Of a DNA stretch of 64,000 nucleotides, positions 1-64,000 are shown piece after piece. Within the stretch, counting starts at the first letter, position 1. The number at the start of each line of letters is the position of its first letter. Source of the DNA: Pseudomonadota bacterium (lineage in GTDB: Bacteria; Pseudomonadota; Gammaproteobacteria; JAADHS01); the NCBI GenBank assembly GCA_021821045.1, contig JAKACW010000006.1, positions 1 through 64,000 on the forward strand. Reading direction: 5' to 3'. The position numbers were made by a program, and so were the translations under genes. The notes under the pieces are model-generated. The model saw only the letters and a program-made list of their open reading frames with translations, ran no database searches and was not told where the DNA came from.

Positions 1-639
1 CGATCTCGCCAGAATCTCTGGCGGGATCTCCAGCAAGCTCATCAGTTTGGAGAGCCACCCTTTTTGCTTGCCGGTCTGTTCGAGAATCGCGTTGCGATCC
101 GCAAACAGACCTTTATCGAGCCACAACTGGTAACGCCGCGCGCTCTCGATCGGTGATAGCCCTTCCCGCTCGGCGTTCTCCCGATCCATCTCGAGGACGA
201 GTCGTTGATCGTCGAGGTGCTCGACCAAACACTTCACGGGGATGCCCAACTCCTGGCAGGCGCGATGGCGGCGATGACCGGCAATGATCTCGTAGCGGTT
301 GCCGGTGTGAAGCGAGACCATCGGACGCACTTTGATCGGCGTGTCCTGGCCGAAACGCTCGATACTGGCCTTGATGGTTTGATACATCGCGTCGTGAAAG
401 CCCGCTTCGCTGCGGTCTTTGTACTGGGTCGCACAGATCAATTGCGGATCGATCTCCACCACATGCGGCGCTTTCTCGATGAGCGCGATCTTGCGCTCCA
501 AGGTCGCGATTTTTTCGGCGCTGTCGCCCTCTTCCACCGCCGGCTTGGGTTTGCGTGGTTCCGGTTTTTTCGGGCTGCGCTCCGGCGTCGCCATGCCCCG
601 GTTCGTCAGTAAATTATCGAACAAGCTTTTCTCGGCCAT
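1..639 (-). CDS. parB: ParB-family partition protein (C-terminus runs off the window)
   Basis: Minus-strand reading from the ATG at 639 gives MAEKSLFDNLLTNRG...VVEIDPQLICATQYKDR...RYEIIAGHRRHRACQELGIPVKCLVEHLDDQRLVLEMDRENAEREGLSPIESARRY, typical ParB motifs (GHRR.RA, ENAERE.LSPIE.A). Lies directly downstream of parA. Confidence 0.9.
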   Translation of the reverse strand, partial: MAEKSLFDNLLTNRGMATPERSPKKPEPRKPKPAVEEGDSAEKIATLERKIALIEKAPHVVEIDPQLICATQYKDRSEAGFHDAMYQTIKASIERFGQDTPIKVRPMVSLHTGNRYEIIAGHRRHRACQELGIPVKCLVEHLDDQRLVLEMDRENAEREGLSPIESARRYQLWLDKGLFADRNAILEQTGKQKGWLSKLMSLLEIPPEILARS

Positions 640-643
640 GGCA

Positions 644-1849
644 TTACGCTCCTTTCCTTAGGGGTTCCTGCTCGGTCAACGACAGATCTTCCAACCATAA
701 CGTGCGGATGTTGGTGAGGATCTCCTCGCACACGCCGGTGATGAGATCCAGCGCGCGGCGGTACGTCTCCTTCGACCCCCGCGGCTTGTCGATCTCAAAC
801 ACCGTTTTACGGTCATTGGCGCTCTTTTGCACCTCGGCGGTTTGCATGAGTTGATGCACCAACACGTGCTCGCGATAGATGGCGCGAATAACTTGCGCCG
901 CCCGCAGATGCTCGGGGCCCCCGTCATTGCGCGTGACCAACACATTAAACCGGCGCAGGTTCATCTGCGCCTCCATCTGGCGAAGACTGTCCGCCAGCTG
1001 CGCCAGCACCCGGCAATAGTTAATCGAACTGGAGATATCGAACATGCTGGGGGCCATGGGCACGATCAGATAATGCGCGGCGAATACGGCGTTGAAGTTC
1101 AGAATCCCCATCGATGGCGGTGTGTCGATGACGATGACGTCATAGAGCCGTTCGATCCGTGCCAGTGCACTGTCCAAGCGTGCCCAATTGGGGCCTAACA
1201 CGTCGTCCCGCCCGCCTCCGGCCAACCCGAAATCGACGTTTTGCAGCAGCAGCTGGGATGGCACCAGATCGAGCCCGTCCCAATAGGTTGGGCGAATTAC
1301 CTCAGAGATATGATCCGGGTCTTCCATCAGCGCGCGCCGTAGCGTGTGCTCATCCTCGATATCCAAATCCGGAATGTACCCAAACACCGAGGTCGTGCTG
1401 GCTTGCGGATCCAGATCCACCAACAACACGCGGTAGCCGGTTAAGGCGCAATACTGGGCAAAATGGACCGAGGTCGTGCTCTTGCCGACCCCGCCTTTTT
1501 GGTTGGAAAACACCACCCGCACCGCGCCCGTCGCATCGTTCGGCCGCGTGCCCAAGGCATCGCGGTAGTGATTCACGTCGCGCAGATCGTAAGCGCGCCG
1601 TTTGACGGTCTTCGGGCCGCCCCGCCCTTGTTGCACGATCTCTTTGGACTCCGGCGCCTGCACGCGTCCCGCTTTTTCCATATTGCGAATATGATTCGCG
1701 GTACAGCCCACCAGCTTGGCCATGCGCTCGACACCAAACGGCGGCAACGCTTTCTCGCCGCGATTATCGAGTTGTCGAATCTGCTCTTGGGTTTGCGTGC
1801 CGGATTCGGCGAGTGCGTCGAAGAAGGTCTCGACATCCAGTCGGCTCAT
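644..1849 (-). CDS. parA: ParA-family ATPase with N-terminal HTH (type Ia / RepA-like partition)
   Basis: FSNQKGGVGKSTTSVHFAQ deviant Walker A, VLLVDLDPQAS, VIVIDTPPSMG; N-terminal helical DNA-binding-like region. Start MSRLDVETF at 1849 preceded by AAGGAGG. Confidence 0.93.
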   Translation of the reverse strand: MSRLDVETFFDALAESGTQTQEQIRQLDNRGEKALPPFGVERMAKLVGCTANHIRNMEKAGRVQAPESKEIVQQGRGGPKTVKRRAYDLRDVNHYRDALGTRPNDATGAVRVVFSNQKGGVGKSTTSVHFAQYCALTGYRVLLVDLDPQASTTSVFGYIPDLDIEDEHTLRRALMEDPDHISEVIRPTYWDGLDLVPSQLLLQNVDFGLAGGGRDDVLGPNWARLDSALARIERLYDVIVIDTPPSMGILNFNAVFAAHYLIVPMAPSMFDISSSINYCRVLAQLADSLRQMEAQMNLRRFNVLVTRNDGGPEHLRAAQVIRAIYREHVLVHQLMQTAEVQKSANDRKTVFEIDKPRGSKETYRRALDLITGVCEEILTNIRTLWLEDLSLTEQEPLRKGA

Positions 1850-2058
1850 TCCATTGCCTCCTTGTTGATCCATTGCGCATTTGCTACGGTGTTCGCATCT
1901 AATTTCGTCATTCAGGGAAAACGCGCGAACACCTTGCACCTGCTTTCGATTTATCCTATGCTCCAAGCGGGTGTAGAGCAAGTATTGTTCGCATGATTTT
2001 TACAAAATCGCATTCGAAACGCTAACGATGGCCTCGGTTCAACAGGAAAGAGAACGAC

Positions 2059-2979
2059 GTGACCAACGCAACGCGTGCCGACAACGGGACGCTTGAGAAC
2101 AAGCTGCAGCAATTGCGCGCGTCGATGGACAAACGACGTGCTGACAAGTCGCCGGCTGAAAAGTCACCGCCCGAAGAGGCCCAACCCGTCGCCGCCACGC
2201 CGGCACCGATTCTAAATTCCCAGGTCGTTAATTTACCCGGCTGGAGTGAGCACAAACGGGCCATGGCCAATGAGCTGGTGCGCTCGGCCTTGTTTCGTCC
2301 CGAGTCGCGGAAGAAGCGGGCATACCTCGAAGACACCGAGATCTATTGCTACGGTGACAAAGCCAATATCACGTACACCGGACAAGAGCTACGCACCGAC
2401 GATGAGGATCTGTTCTGTCAGATCTTGCACCTCGCGCGTAGCGTGCCGTTGGGCCAACCGATCTCGTTTACGGCGTTACAGATTCTGCGGGCCCTCGATT
2501 GGGATACCAACGCGAGAGGGTACAACCGGCTGCATCAAGCGCTCAAACGCCTGACCGCGACCAGTCTCAATTTTGCATCCACCGATCGCGGCTACAGCGG
2601 CTCATTGATTGCCGAGTTCGAATGGCGGCGCAGGGCAGGGGTGCGCGCCAAATCCGAATACCGCATCAAGCTCTGGCTCCATCCGCGGATTCGTGTTTTT
2701 TTCCACGGCTACCATTACACGCTCATCAATTGGCAAATCCGCAAGCAGCTCAAGCCGCTGGCCAAGAAGCTGCACAGTTTCTACGCCAGTCACCGCCATC
2801 CGTATCCGGTCAAGATCGAGACGCTGTACAAAATCAGCGGATCGAACACCAGTGATCCGTATCGGTTTAAGCAAATGCTCAAAGAAGCGTTGACGCAGCT
2901 GCAAGAGTCCGCGTTCCTCGAGTCGTTCGAATTCGCCGACGACAAAGTCGTCGTCAAACGCGAATTCGCCAAAGACTAA
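2059..2979 (+). CDS. trfA: TrfA-like plasmid replication initiator
   Basis: ANELVRSALF, GQELRTDDEDLFCQILHLAR, RLTATSLNF resemble the TrfA family; followed immediately by an iteron array and AT-rich region. Confidence 0.8.
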   Translation: MTNATRADNGTLENKLQQLRASMDKRRADKSPAEKSPPEEAQPVAATPAPILNSQVVNLPGWSEHKRAMANELVRSALFRPESRKKRAYLEDTEIYCYGDKANITYTGQELRTDDEDLFCQILHLARSVPLGQPISFTALQILRALDWDTNARGYNRLHQALKRLTATSLNFASTDRGYSGSLIAEFEWRRRAGVRAKSEYRIKLWLHPRIRVFFHGYHYTLINWQIRKQLKPLAKKLHSFYASHRHPYPVKIETLYKISGSNTSDPYRFKQMLKEALTQLQESAFLESFEFADDKVVVKREFAKD

Positions 2980-3003
2980 TCCACCAGTTTGCCTTGTTGG
3001 TTT

Positions 3004-3033
3004 GCACAAAGTTTCCCGCGGGAAACTTTGTGC
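3004..3033. repeat. 30-bp perfect palindrome GCACAAAGTTTCCCGCGGGAAACTTTGTGC (candidate parS or terminator)
   Basis: Read directly; inner 16 bp GTTTCCCGCGGGAAAC (3011-3026). Confidence 0.85.
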
Positions 3034-3068
3034 TGTCGTCGCGTGTGGGGGAGGGCGGGCTTTCACGG

Positions 3069-3414
3069 TTCGTGCGTGAAAGTAGATGTCGCGAGCGACC
3101 TTTTGGCACGGGGTCACCGCAGTAACCTGGCGACATTGGCGCATTCGTGCTGATGAGTAGAATGGGGGAAAGCAATTCGTGCGCAGAAGTAGATCCGCGT
3201 TTCCATCTCGGGTGTCGCGGGAAAGCGCTTCAACGGTTTGGGATTCGTGCGTGAAAGTAGATGGTCATCTGAAATTCGTGCACATAAGTAGATCGAATCG
3301 GCAACGCCATTCGTGCCTGTGAGTAGGCGAGACGTGTTTGAGAGTAGGGCGGTTCGGGATTTAAAGTAGAACGAACGTGCATAAAAGTTGCCGAACACGT
3401 GCGCTTGAGTAGGC
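3069..3414 (+). repeat. Iteron array (about 10 copies of TTCGTGCnnnnnAGTAGAT-like 19-mers), candidate oriV
   Basis: Units starting at 3069, 3144, 3176, 3244, 3275, 3310, 3331, 3353, 3374, 3396; the 3069 and 3244 copies are identical (TTCGTGCGTGAAAGTAGAT). Confidence 0.85.
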
Positions 3415-3439
3415 GCGTTGATCGGGAAATCTCGTTTTT

Positions 3440-3540
3440 TCAGAATGTTAGGGTCGCGTTTCGCGCCCGCTAATCTTTTTTAATCTTTCTTTTAATTCTT
3501 ACTTTAATCAAACCTCCTTTTACTTTTTCTTCCTTCAAAA
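3440..3540. other. AT-rich tract next to iterons (candidate DNA unwinding element)
   Basis: gctaatcttttttaatctttcttttaattcttactttaatcaaacctccttttactttttc, markedly AT-rich relative to flanks. Confidence 0.5.
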
Positions 3541-3666
3541 GACTTGGAGGGCGAAGCCTGCGTGAACGTCGATCTTCTCGATGATTACATCACATATGAT
3601 GAACCATCCCCATATTTAAATCTTTTTCATTGAAAAAACATCACTAACGGCGTATATTCCTCGAAT

Positions 3667-3993
3667 ATGAGGATTCCACATCAAGACGCTGATCACCGGG
3701 CCATCCCGAACTGGCAGCGCTGGGAGCGGGGCACCCGGTATTACTTGATTGGGTTGCATCAAGATCTGTGGGGCGAGTGGGTCGTCACGCGCGTGTGGGG
3801 ACGCATCGGCTCGGCACTGGGTCGCGTCGTGCACGCGCCGCAACCGGACCGCGGAGCAGGGGAGGGCGCGGTACACGCCTTGTGTCATCAACGCCAACAA
3901 CGCGGTTATCACCGCGTCGCTTACGCAACGCCATCGCACGACTGCGTCGCGCAAGCAATCACGCAGGCGAACGCATACCGGATGCGTGATTAG
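3667..3993 (+). CDS. Small WGR-domain protein
   Basis: RWERGTRYYLIGLHQDLWGEWVVTRVWGRIGS...: W-G-R motif in WGR-domain context. Confidence 0.65.
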   Translation: MRIPHQDADHRAIPNWQRWERGTRYYLIGLHQDLWGEWVVTRVWGRIGSALGRVVHAPQPDRGAGEGAVHALCHQRQQRGYHRVAYATPSHDCVAQAITQANAYRMRD

Positions 3994-4570
3994 ACTCTTC
4001 GAAGAAACGCACGCCCTATCGGGCCGCTTTCGCGGTGCGTAACACGCGGGTGCCCACGACAAATGCCGTGTGCCGGGGAAAAGAACGGGAAAGATCACTA
4101 CGTTATTCTTTCCCTTCATTCTTTCCCTCCGACCCGCGCGGGAGCAGGGCGGGAACTCGGGCCCCACCCACGCGTTGCACGCCGCGTTCGCGGTGGGCGG
4201 GGCGCCTCGGCTTCTGGCCGCTTGACTCACTCTCGTTCCCCAAGCGACCGCCGAGGCCCTCGTTCCCCCGTCGCCCTTGCGTTCTTTTCTTTGTTGTTTA
4301 GCGATTCCATTGTCACGTCCTTTCATTGACTTAGCGTTTTGATTCGGGAGGGCGACGGGACCCGCTGCGGTGGGCGCACGCCGTGCACCGATTTATTTTT
4401 TGATGCGCTCTGGGTTCCACCGCCGCGCGGCATCCGTTGGATCGCGTCGCGCCATGCTTTCCCGGGAAAGACATTGAGTTTCCCACTCTTTCGCACTTTT
4501 GTACTTTTGCTGTTTTGCAAAGGGCGGGGAGGGTGGTAAGGTGATTTTCGCGTCACAGCAGGAGGGGAAG

Positions 4571-5188
4571 GTGTCAGCGCGAACGCGACGCGGGCGCCCG
4601 TCCACGATCACGGGACGGGCAGTGCGCCTGACGGCGACGGATCGCGCGGCATTAACGGATTTAGCGCGCGTGAATGTGATGACCGAGTCGGACTTGGCGT
4701 GGCATTACCGCGATCGTCAGGATCACGGTGCACGCGCCCTGGATCGGTTGGTGCGCGGCGGACAGTTAACACGCCTGCACTGGATACAACCGGGAGTCGG
4801 ACACACCGTGGTGTTTGCGTTCGCGGATAGCGCCGTGGCCGGCGCATGGGGCGGGACACTCGCGGCGACCGGACGTCGTTGCAGTGTGCAGCACGAAGTG
4901 TTGGTCTCGCGCCTGTACTGTTGGTTGGGTCGGCCGCCGGATTTTCGCTTACCGCGGGCTTATTCGACGGCGGATCTTTCGGCGTGCGGCGGGGTGCGCC
5001 CCGACGCGATGTATACCGGCGTCGATGGACAAACCGTGTTCGTCGAGGCCGATGGCGGGCAGTACACCCGGTCGCAGGTGTTGCACAAGTTGCGGCGCTG
5101 GGCGGGGAGGGTGCAAGTGTGGGGGCAACCGCAGCAGGCACATTGTGTGATTCCGACACGCCCGGGGATCACGGTGGTGCGTTTTTGA
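4571..5188 (+). CDS. Replic_Relax-like protein (winged helix + PD-(D/E)XK-like C-terminus)
   Basis: GTG start after AGGAGGGG; N-terminal LTATDRAALTDLARVNVMTESDLA, C-terminal RPDAMYTGVDGQTVFVEADGGQYTRSQVLHKLRRW. Confidence 0.5.
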   Translation: MSARTRRGRPSTITGRAVRLTATDRAALTDLARVNVMTESDLAWHYRDRQDHGARALDRLVRGGQLTRLHWIQPGVGHTVVFAFADSAVAGAWGGTLAATGRRCSVQHEVLVSRLYCWLGRPPDFRLPRAYSTADLSACGGVRPDAMYTGVDGQTVFVEADGGQYTRSQVLHKLRRWAGRVQVWGQPQQAHCVIPTRPGITVVRF

Positions 5189-5314
5189 TCGGCGGTGACT
5201 GCCGGTCACGCCGCGCCCGGAACGAGAACACTTAAATAACAGGGACACGCGTCGCCGGATCGCGGCGCGAAGGACGGTCAGCAGGGAACGCCGGCCAATC
5301 GAGAGGAAGGGAAA

Positions 5315-5965
5315 ATGGGATTTCTCGAAGAGCTGCAACGGCGCCGCCAGGCGCACGACACCACTGTGACTCCGCTGACGCCGGCGACCGAGCCGGTCGT
5401 CACGCCGGCAGCGGCCTCGATGCCGACCTCGACATCGGCTGCGCCGAAACCCTCGGCCGGACCGGCGCGTAACGTCACCAGTTTATTGGACGAGTTTCTG
5501 CGGTTGAGCGAACAACAACCCGGCAACCCCTTGGCCGAAGCGACGCTGGTGCGCACCTTGCGCGATACCACCGGCTGGTCGCAAACGCGCTTGGCCGATG
5601 CGTTGGGGCGCAGCGAAAGTTACGTGTCGAAAAAACTCAAACTCGTCAGTGCCCCGGATAACGTGCGCGCGCGGATCGCCAGCGGCGATCTGTCCGAAAA
5701 AGCGTTTATCGAAGGGCGGGTGCACGATCAAGGCGCGGTGGTCTCGCGCACGCGCCAGGCGCGGGTCGGCTTGACCTATGAGGCGGCGCTGGCACTGGCC
5801 CGCGTGTGTCAGCAGTTGGCTGCGCAACAGGGCTTGGCGCCCATTCACTTAGGCAAGCATCCCACCCGGCGCGAAGTGATGGCCATTCTCGAACACCGCA
5901 GCGAAGAGCTGGCCGAGGTGTACAAAAAGACACCGCATGCAACCGCTGCTGAGTCATCTCGATAA
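5315..5965 (+). CDS. ParB/KorB-type HTH protein lacking the ParB N-terminal nucleotide-binding domain
   Basis: LVRTLRDTTGWSQTRLADALGRSESYVSKKLKLVSAPDNVRARIASGDLSEKAFIEGR resembles the ParB/KorB HTH segment. Confidence 0.65.
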   Translation: MGFLEELQRRRQAHDTTVTPLTPATEPVVTPAAASMPTSTSAAPKPSAGPARNVTSLLDEFLRLSEQQPGNPLAEATLVRTLRDTTGWSQTRLADALGRSESYVSKKLKLVSAPDNVRARIASGDLSEKAFIEGRVHDQGAVVSRTRQARVGLTYEAALALARVCQQLAAQQGLAPIHLGKHPTRREVMAILEHRSEELAEVYKKTPHATAAESSR

Positions 5966-6593
5966 CACGGCGTGGACGGTGTTGCGCACCTTGGCCCGCT
6001 TGGAGTTCGCCACCATCGCGCAGGTCGTCGGTGCCTGCGGCACGGTGAACCCCACGACGGTGCGACGTCGGTTGCGCGGGCTGGCGTCGGCGGGGTTGGT
6101 TGCCGTCGAACGGGTCGTTCGTCCGGCTATCGTGTCGTTGACTCGGCGCGGTGCGCGGTTGCTCGAGGTGCCGCCGTTGCGGCTGCGCAGTTGGGCGGTG
6201 ATGCGCCGGTGTGTGCAGCGCAACGAAGCCGAACAAGTGTTGCGCCCAATCGTCGGGCCGTTTTGTGTGCAACCGCGTCGCACCGTCTGGCGCTGGGGCT
6301 TGTGCCCGGCGGTGGGCGAGTACGGCGTGGTGACCGAGGCGGGGCAGCGGGCGCTGTTGTTCGTCGATGGTGGCATGAGTCCGCCGGCCCGGGTGCAACA
6401 CGCGTGGACCCGGCCGCACCGCCCGCCGCAGCGATTTTGGTCGGGCCCGCTGGGGCAGCGGTGGTCGACGGTCGTCGAGCAGGGCTGGGTGGTGACCGGC
6501 GATGCGGGGCATGCCGCGCGACTGCGCGGCCGTCTCGCGGGACTGCCGCTGCAGGTGGTGGTTGTTCCGCCCTTATGGAACAACACCTTATGA
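5937..6593 (+). CDS. Winged-helix replic_Relax-like protein
   Basis: LDNTAWTVLRTLARLEFATIAQVVGACGTVNPTTVRRRLRGLASAGLVAVER, wHTH; overlaps neighbours as in an operon. Confidence 0.45.
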   Translation: MQPLLSHLDNTAWTVLRTLARLEFATIAQVVGACGTVNPTTVRRRLRGLASAGLVAVERVVRPAIVSLTRRGARLLEVPPLRLRSWAVMRRCVQRNEAEQVLRPIVGPFCVQPRRTVWRWGLCPAVGEYGVVTEAGQRALLFVDGGMSPPARVQHAWTRPHRPPQRFWSGPLGQRWSTVVEQGWVVTGDAGHAARLRGRLAGLPLQVVVVPPLWNNTL

Positions 6594-8167
6594 AAGGCGT
6601 GGCGGCGGTTTTCGGGATCGTGGTGGGGCTGGATGCGGTGGTGGTGCTGTGGTGGGTCACCCCGGCCGGCGGCGTGGCGCTACTCATTATATATAGCGCC
6701 GCGGCCGCGGGCGTTTTAATCCGTCGTTGGTCAATGTGTTTACACGCGCCGCGCGGGTGGTCGCTCGGTCGGGGCGTGGAGCTGAGCGATCCGGATCGGC
6801 CGCAACGGGTGCGTGACGCGATGGTCAGCGACGCGGTGCTCAAACTCGGCGTGCTCGCGGTGGGCAATCCCGGCGCGGGCAAAACCGAGAGTGTGGCGCT
6901 GGGGTTGTTGGACAGTTTCGCGAGTGCACGTCCGGAAGGCGGTTGGGCCTACTTCGAAGGCAAGGGCGATACCGACATCTACAAAAAAGCGGTGGCGATG
7001 GGCGCGCGCATCGATCACTTTTTTTCCACCGAGTGGCCGGGTTCGGACAGCGTGAATCTGATGGAAGGGGCGGGCGCCGATGTGGTCGATCGGCTCACGC
7101 GCATGTTGATCGGCAAAAGCACCGCCACCGATTATTACGCCGATCTGCAACGGGCGATGTTGCATCGCGTGGTGCCGGTGTTGTGCGCCTTGCCGGTGCC
7201 GGTGTGTTTGCGCGACTTGTATGTGGTGTTGACGGACGACGGCGCCGCGCACGAAACGTTGCGCCTGGCGCGCGAGGCCGGCGTCGATGCGACCGCGGTG
7301 GCGTTGTGGACGCAGACGCTGGCGCGTCCACGTGAGCAACGGGTCAGTGAACTGGCGGGGCTGCTCAATCGGTTATTCCTGTTCGTCAACGGCCCGCTCG
7401 CGCCGCGGCTCAATGCATACGCCCCGACGTTATGCGTGGCGCACGCCGTGGCGGCGGGACGGACGGTGTATTTTCATTTGCCGTTGACGGAGGTGGCGCG
7501 CGATGTGGCCGTCGCCCTGGTGGAAATGTTCGGCGTGCAGGCCCGGCACCGCCAGTTGAGCGAGACGGACGCGCCGCTGTATCCGCTGGTGTTCGATGAC
7601 TGGGGGCGGTTTTTTCACGATCACTTCGGCCCGTTCTCGGCGCGTTGCCGCTCGGCCAACATGCCGCTGATGTTTTGTTTTCAGTCGCGGGCGCAACTCG
7701 ATGCGGTCAGTCCCACCTTTGCCCAGGAACTCGACGACAACACCGCCACCAAGGTGATCCTGCGGGTGACCGGCGAGGCCACGGTGCAGTACGCGTTGCG
7801 GTTACTCGGTGAGAGCGAGCGGGCGGCGGTGGCGGTGAGTGATTACGGCGCGGGCGGCGCCACGCAATTGGCGATGCAACGGGAGCCGCGGTTGGTGGCG
7901 CAGCAGTTGCGCGAGCTGGCGCCCGGTGAAGCCTATGTGTCGACCTTGCTCGAAACCGAGCGTGGCCGTTGGCGCAATCCGTTATGGCGACTGCAACTCC
8001 CGTTGCCGCCGATGAGCGCGTGGCGTGACGTGCGGTTACCCGCGCAGACGCCGGCGGATCCCGGTGTCGGTTTGGGTCTGTGGTCACGCTATGTCGATCC
8101 GGAAACGGTGAAGGCCCTCAACGACACCTTGCTCGCGCAAGCGCGGGCCCATGAGGTGCGCGCATGA
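6575..8167 (+). CDS. VirD4/TraG-like type IV coupling protein
   Basis: Two N-terminal TM segments, Walker A VGNPGAGKTES, Walker B YPLVFDDWGRF; first gene of T4SS run. Confidence 0.75.
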   Translation: MEQHLMKGVAAVFGIVVGLDAVVVLWWVTPAGGVALLIIYSAAAAGVLIRRWSMCLHAPRGWSLGRGVELSDPDRPQRVRDAMVSDAVLKLGVLAVGNPGAGKTESVALGLLDSFASARPEGGWAYFEGKGDTDIYKKAVAMGARIDHFFSTEWPGSDSVNLMEGAGADVVDRLTRMLIGKSTATDYYADLQRAMLHRVVPVLCALPVPVCLRDLYVVLTDDGAAHETLRLAREAGVDATAVALWTQTLARPREQRVSELAGLLNRLFLFVNGPLAPRLNAYAPTLCVAHAVAAGRTVYFHLPLTEVARDVAVALVEMFGVQARHRQLSETDAPLYPLVFDDWGRFFHDHFGPFSARCRSANMPLMFCFQSRAQLDAVSPTFAQELDDNTATKVILRVTGEATVQYALRLLGESERAAVAVSDYGAGGATQLAMQREPRLVAQQLRELAPGEAYVSTLLETERGRWRNPLWRLQLPLPPMSAWRDVRLPAQTPADPGVGLGLWSRYVDPETVKALNDTLLAQARAHEVRA

Positions 8168-8538
8168 CGACGTGGTTACGGGTGTGGCCATTGTGTGTTG
8201 TGCCGGGCGTGGTGCTGATGTTGCTCGGCTGTTTGCCGCAGATCGCATGGGTCGACAAAAGTGTGGGCGGGGCGAGTGTGCGCGCCGCAACGGTCGAGGT
8301 CGCGTTGGTGTCGTGGTTGCCGTCGGCGCCGCGCGAGGAGTTTCAACGCTGGTATGCCGCCGCGCCGCCCGCAACCCACTATGCCGTGCATGCCTGGCTC
8401 GCTCTTAATCTGAACACGTTGCTGTTGCCGCTGACCTACGGACTGGCGCGGGCCTGCATTGCGAGCTCGGCGTGGTCGATGCGCACAGAGTGGGAACTCA
8501 AACGCGGCGCGTTGCGCCGTTCAACCAGGGAGCGGTAG
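8164..8538 (+). CDS. Small membrane protein in T4SS operon
   Basis: ATGA overlap with upstream T4CP; two hydrophobic segments. Confidence 0.55.
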   Translation: MTTWLRVWPLCVVPGVVLMLLGCLPQIAWVDKSVGGASVRAATVEVALVSWLPSAPREEFQRWYAAAPPATHYAVHAWLALNLNTLLLPLTYGLARACIASSAWSMRTEWELKRGALRRSTRER

Positions 8539-8541
8539 ACG

Positions 8542-8847
8542 ATGAAAGCAGGACGGGTGTGGGTGTTGCTGATGCTGTTGTGGGTGCCGGCGTGGAGTGG
8601 GGCGGCGGTGCAGTTGCCCAGTTACGCCACTGGCGCCGATGTCAAAACCGAAGCGCAAGCGGTGGGCCAGCGGGTCACCGAAACGGTGAGTCTGTTCGTC
8701 GGGATTCTCGGCATCATTGGCTTGCTCATCTCGGCGGGCTCGTTCGCGGTGGGCAACCAAAGTTTGGGACGCACGGCGGGGCTGGGGTCGGTGGGCGGTC
8801 TGACGCTGGCCGCGTTGGCCTTCGGCATCGCGCGCTTGTTTGCCTGA
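8542..8847 (+). CDS. VirB2/TrbC-like pilin candidate
   Basis: About 100 aa, signal peptide plus two TM segments, positioned before VirB3/VirB4-like genes. Confidence 0.5.
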   Translation: MKAGRVWVLLMLLWVPAWSGAAVQLPSYATGADVKTEAQAVGQRVTETVSLFVGILGIIGLLISAGSFAVGNQSLGRTAGLGSVGGLTLAALAFGIARLFA

Positions 8848-9125
8848 TGAGCGCGTTTAACGATCGCTTGCGGGTGAAGACGTTGCTCGGTTTGCCACTG
8901 GTGGCCGTCGCGGCGGGCGTGGCGGCGTTCGCCTTAACGGTGCTGATCTGGCTGTTGCCGTGGGGCGTGTTGAGCGTGGTCCTGCTGGTGGCCATCGCAG
9001 GGTGTGTCTTACTTGCCGCGGTCGCGTTGGCACTGGGTGAAGAGGGGCCGTTGTTGCCGGTTCGCATCGCGGACGCGCGTGAGCGACGGCGCCGCGCGCA
9101 AGCACGCAAAGGATGGGACACATGA
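8847..9125 (+). CDS. VirB3-like protein
   Basis: 93-codon ORF with paired TM segments immediately upstream of VirB4-like gene; ATGA overlaps both sides. Confidence 0.5.
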   Translation: MSAFNDRLRVKTLLGLPLVAVAAGVAAFALTVLIWLLPWGVLSVVLLVAIAGCVLLAAVALALGEEGPLLPVRIADARERRRRAQARKGWDT

Positions 9126-11491
9126 ACCCGTATGCCGAGGCGTTTACTTGGAGTCACCCCTTGGGCGAGCACGCGATCGCCCATCGCGACGGGGCGGTCT
9201 CGTGCGTAATCGGGTATCGCGGGTGGGATGTGAGTCTGGCCACCGATGCGCAACGCGCCGCGCTGTGGACGCCGCTTTACCAAGCGTTGCACAGCTTACC
9301 GCCGGACGTGGTGGCGGAGTGGCATTTGTGGCGCGAACACGACACCCGTTGGGTCGACGAGTACCTCAGTGTCGGGTCGCGTATGCAACGCGGCGCGGAG
9401 GTGGCGCAACCGTTTCGGGAGGCGATGGCGGACCACCTCGCCCAGTACACCCTCATCAACGAGACGGCGTTGGTGTTAACCCATGTGCCGCGCAAGCGGC
9501 CGTTTTGGGCGCGCCGCGCTTTGGTGGAGCAAGCGCGTGCGGCCGACACCGTGTGTGACACCGCGCACGCGTTGTTGCGTTTTTTACCGGAGGCGCGGCT
9601 GCTTTCGGTCGATGACTTCGTGCAGCGCATCGTCCAGTCGGCGAGCCGGCGGCGGTTTTTGCGCGGTGCCCGCACCACCGTCGATCCGCGCTTCTTGCTC
9701 AACGAACAACTGCTCGATGCGCAACCGAGCGACTCACACAACGGATTGGCGTTCGAGGGTGAGCACACCCGCGCGTTGCTGGTTTACCTCTACCCGAAGT
9801 GCGAACCGGGCTGGACGGAACGCTTGGCCCGCGCGCCGTGTCCCTTGCATCTATCGCACATCGTGCAAGCGGCCGACACCCGTCGCGCCTTGCGCGAGGC
9901 CGAGCGTGACGGGACCTTGAGTGAAGGGCTCTTGAGTCGTCACGATGCGGCGCGGTCGGAAAAACGGCTGGCCGACATGACCGGCTTCCAACAGTTCGTG
10001 GCCGAACACGGGCTGGGGATTTTTCGTAACGCGTTTATTGTGCACCTGCACGGCGATCCCGAGACGCTGGCGCGGGGCGAAGCGTATGTCACCGATGCGG
10101 TGGAGCAGGCGGGCGGCCAGGTGCGCGGCGATGCCTATCTGCAACGGCCGTATTTTCGGGCCGGTCAACCGGGGCAGGGACATCGCTGTCCGTTGTTTCG
10201 GCCGGATCACACCTGGCAGGTCGGCGACTTGTTGCCCGTGCATGTGTTTTCGCGCGGCGAGGCGGCGCCCGAGAGTGTGCGCTTGGCCGAGACCGGCCAG
10301 CCGGTGGGGCTCAATTACACCAACAAGAGCGTGGCGCACAGTGTAACGGTGGCGGTGACGCGTGGCGGGAAGGATGTGGAGAAGATCGCCACCATCGTGG
10401 AGACCTATCCGTTCGGTATCGATTGGTATTGTTTGGAGATCGGCGGCAGCTACCGCTGGGTGGTGGAAGCATTCGGTGGCACGTACTCCGAAGTCGATCC
10501 GCGGCACACCGCGGTCAATCCGCTCCCGCTGTATGCGGTCGCGCGCGCCGAGGGTTTGCCGCTCGATGCCGAGATCGCCGGCGCGACGGTGAACGCCTTG
10601 GCGTTCTTGTTGACCGATGGGATGACCACCTTGAGTGTGCATCAAACCGCGGCGGCACAAATGGCGCTGCAAATGCTCTATTCCGTCCCCGGCGCGACGG
10701 AGGCGCCGACGCTCGCCGATTATCTGGGCGAGTTGGAACAGGGTACCTATTGGGAGAACGACGAACAATCGCACGCCGCCGCGGCCATGGCGGCCAATCT
10801 GCATTCGTTTCTCGACACCACCGAGGGCCGTTTGTTTGCCGGGCCGGGGTCACTGCAATTGTCGGACGGGATCACCGGCGTGGATCTGAAAGCAGTCGAT
10901 CGGGTGAGTCCCAAACTGTTGACGTTTTACCTGGTGTTCGTCGCCTTGCGCTTTCAGCAACAGGCGTTTGCGCGGCGCCAGCCGGCGCGTGTGCTACTGA
11001 ATGAGTTGCACAAGTTCGTGGGCGTGGCGCCGGACGTGGTGCGCCGCTTGTGCGCGGAGTTGGCGCGCATGGGCCGCAAAGAAGCGGCGGCGCTCGATCT
11101 GGTGACCCAAGGCATTGCCGAGATCGATGCCTTGGAGAGCGAAGTGCTCAACAGCATGGCGATTCGCACCTTGCTGTATCGCAACGCCGAATGGGAGACG
11201 ATCGCGGCCCGCATGAAACTGCCCGAGGGCGCGCTCGCGGCGTGGAAGGCCTTCGACTATCCCCTCGAAGCGGCGTATCGGCCGGGCCTGCGTGGCGTGG
11301 GGGATGCGTATTCGTTATTGCACCTGACGTTCCCGTCGCTGCTGCTGGATTTTGCCAGCACGGATCCGGCGGATCTTTCACTCAAGGCGCAGGTCGGGGC
11401 GCTCACGCCCGATCCGTTCGAACGCATTGCCTTGCTGCGCCAAGCGCGCGCCCACGGCCCGGCGCCCGACCGGCGGGAGCGTGCCGCATGA
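9122..11491 (+). CDS. VirB4-like protein (non-canonical Walker motifs)
   Basis: DWYCLEIGGSYRWVVEAFGGTYSEVDPRHTAVNPLPLY and RVLLNELHKF...LARMGRKEAAALDLVTQ match VirB4 layout. Confidence 0.75.
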   Translation: MNPYAEAFTWSHPLGEHAIAHRDGAVSCVIGYRGWDVSLATDAQRAALWTPLYQALHSLPPDVVAEWHLWREHDTRWVDEYLSVGSRMQRGAEVAQPFREAMADHLAQYTLINETALVLTHVPRKRPFWARRALVEQARAADTVCDTAHALLRFLPEARLLSVDDFVQRIVQSASRRRFLRGARTTVDPRFLLNEQLLDAQPSDSHNGLAFEGEHTRALLVYLYPKCEPGWTERLARAPCPLHLSHIVQAADTRRALREAERDGTLSEGLLSRHDAARSEKRLADMTGFQQFVAEHGLGIFRNAFIVHLHGDPETLARGEAYVTDAVEQAGGQVRGDAYLQRPYFRAGQPGQGHRCPLFRPDHTWQVGDLLPVHVFSRGEAAPESVRLAETGQPVGLNYTNKSVAHSVTVAVTRGGKDVEKIATIVETYPFGIDWYCLEIGGSYRWVVEAFGGTYSEVDPRHTAVNPLPLYAVARAEGLPLDAEIAGATVNALAFLLTDGMTTLSVHQTAAAQMALQMLYSVPGATEAPTLADYLGELEQGTYWENDEQSHAAAAMAANLHSFLDTTEGRLFAGPGSLQLSDGITGVDLKAVDRVSPKLLTFYLVFVALRFQQQAFARRQPARVLLNELHKFVGVAPDVVRRLCAELARMGRKEAAALDLVTQGIAEIDALESEVLNSMAIRTLLYRNAEWETIAARMKLPEGALAAWKAFDYPLEAAYRPGLRGVGDAYSLLHLTFPSLLLDFASTDPADLSLKAQVGALTPDPFERIALLRQARAHGPAPDRRERAA

Positions 11492-12159
11492 TGCGCGGCG
11501 CGCAGGCAATGCTTCTCGCACTTACCCTCATCGGGGCGATGCCGGCGGCGCAGGCGTTTATCGATGTCAGTGGTCCGGCGCAGTTAGCGCAGATGGGCAA
11601 GATCTATTACACCTTGATCGAACAGTTGCGTACACTGCAAGCGCAGAGTACCACGATGCGTCGGCTGCTCGATGACGCGCGGGCGGCGCGTCAGACCTAT
11701 GATCGCGTGGTGAACCTGCGCCTGGAATCGGTCATTGACATGGTCAAGGGGGATCTGGCCGGCACCACCTTGCTTGATGAACTCGACGGCGCGTCGCGCG
11801 ATGAGCGCTTGCGTTTGATCGAGCTCGAATTGTCGCGGCGGATTCGCGCCGACACGGGCGCGGACCGTGCCCGACTGCAACGGGCGAAAGGGCAGATCAA
11901 ACAACTCCAACGACTTCAGGCCGTGCAAGCGGCGGCCGGGGCCAACCTGCAAGCGGCGAACACCGATCTCGATGAGCGTCGCAGTGCCCAACTGACCGCC
12001 CAGTCGACCGCCATGATTGCCGCCTTGGCCAGCGTCGAACAACAACGTCGGGCCAGCGAGGCGTTGCAGGCCCACGAGTCCCGCGCGCAGGAAACGTCGT
12101 TCATGCGTGAGAGTGTGCAGGTCTACGGCGCGTTGGCCGAGCGGGAGGCGACGCGCTGA
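11488..12159 (+). CDS. VirB5/TrbJ-like secreted coiled-coil protein
   Basis: Signal peptide; DVSGPAQLAQMGKIYYTLIEQLRTLQAQ; position in operon. Confidence 0.55.
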   Translation: MMRGAQAMLLALTLIGAMPAAQAFIDVSGPAQLAQMGKIYYTLIEQLRTLQAQSTTMRRLLDDARAARQTYDRVVNLRLESVIDMVKGDLAGTTLLDELDGASRDERLRLIELELSRRIRADTGADRARLQRAKGQIKQLQRLQAVQAAAGANLQAANTDLDERRSAQLTAQSTAMIAALASVEQQRRASEALQAHESRAQETSFMRESVQVYGALAEREATR

Positions 12160-13316
12160 TGGACAGTGGACTCACTTCGCTGGTCACGGCGTTCTCGCCC
12201 GCGCCGATTTACGAAGCGAGCGCGAGCATGGCCCAGTATGTGGCGAGCCTCATTACCCCGATTATGTTGGTGCTGGCGATTTACGTGCGCATCGGTGAGA
12301 CGCAATTGGCGAACTTGAGCGGCAACAGCCGGTGGGCGTTGGCGGTCAAGGATCTGTTGCTGTGGGGCAGTGTGCTTGCACTGTACTTTGCGATCGCCAA
12401 CGAAGTGGGGGCGTTGTTCAATGCGTTTTACGAAGGGCTGGCACGGCAAGGGTCCACCGCCCAGATCTTCGCGGCGTTCGACACCCTGGTGGCGCGGGTG
12501 GAGGCGCAACAGGCGACCCAAGAGAGCGGCGTGTGGTCGGCCATGACGGACATGGGTCAGAGTCTGGTCAACGCGGTGGGGTTTGGCGTGTATTACCTGT
12601 CGTGGATCCTGGTGGTGTTCATCGGCGTGTTCATGCACTTGGCCCACGCCATCGGCTACGGGATCGCGTTTATCCTGGGCTTGCTGGTGATTCCCACGGC
12701 CATGACGCAAAGCGTGCGCTTGTTGCGCGGGTGGGCGGTGTTATTGGGGGCGATTCTACTCTGGCCGCTGATCGAATCCATCGCGTTAGGCCTTTATGGC
12801 AAGGTGTTTTCGCAGCTGGCCGCAACCTGGGTGCACGAACCGGCGGAGTCGATGCCGATGTTGCGGGTGTACATCCTCTACACCGTGCTCAACCTGATTA
12901 TCGCGGTGATCGCCGTGGGCAGCCCGTTGCTAGCCGGTGCGATTGCAGGTAACGGTAACGCGTTGGCGCAATGGGCGATGCCGTTCGTGGTCGGTGCAGT
13001 CGGCGCCAGTGGCGCGTACCGGCGCGCTGTCACGCGGGCGGTGCCCGCGGCAGGCCGTCACGGGTGGACTCTCACCCGCGCAAGCGGCCAAGCCTTGACA
13101 CGCGTTGCGCACACCGTGCGGACATCGTCATCGCGCGGCCCCGCGCCGCAATCAGGAAGTGCGCGGCAAGCGGCGGGCTCGACGGCCTCGCCCACCGCCT
13201 CCACGCCGACGACACCACGCAATGAAGATGCAGCGCGCCGCGCCCGTCAGACGCGTCGCGGCGTCATGATTCAAAAACAACGACAGAAACACAAACCGCA
13301 GGATAAAACGCCATGA
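12159..13316 (+). CDS. VirB6/TrbL-like polytopic membrane protein
   Basis: Multiple TM helices with charged C-terminal tail; operon position. Confidence 0.6.
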   Translation: MDSGLTSLVTAFSPAPIYEASASMAQYVASLITPIMLVLAIYVRIGETQLANLSGNSRWALAVKDLLLWGSVLALYFAIANEVGALFNAFYEGLARQGSTAQIFAAFDTLVARVEAQQATQESGVWSAMTDMGQSLVNAVGFGVYYLSWILVVFIGVFMHLAHAIGYGIAFILGLLVIPTAMTQSVRLLRGWAVLLGAILLWPLIESIALGLYGKVFSQLAATWVHEPAESMPMLRVYILYTVLNLIIAVIAVGSPLLAGAIAGNGNALAQWAMPFVVGAVGASGAYRRAVTRAVPAAGRHGWTLTRASGQALTRVAHTVRTSSSRGPAPQSGSARQAAGSTASPTASTPTTPRNEDAARRARQTRRGVMIQKQRQKHKPQDKTP

Positions 13317-13966
13317 ACGAGATCGTGACCGAACCGGAAGCGGCGCCGTTGAGCGCCAAACAGTTACTGCAACGCCACGGCCCCGCCGGGGGGTTGATCC
13401 TGCGGCTGCAACGCTACGCGTTGTTGGGATGGGGCTGTTTTTTTGCGTTGGCGATTGTGTTTGTCGGGTATGCCTTGGTGGCGCAGCTGCGACCCGTGCC
13501 GGTGATCGCGGTGAGCGAAGACGGGCGGATGCTCGGCACCGTCGACTATGTCGATGGGACCCATCGCACGGAAGGCGAGTTGCTCGCCGCGGCGCGCTAC
13601 TTCACGCAATACTACTTGAGCATGAACAGTGCCACGGTGTTCGAGGACATGGCGCTGGCCATGAACATGATGGAAACGTCGCTGCGCGAGCAGAAACTGG
13701 CGGAAGTGAAAGCGAATGACTATCTGGCGCGGATCGCCGCGGCGGAAACGCGGGCGCAGGTGCGCTTCGGCGAGGGCGCGGAACAACCGCAACTGATCGA
13801 GCAGCGCGAGGAGGCCGCGCGGATCCGCTTGCGCGGACAGCTGTTGCTCGACGGCCCCGGGGGACGGGTGGAAAGCCCGTTCGATGTCACCGTGACGCTA
13901 CGACCCGTCGCGCGCACACCGCTAGCCACCCACGGCGTGGCCATACTCAACGTGGAGGACAACTGA
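13313..13966 (+). CDS. VirB8/TraE-like inner-membrane T4SS protein
   Basis: Single N-terminal TM plus periplasmic domain; operon position. Confidence 0.45.
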   Translation: MNEIVTEPEAAPLSAKQLLQRHGPAGGLILRLQRYALLGWGCFFALAIVFVGYALVAQLRPVPVIAVSEDGRMLGTVDYVDGTHRTEGELLAAARYFTQYYLSMNSATVFEDMALAMNMMETSLREQKLAEVKANDYLARIAAAETRAQVRFGEGAEQPQLIEQREEAARIRLRGQLLLDGPGGRVESPFDVTVTLRPVARTPLATHGVAILNVEDN

Positions 13967-13967
13967 T

Positions 13968-14873
13968 ATGCAACGGCTCATCAGTGTGATGCTCGGGGCG
14001 CTGATATGCGCCAACACCTGGGCCCTCGAGGCGCCGACGCCACAACGCAAGCGCGTGACGTTGGAACCGTTTACCGCCTTGAGCGTGGCGATCGTGCCGG
14101 ATCTGGGGACGCGGTTTCGGTTTCCGTTTGTGCTCGACACGGCGGAAAATCCCATTCCCTTTACGCTCACCGTGACCAACGATGCGGTGTTTCATGTCGA
14201 GCGGCCAGCGGGTCGGGACTTTTTCATCGTCACAGTGCCGCCGCCCAAAGACGGCGGCGCGATGCCGGGCTATCTGGGCACGCTGTTCGTGAATCTGGCC
14301 GGCTATCACCTCACCGTGGCGCTGTCGACCACCGGGCGCTTGGATCAGCACTATACCGACATCGACTTCGAACTGGGTGAAGAAAAAAAAGCGGATTGGC
14401 TGCACGATGCGCTCGCGCGCGAGCGCGCCATGCTGCAAGCGCAGTTCGACGCCAAACAAGCCGCGTTCGAGATCGAAGTGGAACGGGCGGCGATGGTGCG
14501 GTTGGCGCAAGCGTTGCGCGATGCGCCGAGCAGGAAAGCCATCAAGGAAGAGCGACTGGTGCGCCTCGACACCGGTGTGGATCTGACGGTGTACGTCGAG
14601 CGGGAACTGGATCTCGGGGACTACACCGCCTGGTTGTTCGAACTCGAACAACGGGGCGCACCCGAGGGGGTGCGGGTGGAGCACGTGCAGCTGCAGGCAG
14701 GAGAATCATCACTGCGCCGGATGATTCCGGCGACGGTGGAGTTGCCGAAAACCGTGAGCGGGACGCAGCCGGTTCGGGGTGTGGTCGTGGTGCCGCGTGA
14801 CGCGGTCCCGCCGGGGGAATATCTGACCTTGCAGGTGGCGACGGATAGCGGCAATGCGGAGGTGACCTGGTGA
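13968..14873 (+). CDS. VirB9/TraK-like secreted T4SS protein
   Basis: Signal peptide, beta-rich, precedes VirB10-like gene with ATGA overlap. Confidence 0.4.
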   Translation: MQRLISVMLGALICANTWALEAPTPQRKRVTLEPFTALSVAIVPDLGTRFRFPFVLDTAENPIPFTLTVTNDAVFHVERPAGRDFFIVTVPPPKDGGAMPGYLGTLFVNLAGYHLTVALSTTGRLDQHYTDIDFELGEEKKADWLHDALARERAMLQAQFDAKQAAFEIEVERAAMVRLAQALRDAPSRKAIKEERLVRLDTGVDLTVYVERELDLGDYTAWLFELEQRGAPEGVRVEHVQLQAGESSLRRMIPATVELPKTVSGTQPVRGVVVVPRDAVPPGEYLTLQVATDSGNAEVTW

Positions 14874-15802
14874 AACGTAAAGCAGTGCTCGCGGTGCTCT
14901 GCGCGTTGCCGGTGATTGCATTCGCCGTGACCGGCGATGATTTGCGCGATCTGAGTAGCGAGGCGGAACAGCAGCAACGGCAGCGAGCGGCGCGGCTCAG
15001 TGCCGATGACCTGGGCGGGCGGTTTCGGCTATTGGAGAAGACGCAGAAAGTGGAGAAGGGTCAAACGGTGACGGCAACCGAGACGTCACCGTCGATGTCC
15101 GCAACGCAACGACGCACCGCAAGCACACGCGATGCTGAACCCATACCGCAGGAATCGCACTCGGTCTCCATGCGCACTTCCGCGTCGACACCGCAGACGG
15201 GGAGCAGGGCAGGGGAGTATGTGCCGCCGCCGCGCGAGGCGGTCGAAGCGAACGTGCATACCGATGCCTTGACGATTGATCCGACCCGTTTCGGAATTAG
15301 CATGGGCAGCTGGCTGCAAGCCGAACTCACCCGACCCACCACGAGCGCGGAGCCGGGCTTGTTGGAACTGACCGTGACCCATGATCAACCCGGACGCTAC
15401 CGTACCTTACCGAAGGGGACATTGCTGTTCGCCGAGAAAACGGTCAACGGGGCCACGCAGCGATTGGAGTTGCGCATCGTCAAAGGGGTGACCCCGGACG
15501 GCAACGAGTTCACGCTCGACGCCCAACTGTTCGACGGACAGCGTCACTCGGGTCTGGCCGGCGTGGTGCTGCACCGTCGCGAAGACCGGCTTCGCTACGC
15601 GGCGCAAGATGGGGTGTTCGGCGCGACGCGTGCATGGTTACGCACCGTGGTGAGCGACGATCCCATCGGCGCCGCAACCCGCACCGCCGCCGAAGCACTA
15701 GTCGAGGAGGAGCAGCAAAGTGGTGAACGTTATCGGGCGCCCACGGTGACGCTGGCCGTGCCGCCGCAGGCGGTGCAGATTCGGGTGAATGCGGCGTTGT
15801 GA
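14870..15802 (+). CDS. VirB10/TrbI-like T4SS protein
   Basis: YRTLPKGTLLFAEKTVNGATQRLELRIVKGVTPDGNEFTLDAQLFDGQRHSGLAGVV resembles the VirB10 beta-barrel core; N-terminal signal-like segment. Confidence 0.55.
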   Translation: MKRKAVLAVLCALPVIAFAVTGDDLRDLSSEAEQQQRQRAARLSADDLGGRFRLLEKTQKVEKGQTVTATETSPSMSATQRRTASTRDAEPIPQESHSVSMRTSASTPQTGSRAGEYVPPPREAVEANVHTDALTIDPTRFGISMGSWLQAELTRPTTSAEPGLLELTVTHDQPGRYRTLPKGTLLFAEKTVNGATQRLELRIVKGVTPDGNEFTLDAQLFDGQRHSGLAGVVLHRREDRLRYAAQDGVFGATRAWLRTVVSDDPIGAATRTAAEALVEEEQQSGERYRAPTVTLAVPPQAVQIRVNAAL

Positions 15803-15869
15803 GGATGCGCTTTGCTTGAGCCCCTTGCTTTGTTACGGGTGTCTTTTTGTTTGAAAAGTCCGGTTTTTA

Positions 15870-15955
15870 GGTATTTATAGTACCGAATAAAAGAGAAAAA
15901 TAAACTGGCTATCGATAAAGTTTAAAAAGTCGTCTATATTGGTACCATGAGTACC
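15870..15955. promoter_or_regulatory. Twin 15-bp operators upstream of and overlapping the abiEi start
   Basis: GGTATTTATAGTACC (15870-15884) and GGTACCATGAGTACC (15941-15955). Confidence 0.65.
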
Positions 15956-16717
15956 GTAAAAGAGTCAAAATTAAACAGTCTCCTTCGCACTCAGCCCATG
16001 GGCATCGTGCTCACTTCGGCGTGGCTAGCAGAGCAGGGGTATAGCCTTGATTTGCAGAAACGGTACAAAAAAAGCCAGTGGTTCGACTCTATTGGTAGAG
16101 GTGCCTTGGTTCGCCATGGCGATCAGGTGGACTATTTGGGCGGTGTCTTCGCGCTTCAATCCCAACTAGGACTGTCGGTGCACCCCGCGGCGAAAACCGC
16201 GTTGTCGTTGCAAGGGAAGGCCCACTACGTGGAGTTGTCTACCAAGAAAGCGCAGCTGTTTGGTGGTCAGGATGAAACGTTGCCGCTTTGGTTTAAAAAG
16301 CGGGACTGGAGCGTACGTATAGATTGTAAGCTGACTTCCTTTATACCCCCTGAGCTTGGATTGGTTGAGATCGAGCATAAGAGCTTCACGGTGAAGGTTT
16401 CCACTCCCGCCCGTGCCGTGATGGAATGCCTCTATCTGGCACCTAAGTCTCAGCCGCTCTTGGAAGTATTTGAGCTGATGCAGGGCTTGAATAATTTGCG
16501 GCCGGGCTCGGTACAAATGCTTTTGGAAGCCTGTACGTCCATTAAAGTGAAGCGCTTGTTTTTGTATATGGCAGACAAGGCGGGTCATGAGTGGCTTCGC
16601 TATACCAAGCTGGACAAGGTTGATTTAGGTTCGGGAAAACGTGCCATCGTCCGCGATGGGGTGTACGTTTCGAAGTACCAGATAACGGTTCCCGAAGAAT
16701 TGGAGAACGCGGTGTGA
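15947..16717 (+). CDS. abiEi: AbiEi-family antitoxin (type IV TA)
   Basis: N-terminal wHTH-like region; overlaps (ATG/GTG) an AbiEii-like nucleotidyltransferase. Confidence 0.8.
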   Translation: MSTVKESKLNSLLRTQPMGIVLTSAWLAEQGYSLDLQKRYKKSQWFDSIGRGALVRHGDQVDYLGGVFALQSQLGLSVHPAAKTALSLQGKAHYVELSTKKAQLFGGQDETLPLWFKKRDWSVRIDCKLTSFIPPELGLVEIEHKSFTVKVSTPARAVMECLYLAPKSQPLLEVFELMQGLNNLRPGSVQMLLEACTSIKVKRLFLYMADKAGHEWLRYTKLDKVDLGSGKRAIVRDGVYVSKYQITVPEELENAV

Positions 16718-17613
16718 TTGAAGCCTACAAGAGGCAAGTGCGGCTTCTTCTCGATGTGTTGCCGGAGATCGCAAAGGAGAAGTGCTTTGCGATGCATGGC
16801 GGCACGGCTATCAATCTTTTCGTGCGTGATATGCCGAGGCTATCGGTGGATATCGATCTGACTTATGTTGAAATCGCAGATCGTAAAGAGACTCTGGACA
16901 CAATCAATGCCGCACTTGCTCGCATAAAAGAACGTGTGGAACGTCTACGTTCCTCGATACGAATAGAGCAAAAAGAAAGGGTGTGCAAACTTCAGCTTGA
17001 TGAAAACGGTATCATCATCAAGATTGAAGTCAACATGGTGGGACGCGGTTTAATTGGTGAAGCCATCACGGTGCAGCTTTGCGAAACCGCGCAAGACGAG
17101 TTTGATACCTTTTGCGTATCGTCAATTGTGCCTATGGCACAGCTTTACGGCGGTAAACTATGTGCGGCGCTGGACAGGCAACATCCTCGGGATCTGTTTG
17201 ATGTGAGAATTTTGCTTGATAACGAAGGCTTTAGTAACGAGATCAAGCGAGGCTTTATGTTTGGGTTGATCAGCAGCAATCGGCCAATTCACGAAATGCT
17301 CGATCCCAATCTACTCGATCAGCGGTCGGCATTCGAAAATCAATTCGAAGGCATGAGCGCAATTGAGTTTAGTTACGACGATTATGAGGCAACAAGACTT
17401 CAGCTTATTCAAACCATAAAATCCGGTCTCGATAAAGACGATCGCACTTTCTTGCTCAGCTTTAATCGTTTGGAATCCGATTGGACAATTTACGATTTTC
17501 AGAAGTTTCCATCGGTGAACTGGAAGCTCCAAAATCTGGAAAGGTTCAAACAGAAAAATCCAGAGACCTACTGGAAGCAATTAGCAAGGCTGGAAACTAT
17601 TCTAGCGGCGTGA
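16714..17613 (+). CDS. abiEii: AbiEii nucleotidyltransferase-like toxin
   Basis: AMHGGTAINLFVRDMPRLSVDIDLTYVEIADR: GG-T...D.D nucleotidyltransferase motif; MAQLYGGKLCAALDRQHPRDLFDVRILL. Confidence 0.9.
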   Translation: MIEAYKRQVRLLLDVLPEIAKEKCFAMHGGTAINLFVRDMPRLSVDIDLTYVEIADRKETLDTINAALARIKERVERLRSSIRIEQKERVCKLQLDENGIIIKIEVNMVGRGLIGEAITVQLCETAQDEFDTFCVSSIVPMAQLYGGKLCAALDRQHPRDLFDVRILLDNEGFSNEIKRGFMFGLISSNRPIHEMLDPNLLDQRSAFENQFEGMSAIEFSYDDYEATRLQLIQTIKSGLDKDDRTFLLSFNRLESDWTIYDFQKFPSVNWKLQNLERFKQKNPETYWKQLARLETILAA

Positions 17614-17657
17614 ATCGGCCGCACTTTCTGCGGAACTCGAAAGAAGAAGTTAAGCGG

Positions 17658-19091
17658 TCAATGCACGTTGCTGTTTGGGGCAATGCCTCCCAATTGAGCC
17701 TGAGGTAAAACCGCTTGGAACCGGGTGAACAATTCGTTCGACGTCGCGTTGATCGTCCCACCGTGAAGCTCGACGATCGATTTTGCGATGGCGAGTCCAA
17801 GGCCAGCGCCGTCACCACCTTGTTGGTGGCCGCCTTCTGCGCGGTAGAAGCGATCGAACAGCCGGGGGATGTGTTCCTCCGGAATGGCGGTGCCGGGATT
17901 GTCCACGCTGACGGAAACGCCGCGTTCCGGTCCTTCCTCGATGCGCACTGCCACGGTCCCGTCGGGTGGCGTGTGGCGGATGGCGTTGGATAGTAGATTG
18001 CTGAGTAGACGTCTTAGCATCAACTTGTCTCCGGTGACCATAGCGCCGCCGTGGAGCGCGAGCGCGACACCGCGTTCGTCTGCCCACCCCTCGTAGAACT
18101 CGAACAATGCGTTGGTTTCAGCCACGAGATCGACGTCGACTTTGTCCGGCTGGTATAGCCCATTTTCTGCTTTGGCCAGGAACAGCATGTCGTTGATCAT
18201 TTGTGCCATGCGCTCGTATTCCTCGACGCTGGAATAGAGGATTTCGCGGTACTCGTCCGCGTTGCGCGGTTTCGACAGAGCGACCTGGGTTTGGGTCAGG
18301 AGAGTCGTCACCGGGGTGCGCAGTTCGTGGGCAATGTCGACCGAAAAATTCGACAGCCGCTGGAACGCCTCTTCTAGTCTTGTCAGCATGCCGTTGAAAG
18401 CGATCGCGAGCTCGGAGAGTTCCCGTGGCACGCTCTCTGGGGGGAGGCGTGTGTGCAGTTCGGCGGCGCTGATTTGCCGTATGCGGGCGACGATTTCGAG
18501 CAGAGGTGCATGTCCGCGGCGGACGGCGAACCAGCCCATCAGGCCAGCCGCGAGCACGCCGGCGGCGATCATCAACCACAGGGTTCGGCGGAAACCGGTG
18601 AGAAACCTCAGATGGTGATCGATGGTTACCGCGATCGACATCGTGTAGATGTCGCTACCGGACGGAACTGTAGTCAACTGGCGGGTCATCGCGCGGTAGG
18701 TATGATGGTCGCCGTGCAAGCGATAAAAGGAACCGTTCGGTATTTCGCGCGGCAGCGGACCGGCGACGGCGGCAAGGTCGGGCCCACCTGGGCTGGCGAA
18801 CAGAACCTGCCCATCGTCGCCGACGAGTTGAAGTACCGCACCATGGTGCCCTATCAGAATATCATCGAGCCGCTGAGCGAGCGTTGCCGGATCGTCCGAG
18901 CCCCGCTGGTTGACCACCACCTGCGTTACGGCGCGGGCAATAATCTCCAGTTCGGCATCATCCTCCATCGCGAAGTGATGTTCGATGGAGCGCTCGATGA
19001 ACCACCCGAATGCGGAAAAGACGAGGACGGCGACGACACTGAACAATAACGTCAGCCGCAACGTGAGCGACGGAGGGCGCGTCGGTTTCAT
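17658..19091 (-). CDS. copS: Heavy-metal sensor histidine kinase (CusS/CopS-like)
   Basis: FSVDIAHELRTPVTTLLTQTQVAL H-box, HAMP, HATPase motifs; overlaps response regulator. Confidence 0.9.
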   Translation of the reverse strand: MKPTRPPSLTLRLTLLFSVVAVLVFSAFGWFIERSIEHHFAMEDDAELEIIARAVTQVVVNQRGSDDPATLAQRLDDILIGHHGAVLQLVGDDGQVLFASPGGPDLAAVAGPLPREIPNGSFYRLHGDHHTYRAMTRQLTTVPSGSDIYTMSIAVTIDHHLRFLTGFRRTLWLMIAAGVLAAGLMGWFAVRRGHAPLLEIVARIRQISAAELHTRLPPESVPRELSELAIAFNGMLTRLEEAFQRLSNFSVDIAHELRTPVTTLLTQTQVALSKPRNADEYREILYSSVEEYERMAQMINDMLFLAKAENGLYQPDKVDVDLVAETNALFEFYEGWADERGVALALHGGAMVTGDKLMLRRLLSNLLSNAIRHTPPDGTVAVRIEEGPERGVSVSVDNPGTAIPEEHIPRLFDRFYRAEGGHQQGGDGAGLGLAIAKSIVELHGGTINATSNELFTRFQAVLPQAQLGGIAPNSNVH

Positions 19092-19774
19092 TACGCAGCG
19101 TCCGGGACGTCGAGCACGTAGCCCATACCGCGTACGGTATGAATCAGCTTGGCGTCGAAGGCATCGTCGACTTTCGCCCGCAGTCGGCGAATGGCGACGT
19201 CGATGACATTGGTGTCGCTGTCGAAGTTCATGTCCCACACCTGGGAGGCGATGAGGGAGCGCGGCAAGACCTCGCCACGGCGGCGCATCAACAGTTCCAG
19301 CAGGGCGAACTCCTTGGCCGTGAGCACGATGCGCTTGCCGTCGCGGCTGACTCGGCGGCGCAGCAGATCCAACTCTAGGTCGGCGACCCGCAGTGTTGTG
19401 TCGGTTGTTGCGACGGTGCCGCGACGCAACAGCGTGCGCACCCGTGCCAGTAGTTCCGCGAAGGCGAAGGGTTTAACGAGGTAGTCGTCGGCCCCCAGTT
19501 CCAATCCTTTCACCCGGTCTTCCACGCTGTCACGCGCCGTGAGAAAGAGCACCGGAATGCGGCTTCCTGCTTCGCGCATGGACTGCACAATTCGCCAACC
19601 CTCCACATCCGGCAGGCTGACATCGAGGATGATCAGGTCGTATGCTTCCGTGAGGGCTAAGTGGTGGCCGTCCAAACCGGTGCGGGCCAGGTCCACGACG
19701 AAGCCCGCTTCGGTCAGTCCTTGGGCGAGGTAGTCAGCAATCTTCTTTTCGTCTTCGACGATCAGGACTTTCAT
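19091..19774 (-). CDS. copR: OmpR-family heavy-metal response regulator (CusR/CopR-like)
   Basis: [33 protein letters not shown]...[15 protein letters not shown]...[10 protein letters not shown]. Confidence 0.93.
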
Positions 19775-19876
19775 TAATCACTCGCTATAGACCGAGAATT
19801 CCCGCCGAGCTTCGTCCAATCTGGACATTGATTGGTCAGCTTATCAACTGTCGCGTATCAGCAAGATGACGAACGG

Positions 19877-19892
19877 ATTACAAAATTGTAAT
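19877..19892. promoter_or_regulatory. Candidate CopR/CusR box ATTACAAAATTGTAAT
   Basis: Inverted repeat ATTACAA-AA-TTGTAAT between copRS and the downstream copAB side. Confidence 0.65.
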
Positions 19893-20128
19893 GCCGACGT
19901 CAGGTCTCCGACAGGGGCCGGCCTCTATCGTAACCCCATGTTGGCGAAAATGTGGCAATGGTGCCATGGGAATACCGAGCGGCGGCGTGGGATCGAGAAT
20001 CCCTACCGAGATTATGGTGTCGTCCCGCGAGAACGTTGCGCGGGACGAATAGGGCGAGGCCGCTGAACGTGCAGACGCCACCCGTCGACCGCGCCGCGAC
20101 GAATCGCGGGGTCCGCATCGGAGCGGGA

Positions 20129-20593
20129 ATGTCGCCCGAAAGGGGCTGCGGCGATTGTAGCGCCTGTTGTTCGGGCGTGCTGCGGATTGAGTCAGCGGAA
20201 ATTTCGGTTGGTCCGGGTCGACCGTGCCGGCACTGTGGCACCGGCTGCGGCATTTATCAAAGCCGCCCCGACGTTTGCCGCCAGTTTGTCTGCGGGTGGC
20301 TCGTCCACGGCAGTCCGCTGCCGGACTGGATGCGGCCCGATCGTAGCGGCGTGATCGTGCTCGCCGCAGAGCGTTTGTGGCGCGGATTGGCGGTCGATGT
20401 GGCTTTAGCCGCCGGCCGGGGGCCGCGTAAGAATGCGATACGCTGGCTGTTGGATTTCTCGGTGGTGCAGAGGCGGCCGCTGCTCTACCAAGAGGAAGTC
20501 GATGGCCCATGGATCGTGTACGGTCCGGGCGAATTTCGCGATGACATCGAACGGCTTAGGAAGAAAAAGTTGCCGTTGTTCGGCGGGCCATAG
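20129..20593 (+). CDS. YkgJ-like Cys-cluster protein
   Basis: CGDCSACCSGVLRIESAEIS...PCRHCGTGCGIYQSRPDVCRQFVCGWL. Confidence 0.7.
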   Translation: MSPERGCGDCSACCSGVLRIESAEISVGPGRPCRHCGTGCGIYQSRPDVCRQFVCGWLVHGSPLPDWMRPDRSGVIVLAAERLWRGLAVDVALAAGRGPRKNAIRWLLDFSVVQRRPLLYQEEVDGPWIVYGPGEFRDDIERLRKKKLPLFGGP

Positions 20594-20655
20594 GTCATGG
20601 GCCACGACGGCAACATGGACCACTTTAACGCTTGTACCCGGAGGATACGCTGACC

Positions 20656-22455
20656 ATGAAATTTTTACCGCAGACTTTTTGTCCGCCGTCTTCTCTTTCG
20701 CGTCGACGCTTTATTCAAGGCTTGGCCGCCGGAGGCATCCTCGCCGGGCTGTCTCCCATTATTCGCCCCGCATGGGCAACGTCCACGCCGGCAACCACCA
20801 TCGGGCTGGCCCCCCAGCTGCAGGGTACGGAGTTTGATCTCACCGTCGCGGAAACGGCGGCGAATTTCACCGGCAATTCGCGTTTGGCTACCAGCATCAA
20901 CGGCTCCATACCGGCCCCCACATTGCGCTGGCGCGAAGGGGACACCGTGACCATTAAAGTCACTAACCGCATGAAGGTGCCCACTTCCATCCACTGGCAC
21001 GGCATCATCCTACCCTACCAGATGGATGGCGTGCCCGGTGTGAGCTTCGAAGGCATCGCACCCGGTGAGACTTTCACCTACCGCTTCAAGGTGCAACAGG
21101 CGGGCACGTATTGGTACCACTCCCACACCGGTTTCCAGGAACAGACCGGCATGTACGGCGCCATCATCATCGAACCGCGTGGCGGAGAGAACATCCGCGC
21201 CGACCGGGATTACGTGGTGCAGTTGTCGGATTGGACCGACGAAGATCCCATGAACGTGTTCACCAAACTGAAAAAGCAAGGCGACTATTACAACTTCATC
21301 GAACCCACGGTCGGTGATTTTTTCCATGACGTGTCGACCATGGGGCTAGGCGCCGCTATGAGTAAGCGCCGCATGTGGAACCAGATGCGCATGAGCCCGA
21401 CCGATCTCGCGGATATTTCCGCCTATACCTACACCTACCTCATGAACGGCAGCACCCCGGCGGGGAATTGGACCGGCCTTTTCAAACCCGGCGAGCGCGT
21501 GCGCCTGCGTTTCATCAGCAGCGGCACCCAGAGTTTTTTCGATGTGCGCATTCCCGGCTTGAAAATGACTGTGGTACACGTCGACGGTCAGGACGTGGAG
21601 CCGGTTACGGTGGACGAATTCCGCTGCGGCCCGGGCGAGACATATGACGTGCTGGTGGAACCCAAGGACGAGGCTTACACCGTCTTCGCCCAATCGATGG
21701 ACCGCACCGGTTATGCCCGCGGCACCCTGGCGCCCCGGGAAGGACTCAATGCCCCGGTGCCGGAATTGGACAAGCCCGAGTGGCTCACCATGGCCGATAT
21801 GATGGGTTCCATGGGTGGCATGGCGGCAATGAATCATGGTACGTCCAACGCGATGCCGGACATGGAGAGTATGCAAGGCATGGATCACAGCGGCCATAAC
21901 ATGACGGGTATGACAATGGGAAGTGGTGCCGCAGTGCATGCACGCCACGCCAAGACCGAGTACGGGCCCAGTGTCGACATGCGTGTCGACATGCCGCGTA
22001 CCAACCTGGACGATCCCGGCATCGGACTACGCAACAATGGCCGGCGCGTACTCACTTACGCCGACCTGCATACACCTGGCGGCCCCCTCGATCAACGCGG
22101 CGCCGAGCGGGAAATCGAGCTGCACCTCACCGGTAACATGGAGCGCTACACCTGGTCACTGGACGGTCTGGAATTCGGCAAGTCGACGCCGATTCATTTT
22201 CGTCACAACGAGCGCCTACGGGTTATTCTGCACAACGACACCATGATGACCCATCCCATGCATCTGCACGGTATGTGGAGCGAGTTACAAAATCCGGATG
22301 GAAGTTTCCTCGCTCGCCGCCACACTATCTCCGTGCAACCGGCGCAGCGCGTCAGCTTTCTGGTTACCGCCGATGCGCTCGGCCAATGGGCTTGGCACTG
22401 TCACCTGCTGTACCACATGGATGCCGGCATGTTCCGCAAGGTGGTAGTGGCATGA
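20656..22455 (+). CDS. copA: Periplasmic multicopper oxidase CopA (Tat signal)
   Basis: SRRRFIQGLAAGG Tat motif; IHWHGI, WYHSHTGFQEQTG, HPMHLHGMW, AWHCHLLYHMDAGMF copper sites; Met-rich insert. Confidence 0.95.
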   Translation: MKFLPQTFCPPSSLSRRRFIQGLAAGGILAGLSPIIRPAWATSTPATTIGLAPQLQGTEFDLTVAETAANFTGNSRLATSINGSIPAPTLRWREGDTVTIKVTNRMKVPTSIHWHGIILPYQMDGVPGVSFEGIAPGETFTYRFKVQQAGTYWYHSHTGFQEQTGMYGAIIIEPRGGENIRADRDYVVQLSDWTDEDPMNVFTKLKKQGDYYNFIEPTVGDFFHDVSTMGLGAAMSKRRMWNQMRMSPTDLADISAYTYTYLMNGSTPAGNWTGLFKPGERVRLRFISSGTQSFFDVRIPGLKMTVVHVDGQDVEPVTVDEFRCGPGETYDVLVEPKDEAYTVFAQSMDRTGYARGTLAPREGLNAPVPELDKPEWLTMADMMGSMGGMAAMNHGTSNAMPDMESMQGMDHSGHNMTGMTMGSGAAVHARHAKTEYGPSVDMRVDMPRTNLDDPGIGLRNNGRRVLTYADLHTPGGPLDQRGAEREIELHLTGNMERYTWSLDGLEFGKSTPIHFRHNERLRVILHNDTMMTHPMHLHGMWSELQNPDGSFLARRHTISVQPAQRVSFLVTADALGQWAWHCHLLYHMDAGMFRKVVVA

Positions 22456-23486
22456 GCAAGCAATTTCTGAGTAGAGGTAACAAAGGCATGATGACATGCT
22501 GTAAACACAGCGGCCTAGTACAGGCTATTACATTGCTACTGATGGCGGGTACGGGATTGACCCGAGCATGGGCGCAGGATTCCACTATGCCGAGCATGGA
22601 TCACGGTGCGATGGATCACGGAACGATGAGCTCGAGCAGCATGCCTGGGATGAACCATGGCGCTATGTCAGATACGGAGCACGAAAACGCTACCCCAATG
22701 AGTGGCCAAGATATGAACGGCATGCACGACATGGATGGGATGCAAGGTGGGTCGGCCCCGGCTGATGCACGTGATCCCCGCGCCTATTCAGGTGGTCATA
22801 CCCTCGATTCCGGTCCTTACGATCTACCGGGTTCGAGGCAGCTACGGTTGGCCGACGAGCACTATTTCGCCGGGCTGCTAGTCGACCGACTAGAACATGC
22901 GGATGCCGAAAACAGCAGTTTCATCACGTATGACCTCAAAGCGTGGTTGGGCCGCGACTATGACCGTTTGGTTTTAGAGACCGAAGGCGATGTTGACGGC
23001 GGGAAAGTGGATGAGTCCGCGACGGAGTTGTTGTGGTCTCATGCGGTGGCGTCATTTTGGAATGCGCGGATCGGTGCGCGCGTCGACACCGGCGAAGGCC
23101 CGGATCGCAGTTGGTTGGCGGCGGGATTCGAGGGACTGGCGCCCTACTGGTTCGAGGTTGATGCCGCGTTTTACGTCGGCGAAAACAGTCGCACGGCGTT
23201 CGCTGTGGAAGCGGAGTATGAACTGCTGCTGACGCAAAAGCTGGTATTGCAGCCGCGCCTGGAAGCGGAGTTTTTCGGCAAGAGCGATCTGGAGCGGGAG
23301 TTAGGCTCGGGGTTGTCGGAAGCATCGGCCGGGCTGCGTTTGCGTTACGAGTTTGTCCGCGAGTTTGCGCCCTACGTGGGCATTGAGTGGGCGGGCAAGT
23401 TCGGCGGCACCGCCGACTATGCCCGCGACGCGAATGTCGATCCGCGCGAAACTCGCGTGGTCGGCGGAGTGCGGTTTTGGCTATAA
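22452..23486 (+). CDS. copB: Outer-membrane copper resistance protein CopB
   Basis: Met/His-rich N-terminus (MDHGAMDHGTMSSSSMPGMNHGAM), beta-barrel C-terminus ending in VRFWL; follows copA. Confidence 0.9.
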   Translation: MSKQFLSRGNKGMMTCCKHSGLVQAITLLLMAGTGLTRAWAQDSTMPSMDHGAMDHGTMSSSSMPGMNHGAMSDTEHENATPMSGQDMNGMHDMDGMQGGSAPADARDPRAYSGGHTLDSGPYDLPGSRQLRLADEHYFAGLLVDRLEHADAENSSFITYDLKAWLGRDYDRLVLETEGDVDGGKVDESATELLWSHAVASFWNARIGARVDTGEGPDRSWLAAGFEGLAPYWFEVDAAFYVGENSRTAFAVEAEYELLLTQKLVLQPRLEAEFFGKSDLERELGSGLSEASAGLRLRYEFVREFAPYVGIEWAGKFGGTADYARDANVDPRETRVVGGVRFWL

Positions 23487-23515
23487 GTCGCCGCGACAGT
23501 CACATATGTTCCTTT

Positions 23516-23559
23516 CCCCCCTTTGAAAAAGGGGGCGGGAGGATTCTGCTTCCCCCGCC
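23516..23559. repeat. REP-like/terminator hairpin (CCCCCTTTGAAAAAGGGGG) with overlapping second GC stem
   Basis: CCCCCTTT-GAA-AAAGGGGG, then GGGCGGG...CCCGCCC. Confidence 0.6.
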
Positions 23560-23581
23560 CGCGTTCAATCCGGAGTAACTT

Positions 23582-24172
23582 ATGATCGAAATAATCCCAA
23601 ATTGGCATCCATTCTTTGTTCACTTTACCGTTGCGCTGGTTTCGATCAGCGTCGCATTTCACCTGCTTGCCCGTTTAGCGTCGACGGAGCCGTTGCGAGA
23701 GCATTGGCAGATCGTGGCGAACTGGACGTTGTGGAGTGGTGCATTGATCACCGTCATCACGGTAATTGCCGGGTGGTATGCCTACAATACGGTCGCCCAC
23801 GATGAGCCGTCCCATCAGGCGATGACGGTTCACCGCAACTGGGCGCTCGCGACGGCGGCGCTGGTTCTTCTTGCCGCGGCATGGTCGTGGTGGATTCACC
23901 GCAAGAAACACTCGGTTTCCGCCATATTGCTGGCGGTGCTGTTAACCTCCGGCGCGCTTGTAGGGATCACCGGCTGGCACGGGGCCGAGGCGGTATATCG
24001 CTATGGCTTGGGGGTGATGTCGCTGCCGGAGGCGGAAGGCGAGGGCCATGCGCACAGTCATGGTGATGATGGGCATGGCGGATCAAGTCATGACACTTTG
24101 ATGGATAGTCCGCATCAAAACGCGGTCTCACCGTCTAGCGAGGAGCATCATGACGACGGCCACAGTCATTAA
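23582..24172 (+). CDS. DUF2231-like membrane protein with His-rich tail
   Basis: NWHPFFVHFTVALVSISVAFHLLARL...; tail GHAHSHGDDGHGG...EEHHDDGHSH. Confidence 0.7.
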   Translation: MIEIIPNWHPFFVHFTVALVSISVAFHLLARLASTEPLREHWQIVANWTLWSGALITVITVIAGWYAYNTVAHDEPSHQAMTVHRNWALATAALVLLAAAWSWWIHRKKHSVSAILLAVLLTSGALVGITGWHGAEAVYRYGLGVMSLPEAEGEGHAHSHGDDGHGGSSHDTLMDSPHQNAVSPSSEEHHDDGHSH

Positions 24173-24366
24173 TGTACACAATGTTCATTTTCGCGACGAA
24201 GCCGTTTTTCTGCTTGCGCCTTCGAAAAATGAGATTGAGCCGCTAGCGGCGTCTCGCATTCCGTTGGAAAAGGGCGGGAAGTTGCCGCGTCGTTTCATGG
24301 GAGAGACGAAAACGGACTTCATTTTATAGGTGCATCGCTTAGCGCTATCGTTGAAGGAGAAACTCA

Positions 24367-24480
24367 ATGCACGACGCAGGTGGAAGTTGGTTTATCGGCC
24401 ACGGTTTCGGCATGACGCTGATCTGGGGGATTGTAATTCTTGCACTCGCGGCGCTGGTGAAATACCTGTTTTTTCGGTAG
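24367..24480 (+). CDS. 37-aa small membrane protein
   Basis: MHDAGGSWFIGHGFGMTLIWGIVILALAALVKYLFFR*, RBS GAAGGAGAA upstream. Confidence 0.6.
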   Translation: MHDAGGSWFIGHGFGMTLIWGIVILALAALVKYLFFR

Positions 24481-24585
24481 AGCGGAGGTGATCCGTATCC
24501 AGTCTCGCAATTTGGTGTCATATTTGGCCCGATATACTGGAGCGATCAGACAAAAAAAGGCGATAAATAACTCGGAGAACCAACT

Positions 24586-25638
24586 ATGAAGGCGAAGAAA
24601 ACGTTTTTGGCAGCGGTGCTTGTTACAAACGGGGGTTTGTTGTCGGAAGTTAGTGCGGAAAGTCTTTTATACGTGCCAACGGGCGAAAGCAACGAGATCG
24701 TGGTCATCGATGCGGCGACTCACAAAATTACAAACCGGATTGGTGAACTGGAAAACGCGCACGGACTCGCGGCCGCGCCCGACGGTGCTTATCTCGTGGC
24801 AGGAAGCCAAGATGAGTCTTCGGTCGCAGGCGAGTGGTCAGCCGATAAACCGGCTGCCGTGACAGAGGAAGAACACGAAGCGCACCACAAAGCAAGTGCC
24901 AGCGCCGGAAAGAGTTTTCTTTCCATCGTTAATCGCGAACACGGTCACGTGCAGCGACGTATCGCAGTCGAAGGCAGAACCCACCATACCGCGGTTTCGC
25001 CCAACGGAAAATTCGCGATTGCTGTTCACACAACGACGGGTGGAATATCTGTCGTTGATTTGGAGCAATCGACCGTCATCAAGAAGATTTCGACCGGAAG
25101 CACCCCCAACTATGCCGTATTCGATCAAGCGGGAGACTTTGTTTATGTCTCCAATGCCGGAGCGGGAACGGTGAGCAAAATCGCGACCGACAAGTGGGAA
25201 ATCGTAGAGCAGATTGCCGTTGGTAAGGGGCCGGAGCATCTTGAAATGGCGCCCGACGGAGAAACGCTCTTTGTCGTGAATGTGATCGACGGAACGGTTT
25301 CCGCAATCAATGTCGCCGATTCGAAGGTCGTTGCGACCTACGACGTCGGCAAGTCACCCCATGGTGCGTCCGTGTCGGCTGATGGAAAGTATCTGTTTGC
25401 GTCGGCCAAAGGCGAAGATCTCGTTATCCGAATTACGCTGGCTACCGGCGACAAGGCAAGGGCACCGGTGGCGCCGGAGCCCTATCACGTCTCTTACATT
25501 CGCGGCATCGACAAAGTGTATGTTTCGAGCCGCGCCGAACCCAAAATTTGGGTCATCGACCCGTTATCACTGAAAGTCGAAGATGCGATCGATATCGGCA
25601 GCGGTGTCGCGCATCAACTGGTGGAGATCGACCGGTGA
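24586..25638 (+). CDS. YVTN/NHL beta-propeller repeat protein, exported
   Basis: Repeated YVTN-type blades (LLYVPTGESNEIVVIDAATHKITNRI; FVVNVIDGTVSAINVADSKVVATYDVG). Confidence 0.8.
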   Translation: MKAKKTFLAAVLVTNGGLLSEVSAESLLYVPTGESNEIVVIDAATHKITNRIGELENAHGLAAAPDGAYLVAGSQDESSVAGEWSADKPAAVTEEEHEAHHKASASAGKSFLSIVNREHGHVQRRIAVEGRTHHTAVSPNGKFAIAVHTTTGGISVVDLEQSTVIKKISTGSTPNYAVFDQAGDFVYVSNAGAGTVSKIATDKWEIVEQIAVGKGPEHLEMAPDGETLFVVNVIDGTVSAINVADSKVVATYDVGKSPHGASVSADGKYLFASAKGEDLVIRITLATGDKARAPVAPEPYHVSYIRGIDKVYVSSRAEPKIWVIDPLSLKVEDAIDIGSGVAHQLVEIDR

Positions 25639-25692
25639 GCACGCCAAAAAAGTATGCGAAGACGATTTAACTTAACGTCGAGGAGAAAGAGC

Positions 25693-26115
25693 ATGATAAA
25701 CGCTGGGGCAGCGATACTTGCAGTGGTCGTATTGGTTTCCGGAAACGCCTTAGCCGCCGGTGTGGACCACACCCACTGCAGGGAGCCGGGCACGACCTAT
25801 GTCGAGAAAATGGGTATCGTGGATGAGGCGATTTTGCAGGAGCATATGGTCGAGATGGAGGACCAGGTACAAAGAGCGCGTCGCACGGAGGCGCGGAGCA
25901 GCCAACATCGAAAACTGCTGGAAATGCACATGCGTAGCATGCAGGCGGCGATGGAGAAGATTCACGAAGGCGTCGATGACGAGGAGTGTCTTCAACAAGC
26001 GCAGGACGTGGACGCTAACGACAGAATGCGCGCGATGGAAAAGCGCCTCCAGACCATGCAACGCATGATGGATCAAATGATCAAACATCAGGATGAAGCA
26101 GAGAAGGACAAGTAG
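25693..26115 (+). CDS. Exported Met-rich hypothetical protein
   Basis: Signal peptide; helical EMHMRSMQAAMEKI..MQRMMDQMIKH. Confidence 0.6.
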   Translation: MINAGAAILAVVVLVSGNALAAGVDHTHCREPGTTYVEKMGIVDEAILQEHMVEMEDQVQRARRTEARSSQHRKLLEMHMRSMQAAMEKIHEGVDDEECLQQAQDVDANDRMRAMEKRLQTMQRMMDQMIKHQDEAEKDK

Positions 26116-26123
26116 ACGGTCTT

Positions 26124-26528
26124 ATGAAGGTGAGCGAAATGGCGCGGGCGGCGGACGTCTCGCCGTCCACGGTCAGGTTTTATGTGCGCGCCAAACTGTT
26201 AAAGCCAAAGCGGGCGTCCAATGGCTATATGAAGTTCGGCGCAAGCGACTTGAAACGCTTGGTTTTTATTCGTCGTGCGTTGAAATTGGGTTATACGCTG
26301 GCGGATGTGAAAGCGATTGTGCACGACGCGGAAAAGGGCCAATCTCCCTGCCCCAGGGTACGACAGATTGTCGTACAACGAATGGACGAGAACGAACGAC
26401 GTTTGGCAGAAATGATTGCGCTGCAAGCGCGATTAAGGAAAGCGGCACGCCTATGGGAGCGCATGCCGGATCAGCCACCGACCGGTAATACGATATGTCA
26501 TCTGATCGAATCCATGGAGGATTCATAG
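26124..26528 (+). CDS. MerR-family metal-responsive regulator
   Basis: MKVSEMARAADVSPSTVRFYVRAKLLKPKR HTH. Confidence 0.85.
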   Translation: MKVSEMARAADVSPSTVRFYVRAKLLKPKRASNGYMKFGASDLKRLVFIRRALKLGYTLADVKAIVHDAEKGQSPCPRVRQIVVQRMDENERRLAEMIALQARLRKAARLWERMPDQPPTGNTICHLIESMEDS

Positions 26529-26532
26529 CCGT

Positions 26533-26563
26533 TGACGTGTAAGCAGGTAACAGGTTTACCATC
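26533..26563 (+). promoter_or_regulatory. MerR-type promoter (TTGACG-N19-TACCAT)
   Basis: Exact 19-bp spacer between -35 and -10-like hexamers, directly downstream of merR-like gene and upstream of the P-type ATPase. Confidence 0.45.
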
Positions 26564-26642
26564 AGGCCGACAGTAAATGCCGTCTGTCGTCGCACTACAC
26601 TTTGTGCCGACCCGTCTAATGGGCGGCGAAACAGGAACCCAT

Positions 26643-29057
26643 ATGGCGAAAGACCCAGTTTGCGGGATGCAGGTTAGCGAAACCACCGCCCACCAATGGC
26701 GGGAGGGGGATCATACCTACCGCTTTTGCAGTGAGACCTGCCTGCACAAGTTCAAAAGCGATCCTGCGAGGTATCTAGAGAAGACTATGCCGATGGGCGG
26801 CCCGAGCGAGGCATCGCCGAGTGTAGGGGATGGCGCGACGTATACCTGTCCCATGCACCCCGAGATTCGGCAGCCCGATCCCGGCGCCTGTCCAAAATGC
26901 GGCATGGCGTTGGAGCGGAGTACAGTTTCGGCGCCCGTACAGAAAGTCGAATATACCTGCCCCATGCATCCCGAGATTGTGCAAGATCAGCCCGGCAGTT
27001 GCCCGAAGTGCGGAATGGCGCTCGAGCCGCGCACCGTAACAGCAGAGGAGGACGACGCAGAGCTTCGCGACATGACGCGACGGTTTTGGGTCAGTGCCGC
27101 ATTGGCGATTCCGGTGTTCTTAAGTGCGATGGGGGCGGAGTTTTGGCCCGAGGAAATGGCAAAGCTCGTCGAACCCAAGTTCCGTCAATGGATCGAATTC
27201 ATCTTAGCAACCCCCGCGGTGATTTGGGGCGGCTGGGTCTTTTACGTGCGAGCAGTTCGCTCGATTATGGCCCGTAGTCTAAACATGTTTACACTCATCG
27301 GTCTCGGCGTCGCCGTCGCGTGGATATACAGCGTAGTCGCCGTATTGGCGCCCGGCATTTTTCCGCGTTCAGTGTTCAATTCAATGGGCGTTGTTCCGGT
27401 GTATTTCGAAGCGGCAGCAGTTATTACTGCGCTGGTGTTATTGGGGCAAGTTCTTGAACTGCGGGCAAGAAGCCAAACGAACGCGGCAATCAAGTTACTG
27501 CTGGGCTTGGCTCCAAAAACCGCCCGCATTGTCCGCGACGACGGCCGGGAAGAGGATATACCCCTAGACCAAGTCCATATCGGGGACAAGCTGCGGATTC
27601 GCCCCGGCGAAAAGGTGCCGGTGGATGGGACGGTTGTCGAAGGTCAAAGCCACGTCGACGAATCCATGGTGACCGGGGAGCCGGTGCCGGTTGAGAAAAC
27701 GGCTGGCGCGAAAGTCATCGGAGCGACGGTAAACGGTACGGGCAGCTTGATGATGATGGCCGAAAAGGTCGGCGCCGACACATTACTCGCGCAAATTGTT
27801 CACATGGTGTCCGAGGCGCAGCGTTCGCGTGCTCCGATTCAACGGTTGGTAGACGTGGTTTCCGGCTATTTCGTGCCGGCGGTGGTGCTGATCGCCGTGG
27901 CCACGTTTGTCGTCTGGGCGATGTGGGGGCCGGAACCGCGATTGGCGCACGCGGTAATCAATGCGGTAGCCGTGCTGATTATCGCCTGCCCGTGTGCCCT
28001 CGGTTTGGCCACGCCCATGTCGATCATGGTTGGTACCGGGCGCGGGGCCACGATGGGCGTTCTTTTCAAAAACGCCGAGTCGTTGGAAGTGATGCGCAAG
28101 GTCGATACGCTGGTCGTCGACAAAACGGGAACTCTTACCGAAGGGCGCCCGGAGTTAGTGAGTGTTACCCCTGTCGAGGGAGCGGATGAGGCGGAGATGC
28201 TGCGGTTGGCCGCAAGCATCGAGCGGGCGAGCGAACACCCGTTGGCCGCAGCGATTGTTCGAGGAGCCGAAAAGCGCGAGATCAAGCTATCCGATGCAGA
28301 AAACTTCGAGTCTGTGACTGGAAAGGGCGTGGTCGGCGTGGTCGACGGACGTAACGTCGCTTTGGGGAATCTCAAGTTGTTGGAAGAGCTTAGCGTGAGT
28401 GCAGGCGACCTTCCTGCTCGGGCGGACGCGCTGCGTGGTGAGGGCCAGACCGTAATGTTTTTGGCCGTCGACGGTGTTGCAACCGGGCTTATCGGTGTGG
28501 CGGATCCCATCAAGGAAACCACGCCAGAAGCCATTCGATTCCTGCACGATGAGGGCATCCAAATCGTGATGCTGACGGGCGATAGCCAAAAAACCGCGGA
28601 GGCCGTGGCCGGAAAACTGGGTATCGATCGGGTGCAGGCCGAAGTCCTGCCCGATCAGAAAGCCAGTGCAGTAAAAATACTTCAGGAGGAGGGGCGGGTT
28701 GTGGCCATGGCCGGCGATGGAATCAACGACGCGCCCGCGCTGGCTCAGGCCCACGTCGGCATCGCCATGGGGACGGGAACGGACGTCGCGATGGAGAGCG
28801 CGGGAGTGACCCTGGTGAAAGGCGATCTGCGGGGAATCGTTCGGGCGCGAAGACTATCCGGCGCAACAATGCGCAATATCCGCCAAAATTTGTTTTTCGC
28901 TTTTGTTTATAACGCGTTGGGTGTTCCTGTGGCCGCTGGTGTGTTGTATCCGCTTACAGGATTACTGTTGTCGCCGATGATTGCGGCGGCCGCAATGAGT
29001 TTCAGTTCCGTGTCGGTTATTGCTAACGCATTGCGCTTGAGACGCACAAGCTTGTAG
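26643..29057 (+). CDS. Copper-translocating P1B-type ATPase with YHS and two heavy-metal-binding domains
   Basis: [14 protein letters not shown]; twice YTCPMHPEI....[40 protein letters not shown]. Confidence 0.95.
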
Positions 29058-29086
29058 GGCGGTAAAGAGAAGCGCGGAGGTTTTGG

Positions 29087-29596
29087 GTGATGTCGCAGTC
29101 CCAACATGACAATGGCGTAGTGGATCCGGTGTGTGGCATGCGGGTCAATGCCGATTTGAATCGGGTGATGTATCTCGAGATGGAATTCGCCTTCTGCTCC
29201 GAGCAGTGCAAGGAACGGTTTCTGGCCAATCCCGGTTTGTACGTCGGCAGGCCGGGAGAGCCGGCGCCCAAGCAGCGTGGCGAAGTGCTACTAAAAAGGC
29301 GTTCTATGAGCCTGGCGGACCCGCTACCCGATCAGGCGGCAGAGGAGTTGAAGTCGATGTTGGGCGGAATGATGGGCGTCAAATCCGTCTTGTTCAGCGC
29401 TGATCGATTGGATATTGAGTACGATTTGCTTGAGGCCACGGCGGCCCAGATCGAAACCGCTATCATGAATTTTGGTGTTCGGCTGGGGGATCGCTGGGTA
29501 GATCGTTTTAAGCGCGCGATCGTTCATGCAGTGGAAGAAGACGTTTTGGCGAGCCAGGAGGTGTCCCAATCGCACGGTCCGCGCGGATGCCATTGA
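29087..29596 (+). CDS. YHS-domain protein with C-terminal HMA-like region
   Basis: VDPVCGMRVNADLN..YLEMEFAFCSEQCKERFLANPGLY. Confidence 0.7.
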   Translation: MMSQSQHDNGVVDPVCGMRVNADLNRVMYLEMEFAFCSEQCKERFLANPGLYVGRPGEPAPKQRGEVLLKRRSMSLADPLPDQAAEELKSMLGGMMGVKSVLFSADRLDIEYDLLEATAAQIETAIMNFGVRLGDRWVDRFKRAIVHAVEEDVLASQEVSQSHGPRGCH

Positions 29597-29633
29597 GCGA
29601 TTCGATCTGAACCCCTCTTCGAGGAGTGCGTCT

Positions 29634-29939
29634 ATGGAGCATCGTTGGTATAAAAGAAAGCTCGATCAAACCGCCGTTGAAGTTTTCCGTGAAGGCAGCT
29701 GGGTGGGGCATGGAACGTTGCGGGATTGCAGCTGCATGGGGGCGTTTGTCGAAGGCGAGATGAATGTTTATCAAGGGCAATTTGTGTCGCTCAAAGCGAA
29801 GCGACCCTATTCTAACGCCGACACTCCCGCGTTGCCGGCGTTAATTGTTCACAAAGAGCAGAGCGGGTTCGGCGTTATGTTTGTAGCGCGGGCCGACGTG
29901 GTTCGCAAGTTTACCAACCGACAAGGAGAGTCGAAATGA
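29634..29939 (+). CDS. PilZ-like domain protein
   Basis: RWYKR (RxxxR) and DCSCMG (DxSxxG) motifs. Confidence 0.6.
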   Translation: MEHRWYKRKLDQTAVEVFREGSWVGHGTLRDCSCMGAFVEGEMNVYQGQFVSLKAKRPYSNADTPALPALIVHKEQSGFGVMFVARADVVRKFTNRQGESK

Positions 29940-30403
29940 AGAGGAAACAGGCAGTGCTGGCGGGTGTCGTGGCGATCGTCGCGACGGGCGTCGTGGCCGA
30001 CGACAAGCATCATGAGGGAAGCAGCGCCAAAACAATGCCCGGCGGGACGGGAATGCTGCATGAAGGCGGGATGCCCATGGTGGATATGAAAACCATGGAG
30101 GAACATATGGAGCAAATGCAGGCTACCCTGAATAAGGCCAGGGCGTCCAAGGATCCGAACGAACGTCAAGCGCTGCTGCAAAAACACATGCAGGAAATGC
30201 ACACCGGCATGGATATGATGAATCACATGGGGGGCATGATGATGCCACAGTCGGCCGGCGGCGCCATGGGTGGCGGCCCGGAGATGGCGCCGGGATCAAA
30301 ACAAATGCAGCAGCAACATGAGGTCATGCAGCAGCGAATGGACATGATGCAGAAGATGATGCAGCACATGATGGATCAACAAGCATTGATGATGGAGAAA
30401 TAG
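29936..30403 (+). CDS. Exported Met/His-rich hypothetical protein
   Basis: Signal peptide; MQQRMDMMQKMMQHMMDQQALMME. Confidence 0.6.
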   Translation: MKRKQAVLAGVVAIVATGVVADDKHHEGSSAKTMPGGTGMLHEGGMPMVDMKTMEEHMEQMQATLNKARASKDPNERQALLQKHMQEMHTGMDMMNHMGGMMMPQSAGGAMGGGPEMAPGSKQMQQQHEVMQQRMDMMQKMMQHMMDQQALMMEK

Positions 30404-30436
30404 TCGCCCTTACACCAACGCGAGGAGTCCCGACAC

Positions 30437-30676
30437 ATGAGCGAACAGTCAACCCGTACGCCCCCCGCGACCGGCGACCCCCCTCCGCAAAATCTGCGCT
30501 GGGCGTGGTGGGGATTTGTTGCCGTCGCGGGCTTTTTCTTGTTGTATGAGCACCTGGCGCATGTGATCGAGTGGTTGCCGTGGGTGCTTTTGCTGGCCTG
30601 CCCGCTACTGCATGTTTTTATGCGCGGCGGGCATGGCAGTCACTCTGATCAAGACAAAGGGCATCGGCATGAGTGA
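30437..30676 (+). CDS. DUF2933-like small membrane protein
   Basis: GFFLLYEHLAHVIEWLPWVLLLACPLLHVFMRGGHGSH. Confidence 0.75.
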   Translation: MSEQSTRTPPATGDPPPQNLRWAWWGFVAVAGFFLLYEHLAHVIEWLPWVLLLACPLLHVFMRGGHGSHSDQDKGHRHE

Positions 30677-31334
30677 TGTCGGACCTGAGTACGGCTTGTG
30701 GAGTTTGGCGATCATCAACGCGGTGGTGTTTATCGCGTTCGCATTTAGCTTTTTCAAGCCGCAAAGCAAAGCCGAGTGGCGCTCATTCGGCGCGTTTTCC
30801 GCGTTCTTGGTGGCGTTGTTCGCCGAGATGTATGGGTTTCCCTTAACCATTTATTTTTTGTCGGGCTGGCTGCAAAGCCGCTTCCCCGACGTAAATTGGT
30901 TGGCCCATGACGCCGGACATTTGCTGGAAATGATGTTCGGCTGGCGCGCCAATCCCCACCTCGGGCCGTTTCACATTCTTAGCATGATCTTCATTGGCGG
31001 CGGTTTTTGGTTGCTCTACGCCGCCTGGCCGGTGTTGTACCGCGCCGCAAAAACGGGTGCGTTGGCGACCACGGGCCCTTACGCCTATGTTCGACACCCG
31101 CAGTACGTCGCTTTTGTTCTGATCATGTTCGGCTTTCTGTTGCAGTGGCCGACCATTTTGACTTTATCGATGTTTCCGGTGTTGGTCTACATGTATACAC
31201 GTCTGGCGCGTCGCGAAGAGCGCGCGGTTCGCCAGGCGTTCGGATCGGCGTACGAGTCTTACGCCGCGGTTACACCGGCCTTTTGTCCGCGCGTTAGCCA
31301 ACTGGTGGGGAATGAGCGAAATCATGTTGGATAA
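30669..31334 (+). CDS. Isoprenylcysteine carboxyl methyltransferase-like membrane protein
   Basis: TTGPYAYVRHPQYVAFVLIMFGFLLQWPT..; ARREERAVRQAFGSAYESYAAVTPAFCPR. Confidence 0.8.
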   Translation: MSDVGPEYGLWSLAIINAVVFIAFAFSFFKPQSKAEWRSFGAFSAFLVALFAEMYGFPLTIYFLSGWLQSRFPDVNWLAHDAGHLLEMMFGWRANPHLGPFHILSMIFIGGGFWLLYAAWPVLYRAAKTGALATTGPYAYVRHPQYVAFVLIMFGFLLQWPTILTLSMFPVLVYMYTRLARREERAVRQAFGSAYESYAAVTPAFCPRVSQLVGNERNHVG

Positions 31335-33018
31335 ATTCATTCACGAGCCGAGGGTCGCCTATTTTTCAATGGAAATCGCATTGAAGAATGAGATTCCGAC
31401 CTACGCCGGTGGGCTTGGCGTCCTGGCCGGCGATACGCTGAGATCGGCGGCGGATTTGGAGTTGCCGATGGTGGCTGTGACTTTGGCAAGCACGGCGGGC
31501 TATTTTCGCCAGTCGATCGGTGAAGACGGGCGGCAGACCGAGCAACCTGAGCCGTGGGAGCCGGCTCGCGTCGCCGAGCCTTTGGAGGCGGTGGTCGCGG
31601 TCACCGTCGAAGGCCGGCGGGTGTGGGTAGGCGGCTGGTTGTACGTGCTCAAAAGTCATATGGGTGGAACGCAACCGGTTATCCTGCTCGACACCGATTT
31701 GGCCCAAAACACGGCGGAGGATCGCCAACTCACGCAGTATCTCTACGGTGGTGACCAATGTTATCGCTTGAAGCAGGAAATTGTGTTGGGCATTGGCGGT
31801 TCCCGCATGTTGCAGGCCCTCGGGTTCGAATTGCGCCAATACCACATGAACGAAGGCCACTCGGCGCTTCTGGCGTTAGAGTTGCTGCGACGCTACTCCT
31901 ATCCGCCAGAAGACCTGCGGCCGGGCGAATCGCCCTACGATATCCGCCGGGTGAGGGAATTATGCTGTTTCACCACCCATACGCCGGTGGAAGCAGGTCA
32001 CGACAAGTTTCCCTACGAAATGGTCAAAGACGTTTTGGGCGAGGTTGTCGATTTTGGCACCCTGCGACAATTGGCTGGCGCGCAGACGCTCAATATGACC
32101 CATCTCGCATTGAACTTGAGCGAATACGTCAACGGTGTCGCGCAGCGGCACGCGGAAGTTTCCCGTCAGTTGTTCCCCGGCTACCGCGTTCACAACGTGA
32201 CCAACGGCGTGCATCCGTTTACGTGGACCAGTCCGCCGTTTCGTAAGCTCTACGATCATCACCTGTCCGGCTGGTGCCACGAACCCGAGTTGCTTATGCG
32301 TGCGGAGTGCTGCATTTCGGACGAGGCGGTTTGGGACGCGCATATCGAGGCGAAACAGCTGTTGATCAATGAGGTCCGCAACCGCACGGGAGTCGCGCTG
32401 GTGCCGGAGTGTTTCACGATCGGATTCGCGCGCCGCATGACGGCATACAAACGGCCCGACTTGCTGTTTTCCGATCTGGAACGACTCAAAGCAATTACGC
32501 GGGAAGAGCCGCTGCAGATCGTCATGGCCGGCAAGGCACACCCGCGCGACGAAGCCGGCAAGCAACTGATCGAACTGTTGCATCGGCACAAACAAGCGCT
32601 CGGTGGCGCCGTGAAGCTTGTGTTTTTGCCGGGTTACGATATGAACACGGCCTTGCTGCTGGCGGCGGGCTGCGATGTTTGGCTCAATACGCCGCTGCGA
32701 CCAATGGAAGCCAGCGGTACCAGTGGTATGAAGGCGGCGTTCAACGGGGTCCCGCAGTTGAGTGTGCTGGACGGTTGGTGGGTGGAAGGATGCGTCGAAG
32801 GCGTAACCGGCTGGGCCATCGGTGACGACACCCCGACCGCCAACGGCAATGATGCCCGAGACATGTACGACAAGCTGCGCGATGTCATTTGGCCCTTATA
32901 CCATCGTGATCGTTCGGCCTGGATCGCGATCATGAAGGGCGCGATCAGCAAGAGCGCAAGCTATTTCAATAGCCATCGCATGATGCGCCGCTATGCGACG
33001 GAGACATATACGCGCTGA
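31312..33018 (+). CDS. glgP: Alpha-glucan phosphorylase family protein
   Basis: RVAYFSMEIALKNEIPTYAGGLGVLAGDTLRSAADL; YHMNEGHSALLALEL; GTSGMKAAFNGVPQLSVLDGWWVEG. Confidence 0.93.
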   Translation: MSEIMLDKFIHEPRVAYFSMEIALKNEIPTYAGGLGVLAGDTLRSAADLELPMVAVTLASTAGYFRQSIGEDGRQTEQPEPWEPARVAEPLEAVVAVTVEGRRVWVGGWLYVLKSHMGGTQPVILLDTDLAQNTAEDRQLTQYLYGGDQCYRLKQEIVLGIGGSRMLQALGFELRQYHMNEGHSALLALELLRRYSYPPEDLRPGESPYDIRRVRELCCFTTHTPVEAGHDKFPYEMVKDVLGEVVDFGTLRQLAGAQTLNMTHLALNLSEYVNGVAQRHAEVSRQLFPGYRVHNVTNGVHPFTWTSPPFRKLYDHHLSGWCHEPELLMRAECCISDEAVWDAHIEAKQLLINEVRNRTGVALVPECFTIGFARRMTAYKRPDLLFSDLERLKAITREEPLQIVMAGKAHPRDEAGKQLIELLHRHKQALGGAVKLVFLPGYDMNTALLLAAGCDVWLNTPLRPMEASGTSGMKAAFNGVPQLSVLDGWWVEGCVEGVTGWAIGDDTPTANGNDARDMYDKLRDVIWPLYHRDRSAWIAIMKGAISKSASYFNSHRMMRRYATETYTR

Positions 33019-33057
33019 GAAGCGGCGAAAGGCCACCCAATTAAGGGGGTTGAGGTC

Positions 33058-33336
33058 ATGGACGGACTGCTTTCATTTCTTTTGTTTGGGGTGTTGTTTT
33101 ATATCATGATGCGCTATGGGTGCGGAGCCCACATGGTGCATGGGCACGGTGGAGGTCGGAAAAGCACCGACCCCGTTTGCGGCATGGAAGTGGAGCCCGA
33201 ACAGGGCTACAGCAAAATGTTTCGCGGTGTCGAATACCGATTTTGCAGTCGCAATTGTTTGGATAAGTTCGACGCGGAGCCGGCGCGATTCCTGGAAGCC
33301 ATCGCCAAGGGAGAGCATAAGGAGAACGAATCATGA
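33058..33336 (+). CDS. YHS-domain small membrane protein
   Basis: TDPVCGMEVEPEQGYSKMFRGVEYRFCSRNCLDKFDAEPARF. Confidence 0.8.
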   Translation: MDGLLSFLLFGVLFYIMMRYGCGAHMVHGHGGGRKSTDPVCGMEVEPEQGYSKMFRGVEYRFCSRNCLDKFDAEPARFLEAIAKGEHKENES

Positions 33337-33602
33337 GAGGGTTGTCGCTGATTGCCGTCGGTCACGCCACCAGTTTATTTTTCGTGATCACGTTTTCCTT
33401 GTGCGTGATATTTGATCTGGTGTTTCCGGAGCAGGCTATGTATGAGACGTGGCAAAAACTATTGCCGGGATTCGAGTGGATTAGCTGGAAGAGCTACTTG
33501 CTGGGTTTGGTCGAAGCCTACGGCTACGGTTGGTTCGTGGCACTGGTATGGGTGCCGTTGTACAACAGCTTCGCGGCGCGAGACTTGCCGCGATCGTCCT
33601 AA
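33333..33602 (+). CDS. DUF5676-like membrane protein
   Basis: LFFVITFSLCVIFDLVFPEQAMYETWQKLLPGFEWISWKSYLLGLVEAYGYGWFVALVWVPLYN. Confidence 0.65.
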   Translation: MRGLSLIAVGHATSLFFVITFSLCVIFDLVFPEQAMYETWQKLLPGFEWISWKSYLLGLVEAYGYGWFVALVWVPLYNSFAARDLPRSS

Positions 33603-33806
33603 CAGGAGAGCGTCAATCTTCGAGTTTATTGTTGCTTAGCAGTAGTGTTCATTTGCAACGCATCATTTTGACGGAGACGCGCCATGGTTACTAATCAGCT
33701 TGCATGAACCGCCGGCAGGGAAGCGGTCTCTGGCCTGCGTGGGTAATTATGCACGGATTTTTCCGGTCAACATGAGTTTGATAGTGAAGTGGAGTAATGT
33801 TGGTGC

Positions 33807-34121
33807 GACGTGCATTCTGAGCTAACTCAAATCACCGGCACCATGGTGCCGGTGATTTTCCAACGGGAAGGCTACCGCAAGTCGCCCATTTTCTTTGTCA
33901 TGGACGACACCAAAGGCGGCCCCGTCTGAATAAAAACAGGCCGTCTCGCGCGGGAGCCATGGGAGTTGGTGATCGACTACTCCTTGGCGACTTTGTATGA
34001 CTTGCGAATCGGTGATCCTTTCATCGTGGCGGACTTCGAGATTCGTATTGCCGGGATCGCCGAAAACACGGCCGCACTGTTTACCGCGTTTGTCTTTATA
34101 AAATACGACGATATGATCTAG
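33807..34121 (+). pseudogene. Fragment of FtsX-like ABC transporter permease with in-frame TGA
   Basis: DVHSELTQITGTMVPVIFQREGYRKSPIFFVMDDTKGGPV*IKTGRLAREPWELVIDYSLATLYDLRIGDPFIVADFEIRIAGIAENTAALFTAFVFIKYDDMI*; TGA at 33927-33929. Confidence 0.55.
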
Positions 34122-34319
34122 GAGATTACTTAAAGTGTCGAAACCTTGACTTAATCAGAGGTTCCCCAGGTAAGCTTTGCTGGCTTGCGGGTGCCAATCA
34201 AGACGCTTACTGTTACGATAGTACGGCCGTAACAGCTATTGGCAGCGTTGAACTAAGTAGCTATTGAGAGAATCATAAGCTTGACCGCTAACTCGCTAAT
34301 AGTTTAGAGTTTTTAGTTA

Positions 34320-34769
34320 ATGAAAAAACGTTCGTTATTTCGAAAATCCGTGATCACGCTTGCGATGCTCGTGGGGCTGTTTTCACAGTTCCAGGCGGTG
34401 TTCGCCTGTGAGCTGATGGGTGGCGAGACCAAGTCCGTTTGCTGTTGTGACGAACCTAGCGGAATGTCCGATATGTCCTCGGGTTGCGACATGGGCGGCG
34501 GCTGCCAGGGGCGGACCGGCCCGGTATCCAGCCCGTCGGATTGCTGTCAGGTTTCCTATGAGCCGGTGCCCAGCGCTGCGGCTATCGCTCCGGAATTCCA
34601 CGCCCAGCAGGTGTTGTTGCTGGTTGCGCCCCAACCTCCGCCTCTTCCTGCCACATTTATACTGCCGGACTTCGCCTCTAACCGAACAAGTTTACGCTTC
34701 AACCATCCCCGCTCTCTCCCCGTCACCGGTACGCATACTTACCTGCTGACCAACCGCTTCCGTATTTGA
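34320..34769 (+). CDS. Exported Cys/Met-rich hypothetical protein upstream of cus operon
   Basis: ACELMGGETKSVCCCDEPSGMSDMSSGCDMGGGCQG. Confidence 0.6.
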   Translation: MKKRSLFRKSVITLAMLVGLFSQFQAVFACELMGGETKSVCCCDEPSGMSDMSSGCDMGGGCQGRTGPVSSPSDCCQVSYEPVPSAAAIAPEFHAQQVLLLVAPQPPPLPATFILPDFASNRTSLRFNHPRSLPVTGTHTYLLTNRFRI

Positions 34770-34887
34770 TCACACCTTCGTTCGTCCACTAGGACGTTTC
34801 CTAGCGTTCGGGTTCGCGCCCCGACGGACGCCATCGTGCGCCCGTCTTGCAGCCCGGCCCATCGGTCACTGACAACGAAGGTGTCAT

Positions 34888-36201
34888 ATGCAAAACAAGT
34901 CTTTTTCTTGGCCACGCCGTGCCAGGGCTGCCGCGCTGATTTGGCTGGCCATAAGCGGTTATTGCGGCGTAACGGCCGCGGCAAACGATAGTTTTCAGCA
35001 CGACTCACAACTTACCCCGGAACAACTGGTGGAGGCCGTGCTGGATCGGAATCCCGATATTCCCGCGATGCAGGCGGCGTGGGAAGCGGCCCGCTCGCGC
35101 ATTGCGCAGGGGGAGGCATTCGATGACCCCATGCTCAGCTATGGCTTCGCCCCGCAAACGGCGGGTGCAAGCGGCATGGATATCGGTCAGAAACTCTCCA
35201 TTTCCCAACGCCTCCCCTGGCCGGGAAAACGGCAACTGCGCGGTGACGCCGCGCGCCTGGAGGCCGACGCCGCACAGCAGAACATTGAATCGGTCCGCCT
35301 GAAACTCGCGGAAGCGGCGCGGGTGGCATTTGCCGATTGGTATTTCGTGCACGCCGCCATCCGGGTCAACGCCGTCAACAAATCCCTGTTGGAGGAAATA
35401 CGCAACATCGCGCAAGTGAAATACGGCGCGGGGCGGGCCTCCAAGCAGGATGTGTTGCGCGCCGAGGTCGAAGTCGCGCTGCTGGAGCACCGCAATATCG
35501 TCCTGGAACGCCAGCGTAAAGCGGCGCTGGCCATGTTGAACACCTTGCTGCAGCGCCAACCCGATACACCGCTGCCGCCGCCATCGGCGTTGCCCGGCGG
35601 CGATGCACTGCCAGGCGTGGTTCAACTGCGCGCCATGGCGCTACAAAACCGTCCCGATATCCACGCCGTGAACGCACGCGTGCAAGCGGGGCAACAACGT
35701 GTGAAGCTGTCCGAGCGCAACACGCTTCCCGACTTCCAGTTGTCCGCCGACTACAACAGCCTCTGGATGCGTGATGAACAACGCCTGATGGTCGGCGTCG
35801 GTATCAACATCCCCCTTTCCGCGAAACACCGCGCCGCCGAGGATGAAGCCCGCGCGGATCTCCTGCGCCTGGATTACACGCGCCAGGAGGTGGTCGTTCA
35901 GCTCCAGGGAGAGGTGCAGCAGGCCTATGACCAGGTGGTGGAGAGCCAGCATGTGCTTGCCCTGTATCAGGACCGCTTGCTGCCCTTGGCCGAGGAAAAC
36001 CTGGCCGCCGCCCGTTCCGATTACGAGGCCGGCCGCGGCAATTTTCTCGACATGATCGGCGCGGAGAAAAACCTGATGCAGGCGCGGCTGCAACTGGAAC
36101 AGGCGCGGGCTGATCACTACCGCCGTAGGGCCTCGCTGGAGCGTGCCGTGGGTGGGCCGCAAGCCCTGCAAAGCATTCAAACCGGGGGGAAGAGTCAATG
36201 A
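34888..36201 (+). CDS. cusC: TolC-family outer-membrane efflux protein (CusC-like)
   Basis: OEP family helices; followed by cusB/cusA with overlaps. Confidence 0.88.
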   Translation: MQNKSFSWPRRARAAALIWLAISGYCGVTAAANDSFQHDSQLTPEQLVEAVLDRNPDIPAMQAAWEAARSRIAQGEAFDDPMLSYGFAPQTAGASGMDIGQKLSISQRLPWPGKRQLRGDAARLEADAAQQNIESVRLKLAEAARVAFADWYFVHAAIRVNAVNKSLLEEIRNIAQVKYGAGRASKQDVLRAEVEVALLEHRNIVLERQRKAALAMLNTLLQRQPDTPLPPPSALPGGDALPGVVQLRAMALQNRPDIHAVNARVQAGQQRVKLSERNTLPDFQLSADYNSLWMRDEQRLMVGVGINIPLSAKHRAAEDEARADLLRLDYTRQEVVVQLQGEVQQAYDQVVESQHVLALYQDRLLPLAEENLAAARSDYEAGRGNFLDMIGAEKNLMQARLQLEQARADHYRRRASLERAVGGPQALQSIQTGGKSQ

Positions 36202-37607
36202 AGATCAGGTATTTGAGTTATATCTTTGCGGCCGTGGCTTTGATCATAGCGGCCGCTGCGCAGGCCGCTGGCGACGGCGATTGGTATGCCGCCGGGCCGT
36301 TCAAGACACGAGTAGCGGTAAACCCCGAGACGCCAAAGGTGGGCAAGAACCAGGTGACGATCTGGGTCCAAGACGCCAGCGGTTCGCCGGTAGCCGGCGC
36401 CAAACTGGAAGCGGTGGCCGTGATGCCGGCCATGGGCAGTATGCCCGCCATGTACGCCCCCGCCGAAATGGCCGAGACGGAACCCGGCCGCTACCAAGGC
36501 GAGTTCGAGCCCTCCATGGGTGGCGAGTGGCCGTTGACCATCAAGATCAGTCATGCCTCGGGTAGCGGGGAGATCACCTTCGATCTCGCCACCGGCCGCC
36601 AGGGCCTGCGCTGTGCCACCTGCGGCGCACAGGCCGACGCGCCTGGCACCATCCACGTCGATCCCGGCCGGCGCCAGCTCATCGGCATCACCACCGGGCA
36701 AGTAAAACGAAAAACCCTGCGCGTGACCATCCGTGCCGCCGGCAGTGTCCAGTATGACGAGACACGGTTGAACGACGTGGCGCTGAAGTTCAATGGCTGG
36801 ATCGGCGAGCTGTACGCCGACTCCCTCGGCAAGGCAGTGCGCAAAGGCCAACCCCTGTTCACCGTTTATAGTCCCGATTTACTGGCGGCTCAGGAGGAGT
36901 ACCTGGAGACGCGGCGCCGCGCGGATCACGGCGGCCAGCGCCTGGAGGCCGCACGCCGGCGCCTGCGTCTGTGGGACCTCGGTGACGCACAAATCGCCGA
37001 TCTGGAACGCCAGGGACATGCCCAGGAATACGTGCCCATACTCGCGCCCGCCGACGGCGTCATCGTGGACAAAGCCGTGGTCGCGGGATCGGCCTTCATG
37101 GCCGGTCAGCGGCTGTTACGCACCGCCGGCCTCGACCGGGTCTGGGTGGAGGCGCAGGTCTATGACTATGAACTGCCGCTCATCGCGACTGGCATGAAAG
37201 CCACGGTGACGCTGCCCGAACTTCAGGACCGCGAGTTCGAGGGGACGGTGGATTATGTCTACCCCTACCTGCAAGGCGACACCCGCACCGCCCGGATCCG
37301 TGTGGTGCTCGATAACCGCGACGGCTTCTTGCGCCCCGACATGTATGTGCAGGTGCGGCTCCAGGCCGACCTGGGCAAGCGCCTCGTCGTCCCCGAGGAG
37401 GCCGTGCTCTTCAGCGGCGAAAACCGCATCGTGTTTCTCGATCTGGGCGACGGCAAGCTCGCACCGCGCAAGATCAAGACCGGCCAGCGCAGCCGTCAGT
37501 GGATAGAAGTGCTGGACGGCCTGAATGAGGGCGACGCGGTCGTCACCTCGGGCAACTTCCTCATCGCCGCCGAGAGCAAACTGAAAGCGGGGGTGGACCA
37601 ATGGTGA
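36198..37607 (+). CDS. cusB: RND periplasmic adaptor (CusB-like) with N-terminal YtkA/FixH-like region
   Basis: VYSPDLLAAQEEYLETRR, LAPADGVIVDKAVVAGSAF, typical HlyD/CusB; N-terminal VNPETPKVGKNQVTIWVQDASGSPVAGAKLEAVAVMPAMGSMPAM. Confidence 0.9.
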   Translation: MKIRYLSYIFAAVALIIAAAAQAAGDGDWYAAGPFKTRVAVNPETPKVGKNQVTIWVQDASGSPVAGAKLEAVAVMPAMGSMPAMYAPAEMAETEPGRYQGEFEPSMGGEWPLTIKISHASGSGEITFDLATGRQGLRCATCGAQADAPGTIHVDPGRRQLIGITTGQVKRKTLRVTIRAAGSVQYDETRLNDVALKFNGWIGELYADSLGKAVRKGQPLFTVYSPDLLAAQEEYLETRRRADHGGQRLEAARRRLRLWDLGDAQIADLERQGHAQEYVPILAPADGVIVDKAVVAGSAFMAGQRLLRTAGLDRVWVEAQVYDYELPLIATGMKATVTLPELQDREFEGTVDYVYPYLQGDTRTARIRVVLDNRDGFLRPDMYVQVRLQADLGKRLVVPEEAVLFSGENRIVFLDLGDGKLAPRKIKTGQRSRQWIEVLDGLNEGDAVVTSGNFLIAAESKLKAGVDQW

Positions 37608-40600
37608 CCCAGGATACCGCCAAATCCCTTGGCCTGATCGAACGGCTCATCGCCTGGTGCGCCCGCAACCCGCTACTGACGCTGCTCACCATCGCGGCGG
37701 CGACCTTCTGGGGCTACCGGGCACTGCTTGCCACGCCGCTGGACGCCATCCCCGATTTGTCCGACGTGCAGGTGATCATCTACACCGAGTGGCCGGGACG
37801 CAGTCCCGACCTGGTGGAGGACCAGATCACCTATCCCCTGTCCACCAGTTTTCTCGCGGCGCCCAAGGTGCGCGCGGTGCGCGGACAGAGCTACATGGGG
37901 CTGTCCTTCGTGAATGTGATCTTCGAGGACGGCACCGACATGTACTGGGCCCGCTCGCGGGCATTGGAGTATCTCAATGCCGCGCTGGACAAGTTACCCA
38001 AAGGCGTGCGTCCCACCCTCGGCCCGGATGCCACCGGCGTGGGCTGGGTGTTTCAGTACGCGTTGGTAGACAAGTCCGGCAAGCACGATCTGGCTGAGTT
38101 GCGCTCGTTGCAGGACTTCAAGCTGCGCTACTGGCTGGAGTCGGTGGAAGGCGTGGCGGAAGTGGCTTCGGTGGGCGGCTTCGTCAAGGAATACCAGATC
38201 CAGTTGGACCCCGACAGGCTGGCTGGCTACGGCATCCCGCTGAAGAAAGTCGCGGAGGCGGTGCGCCGCTCCAACGATGATGTGGGCGGGCGGGTGCTGG
38301 AGATCGCTGGCCACGAGCAGTTCATTCGCGGGCGCGGCTACATTAAAAGCATTAACGATATCGAAAACATCGCGGTCGGCATCGGAAAAAACGGTGTCCC
38401 CATCCTGCTGCGTGACGTGGCGCAGGTCTCGCTGGGGCCAGCCATGCGCCGCGGGCTGGCGGAGCTGGACGGCGAAGGCGAAACCGTCGGCGGCACGGTG
38501 GTGATGCGCTATGGCGAGGACGCCCTCGGTACCATCGAGCGGGTGAAACAGCGCCTGGCTGAGGCCCAGGCCGCCATGCCGGAAGGCGTGAAAATCGTCA
38601 CCGTGTATGACCGTTCGGAATTGATAGAGCGCGCCATCGACACTCTGAAACACACCCTCAGCGAAGAGATGATCGTGGTGTCGCTGGTGATCGCCGTGTT
38701 TCTGCTGCACTTTCGTTCGGCGCTCATCGCCATCCTTACCCTGCCGGTGGCCATCCTTTTGTCCTTCATCCCCATGTCCGGCCAGCACCTTACCGCCAAC
38801 ATCATGTCGCTGGGCGGCATCGCGGTGGCCATCGGCGCCATGGTGGACGCCTCCATCGTCATGATCGAGAACATCCACAAGCGCTTGGAGGAATGGGAAG
38901 AAAGCGGCAAACAGGCAAGCCGCAGCGCGGTCATCATCCAGGCCATGCAGGAGGTGGGACCGAGTATCTTTTTCTCGTTATTGATCATCACCGTCTCCTT
39001 CCTGCCGGTGTTCGCCCTGGAGGGCACCGAGGGCCGGTTGTTCAAGCCGCTGGCCTACACCAAGACCTACTCCATGGGCTTCGCCGCGCTGCTGGCCATC
39101 ACCTTCACCCCGGCGCTGGCGCTGCTGCTGGTGCGCGGTAAGATCCGCGGCGACAAGAGCCCGCTCAACCGCGCGTTGGTGGCCATCTACACGCCGGTGG
39201 TACGGCTTGCGGTGAAATGGCGCTGGCTGGTAGTGGGCGCCGCCATTGCCGCGCTGGTCGCCACCGTGCCCGTGTTCCAGCAACTGGGCAACGAGTTCAT
39301 GCCGCCCCTGAACGAGGGCAGCATCCTCTACATGCCCACGGCCACACCGGGCATGTCCGTCACTGAGGCGGGCAAGGTGCTGCACGCCATGGACAAGGAG
39401 TTGAAGGCCTTTCCCGAGGTGGAACGGGTATTCGGCAAGATGGGCCGCTCCACCAGCCCCACCGACCCGGCGCCCCTGTCCATGGCCGAGGTGGTGGTGA
39501 CCTTCAAGCCGAAAGAACAGTGGCGCGAGGGTGTGACCTGGGAAAGCCTCGTTGCCGAGATGGACCAGCAGTTGCGCTACCCCGGCATGCCCAACGTGTG
39601 GTGGATGCCGATCCAGACTCGCACCGAGATGCTGGCAACCGGGATACGTTCGACGCTCGGTATCAAGGTGTTTGGTGACGACCTGGCGACCGTGGAAGCG
39701 ACCGGCGTGCGCATCGAACAGGCGCTGCAAGGCGATGATCGTACTGCGCCTTTTACCCGCAGCGCGTTCGCCGAACGTATCGCCGGTGGTTACTTCCTGG
39801 ATTTCGATGTCGACCGGCAGAAGATCGCCCGCTATGGCCTCACCGTTGGCGATGTCGAGGACGTGATCATGGCGGCCATCGGCGGGACGGTGGTCTCCGA
39901 GACAGTGGAGGGGCGTGAACGCTATGGCATCAACCTGCGTTACGCCCGCGATTTCCGCGACGATCCGGAGTCGCTGAAGCGGGTGCTGGTGCCCACACCG
40001 AGTGGCGCGCAAATCCCCCTGGCGCAACTGGCGGAGCTGCACTTCCGCACCGGCCCGCCTATGCTGCGCAACGAAAACGGGCAACTGGTGGGCTATGTGT
40101 TCGTGGACGTGAACGACAAGATCGGCATCGCCGATTACGTGGCGGCCGCCAAACGGGTGGTGGCGGAAAAGGCCGCCGTACCCGCCGGCTACCGGCTCGA
40201 CTGGGCGGGGCAGTTTAAATATTTCGAGCGCGCCAAGGCCAAGCTCAAGATCGTCGTGCCGCTCACCCTGTTCATCGTCTTTTTCATGTTATTCCTCAAC
40301 CGCGGTTCGGTGCGCGAGGCGCTGATCATTCTGCTGGCCATTCCCTTCTCCCTCATCGGCGCCGTGTGGCTGTTGTGGTGGCTGGACTACAACCTGAGCG
40401 TCGCCGTGTGGGTGGGCATGATCGCGTTGGCGGGGCTGGATGCCGAGATGGGCGTACTCATGATGCTGTACCTGGGTATGGCTCTGCGCCGGCGCCAGGA
40501 CGAAGGCCGCCTGAACACGCGCCAGGATCTCATCGAGGTCATCACCGAAGGCGCGGGCCGCCGCATCCGGCCCATGCTCATGACCGGCATGGCGCTGTTG

Positions 40601-40786
40601 CTCGGGCTGGTGCCCATCCTGTGGAGCGACGGCACCGGCGCGGACGTCATGAAGCGCATCGCCGCGCCCATGGTGGGCGGCATCGCCTCGGCGCTCATCA
40701 CCGTGCTGGTGGTTTTCCCGGCGATTTTCGCGATCTGGAAGGGCCGCCATGTGCGCAGCGACAAGGAGGACGGCGTCATGACATAA
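37601..40786 (+). CDS. cusA: Heavy-metal efflux RND pump CusA-like
   Basis: DLSDVQVIIYTEWPGRSPDLVEDQITYPLSTSFLAAPKVRAVRGQSYMGLSFVNVIFEDGTDMYWARSR; 1061 aa. Confidence 0.95.
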   Translation: MVTQDTAKSLGLIERLIAWCARNPLLTLLTIAAATFWGYRALLATPLDAIPDLSDVQVIIYTEWPGRSPDLVEDQITYPLSTSFLAAPKVRAVRGQSYMGLSFVNVIFEDGTDMYWARSRALEYLNAALDKLPKGVRPTLGPDATGVGWVFQYALVDKSGKHDLAELRSLQDFKLRYWLESVEGVAEVASVGGFVKEYQIQLDPDRLAGYGIPLKKVAEAVRRSNDDVGGRVLEIAGHEQFIRGRGYIKSINDIENIAVGIGKNGVPILLRDVAQVSLGPAMRRGLAELDGEGETVGGTVVMRYGEDALGTIERVKQRLAEAQAAMPEGVKIVTVYDRSELIERAIDTLKHTLSEEMIVVSLVIAVFLLHFRSALIAILTLPVAILLSFIPMSGQHLTANIMSLGGIAVAIGAMVDASIVMIENIHKRLEEWEESGKQASRSAVIIQAMQEVGPSIFFSLLIITVSFLPVFALEGTEGRLFKPLAYTKTYSMGFAALLAITFTPALALLLVRGKIRGDKSPLNRALVAIYTPVVRLAVKWRWLVVGAAIAALVATVPVFQQLGNEFMPPLNEGSILYMPTATPGMSVTEAGKVLHAMDKELKAFPEVERVFGKMGRSTSPTDPAPLSMAEVVVTFKPKEQWREGVTWESLVAEMDQQLRYPGMPNVWWMPIQTRTEMLATGIRSTLGIKVFGDDLATVEATGVRIEQALQGDDRTAPFTRSAFAERIAGGYFLDFDVDRQKIARYGLTVGDVEDVIMAAIGGTVVSETVEGRERYGINLRYARDFRDDPESLKRVLVPTPSGAQIPLAQLAELHFRTGPPMLRNENGQLVGYVFVDVNDKIGIADYVAAAKRVVAEKAAVPAGYRLDWAGQFKYFERAKAKLKIVVPLTLFIVFFMLFLNRGSVREALIILLAIPFSLIGAVWLLWWLDYNLSVAVWVGMIALAGLDAEMGVLMMLYLGMALRRRQDEGRLNTRQDLIEVITEGAGRRIRPMLMTGMALLLGLVPILWSDGTGADVMKRIAAPMVGGIASALITVLVVFPAIFAIWKGRHVRSDKEDGVMT

Positions 40787-40847
40787 ACCATTCTCGTTCG
40801 TTATCGGCACCAAAAAACATCAACAGTCACTCATAAGGAGTCACATT

Positions 40848-41198
40848 ATGAAAAAGGCAATTCTCGTCACCACGTCTGTCGTCATTATGGGCATGGGCGC
40901 CGGCGGATCGCCGGCCAGCGCCATCGCCGCTACGTCGGATTCGCAACCTCGTATGATACTGGCCGCCGCCCAGAGCCACCACGGCGAGGGCGTCGTCACC
41001 GCCATCGACAAAAAGGGCAAACGCATCGAGTTCAAACACGGCCCCATCAAGTCCATCGGCTGGATGGGTATGCAGATGTACTTCAACGTCGACGACACGA
41101 CTCTGCTGGACGAGGTCAAGGTTGGAGACAAAGTGGATTTCGAATTCGTTCCGACCAACGATAAACGCTTCGTCGTCACCGATATCGAAGTCAAATAG
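40848..41198 (+). CDS. cusF: CusF-like periplasmic metallochaperone
   Basis: EFKHGPIKSIGWMGMQMYFNV: H...WxxMxM copper site. Confidence 0.88.
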   Translation: MKKAILVTTSVVIMGMGAGGSPASAIAATSDSQPRMILAAAQSHHGEGVVTAIDKKGKRIEFKHGPIKSIGWMGMQMYFNVDDTTLLDEVKVGDKVDFEFVPTNDKRFVVTDIEVK

Positions 41199-41257
41199 TA
41201 AATCGGCGGTGATGGAGCACGCCCGTGCTCCATCACAAGCCCCAGGAGACCAATGTT

Positions 41258-41695
41258 ATGAAGACTATTTTACTCGCGGGAGCCATGCTGCTTGCCCTAT
41301 CCGGTTGCGGCGAAAGCCAAGATGAAAAAGCCCAATCAAACGCTACTCGATGGTACACCCAACTCCAGGTGGATAAGGGTCGGGCAGTGTTTCGCCAGCA
41401 CTGTTCGGTCTGCCACGGAGAAAACGCCCAAGTCAATCCCGATTGGAAAAAGGCGCTGCCCGACGCGCAAGACCCGCCACCCGCCCTGAATGGAACGGCG
41501 CACGCCTGGCACCACCCACTGAAGATTTTGAAAAGAACCATCGACATGGGCGGCGCACCGGTCGGTGGCAAAATGCCATCGTTCAAAAATACGTTGAGCG
41601 AGGAAGAGAAAGAGGCGGCCATTGCGTACTTTCAGAGCTTCTGGAGCGAAAAGATATACGAGGCCTGGCTTGGGCGGGGCGGTTTAAAGCAGTGA
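41258..41695 (+). CDS. c-type cytochrome lipoprotein
   Basis: Lipobox LSGC, heme motif CSVCH, AHAWHHP motif. Confidence 0.8.
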   Translation: MKTILLAGAMLLALSGCGESQDEKAQSNATRWYTQLQVDKGRAVFRQHCSVCHGENAQVNPDWKKALPDAQDPPPALNGTAHAWHHPLKILKRTIDMGGAPVGGKMPSFKNTLSEEEKEAAIAYFQSFWSEKIYEAWLGRGGLKQ

Positions 41696-41726
41696 GCACA
41701 ACACACACATCAATAAGGAGAACATC

Positions 41727-42632
41727 ATGACGAAGACATTACGAAATAGTCGTGTGGTTTGCGCGACGTTTCTCATCATCGCATTTGCTTTTTCAACGAA
41801 GCCGTCGAATGCCGCACCCATCGAACTGTTTCATGTGCATGGCTTGAGTTATTCCGCCGATGGAAAAACGCTGTACGTCCCCGCACATTTTGGACTTGTG
41901 TTGTATCAAAGCGGTCAATGGCAAAATGCGCCGGGACCACAGCACGACTATATGGGTTTCTCTGCCACCCGCAAGGCACTCTATACCAGCGGCCACCCTG
42001 CCGCAGGATCGGCGATGGTCAATCCCTTCGGCTTGATGAAAAGCACCGATCAAGGCCGCACCTGGAAACAGTTGGGCATGACCGGGGAGGCGGACTTTCA
42101 CGTGCTTGCCACCAGCTATGACACGGGTGTCGTCTATGTCTACAGCATGGGACCCAACTCGCGCATGCCCGGCGCCGGTCTCTACTACACCAGCGACGAT
42201 GGTGCCACGTGGAAACCGGGCAAACGCCAAGGCGCCCCGGAACCGTTCGCCCTGGCGGTGCACCCCACGCAAGCACAACAGGTTGCCATTGGCGCAAAGG
42301 ATGGCCTGTTCCTCTCCAGGGACAGCGGCCAGACTTTCCAGCCGATTGGAACCAAGGCGGAAGTCTATGGCGTCTGGTTTGATTTGAATGGCAATGACAT
42401 CTGGTACGCGGGCATAAAGTTTTCGCCGTTTCTCGTCCGGCGGAACCTCAAGACGCAGCAGGAGCAATTCATCGCGTTGCCGTCGATGGGACGCGACGCC
42501 GTTGATTGCATCGCGCAAAATCCTGCACAGCAAGATGAATACGCCATCAGCACGTTCCAGCGTCATGTCTATATCACGCGTGATGCGGGCAAAACCTGGC
42601 GCCAGATCGCCAGTCAAGGTGTTACACAATGA
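41727..42632 (+). CDS. BNR/F510_1955-like beta-propeller protein, exported
   Basis: ELFHVHGLSYSADGKTLYVPAHFGLVLYQSGQW...STDQGRTWKQLG..SDDGATWKPG..TRDAGKTWRQIA. Confidence 0.8.
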   Translation: MTKTLRNSRVVCATFLIIAFAFSTKPSNAAPIELFHVHGLSYSADGKTLYVPAHFGLVLYQSGQWQNAPGPQHDYMGFSATRKALYTSGHPAAGSAMVNPFGLMKSTDQGRTWKQLGMTGEADFHVLATSYDTGVVYVYSMGPNSRMPGAGLYYTSDDGATWKPGKRQGAPEPFALAVHPTQAQQVAIGAKDGLFLSRDSGQTFQPIGTKAEVYGVWFDLNGNDIWYAGIKFSPFLVRRNLKTQQEQFIALPSMGRDAVDCIAQNPAQQDEYAISTFQRHVYITRDAGKTWRQIASQGVTQ

Positions 42633-42666
42633 TTCGGGTACTACGTTTCAGGCAAAGGAGGCACCC

Positions 42667-42924
42667 ATGATGGACATGATGAACGGTGGAAACGGCGGGT
42701 GGTGGATGGGCAGTTACATGTGGTTTTTCTCTATTTTGTTTTGGATTCTAGTCATCGCCGGTGTGGTGCTGGTGGTGCGCTGGATCGCGGACAGAGGTTC
42801 GCAGGCGTCCGCGCCGCCAACCGAATCCGCGCTTGAGATCCTGAAAAAGCGCTATGCCCGAGGTGAAATCGACCGCGAGACGTTTGAGCGCATGAAACGC
42901 GATATCGGAGGAGAAGGCCAATGA
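42667..42924 (+). CDS. SHOCT-domain small membrane protein
   Basis: SALEILKKRYARGEIDRETFERMKRDI. Confidence 0.85.
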   Translation: MMDMMNGGNGGWWMGSYMWFFSILFWILVIAGVVLVVRWIADRGSQASAPPTESALEILKKRYARGEIDRETFERMKRDIGGEGQ

Positions 42925-43541
42925 AGTCCAACCGTCAACTTATCCTCGGCATGGCGCTCATCGCCATCGGTCTGCTGGGAATGAACACCATACCCGGTAT
43001 ATCCATGGGCGGCATGATGGGCGGCCCTATGATGATGGACCGCGACGACATGAAAGCGATGATGAATCGCATGATGGCTGGGCAACTTCCGCCTGGCATC
43101 GACCCGCGGGACCTGCCCGATCCGAAGTCCGAAGGCGCTCGCCTGCTCAATCATTACTGTACTCAATGCCACAACCTGCCCGGACCCGGTATGCACACCG
43201 CACAAGAGTGGCCGTCCGTCGTCGGCCGTATGAACCAACGCATGCAGATGATGGGCGGCCACGGCATGATGGGTATGATGATGGATGGTATAGACGCGCC
43301 GAACAACAGCGAATTAAAAACGGTCGTTAAGTACCTGCAAGCCCACGCACAACAGCCCATCGATACGTCGCGTTACAGCGATCTCGATACACCAGCGGGC
43401 CAGGCTTTCCAAAACACCTGTTCGCGTTGCCACGCGCTGCCCGATCCACGGCAACATACCGCCGCCGAATGGCCGGCTGTCGTGGAACGCATGACACGCA
43501 ATATGCAAGCAATAGCCGAATCAAAAAGCCGATCCCGCTGA
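42921..43541 (+). CDS. Di-heme-type c cytochrome, Met-rich
   Basis: CTQCH and CSRCH; both followed by L(P)..P..HTA.EWP repeats. Confidence 0.75.
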   Translation: MKSNRQLILGMALIAIGLLGMNTIPGISMGGMMGGPMMMDRDDMKAMMNRMMAGQLPPGIDPRDLPDPKSEGARLLNHYCTQCHNLPGPGMHTAQEWPSVVGRMNQRMQMMGGHGMMGMMMDGIDAPNNSELKTVVKYLQAHAQQPIDTSRYSDLDTPAGQAFQNTCSRCHALPDPRQHTAAEWPAVVERMTRNMQAIAESKSRSR

Positions 43542-43551
43542 CAAGAACCAA

Positions 43552-43899
43552 GTGCAGCGTGGCCAATTGGTTTACAAACGTTTCTGTTCCTTATGTCATG
43601 GTGCGAATCTGGAAGGCCAGCCCAACTGGCGCAAGCGCAAACCAGACGGCAAATTGCCGGCGCCGCCGCATGATGAAACCGGCCACACCTGGCACCATCC
43701 CGACGATGTGTTGTTTGGCATCGTCAAGCAAGGCCTGGTGCCGCCCTAGGCACCGGAAAACTACAAGAGCGACATGCCTGCCTGGGGCGACACACTGAAG
43801 GATGATGACATCTGGGCAGTGCTGGCCTATATCAAAAGCCGCTGGCCGGAAGAAACTCGCAATATTCAAGCGGAAATCAACCGAGATTCTCAACGATGA
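43552..43899 (+). pseudogene. c-type cytochrome relic with in-frame TAG and no signal peptide
   Basis: QRGQLVYKRFCSLCHGANLEGQPNWRK...GLVPP*APENYKSDMPAWGDTL; close paralog of 56038..56508. Confidence 0.8.
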
Positions 43900-43933
43900 G
43901 ACCAACACGGGCGGGCTTTCGTATGTCCTTCCC

Positions 43934-43965
43934 TTGACCCTGAAGTGTTGTTCATGGTTTAGACT
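43934..43965 (+). promoter_or_regulatory. MerR-family operator/promoter (TTGACC-N19-TTAGAC with ACCctGAA-N6-TTCatGGT dyad)
   Basis: Dyad lies in a 19-bp spacer immediately upstream of the merR-like gene. Confidence 0.65.
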
Positions 43966-43988
43966 CAGTTTTTAGAGAGGCAAACGAA

Positions 43989-44390
43989 ATGTTGAATATC
44001 GGACAAATCGCCAAGCAGACAGGGGTAACGGTGGAAACCATACGGTTCTACGAAAAACAAGGTCTGATCGCAGCGCCGCAGCGCTCGGAAGCGGGTTACC
44101 GGCAATACCCTTCGGAAACGGTAAAACGGGTGCGCTTTATTCAACACGCCAAGGAGGTTGGTTTCACCCTGAAGGACATTGGTGAACTGCTGGCCCTACG
44201 TCGGGAACCGGGTAGCTCCTGTACTGACATCAAGCTATGCGCGACGCAGAAGATAGAAGACGTGGACAAAAAGATCCAGGAACTCAAACGCATCCGCGAA
44301 GCGCTGGCGCGCATGGTCATGAAGTGTAGCGGCCGGGGTCCCTTGAGTACTTGCGCGATTCTGGAAGAACTGGAATTTGATGAGGATTAG
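43989..44390 (+). CDS. merR: MerR-family regulator, Hg(II)-type Cys arrangement
   Basis: IGQIAKQTGVTVETIRFYEKQGLIAAPQRSEAGYRQY; Cys at SSC and MKCSGRGPLSTC. Confidence 0.8.
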   Translation: MLNIGQIAKQTGVTVETIRFYEKQGLIAAPQRSEAGYRQYPSETVKRVRFIQHAKEVGFTLKDIGELLALRREPGSSCTDIKLCATQKIEDVDKKIQELKRIREALARMVMKCSGRGPLSTCAILEELEFDED

Positions 44391-44395
44391 CAATA

Positions 44396-45136
44396 ATGAA
44401 GGTTGAATTAGTCTACGAAAAAACCTGCCCTAACATTGATGCTGCACGTACGCAACTGCTGAAGGCGTTTACAGAGTCCGGCATCATGCCGAGGTGGACC
44501 GAATGGGAAGTGAGTTCCCCCGATGCGCCGCAATATGTTCACGGTTACGGCTCTCCCACCATTTTGGTCGATGGGCAGGATGTCAGCGGCGGCGTTGCCG
44601 GCGGTGATGACTATTGCTGTCGTGTCTATTCTCATGATGAAGACAGCGGTAAAGGTATTCCATCATTGCGGGATATCGTCGCGGCATTAAAAACTTCAAC
44701 GCATACAGCTTCATTAACAAAACAAAGACCACGTTGGCGCTTGAACGCGGCGATGGTCCCCAGCGTGGGCGCCGCCTTCTTACCCAAACTCGCCTGTCCT
44801 GCTTGTTGGCCAGCCTATGCAGGTTTACTCAGTTCACTGGGATTCGGTTTCTTTAATTACACGCCCTATCTGTTTCCGCTTACCACACTCTTTCTGTTCA
44901 TCGCCGTGGCCGCCCTGGCCTATCGCGCTTCACAACGGCGTGGCTATCAGCCTTTCTTGCTGGGAATGCTGGCGGCGGCTGTGGTTCTGATCGGCAAGTT
45001 TCACTATGACAGCGACGTTGCCCTGTATGGGGGGATATCGCTGCTGGTATTGGCCTCGTTGTGGAACACGTGGCCAATACCGCAAGCAGGGACGAATGCA
45101 ACCTGTCCTGCCTGCGTTGCGGTTAACGAGAAGTAA
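44396..45136 (+). CDS. Thioredoxin-like/MerC-like membrane fusion protein (mercury/metal transport)
   Basis: N-terminal MKVELVYEKTCPNIDAAR...YGSPTILVDGQDV; C-terminal TM region with KLACPACWPAYAGLLSSLGFGF. Confidence 0.6.
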   Translation: MKVELVYEKTCPNIDAARTQLLKAFTESGIMPRWTEWEVSSPDAPQYVHGYGSPTILVDGQDVSGGVAGGDDYCCRVYSHDEDSGKGIPSLRDIVAALKTSTHTASLTKQRPRWRLNAAMVPSVGAAFLPKLACPACWPAYAGLLSSLGFGFFNYTPYLFPLTTLFLFIAVAALAYRASQRRGYQPFLLGMLAAAVVLIGKFHYDSDVALYGGISLLVLASLWNTWPIPQAGTNATCPACVAVNEK

Positions 45137-45168
45137 ATCATGCTTTCCAATAAACATAGGAGACTATT

Positions 45169-45438
45169 ATGAGCGCGAAACGTCAAATCGAAATCTTCAG
45201 CGCGGGTTGCCCGCTATGCCAGGACACCATCGATCTGGTCAACCGGCTGGCTTGCGCTTCCTGTGAAGTCAGTGTGCTGGATATGAACGATAAAACTGTG
45301 GCGTCCAGAGCTTCAGCGCTCGGCGTCCGATCCGTACCTGCGGTGGCGATCAATGGCAAACTGGCGAACTGTTGTACCGGTCGAGGTGTAGATGAAAATG
45401 TCTTGCACGCCGCCGGTATCGGTCAGCCGCTGGCATGA
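45169..45438 (+). CDS. Glutaredoxin/thioredoxin-like protein
   Basis: IEIFSAGCPLCQDTIDLV..GVRSVPAVAINGK. Confidence 0.75.
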   Translation: MSAKRQIEIFSAGCPLCQDTIDLVNRLACASCEVSVLDMNDKTVASRASALGVRSVPAVAINGKLANCCTGRGVDENVLHAAGIGQPLA

Positions 45439-45503
45439 TTACTAGCAGAACTGAAATGATCATGCCCGCAACACTGCGGGCATGAACTTTCGGGGAGGCG
45501 TTC

Positions 45504-46136
45504 GTGGCAGGATCGTGTTGTGAGAACAATTGTGCGGTAGAGGCCCTGCGTGCACGGCAGAAGAGCACATTAGTAAAGGTGCTCTGGATCAATGCCGTAA
45601 TGTTTCTGATCATTGCAGGTGCGGCTCTCTATGGCAAATCCACGGCATTGCTTTCTGACAGTCTGGATAATCTCGGAGATGCGTTGACATACGGCTTGAG
45701 CCTTTACGTTGTATCGCAGAGCATCCAGGCAAAGGCGCGTGTCGCCCTGTTTAAGGGTGGCCTGATTTTCTTGGGCGCATCCGTCGTTATCGGGCAGGTT
45801 GTCTGGAAATTGATTTATCCAGTGGTTCCATCGTATGAAGTCATGAGTGTATTCAGTCTGGCTGGCTTGGCCGCCAATGGCCTGTGCTTGTGGCTTCTGT
45901 GGCGACACCGCGCTGACGACATCAATATGAGCTCGGTCTTCGAGTGCTCTCGCAATGACATTGCTTCCAACCTATCGGTATTTCTTGCGGCCGGCGGTGT
46001 CTGGCTTTTCCAGTCCGGCTGGCCGGACGTTATCGTGGCATCTTTGTTGGCGGTATTGCTTCTCAAGTCGTCCGTCCGCGTGATTCGCGGGGCCTTGAAA
46101 GAAATTGGCGCGTTGTCGAACAAACCGGCGGCGTAA
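45504..46136 (+). CDS. CDF-family cation transporter
   Basis: NAVMFLIIAGAALYGKSTALLSDSLDNLGDALTYGLSLY; Cys-rich N-terminus. Confidence 0.8.
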   Translation: MAGSCCENNCAVEALRARQKSTLVKVLWINAVMFLIIAGAALYGKSTALLSDSLDNLGDALTYGLSLYVVSQSIQAKARVALFKGGLIFLGASVVIGQVVWKLIYPVVPSYEVMSVFSLAGLAANGLCLWLLWRHRADDINMSSVFECSRNDIASNLSVFLAAGGVWLFQSGWPDVIVASLLAVLLLKSSVRVIRGALKEIGALSNKPAA

Positions 46137-46189
46137 GATTCGTTCCGATCGCGAATACAGATTTCTGGGCCGGAACTGCATGGGAGCGC

Positions 46190-47080
46190 TCAACAGCAAG
46201 CCTTGCCGCATCGTGACGTTTCAAACTCCAGCGTCGAATGGCCGATGCCGAACTGCTTCTCCAGCTCGGCTTTTAGCGCCGTCTTTATCGCTTCCGTGTC
46301 GCTGAAGTCACCAATCACCACGTGCGCTTCCAAGGCGTTCTTGTGTTCATCGAGCTGCCAAAAGTGGACATGATGGACATTAACCACGCCGTCTACACTT
46401 TCCATTGTTCTGATCACGGCTTCGATGGAGATATTTTCCGGTGTACCTTGCATTAGGATATGAATCGTTTTGGGCAGCATGATCGCCGCCTGATACAACA
46501 CATAGCCGGCAATGAGCAGCGTCAGCGCGGTGTCTGTCCAGTACCAACCGTAAAGCAAGATCAAACTGCCCGCGACGATGACGCCGATCGAAGCGAGGGC
46601 ATCTGACACGTTGTGCACAAACGCCGCCCGAATATTCATGCTGTGTTTTGACATGGTGTAAGTGAGGATCGCGGTGATTACATCGACGACTAAGGCAATT
46701 GCCGCCACCATCACCACGGTCCAGCCTTCGATCATTTGAGGCTCGAACACGCGCCATACGGCCTCATAGATTAAATAAAGTCCGACGATCACCAGGGTAA
46801 CGAGATTGATCAAGGCGGCGATGACTTCCGCGCGCTTATAGCCGAAAGTTTTGAAACGGTCGGCAGGCTGGCGGCCGATCCTGCGGGCCATCCAGGCGAT
46901 CAACAGCGAGGCGGCATCGCTGAAGTTGTGCAGCGCATCAGCAATCAAAGCGAGGCTGCCAGAGACGATGCCGCCGATCACTTGCGCCACCGTCAACAAC
47001 ATATTGACGGCAATAGCGGCGACTAGCCGCCGATCGCCCATTGTTTCTATATCGTGATGCTGGTGGGGTTCATGTCCCAT
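46190..47080 (-). CDS. czcD: CzcD-like CDF efflux transporter
   Basis: LALIADALHNFSDAASLLIAW; HNVSDALASIGVIVAG; VHHVHFWQLDEHKNALEAHVVI. Confidence 0.93.
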   Translation of the reverse strand: MGHEPHQHHDIETMGDRRLVAAIAVNMLLTVAQVIGGIVSGSLALIADALHNFSDAASLLIAWMARRIGRQPADRFKTFGYKRAEVIAALINLVTLVIVGLYLIYEAVWRVFEPQMIEGWTVVMVAAIALVVDVITAILTYTMSKHSMNIRAAFVHNVSDALASIGVIVAGSLILLYGWYWTDTALTLLIAGYVLYQAAIMLPKTIHILMQGTPENISIEAVIRTMESVDGVVNVHHVHFWQLDEHKNALEAHVVIGDFSDTEAIKTALKAELEKQFGIGHSTLEFETSRCGKACC

Positions 47081-47302
47081 CGCAGTATCGTTAACTCCAA
47101 TTGTTCATGGTCATTTATGACGGTGTTGAGACACGCCCCACGACAAACTCCCTCTGTTTCGAGACCGGCCACCTCCGAGGCCTCCATCTGCCGATTGCCA
47201 TGCGTAGTCGGATCATGGCAACTGCGGGCGCAAAGCGATTTAGGCGGCGCGGTTCGCCTTAGTTTGACAGCGTACTTGGGCTCCGGGTATAATTTGGCCC
47301 AA

Positions 47303-47623
47303 ATGAAACACGTGTTGGTCTATCTTCTAATTTTAGTAAATCTTGCTTCTGGCGTCGCATTGGCGTGGGATTTCCATGCCGAGGCCGGGTCAGGGGAGGG
47401 TTGGAATGGCGCTGAAAAGACCGCCTACGTGGACCACGACCAACCGCCTCTCGATGCCTCCGAACACGGTCAGCATTGCTCACACGGTGCGGCTCATTTC
47501 GCAGGCGTTATTGCCGATGGCATGTTTGCGATCAGCGTTAGCGCTAGCAAAAATATTTCGTCTCCGGCGGGCATGTTCTCTTCCTCCTATCTACCCCTGC
47601 TTTACCGACCGCCCATCGTTTAA
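47303..47623 (+). CDS. Exported His-rich small protein preceding czcCBA
   Basis: Signal peptide; HGQHCSHGAAH; position before czcC. Confidence 0.55.
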   Translation: MKHVLVYLLILVNLASGVALAWDFHAEAGSGEGWNGAEKTAYVDHDQPPLDASEHGQHCSHGAAHFAGVIADGMFAISVSASKNISSPAGMFSSSYLPLLYRPPIV

Positions 47624-47698
47624 TCCTTAGGTCGAACCAAAGGTCCGCCGATGCATGTCGCGCGGTCGGTTTTGTCGTGTCTTAAGGATTGAAAATCC

Positions 47699-48994
47699 AT
47701 GTATTCTTATCGTTCTGTTTTTGCGAGTCTAGTTTTTGTGATGGGGCTGCCTGCGTGGGCGGTCGCTCCGACGGAGCCGCCTCAGACAGCTTCAGCCAGT
47801 ACGGCTGCCGCCCATAACAACCCCGAGCTCAGGACGTTCGTTCAGCGTGTTTGGAACGAAAGCCCTGCCGTACAGGGGGCGCACGCGGCGGTCGACGCTG
47901 CCTCGGCGCGATCCGAAGGCTCCGCGAGCCCCTTGCACAATCCGTCGCTCGAGTTGGATGCCGAGCGGACGGATATCAACACCACCACGATCGGGCTGAC
48001 CCAAACGATTGACTGGAGCGACAAACAAGGCGCGTTGCGGCGTGTTGCCGACCAGGACGTTCTCGTTATGAAGGCGCAATTGGAGCAGGTTCGCCAAGAC
48101 ATCGCCGCGGAGACGCTGGCCGCACTGGCCCGTTTCTACACAGCCCGGGAGACCCAAGCCTTGGCGCGCCGCGGCAGTCAGTTGATGAGCGGTTTTGCTA
48201 ACGCGGCCAAACGCCGACAAATTGCCGGCGACGTGGAGGCGTTGGATGTCACGCTAGCCGAAGTGGCGTATGGCGAAGCGTTGATGGCGCTCGCGGCCAG
48301 CGAAAGTGAGCTCGCCGAAGCCGAGGCCGCGTTGCAGGCCGTAAGCGGTTTAGTGGACATTCAATGGCCCGCGTTGCCTGACGAATTGGCCGCGCCTCCT
48401 GATGCCATCGATCCCAGTTGGCTGGAGGGCTTACCGGAATTGATTATTCTGCGCCGCAGTGCGGACGCCGCAAACGCCCGGCTCGATTTGGCTAAGCGGG
48501 AAGGAAGGGTGGATCCAACCATTGGTCTGCGCGCGGGGCGCGAGGATACGGAGACGCTGGTCGGTTTGTCGATCGAGATCCCGCTGTTTGTGCGCAACGA
48601 TTACTCCTCAAGTGCGCGCGCCGCCGCCCATGACGTGGTGGCCGAAGAGCAGGCCTATCGGGACGCTTACCGGCGTGCCAATGCGCGGCTGTCGGGCGCG
48701 TTGGGGCGGTATAAGAACGCCACCCGCGCCTGGCGCGCATGGCTTACTACTGGCCGGGACGCGCAGCGCGAGCAGATGGATTTGTTGGAGAAACTGTGGG
48801 CGGCCGGGGAACTCAGCGCGACCGATTTTCTCGTCCAGTCCAAACAAAATATCGATACGCAAGCGGCGGCCACCGCGCTCAATGGGCAGGTCTGGGAGGC
48901 AGCCATTGCTTGGTTGTCTGCGGCCGGCCAAATCGAGCGCTGGCTGGGTTTCGAGACCGCGAACAACGCACTGAATCTGGGAGCATCAAAATGA
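47699..48994 (+). CDS. czcC: TolC-family protein CzcC-like
   Basis: OEP architecture; operon with czcB/czcA. Confidence 0.88.
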   Translation: MYSYRSVFASLVFVMGLPAWAVAPTEPPQTASASTAAAHNNPELRTFVQRVWNESPAVQGAHAAVDAASARSEGSASPLHNPSLELDAERTDINTTTIGLTQTIDWSDKQGALRRVADQDVLVMKAQLEQVRQDIAAETLAALARFYTARETQALARRGSQLMSGFANAAKRRQIAGDVEALDVTLAEVAYGEALMALAASESELAEAEAALQAVSGLVDIQWPALPDELAAPPDAIDPSWLEGLPELIILRRSADAANARLDLAKREGRVDPTIGLRAGREDTETLVGLSIEIPLFVRNDYSSSARAAAHDVVAEEQAYRDAYRRANARLSGALGRYKNATRAWRAWLTTGRDAQREQMDLLEKLWAAGELSATDFLVQSKQNIDTQAAATALNGQVWEAAIAWLSAAGQIERWLGFETANNALNLGASK

Positions 48995-50262
48995 AAACGC
49001 TAGGTCCTATCACACTATTGGTTTGCCTGACGGTGGGGGGCTCATTTGCCATCGCGCAAGATGATCACGGTCACGACCACGACGAACACGGTGATGCCCA
49101 AATGCAGAGCGTCAGTGCTCGCGACGGCCATGGCCACGAGTCGGTCGACGCCGACGAACACGCGCATGGCGAGGGTGATGAGCGCGGCCACGCCGAAGCG
49201 AAGGAAGACGACGGCCATGGTCATGGGCACGGCCACGGCGAACCGGCGTCCGACGCTGAGCTGAGCGAGGCGCAGCGAAAAACTGCGGGAGTCGAAACCT
49301 TTACCGCACGACGACAGACCCTCGGCGAGGCCATTACCGCGCCCGGCGAAGTCATCTTGAACACCTACCGCACGGTCAAAATCTCGCCGCGGACGGCTGC
49401 ACAGGTTGTCAAACGCCACGCGCGTTTGGGCGAACGGGTGAAGACCGGGCAACCTCTCGTTAGCTTATCCAGTGTCGACATGGCGGAAGCCCAGGGCGCA
49501 CTGATGGAAGCGCACGTCGAACTGGAGCGTGCCGAAGCGCTGGGCAGGCAGGTCGTTTCCGAAAAACGTTACGTGGCGGCTCAGATCGCCTATCAGCAGG
49601 CTTTCGCCAAAGTCAGCGCCTACGGCATGACGCAGGATCAGGTCGAGACACTCGTAAAAACCGGTGATGCGGCCAAAGCAACGGGCGAGTTTGTGCTACT
49701 CGCAATTCAAGGCGGCACGGTGATTACTGATGACTTTGTCGTCGGGGAGTTGATCGAGCCCGGCCGAGTACTGATGACCATCAGTGACGAATCTAAACTG
49801 TGGGTGGAAGCGCGCCTTACACCGGATGATACTGCTCGAATCGCGGTCGGAGCGCCCGCCCGCATCCAGGTGGGCAATAGTTGGATCCACGGCGCTGTTT
49901 CCCAGATGCACCATGCGCTGGACGAATCCACGCGCACGCTGGCTATTCAAATTGAAATCCCCAACGACGACGACGCGCTTCATCCCGGGCAGTTTGTGAC
50001 TGCCGTGATCGAAAGCAAGGAGAAGCGCAGTGGTATTGCCGTGCCCTTGGCCGCCGTGCTGCGCAGCGCCGATGGCGATTGGCAAGTGTTCGTCGAAGCC
50101 GCGCCGGGCCGGTTTGAGCCAAAAGAAGTCAAAGTGCTTAGCACGATTGGCGATCAGCTGCTTATCGAGGGCATCGCGGAGGGTACGAAGCTGGTGGGCG
50201 AAGGTGCGTTTTTTGTCCAATCGGAAATCGCTAAGAGCGGTTTCGAAGTGCATAATCACTAA
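48991..50262 (+). CDS. czcB: RND adaptor CzcB-like with His-rich N-terminus
   Basis: DDHGHDHDEHGD...DDGHGHGHGHGEP; HlyD-like core. Confidence 0.9.
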   Translation: MKTLGPITLLVCLTVGGSFAIAQDDHGHDHDEHGDAQMQSVSARDGHGHESVDADEHAHGEGDERGHAEAKEDDGHGHGHGHGEPASDAELSEAQRKTAGVETFTARRQTLGEAITAPGEVILNTYRTVKISPRTAAQVVKRHARLGERVKTGQPLVSLSSVDMAEAQGALMEAHVELERAEALGRQVVSEKRYVAAQIAYQQAFAKVSAYGMTQDQVETLVKTGDAAKATGEFVLLAIQGGTVITDDFVVGELIEPGRVLMTISDESKLWVEARLTPDDTARIAVGAPARIQVGNSWIHGAVSQMHHALDESTRTLAIQIEIPNDDDALHPGQFVTAVIESKEKRSGIAVPLAAVLRSADGDWQVFVEAAPGRFEPKEVKVLSTIGDQLLIEGIAEGTKLVGEGAFFVQSEIAKSGFEVHNH

Positions 50263-50273
50263 GGGGCCGCGTC

Positions 50274-53200
50274 ATGTTAAATAAGCTCATCGACATGGGC
50301 GTCGAGAACCGCTTGCTGGTGGTGCTGGCGCTATTGGCCGCGATGATCGGCGGCGTGCTGATTCTGCCCAAGCTAAATCTGGACGCGTTTCCGGATGTCA
50401 CCAACGTGCAGGTGCAGATCAACACCGAGGCGCAAGGTCTCGCAGCCGAGGAAGTGGAGCAGTTGATCACGTTCCCGATCGAAGCGGTTATGTACGCGCT
50501 CCCGGATGTGGAAGAAGTGCGCTCCATTTCGAAGACCGGGCTGTCTGTCATCACCGTGGTTTTCGAGGAAGGCACGGATATCTATTTTGCGCGCCAACTG
50601 GTGTTCGAACGCCTGCAAGCGGCCAAGGATGAAATTCCCGAGGGTATCGGCACGCCGGAGATGGGGCCGAATACGTCGGGCTTGGGGCAGGTTTACCAAT
50701 ACTATTTGCGCGCCGACGATCCGCAGAAGTTCGACATCATTGCCTTGCGCAGTCTTCACGATTGGGTTGTCAAACTACTGCTGATGCCCGTGGACGGCGT
50801 CACCGATGTTTTATCGTTCGGCGGCCAGGTGCGCCAGTATCAGGTTCAGCTCGATCCGCAGCGTTTGCTGTCCTACGGATTGACCGGCGACGACGTTGCT
50901 CAGGCTATCGAAGACAACAATCGCAATGCCGGCGGCTGGTATCTCGATCGCGGCGCCGAGCAATTGGTGATTCGAGGGGTTGGCTGGATTCGCAGCGGCG
51001 AAGACGGTCTGCGCGATATCGGCAATGTGCCGTTGCTCGACGCGGATGGCGTGCCGGTGCGGGTGCGCGATGTCGCCCGTGTCGCTTTTGGCCCGGAAAT
51101 TCGCCAAGGCGCGGTGACCATTACCGAGCGCGACGCTAGCGGCGGGCCCCAAGCGCGGGGCGAGGTGGTGGCCGGCATTGTGCTCAAACGCATGGGCGCG
51201 AACACCAAAGCGACCATCGATGGCATCAAGGATGTGCTTCCGGCCATACAGTCGGCGCTGCCCGACGGCGTGTCCCTCGTTCCGTTCTACGACCAGGCGG
51301 ATTTGGTTAACAAAGCTGTGAGCACGGTGAGCAAGGCTCTACTCGAAGCGTTTGTGTTGATCGTGGTAATTCTGTTGCTGTTTTTGCTCAATTTGCGAGC
51401 GACGTTTTTGGTGCTGATATCGGTGCCCATCTCCATTTTGCTGGCGTTGATGGTCATGGCCCAGTGGGGTGTGTCTGCAAACCTGATGTCCTTGGGTGGC
51501 TTGACCATTGCCATCGGTATGATGGTGGATGGATCAGTGGTGATGATGGAGCACATATTCAGTCACCTCAGCAAGCCGGACGCGCAGCACCACGAATTCG
51601 TCGAGAAAAAACTTGCGCCGGGCACCGCCCATCCGTTCGATGCCGCGCACGATTCTCACGGCATTCCGCTGCGCATCAAAGAGGCGGCGCGGGAGGTTGG
51701 GCGGCCCGTGTTTTACGCGGTCCTGATTATCATCATCGTTTTCGCCCCGCTTTTCACCCTGGAGGGAGTGGAAGGCAAGCTTTTCCAACCCATGGCGATC
51801 TCTATTGTGTTGGCGATGTTGGCTTCGCTGCTGGTGGCATTGATTGTGGTGCCGGCGTTGGCCACCTACTTTTTTCGAACCGGCGTGCTGGAGAAGGAGA
51901 GTTTTATCATGAAGCCGCTGGATAGCCTCTACCGCCGAGCGCTTGCGGCCGCGCTCAAGATGCGCGCGGTGGTGGTGGGAGTAGCGTTGGCGCTGTTTGT
52001 GGGCGCCATCGCCTTGGTACCCCATTTGGGCACGGAGTTTGTTCCGGAGTTGGAAGAGGGCACGCTTAATATCCGTGTAACGCTGGCGCCGTCGTCCAGC
52101 TTGGACACTTCGCTGAAAGTCGCGCAGAAGCTCGAGCAGGTGCTGTTGAGGTTTCCGGAGGTGACCTACGCGTTCAGTCGTGTCGGGCGTCCCGAATTGG
52201 GAGGCGACCCCGAGCCCGTCTCCAATGTGGAGGTATACGTCGGGTTGCTGCCGGTGCCGCAGTGGACCTCGGCTCCGGATCGGCGAGCGTTACAAGCGTT
52301 GATGGAAGAGAAGATGTCGGTTCATCCCGGTCTGCTGTTCTCGTTCTCGCAACCGATTGCCACGCGAGTGGATGAGCTGTTGTCGGGTGTCAAGGCCCAG
52401 CTCGCCATAAAACTGTTCGGTTCCGATTTGGAACAGTTGGAAAAGACGGGCAAGGAAATCGAAGCGCTGGTGCGCAAAGTCGAGGGCACCCGCGGCGTCG
52501 AGATGGAGCAGATCGGCGGAGAGGCGCAGTTGTCCGTCCGCCCCAATCGGGATGCGCTTGCTCGCTATGGGATTTCGGTGGCCCAGGTGATGGATCTGGT
52601 CAGCGATGCGATCGGCGGACGGGCGGCGGGCCAAGTCATCAAAGGCAATGAACGCTACGACATCTACGTGCGGTTGGCGCAGTCCCACCGCGGCGATCTA
52701 GAAGCCATTCGCGGTCTGATCTTGTCGTCCCCTAACGGGGCGTTGGTGAAGCTGCGCGACGTGGCGCGCGTGGAGATCGAGTCCGGACCGCCGCAGATTC
52801 GGCGCGACGACGTGCAGCGGCGGGTTGTTATTCAAGCCAATGTAGAGGGGCGCGATATGGGCGGTTTGGTGGCGGAGCTGCGTCAGCGAATCGATTCCGA
52901 GGTTGACGTGCCGCCCGGGTATTCGGTGATTTTCGGCGGACAGTTTGAGAATCAGCAGCGCGCCCAGGCCCGGCTCATCATCGTCGTGCCCATTTCTCTC
53001 GGCTTGATCTTTCTGCTGCTGTACTTCGCGTTCAATTCGGTCGGCCAGGCGTTGCTGATCATGCTTAACGTGCCCTTGGCGCTCATTGGCGGCATCGCTG
53101 CGTTGTATTTCTCTGGGCAGTACCTGTCGGTGCCTGGATCGATCGGGTTTATTGCGTTGTTCGGCGTCGCCGTACTCAACGGTGTGGTCATGGTGAATTC

Positions 53201-53468
53201 AATTAACCAACGACTGGAGGGCGGTGCCGATTTCACCGCCGCCGTTTTTCAAGGTGCATTGTCACGGCTGCGCCCGGTTTTGATGACGGCCAGTATTGCC
53301 GCGCTGGGTTTGATCCCGATGTTACTCGCAACCGGAATCGGCTCGGAAGTGCAGCGGCCCTTGGCGACGGTGGTGGTAGGCGGATTGGCTTCGTCGACAT
53401 TGTTGACGTTGTTCGTGATTCCGGCGCTTTATGGGGTGTTTTCGCGCCGACAGACGGACGATCGTTAA
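50274..53468 (+). CDS. czcA: Heavy-metal efflux RND pump CzcA-like
   Basis: FPDVTNVQVQINTEAQGLAAEEVEQLITFPIEAVMYALPDVEEVRSISKTGLSVITVVFEEGTDIYFARQ; 1064 aa. Confidence 0.95.
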   Translation: MLNKLIDMGVENRLLVVLALLAAMIGGVLILPKLNLDAFPDVTNVQVQINTEAQGLAAEEVEQLITFPIEAVMYALPDVEEVRSISKTGLSVITVVFEEGTDIYFARQLVFERLQAAKDEIPEGIGTPEMGPNTSGLGQVYQYYLRADDPQKFDIIALRSLHDWVVKLLLMPVDGVTDVLSFGGQVRQYQVQLDPQRLLSYGLTGDDVAQAIEDNNRNAGGWYLDRGAEQLVIRGVGWIRSGEDGLRDIGNVPLLDADGVPVRVRDVARVAFGPEIRQGAVTITERDASGGPQARGEVVAGIVLKRMGANTKATIDGIKDVLPAIQSALPDGVSLVPFYDQADLVNKAVSTVSKALLEAFVLIVVILLLFLLNLRATFLVLISVPISILLALMVMAQWGVSANLMSLGGLTIAIGMMVDGSVVMMEHIFSHLSKPDAQHHEFVEKKLAPGTAHPFDAAHDSHGIPLRIKEAAREVGRPVFYAVLIIIIVFAPLFTLEGVEGKLFQPMAISIVLAMLASLLVALIVVPALATYFFRTGVLEKESFIMKPLDSLYRRALAAALKMRAVVVGVALALFVGAIALVPHLGTEFVPELEEGTLNIRVTLAPSSSLDTSLKVAQKLEQVLLRFPEVTYAFSRVGRPELGGDPEPVSNVEVYVGLLPVPQWTSAPDRRALQALMEEKMSVHPGLLFSFSQPIATRVDELLSGVKAQLAIKLFGSDLEQLEKTGKEIEALVRKVEGTRGVEMEQIGGEAQLSVRPNRDALARYGISVAQVMDLVSDAIGGRAAGQVIKGNERYDIYVRLAQSHRGDLEAIRGLILSSPNGALVKLRDVARVEIESGPPQIRRDDVQRRVVIQANVEGRDMGGLVAELRQRIDSEVDVPPGYSVIFGGQFENQQRAQARLIIVVPISLGLIFLLLYFAFNSVGQALLIMLNVPLALIGGIAALYFSGQYLSVPGSIGFIALFGVAVLNGVVMVNSINQRLEGGADFTAAVFQGALSRLRPVLMTASIAALGLIPMLLATGIGSEVQRPLATVVVGGLASSTLLTLFVIPALYGVFSRRQTDDR

Positions 53469-53597
53469 CGAGTGGGACCGATTGGAATTTGGCCAATCGT
53501 CCGGTAATTGTGAGATCCGGCGGAGCCGGATTGCGTATGTGGGCACACGCGCGCAAAGGACGACGGGGCCGAGTGTCAAAACAGAAGGTGATCCGTT

Positions 53598-53915
53598 ATG
53601 AAAAGAGTTTTAGTGTCGATGATAGTTCTCCTTACGTTCGCGCCCCTCGCGGCGTATTCGTTCGAGCTTTCCTTCAGATTGGCGATGTGTACGATGGACG
53701 AGTCGACGCTGCGCGGCGAGGTCGACGACCTGATTGGCAAATGGCGGCAAACCCAGCGCATTAACACGCCAAAGAGTCAGTACTACAAACATGTGAAACG
53801 CCATGTTCGGGAAGCCGTGGCCATCATCGACGATGCCGTTGAACAGTCCGCTTGTAGCGGCGAGCGGGTGACGGTCTTGCGACGCATGCAAGACGAACTG
53901 GCAGCGACGTTGTAA
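53598..53915 (+). CDS. Exported hypothetical protein
   Basis: Signal peptide, 105 aa, good RBS context (AGAAGG). Confidence 0.5.
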   Translation: MKRVLVSMIVLLTFAPLAAYSFELSFRLAMCTMDESTLRGEVDDLIGKWRQTQRINTPKSQYYKHVKRHVREAVAIIDDAVEQSACSGERVTVLRRMQDELAATL

Positions 53916-53980
53916 CAGCCGCAGTGGTCGTAGACGGCTGATGTAGGACTTTAAACCGGTGTGTTAAAAGGAGCGGACAG

Positions 53981-54409
53981 ATGAAGGCAAAGCGAAGCCA
54001 TATCTTCACCCTATTGGTAGCGGCGACTGTTGCGGGTATGACGGAAACGGTAACGGCCCACGCGGCGCCGTACCCATTACATTACATCCCCGTGGAGACG
54101 GTGGACTCACGGTTCGGAATAATCAGTGATGTGCGTGTAAAAACGACGGCATCCGGATTGGAAGTGCGGGGCTGGGTCAAGCGCCCGTGGCACAATGGCC
54201 TGATGAGGCGCGGCCATGTGGACGTCGAAATTCTTGGTCCCGATGGAGCGGTTATCCAGATGCTGCATGATATCTCCATCGAGCCCGCGCTTAGATGGCG
54301 TCGGCACGATCACCAACGCCAGTTCGTCGCGACGGTGCCGCTACCCGATGCCGGGAAAGAGTACCGCGTTCGAGTAACGCATGCCCCCACGCCGGTCGCA
54401 TCCGAGTAG
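53981..54409 (+). CDS. Exported hypothetical protein
   Basis: Signal peptide, beta-rich; RBS AAAGGAG. Confidence 0.5.
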   Translation: MKAKRSHIFTLLVAATVAGMTETVTAHAAPYPLHYIPVETVDSRFGIISDVRVKTTASGLEVRGWVKRPWHNGLMRRGHVDVEILGPDGAVIQMLHDISIEPALRWRRHDHQRQFVATVPLPDAGKEYRVRVTHAPTPVASE

Positions 54410-54640
54410 AATGTGCCGACACGGTGGATGGTTGCAATTGGATCGACCGCCTGCCGGGATAGAGCGACTTCCTTGCGGCGCGGTCGACCAGCGGACGGCG
54501 GCGCACAAGGTCGAGACGCAAAGGTGCCTAATCGCTGATATGCGGACGGGCAGCGGAAGCGTGCAGGAGCATTTGGGGATCGTTCTTGCGCGTGCTCGGG
54601 GTTCTGGACACCTTTGCCCATTCAGCAGTACCATCATCGG

Positions 54641-55042
54641 ATGGCGCTATTTCGATTGCTTTTTGGGTTGATTTTGATCCTCGGTACAAACGCCGCGATT
54701 GCGGTTGTGCCTATGCACTCGTGTTTCGAGATCGGCGCTGCGTCCGTTTCTGAATTCCAGACAGCCAAGGAAACATCGTTTCAAACGGCGGATACAACGC
54801 CATGCCAGTCGCCAGCGGAATCGAGCGGTGTCGCTTGTTGTGGGCCCTTGGTTCTGGCGGTTGCTATCGCTGCGCGGGATGAGCATTTTCGGATTGGGTC
54901 GCCTGGTTCTTGGGTGCTCGCGCCGCACGCGGCTATCGAAGATTCCGCCCGTCATTGTTCGTCGCGCCTCGGAGTGCGACTCGGGGCCGATCTCACTCGG
55001 CCCAGTCCCCTATATCTTCGCACCCTTCGTTTGAGAATTTGA
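54641..55042 (+). CDS. Exported Cys-containing hypothetical protein
   Basis: Signal peptide, CC motif, C-terminal PSPLYLRTLRLRI. Confidence 0.4.
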   Translation: MALFRLLFGLILILGTNAAIAVVPMHSCFEIGAASVSEFQTAKETSFQTADTTPCQSPAESSGVACCGPLVLAVAIAARDEHFRIGSPGSWVLAPHAAIEDSARHCSSRLGVRLGADLTRPSPLYLRTLRLRI

Positions 55043-55135
55043 TTTCTCGATGTACCGTCTTTCATCGGTGACAAGCTTGCCGAGGGGCGAGGCTTGCCGA
55101 AAAATTCGATTGAGCACGATTGTTGAGGTGTTGAG

Positions 55136-56041
55136 ATGAGAACGAAACAGGTTTTGAGAAAGTATGTGCGGCGCACCGTTTTCGGCGTGTCCCTGTGGAT
55201 TGTGGCGTCGGCGAGCGCTACGGCTGTCGAGCTGTTTCACATTCACGGGCTAGGTTTCAGCGCAGATGGCAAGCGTTTGTATGTTCCCGCCCACTATGGT
55301 CTGGTGTTGTATGAGGATGGTCGTTGGCGTAGAGCCAGTGGTCAGGAGCATGACTACATGGGTTTTGTGACGACGCGCGAAGCGATGTACTCGAGCGGGC
55401 ATCCGGCCCAAGGCTCGAACCTGGTTAATCCGTTTGGCCTGATGAAGAGCCGCGACCAGGGAGCAACTTGGATGAATCTGGGGATGCAAGGAGAAGCGGA
55501 TTTCCACGTACTGGCCGCCAGTCACGATACCGGGGTTGTTTTCGTCAACAATCTGGGCCCGAACTCTCGCATCTCCTGGACCGGTTTGGCGGTAACGTCG
55601 GATGATGGCAAAACGTGGCAGCGACCGAAGCAGGCCGGTTTCCCTACGCAGCCCATCGCCATTGCGGTCCATCCGAAGCGAACGATGCTGGTGGCTGCTG
55701 CAGCCGAAGACGGCCTCTTTTTGTCGCAAGACGGGGGAAATACCTTTGAGCATCGGATTGGACGAATCGGTGTTTACGGCTTGTGGTTTGACTTGGACGG
55801 GCAGTCTTTGTGGTATGGCGGCATCGCGTTTTCGCCGTTTCTGGCCAAACTGGATCTGAGTACGCAGAAAACGCAATACTTCGAGTTGCCGGAGATTGGC
55901 CGCGACGCCGTCGCGTATATTGCCCAGAATCCGATCAATAAGAACGAGTATGCGATTGCAACGTTTGGTCGCGATGTCTACCTTAGCAGCGAAGGCGGAA
56001 AGAAGTGGCGACAATTGGCGCGACAAGGGGAAACATTGTGA
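55136..56041 (+). CDS. BNR/F510_1955-like beta-propeller protein (paralog of 41727..42632)
   Basis: ELFHIHGLGFSADGKRLYVPAHYGLVLYEDGRW...; colinear with first copy. Confidence 0.8.
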   Translation: MRTKQVLRKYVRRTVFGVSLWIVASASATAVELFHIHGLGFSADGKRLYVPAHYGLVLYEDGRWRRASGQEHDYMGFVTTREAMYSSGHPAQGSNLVNPFGLMKSRDQGATWMNLGMQGEADFHVLAASHDTGVVFVNNLGPNSRISWTGLAVTSDDGKTWQRPKQAGFPTQPIAIAVHPKRTMLVAAAAEDGLFLSQDGGNTFEHRIGRIGVYGLWFDLDGQSLWYGGIAFSPFLAKLDLSTQKTQYFELPEIGRDAVAYIAQNPINKNEYAIATFGRDVYLSSEGGKKWRQLARQGETL

Positions 56042-56508
56042 CGCACGTTCCGAAACGATGCATGCGCGCTCAAAACCGGAAGCGATTGGTTTTACTCTGG
56101 GGTCTAACGAGTTTCGCGCTATTCGGTGTCGCGCTGGCGGACGAGGCGAACCAAATGGTGCGGGGCAAGCTGGTTTATGATCGCTTTTGTTCCCTTTGTC
56201 ATGGCGCCAATCTGGAAGGCCAACCCAATTGGCGTAAGCGCAACGAATTGGGAAAGCTGCCGGCGCCGCCCCATGACGAGACCGGGCATACCTGGCACCA
56301 TCCGGATCATATATTGTTCGGTATCATCAAATTCGGTGTGAAGCCGCCGTACGGGCCGCCCGACTATGAAAGCGACATGCCTGCGTGGGGCGATACGCTG
56401 TCGGACGAAGATATCCGGGCGGTGTTGGCTTATATTAAAAGTAAGTGGCCGGAGAAACAGCGGCGGTATCAAGATGAGATGACGAAACAGGCGGAGGGGA
56501 ATCGGTGA
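56038..56508 (+). CDS. c-type cytochrome
   Basis: GTG start overlapping upstream stop; CSLCHGANLEGQPNWRKR; ETGHTWHHPDHILFG. Confidence 0.85.
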   Translation: MTHVPKRCMRAQNRKRLVLLWGLTSFALFGVALADEANQMVRGKLVYDRFCSLCHGANLEGQPNWRKRNELGKLPAPPHDETGHTWHHPDHILFGIIKFGVKPPYGPPDYESDMPAWGDTLSDEDIRAVLAYIKSKWPEKQRRYQDEMTKQAEGNR

Positions 56509-56596
56509 CGGTTTGAAAATATTGCGTCGCTTTCCGCTTCAAAAGGGCGAAAAGGGAGTCTGCGCTCGATGAGGCAATAAACGGTTGCTGGCGTTA

Positions 56597-57274
56597 TTAC
56601 GCCGCGTTCCTGCGTTTGCGCTTTTTGAGCCACGCGGTGGCGAGAAGCGGGATGGCTGTGACAAAGCCGAGCAGCAGAACCGTGAACCCAATGCGCGCGA
56701 ATTCGCCGGTGGCGGCTTCCGAACCCACGTGGGCGAGTAAGAAACTGGAGGGGGCAATGCCGATCAACGTCGCAACGGCGAAGCGCCAGAACTTTATTAC
56801 CGTGAGTCCAGCCGCGTAACTAATGATGTCGAACGAAACGAAAGGTAACAGGCGAGAAATGAGCACGCTGTAACTCAATGCCCTTTGCGAGCCGAGCACG
56901 CCGACGTGGAGTTTTTCTCCAAACCAGCGATGGATCGCGTCGTATCCGAGAATCCGCGAGAGTGCGAAGCAGATCATCGCGCCGATCTGAGCGCCGATCA
57001 GGACGTACAATGCGCCCCAGACGTGGCCGTAAACCGCTCCGGAGGCAACCGCAATGGGTGCGCTAGGCAATGGGCTTACAACGACGGCCAACGTCATGAG
57101 CAAAATAACCCCGAGTGGTCCGCTTGCTCCTATGGCGAGAATTCTTGATTTGAGATTGTGTCCGCCATCGAGCAGTGCCTCGATCGCCCCGTCCGGCCCG
57201 GCTGCGAGGACTGCGAAGAGGATCGCGCCGAGTAGAGCCATCGCTAAAACTATTCGAATCGATTTGTTACACAT
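56597..57274 (-). CDS. TVP38/TMEM64 (VTT-domain) membrane protein
   Basis: VVVSPLPSAPIAVASGAVYGHVWGALYVLIGAQIGAMICFALSRILG; LPFVSFDIISYAAGLT. Confidence 0.88.
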   Translation of the reverse strand: MCNKSIRIVLAMALLGAILFAVLAAGPDGAIEALLDGGHNLKSRILAIGASGPLGVILLMTLAVVVSPLPSAPIAVASGAVYGHVWGALYVLIGAQIGAMICFALSRILGYDAIHRWFGEKLHVGVLGSQRALSYSVLISRLLPFVSFDIISYAAGLTVIKFWRFAVATLIGIAPSSFLLAHVGSEAATGEFARIGFTVLLLGFVTAIPLLATAWLKKRKRRNAA

Positions 57275-57410
57275 GGCGGCTCCAGGTCCGTGTCAAGGCG
57301 TTTGCGGGGGTGTATTGGGTGAGCTCAGGAACAATTGTGAGGCTTCATCTTCATTGAAGAAAGGGTCGTTCAAAGAGGGTAGGAGAAGCGCTGTCCCAAA
57401 AACTACAACT

Positions 57411-57511
57411 GGTCTCCATGCGTTTTTCCGCGTCGACACCACTGACAAGGAGCAGAGCAGGGGAGTATGTGCCGCCCCGCAGGCGGCGAAGATTCGGGTG
57501 AATGCGGCGTT
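57411..57511 (+). pseudogene. Relic of the virB10-like gene (14870..15802) with internal deletion
   Basis: 57411-57476 matches 15162-15227 (about 58/66 by eye); 57479-57511 matches about 15765-15797 including GATTCGGGTGAATGCGGCGTT. Confidence 0.85.
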
Positions 57512-57679
57512 ATTGGCACGCCCATGGATGGAGGCAAGTCTTCGCGGCGTCGCGCACTGTTCTTCGATTTTGGAAAAAAGAGTCACAATTCCCGTCCCCG
57601 GATGGGTTATAACCATCGGAAACTCTTAATGTTTTTGGCTACGTCTGGGTATATTTAAGCTCTTGAAGCATGCGCCGAT

Positions 57680-57719
57680 GTATATTATGATGCACCGGAT
57701 AATGTACGTAAACGCGTAC
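57680..57719. promoter_or_regulatory. Operator/promoter palindromes upstream of yafN-like gene
   Basis: GTATATTAT-N10-ATAATGTAC and GTACG-N6-CGTAC. Confidence 0.5.
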
Positions 57720-57729
57720 GGAGAAAGTC

Positions 57730-58029
57730 ATGACTATACACAAGATTTTTGCTGAAGACACCGTTTCCGTCACTGAGATGCGTAAATCGCCGGCCAGTTT
57801 TTTTACCGATCGTCCGGTAGCGGTTTTGAGCAACAATCAGGCGGTAGGCTACCTGGTTGGCGCAGAGTTATTTGAGTCCATGATGGAGTTGATTCGTCAG
57901 GTTCAACCTCAAGAGACTTTTGCGGCTAGGTTTCAACCAAACGTCAAGCAGCTCAAAGAAGCGGCGGCGGCTTCTGCAAAATTTCTGGCGACGGCGAAAG
58001 ACGAAGACCTAGCGGACTTCGTTGAGTGA
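57730..58029 (+). CDS. yafN: Phd/YefM-family antitoxin (YafN-like)
   Basis: DTVSVTEMRKSPASFFTDRPVAVLSNNQAVGYLVGAELFESMMELI. Confidence 0.85.
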   Translation: MTIHKIFAEDTVSVTEMRKSPASFFTDRPVAVLSNNQAVGYLVGAELFESMMELIRQVQPQETFAARFQPNVKQLKEAAAASAKFLATAKDEDLADFVE

Positions 58030-58433
58030 CGGCGCAAATTTTTCATCACAAATCGCTGGAGCATATATTCACGCAACTCGGTCTTGACCTTCCGGCGCTT
58101 AAGGATGATTTCAGGCGGTACAAGGAAGCAGGTACCCTTCCAAGTAATTTTGGTCGTGATGCCGAGTATAACCATCCTAATGGCTTACCGATAATACGCC
58201 AGGAAAAAGTATCTCATATCCACCTTGAAGAGTCTGATAACCCTTGGAATGCGAGGACCGTGCAGTTTAATAAGACGAGCGATACGCATCTTGTCTACTG
58301 TCGCGGGTTTTACGACGAAAATTGCTACCTACTCATGGCCCTCTTATCACCCGATGCGCATATCAAAGCACGGGACAACAGCATCATGTTTAATCTTGGG
58401 AAAATGGCGGAAAAGTTCCGCTGCAAGTTCTAG
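58026..58433 (+). CDS. yafO: YafO-family toxin
   Basis: FGRDAEYNHPNGL...TSDTHLVYCRGFYDENCYLLMALLSPDAHIKARDNSIMFNLGKMAEKFR; overlaps antitoxin stop. Confidence 0.85.
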   Translation: MTAQIFHHKSLEHIFTQLGLDLPALKDDFRRYKEAGTLPSNFGRDAEYNHPNGLPIIRQEKVSHIHLEESDNPWNARTVQFNKTSDTHLVYCRGFYDENCYLLMALLSPDAHIKARDNSIMFNLGKMAEKFRCKF

Positions 58434-58488
58434 CCGCGACACCTGACCATATTTGTAATTCGAGATCTGCGACTACCACTAAGGAGAT

Positions 58489-58800
58489 ATGTCTATGGCT
58501 ACGAACAGAATGCGACCGATTCATCCCGGCGAGATCCTGCGCGAGGAGTTCCTTGCGCCGCTGGAAATGACACCCAACGCCTTGGCCAAGAAGTTGAGCG
58601 TTGACGCGCCGCGCATCAACGAGATCGTTAACGAACGGCGTGCCGTCAGCGTGGATACGGCCTTGCGTTTGGCGCGCTTCTTCGGTACCACGCCGGAGTT
58701 CTGGCTGAACCTCCAACTGGCCTATGAGCTACGCAAGGCGGAGATCGAGACCCGCAAAACGATTGATCTGGAAATTGTGCCCTTGGCTGAATCGGCGTGA
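58489..58800 (+). CDS. higA: HigA-family antitoxin (no intact HigB beside it)
   Basis: MRPIHPGEILREEFLAPLEMTPNALAKKLSVDAPRINEIVNERRAVSVDTALRLARFFGTTPEFWLNLQLAYELRKAE. Confidence 0.9.
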   Translation: MSMATNRMRPIHPGEILREEFLAPLEMTPNALAKKLSVDAPRINEIVNERRAVSVDTALRLARFFGTTPEFWLNLQLAYELRKAEIETRKTIDLEIVPLAESA

Positions 58801-59497
58801 TGGCGTGGCGGTGGCCGTTAAATTGACTGATCCCGCCCGCCTTCGCGTTGCCGACATGTTTCGTCGACACGAGTTATTCATTGATTTCGGGAAAAGTCGT
58901 TTATAGCTTGTATTGAATCGTCCCCACTTTCGTAGACACCTCCAAGCATTGAGATGGCGCTTACAGCCCTCGCCTTGTAAGGATAATCTTCCGCTACCTG
59001 CTTTTTTGAGATATCCGATTTAATCCTTCAAACGGTTGACTACCACACTTTTCAGTTCATGCAATAGCCAAAAGGGGCCTTTTTCGCCCTTTCCGCACCG
59101 TTGCGGGTTTGCCAACCTGTGCAATGCTTGTCCCGTTATCCACTTAACGGAGAAATGTTGTGTTCAATCGGATTGTTCAAATATGGGTCGCTATTTGTGC
59201 GGTCTTGGCTTTTATCGATATCGCCGTCAAGCGTTACGACTTGATCCGCCGTCTATGGGAAGCGGTGCCCAGCATGTCTGACTTTGTTGACTGGCTCCCG
59301 AGCCTTTGGTGAGTAATTGGCCTAAACGGGTTTTGTCAGTCCTGGCAGACACGGTGGTGCGGCGTAGTCTGCCAACCTGCTCGCCGGCGCTCGCGATGAG
59401 CTTGAAGCTGTTTATGCGGCTATAGCGCTCATCGTGAAAAGTTGTCGCAACTGAAGGAAGTGGTTTCAGTCTATTTTCGCGAAAGCGCTGACCTTTG

Positions 59498-60235
59498 TCA
59501 GTACATCAATGCCACCGACAGAATAGCGGCGGTTTCGGTGAGTTCGACCAAAGCTCCGGCGGTATCACCAGTGGTGCCTCCGATACGTCTTAGGATGAGT
59601 TTGCGCAGGACATAGAATGCGCCGCCGACGACGGTCAGTAGCCACCACGCCTTCGGCCCGTAGAAAGCAATAGCTGCAAACAGCGTAGTCGCTGCCGAGA
59701 GTGTACACGCGCTTCTCGGTAGGTTGCTGGCGAGCAAGCTGCCCAGTCCTTGCGACCGCACATACGGCGTGGTGAGAAATAGCAAGACCAGCGCCGTCCG
59801 TCCGAGGACGGGAACTAGGACGATGAGTCCCCACGCGTCGTTCGCCAGAAGCTGCGCCAGCGCCGCGAACTTGATCAGCAGTATGACGACCAGGGTGACG
59901 ATCGCCATGGGGCCGCAACGCGGGTCTTTCATAATGGCAAGCGTTTTGTCGCGATCGCCGAGACCGCCGACCCAGGCGTCCGCGCTGTCGGCAAGGCCAT
60001 CGAGATGCAGCGCACCGGTCACCGCTACCCAGACTGCGAGCAGCACGGCGGCGCCGAGCAGAGGAGGCGCATCGCCAAGCATCCACGCGACTGTCGCAAG
60101 CAGCGCGCCGATGAACAGACCGACCAGCGGATAGTAGAGCAAGGATCGCCCGCTTGCCTCGGCGTCCGGTACCGAATTGATTCGGACGGGCAGCACGGTG
60201 AGAAATTGAAGGGCGATCAGTAAGGGTCGAAACAT
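59498..60235 (-). CDS. cobS: Adenosylcobinamide-GDP ribazoletransferase
   Basis: ALQFLTVLPVRI; GALHLDGLADSADAWVGGLGDRDKTLAIMKDPRCGPMAIVTLVV. Confidence 0.93.
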   Translation of the reverse strand: MFRPLLIALQFLTVLPVRINSVPDAEASGRSLLYYPLVGLFIGALLATVAWMLGDAPPLLGAAVLLAVWVAVTGALHLDGLADSADAWVGGLGDRDKTLAIMKDPRCGPMAIVTLVVILLIKFAALAQLLANDAWGLIVLVPVLGRTALVLLFLTTPYVRSQGLGSLLASNLPRSACTLSAATTLFAAIAFYGPKAWWLLTVVGGAFYVLRKLILRRIGGTTGDTAGALVELTETAAILSVALMY

Positions 60236-60242
60236 GAAGGTG

Positions 60243-60833
60243 TCACGTCCGCGCGCCATTTTCGCAAGCAAGGCGAGCCAGGCCGTCACCGTCAATGCGC
60301 AAGCCATGCAGTTGCCCATGTGAAACCTCGAATTCGTACCATCGCGATACGGGAACTTCGAAGACATGACAGAGCAGCACGCGAATCACGCCGCCATGCG
60401 TGACGATCAAGACACGCCGATCGGTCTGTGCGAAGAGAATGTCGTTCCATGCTTCGAGCACGCGCGTCTGAAAACACGTGAGCGGCTCACCGCCGGGTGG
60501 GGGATGTGCATCCGGATCTCGCCAGAAGCTCTCCAGTGCCTGCGGGTCATCGGCCATGAGGTCGGCCGCGCTTTTGCCTTCCCACTGGCCGAAGTGCATC
60601 TCCTTTAAGCGCTTGTCAAAGGTCAGTGGCAAAGATTGTCGTAGGGCAAAGGCGTTGGCGAATTCTGCACAGCGGACTAAGGGGGAGCTGACGACCCGGT
60701 CCCAGCGGTCACTCTCGGCGAGAGCGGTGTGCATTTGCGCGAGACCCGCTGGGGTCAGTGGATCGTCCGTGTGGCCGCGAAATTGGCTACCGCCCTTGAC
60801 TTCACCGTGACGCAGAAGACCAACCCACGTCAC
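60243..60833 (-). CDS. cobC: Alpha-ribazole phosphatase / histidine phosphatase family
   Basis: [45 protein letters not shown]. Confidence 0.88.
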
Positions 60834-61909
60834 GCGGTTTTCTCCGATACGCCCGCCTCGGCGAAGGTGGACATTTCGTTGTGCAGCGCGCAGGCCATGC
60901 GTAACAGTGGCACGGCCGCGGCAGCACCGCTGCCTTCGCCCAGACGCATACCCAAATCGAGTAGTGGCTTTGCATCGAGGGCTTTGAGCACCGCTTGATG
61001 ACCCGGTTCGGCGGAGGCGTGCGAGAACAGCATCCATAGCCGGGCGCCGGGGCACAGCCGCGCGGCGGCGAGCGCTGCCACCGAACTGATGTAGCCATCG
61101 ACTAGCATCGGTAGGCCGATGTGTGCGCATGCGATATAGGCGCCGGTCAAGGCGGCAATTTCGAAACCGCTGAGACGACGCAGCGCCTCCAGGGGTGTGC
61201 CGTGATGCGCGCTGTGACGGGCCAGCGCTCGGCGGATCACCGCGGTTTTTCGTGCTACCCCTTGGGCGTCTAGACCCGTGCCTGGGCCGGCGAGGCGTTC
61301 CGGCGGCGCATTGAGCAACGCGCAGGCCAGGGCTGAAGCAGCGGTGGTGTTGCCGATGCCCATCTCGCCGCCGATGAACAGCTGTGCGCCATTTAGATGT
61401 GCACGCTCGGCGGCATGACGTCCGGCGGCGAGGGCGCGGGCGAACTGGTGTTCGGTCATGGCCGGTTCGCGGGTAAAATTGGCTGTGCCGGGACCGAGCA
61501 GGGAGTGCTTTACACCCTCGAGCGGACCGGTATCGAAGGCCGTGCCCAAATTTATTACCTCAAGCTCAGCCCCGAGGGCGCGCGCTGCCACGCAGATCGC
61601 CGCGCCGCCGCGCGCGAAGTTTTTCACCATCTCCGCCGTCACCGCCTGGGGGAAGGCCGACACACCTTCGGCAGCGACGCCGTGGTCGCCCGCGAATACC
61701 GCGATGTGCACCTGCGCGATGTTTGGCTGGGCAGTGCCTTGCAGTGCGGCGAGGCTGATCGCCAGCTCCTCCAATCGGCCGAGTGCGCCCGGCGGTTTGG
61801 TGAGTACGGTCTGGCGTGTAATGGCGGCGGCGCGTGCGCCGGCATCGGGGGTGGCGGCCGGTGTGCGGAGCCAGTCGATGGTTGCGGCCTCATTCGTCGG
61901 TGCATTCAC
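60830..61909 (-). CDS. cobT: Nicotinate-nucleotide-dimethylbenzimidazole phosphoribosyltransferase
   Basis: [51 protein letters not shown]. Confidence 0.94.
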
Positions 61910-62427
61910 ACGGGTTCTCCTTTCAAGATATGAGGCAGGCCGGCGATGGTCAGGATCACGCGATCGCAAATCCGTGCAAGATCCTGATGTAGCCGGCCCG
62001 CTTCGTCGCAATAGCGGCGACTGAGTTCGCCGAGGGGCATAACGCCCATGTTGGTTTCGTTGCTGACCAGGAGGATGCGGCCCGGCAGCGTCGCCAGCAC
62101 ATTGAGTAGCGCCGCCCGCTCTCGCTCCAGTAGACTCTCGCCTTCGTCGGTCAGCAGGTTGGTAAGCCATAAGGTCAGGCAATCGACGAGCACCCAGCGA
62201 TCTGCTGTGACGTGGGCATGCAGTGCTGCGGCGAGTTCGCGCGGTTCTTCCACGACGAACCAGTCCTTCGGTCGACGCGCGCGATGCGCCTCGATGCGCG
62301 TGCGCATCTCATCGTCCCCGGCGGTGGCGGTGGCGATATAGGTGACGGGCAGACCGCTGTCGGTGGCGATGCGTTCGGCCAGCCGGCTCTTCCCGGAACG
62401 GACCCCACCGAGGATCAAGGTTTTCAC
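61906..62427 (-). CDS. cobU: Adenosylcobinamide kinase/guanylyltransferase
   Basis: [57 protein letters not shown]. Confidence 0.94.
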
Positions 62428-63905
62428 GGTAACGCCTCCGCGGTTTGATTATTCAATAGCTGCGTGAGTGCGCCGGTGTCGAGATGCGCTTCAACTGCGT
62501 CGGCGAGCCGTTCGATGGCGGCCTCGCGTAGCGCCGTATAGTCGATCGTTTGTGCATCGGTCAATCCGCCCCACGCGAGCAACGTGCTGCAGGCGCGTGG
62601 AGATTCAAATAGGCCATGCACGTAAGTGCCGAGGATTTGGTTGTCATTGCTGATGGCGCCGTCGGGGCCATGGTCGAGATGCGCCGTCGGCTGGTTGAGC
62701 GCGGGGCCGGTGGTGACGCCGGCGTGGATTTCGTAGCCGCTTATGGGCGCATCGTTGATCGTTAATGTGCCGTGAACATTGCGCAGTTTTTTGTCGGGTT
62801 CGAGCGTTGTTCGCAGATCGAGCAGTCCGAAACCGTCACTGGTTCCGGCTTCGCCTTCGAGGCCGTGGGGGTCGTGAATGTGCTGTCCGAGCATTTGGAA
62901 ACCGCCGCAGATGCCGATGAGTTTGCCGCCATAACGCAGGTGCCGATGAATTGCGCTTTCCCAGCCGTGTCCGCGCAGCCAGGCGAGATCGGCGCGCACG
63001 CTCTTGGAGCCGGGCAGGATGATCAGATCGGTTGGCGGAATGGTTTCGCCGGGGCCGATGAAACGCAGATCCACCTGCGGATGCAGGCGCAGCGGATCGA
63101 AATCGGTGTGATTGCTGATGCGTGGCGTGGCGGGAACAACCACACGCAGGCGTCGTGTCGTTGTTTCATTTACTGTGAGTTCGCGGGGCAGCGCGTCCTC
63201 TGCTTCAAGGTGCAATCCATGCAGAAAGGGCAATACACCCAACACTATCTTTCCGCTGTACTGCTCCAGCCAGTCGAGTCCCGGTTGGAGCAGGGCAATG
63301 TCACCCCGGAAGCGGTTGATGACGAAGCCGGCTACGCGGGCACGTTCACTTTCGCTCAGGAGTTCGAGTGTTCCGACGAGATGGGCGAAGACACCGCCGC
63401 GGTCGATGTCGGCGACGAGAATCACGGGGCAGTCGATCGCTTCGGCGAAGCCCATGTTGGCGATGTCGCCTTCGCGCAGATTGATCTCGGCCGGCGAGCC
63501 GGCGCCCTCGACGATCACCGCGTCGAATTGCGCGGCGAGGCGGTGAAAAGATTCCAGCACCGCCGTACGCGCGATGGACTTGTAATCGTGATAGTCACGC
63601 GCGCTCATGTTGGCGACGGCGCGGCCGTGGATGATGACTTGCGCGCCGGTATCGGTATTGGGCTTGAGCAACACCGGGTTCATGTCGGTGTGCGGTTCCA
63701 GACCGCAGGCTTGTGCCTGCACCGCCTGGGCGCGGCCGATCTCGCCGCCGTCGGCCGTGACCGCGCTGTTCAGCGCCATGTTCTGTGGCTTGAACGGCGC
63801 GACGCGCACGTTTTGGCGTGCCAACCAACGGCACAAGGCCGTGACCAACAGACTCTTGCCGGCGTCCGAAGTCGTGCCTTGAATCATCAGCGTGGCGGCG
63901 TTCAT
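62424..63905 (-). CDS. cobQ: Cobyric acid synthase
   Basis: [52 protein letters not shown]. Confidence 0.95.
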
Positions 63906-64000
63906 GAGACAGTCTTTGCTGGATTCGTCGCGGCCTGATTTATCAGTGCCGTTTCCAGCCGTCCCCAATCCGTTTCGGTTCCGGGCAAACCAACGCGCAG
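63902..64000 (-). CDS. cobD: C-terminal fragment of CobD-like aminotransferase (threonine-phosphate decarboxylase)
   Basis: Minus-strand [32 protein letters not shown], overlapping cobQ start. Confidence 0.6.

Follow-up and report, generated by a model that had tools for sequence, protein, structure and literature searches.

Gene content of the window and its plasmid context

The window (64,000 nucleotides, the first part of contig JAKACW010000006.1) contains a conjugation block that ends in an intact virB10 gene, a long accessory cargo behind it and, within that cargo, a virB10 fragment of 101 bases at 57411–57511 (+), 42 kb away from the intact gene (Table 1). At 99,948 bp, the contig is one of 140 in a draft assembly. 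Its bases 7–132 equal bases 99823–99948, and this overlap of the two ends, 126 bp in length, makes it likely that the molecule is a circular, TrfA-type plasmid of ~99.8 kb; the six bases at its very start look like adapter. Backbone genes encode TrfA (PF07042, E=4e-45), ParA, a KorB/ParB-type protein, a Replic_Relax-like protein and a TraG/D coupling protein. A reading of the right flank as chromosomal was rejected in view of the end overlap and of the homologues of transfer genes A, B and the Ig-domain gene at 72–76 kb.

The intact virB10 is placed after VirB8/VirB9-like genes in a type IV secretion system (T4SS) operon. Its product matches PF03743 with E=2.5e-7 and 31.2 bits, under the cut-off of 35. 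The AlphaFold model has a pLDDT of 61 overall and of 87–95 in its core blocks, and its top Foldseek matches, including the significant ones in the PDB, are proteins of the VirB10 type from the core complexes of T4SSs, the best being TrwE/VirB10 (E=2.6e-8). The predicted fold, together with the sub-threshold domain match and the operon position, identifies the product as a VirB10 homologue. The other VirB names in the block were assigned from the order of the genes and their homology to those of relatives.

Table 1. Features at and around the two virB10 copies; window and contig share one numbering
Feature	Position	Strand	Basis or remark
Conjugation block upstream of virB10	4499–14873	+	Replic_Relax-like, KorB/ParB, TraG/D coupling protein, VirB4-, B6-, B8- and B9-like genes
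Intact virB10, 310 aa	14870–15802	+	PF03743, predicted fold match to VirB10/TrwE, relatives; last T4SS gene of left block
Left direct repeat copy, GTGCCGCCGC	15221–15230	+	inside intact virB10
Right direct repeat copy, GTGCCGCCGC	15758–15767	+	inside intact virB10
AbiEi/AbiEii toxin–antitoxin pair	15947–17613	+	first cargo genes after virB10
Cargo block 1	17658–57274		Cu/Czc/Mer-type metal genes and neighbours
Relic part 1	57411–57476	+	copy of virB10 codons ~98–120 (variable linker)
Relic deletion junction, GTGCCGCCCCGCAGGCGG	57469–57488	+	comparison with virB10
Relic part 2	57477–57511	+	copy of final virB10 codons (~15764–15798); stop codon missing
Phd/YefM-like antitoxin and YafO toxin	57730–58433	+	first genes past relic
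Cobalamin genes at the start of cargo block 2	59498–64000	-	runs on to contig 71104
Cobalamin riboswitch RF00174	contig 71161–71389	-	between cob cluster and gene A (contig 72022)
Gene A homologue	contig 72022–72396		homology to relatives
Gene B homologue	contig 72629–73192		homology to relatives
Ig-domain protein homologue	contig 73200–76157		homology to relatives

Within the 56-kb cargo, the relic has the AbiE/metal block on its left and the YafNO/cobalamin block on its right, and a virB10 3' end precedes each block (15802 and 57511). No integrase or transposase was found among the cargo ORFs scanned, of which small ORFs were covered in part. Within block 1, a BNR-repeat protein plus cytochrome-like segment is present in two diverged copies (41821–42523/55227–55932 and 43545–43856/56148–56458), one copy adjoining each efflux cluster. 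The cobalamin cluster is also accompanied by BtuF-like and TonB-receptor genes; a second cobT-like gene, 76% identical, is located on contig C130 of the genome, and a tRNA-Sec called by ARAGORN at 62461–62532 (+) within the cobyrinate synthase gene is likely a false positive. The plasmid also carries a second, different AbiE module (contig 96953–98930), two perfect 30-bp palindromic stretches (3004–3033 and 33829–33858) and DISARM-like defence genes at contig 78030–89876 (-), listed with L003 and L018, which comprise DrmC-, DrmB- and DrmA-like genes, a type II methyltransferase and, placed between the latter and DrmA, an unmatched protein of 927 aa.

The relic is a truncated and internally deleted copy of the virB10 3' part

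Self-BLASTN of the contig aligns 57411–57491 with 15163–15248 (84.9% identity, E=3.6e-17) and 57469–57511 with 15758–15798 (90.7%, E=6e-8), both in direct orientation relative to the intact gene. Without gaps, 57411–57476 differs from 15163–15228 at 8 of 66 positions. The joint score of 59 is about twice the null maximum of 28.5, which comes from ~3000 segments of 120 nt drawn at random from the contig. These results bear out the initial annotation, which had proposed a match of 57411–57476 to virB10 with 8 mismatches in 66, joined to the extreme 3' end of the gene, and had named chance similarity as one of the risks; only the start of the match moves by one base, from 15162 to 15163.

Both edges of the relic are sharp. 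On the left, 20-nt blocks upstream of 57411 agree at 2–8 of 20 positions, which is background; an upstream extension suggested by a weak tblastn tail to 57349–57358 was dropped, since nucleotide identity there is at background as well. On the right, homology stops at 57511, the final matching bases falling within codon 310 at virB10's own end, and the sequence 3' of the relic is unlike that 3' of the intact gene. The stop codon is gone (TTG-TGA of the intact gene reads TTA-TTG), and with the 5' end and ~535 bp absent and the frame changed by 1 nt, the coding capacity is destroyed. What remains is confined to the linker, which the model predicts with low confidence, and to the last strand, so the relic cannot encode a working part.

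The divergence of part 1 from the intact gene is 12%, which means that the event is old or that the donor had already diverged. Six of its eight substitutions are G>A/C>T if the intact copy is taken as ancestor (P=0.003 under uniform change), and half are outside third codon positions; the nearest VirB10 outgroup is ~39% identical, with an unalignable linker. Taken together, the 101 bp are best explained as the remains of a second, dead copy of the virB10 3' part that has lost its 5' end and an internal stretch.

The endpoints of the internal deletion coincide with a direct repeat in the intact gene. The two copies of GTGCCGCCGC are 537 bp apart, in the same frame, and represent the sole direct repeat of at least 10 bp in the 933-bp gene; by comparison, random endpoint pairs share 10 bp in 9e-5 of trials. 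The initial annotation had ascribed a loss of roughly 540 bp to recombination at a short direct repeat. The repeat is real and sits at both endpoints, whereas the loss comes to ~535–537 bp and the junction, GTGCCGCCCCGCAGGCGG, departs from the exact recombinant GTGCCGCCGCAGGCGG by 1–2 bases. The junction fits slippage, with pairing one unit over in a GCC run, plus the loss of one G.

Nothing points to a functional element, and Rfam gave no regulatory RNA match in the window. No DNA-level relative of the relic was found in virus contigs, in 72,556 plasmids or in the genomes scanned across the class, the order and the family. A 27/29-base match in genome L043 (E=3.5e-4 for one genome, 369 searched) was judged to be chance because the 3 kb read around it contains no T4SS gene.

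The cargo splits a conserved transfer operon

Our comparison with related T4SS operons, namely those of the Ca. Tenderia plasmid CP013100 and of MAG contigs L019/L031, L020/L029, L021, L028 and L032, reveals that virB10 is followed at once by gene A and/or gene B, with a gap of -3 to ~88 bp in the five cases measured, and that an Ig-domain protein comes after A/B where the contig reaches that far. Genes A, B and the Ig-domain gene represent a conserved, unnamed tail of the operon in these relatives. In this contig the gap from virB10 to gene A is 56,220 bp. Since the relatives have next to no gap at this place, the comparison indicates that 56 kb of cargo entered directly behind virB10 and split the operon. 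The relic also warns against treating the region as a chromosomal island flanked by a T4SS at one end. The relatives with an uninterrupted tail are distant (VirB4 only ~52% identical), and no close relative of the plasmid was present in the collections searched.

Origin of the relic

We favour an insertion of cargo by recombination within virB10, either co-integration or Campbell-type integration, followed by deletion and decay, and give this reading a probability of roughly 55%. A circle, either a related plasmid or an excised piece, would have borne virB10 sequence beside cargo block 1 and crossed over into the resident virB10 by homologous recombination. The product would have been a complete virB10 on the left, cargo block 1 and a redundant partial virB10 with the native 3' end, with resident DNA (YafNO, the cob genes, then gene A) downstream of the redundant copy. 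That copy would then have lost ~535 bp between the short direct repeats, as well as one base and the stop codon, and gathered point mutations. From a single crossover within virB10 one expects a complete gene, an insert, a truncated gene and resident downstream DNA, as seen here: the copies are in direct orientation, the left one complete and the right one 5'-truncated and ending at the native 3' end. Against this account, the ~100 bp that are left are too few for the donor or the order of events to be read from them, and a search of the contig for further T4SS or backbone gene fragments beside the relic found none. Plasmids with virB10 and cargo block 1 alone, or virB10 and cargo block 2 alone, were absent from the genome and plasmid searches, and the contig comes from a draft assembly.

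A donor-free history, possible but with clearly lower odds, is that the end of virB10 was duplicated within one plasmid, in tandem or as a segment, with cargo block 1 inserted later and the second copy decaying. The shared orientation agrees with it, as do the restriction of the duplicated sequence to virB10 and substitutions that look like those of a decaying copy of this gene. It requires two independent steps, however, with cargo block 1 entering exactly between the copies, and the sequence past the relic 3' end is unlike that past the intact gene, although later insertions could explain this. The short length and sharp ends of the relic, its position exactly on the cargo junction and its make-up, in which two distant parts of virB10 meet at a short repeat, would also suit filler DNA, copied from virB10 into a break by template switching or end joining as blocks 1 and 2 were joined, the microhomology join being part of the same event. 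We regard this as unlikely, because the right end of the relic is the native gene end, a chance outcome for filler, and the 10-bp repeat indicates that a longer copy underwent a deletion between repeats. If an element with its own integrase targeted the virB10 3' end and duplicated its attachment site there, that end would stand ahead of both cargo blocks, but the scanned cargo ORFs contain no such enzyme and the duplicated DNA includes an internal stretch ~540 bp from the gene end, beyond an end site; we consider this highly improbable.

Insertion by recombination within virB10 also agrees with part of what had been proposed from the outset. The suggestion of a duplication or co-integration is supported by the direct orientation and by the complete left and truncated right copies, whereas that of a second, decayed conjugative element found no support, as no other T4SS or backbone relic was found on the contig and no other VirB4 or VirB10, nor a second T4SS, in the draft genome (140 contigs). 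The metal island had further been described as bracketed by virB10 sequence: copies do lie on both of its sides, but this is only part of the picture. The cargo measures 56 kb rather than 42 kb and has the relic in its interior; on the right it extends to gene A at 72.0 kb.

The relic is a true but ordinary recombination scar, and its value is that of a marker of plasmid construction. It divides the metal-resistance genes from the B12 genes, helps to put the steps by which this mosaic plasmid was assembled in order, and shows that cargo broke the transfer operon right behind virB10. A broader and rather doubtful extension is that the virB10 3' end may be a recurrent point of cargo capture in this T4SS plasmid family, with relic ends marking block boundaries; successive cargo blocks would then each arrive behind the virB10 end, like growth rings.

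Comparison with known systems

The intact protein resembles the VirB10/TrbI (TrwE) family in the predicted fold of residues ~140–235 and of the C-terminus, with PF03743 below threshold; by comparison, the non-functional relic retains linker codons and the last ~12 codons only. The internal loss resembles deletion between short direct repeats by slipped misalignment or single-strand annealing in that ~535 bp disappeared with both ends at the only 10-bp repeat, and differs in its slightly inexact junction. RecA-independent mechanisms of such deletions are discussed in PMC4627823.

The T4SS of Candidatus Tenderia electrophaga (CP013100) and of several gammaproteobacterial MAGs shares with this plasmid the order from a Replic_Relax-like gene to VirB10, then (A)-B-Ig, and a VirB4 that is 52% identical. 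The difference is in the tail, which is contiguous there and interrupted here by the 56-kb insertion with its virB10 relic. IncP-1-type plasmids likewise have TrfA, a KorB-type HTH protein and ParA, and carry metal and toxin–antitoxin cargo at discrete points of the backbone; their insertion hot spots for accessory DNA are described in PMC7728920. The present T4SS differs in that no IncP-1 Trb/Tra family was matched beyond weak TrbI and TraG/D hits, and its cargo lies between virB10 and the next transfer gene.
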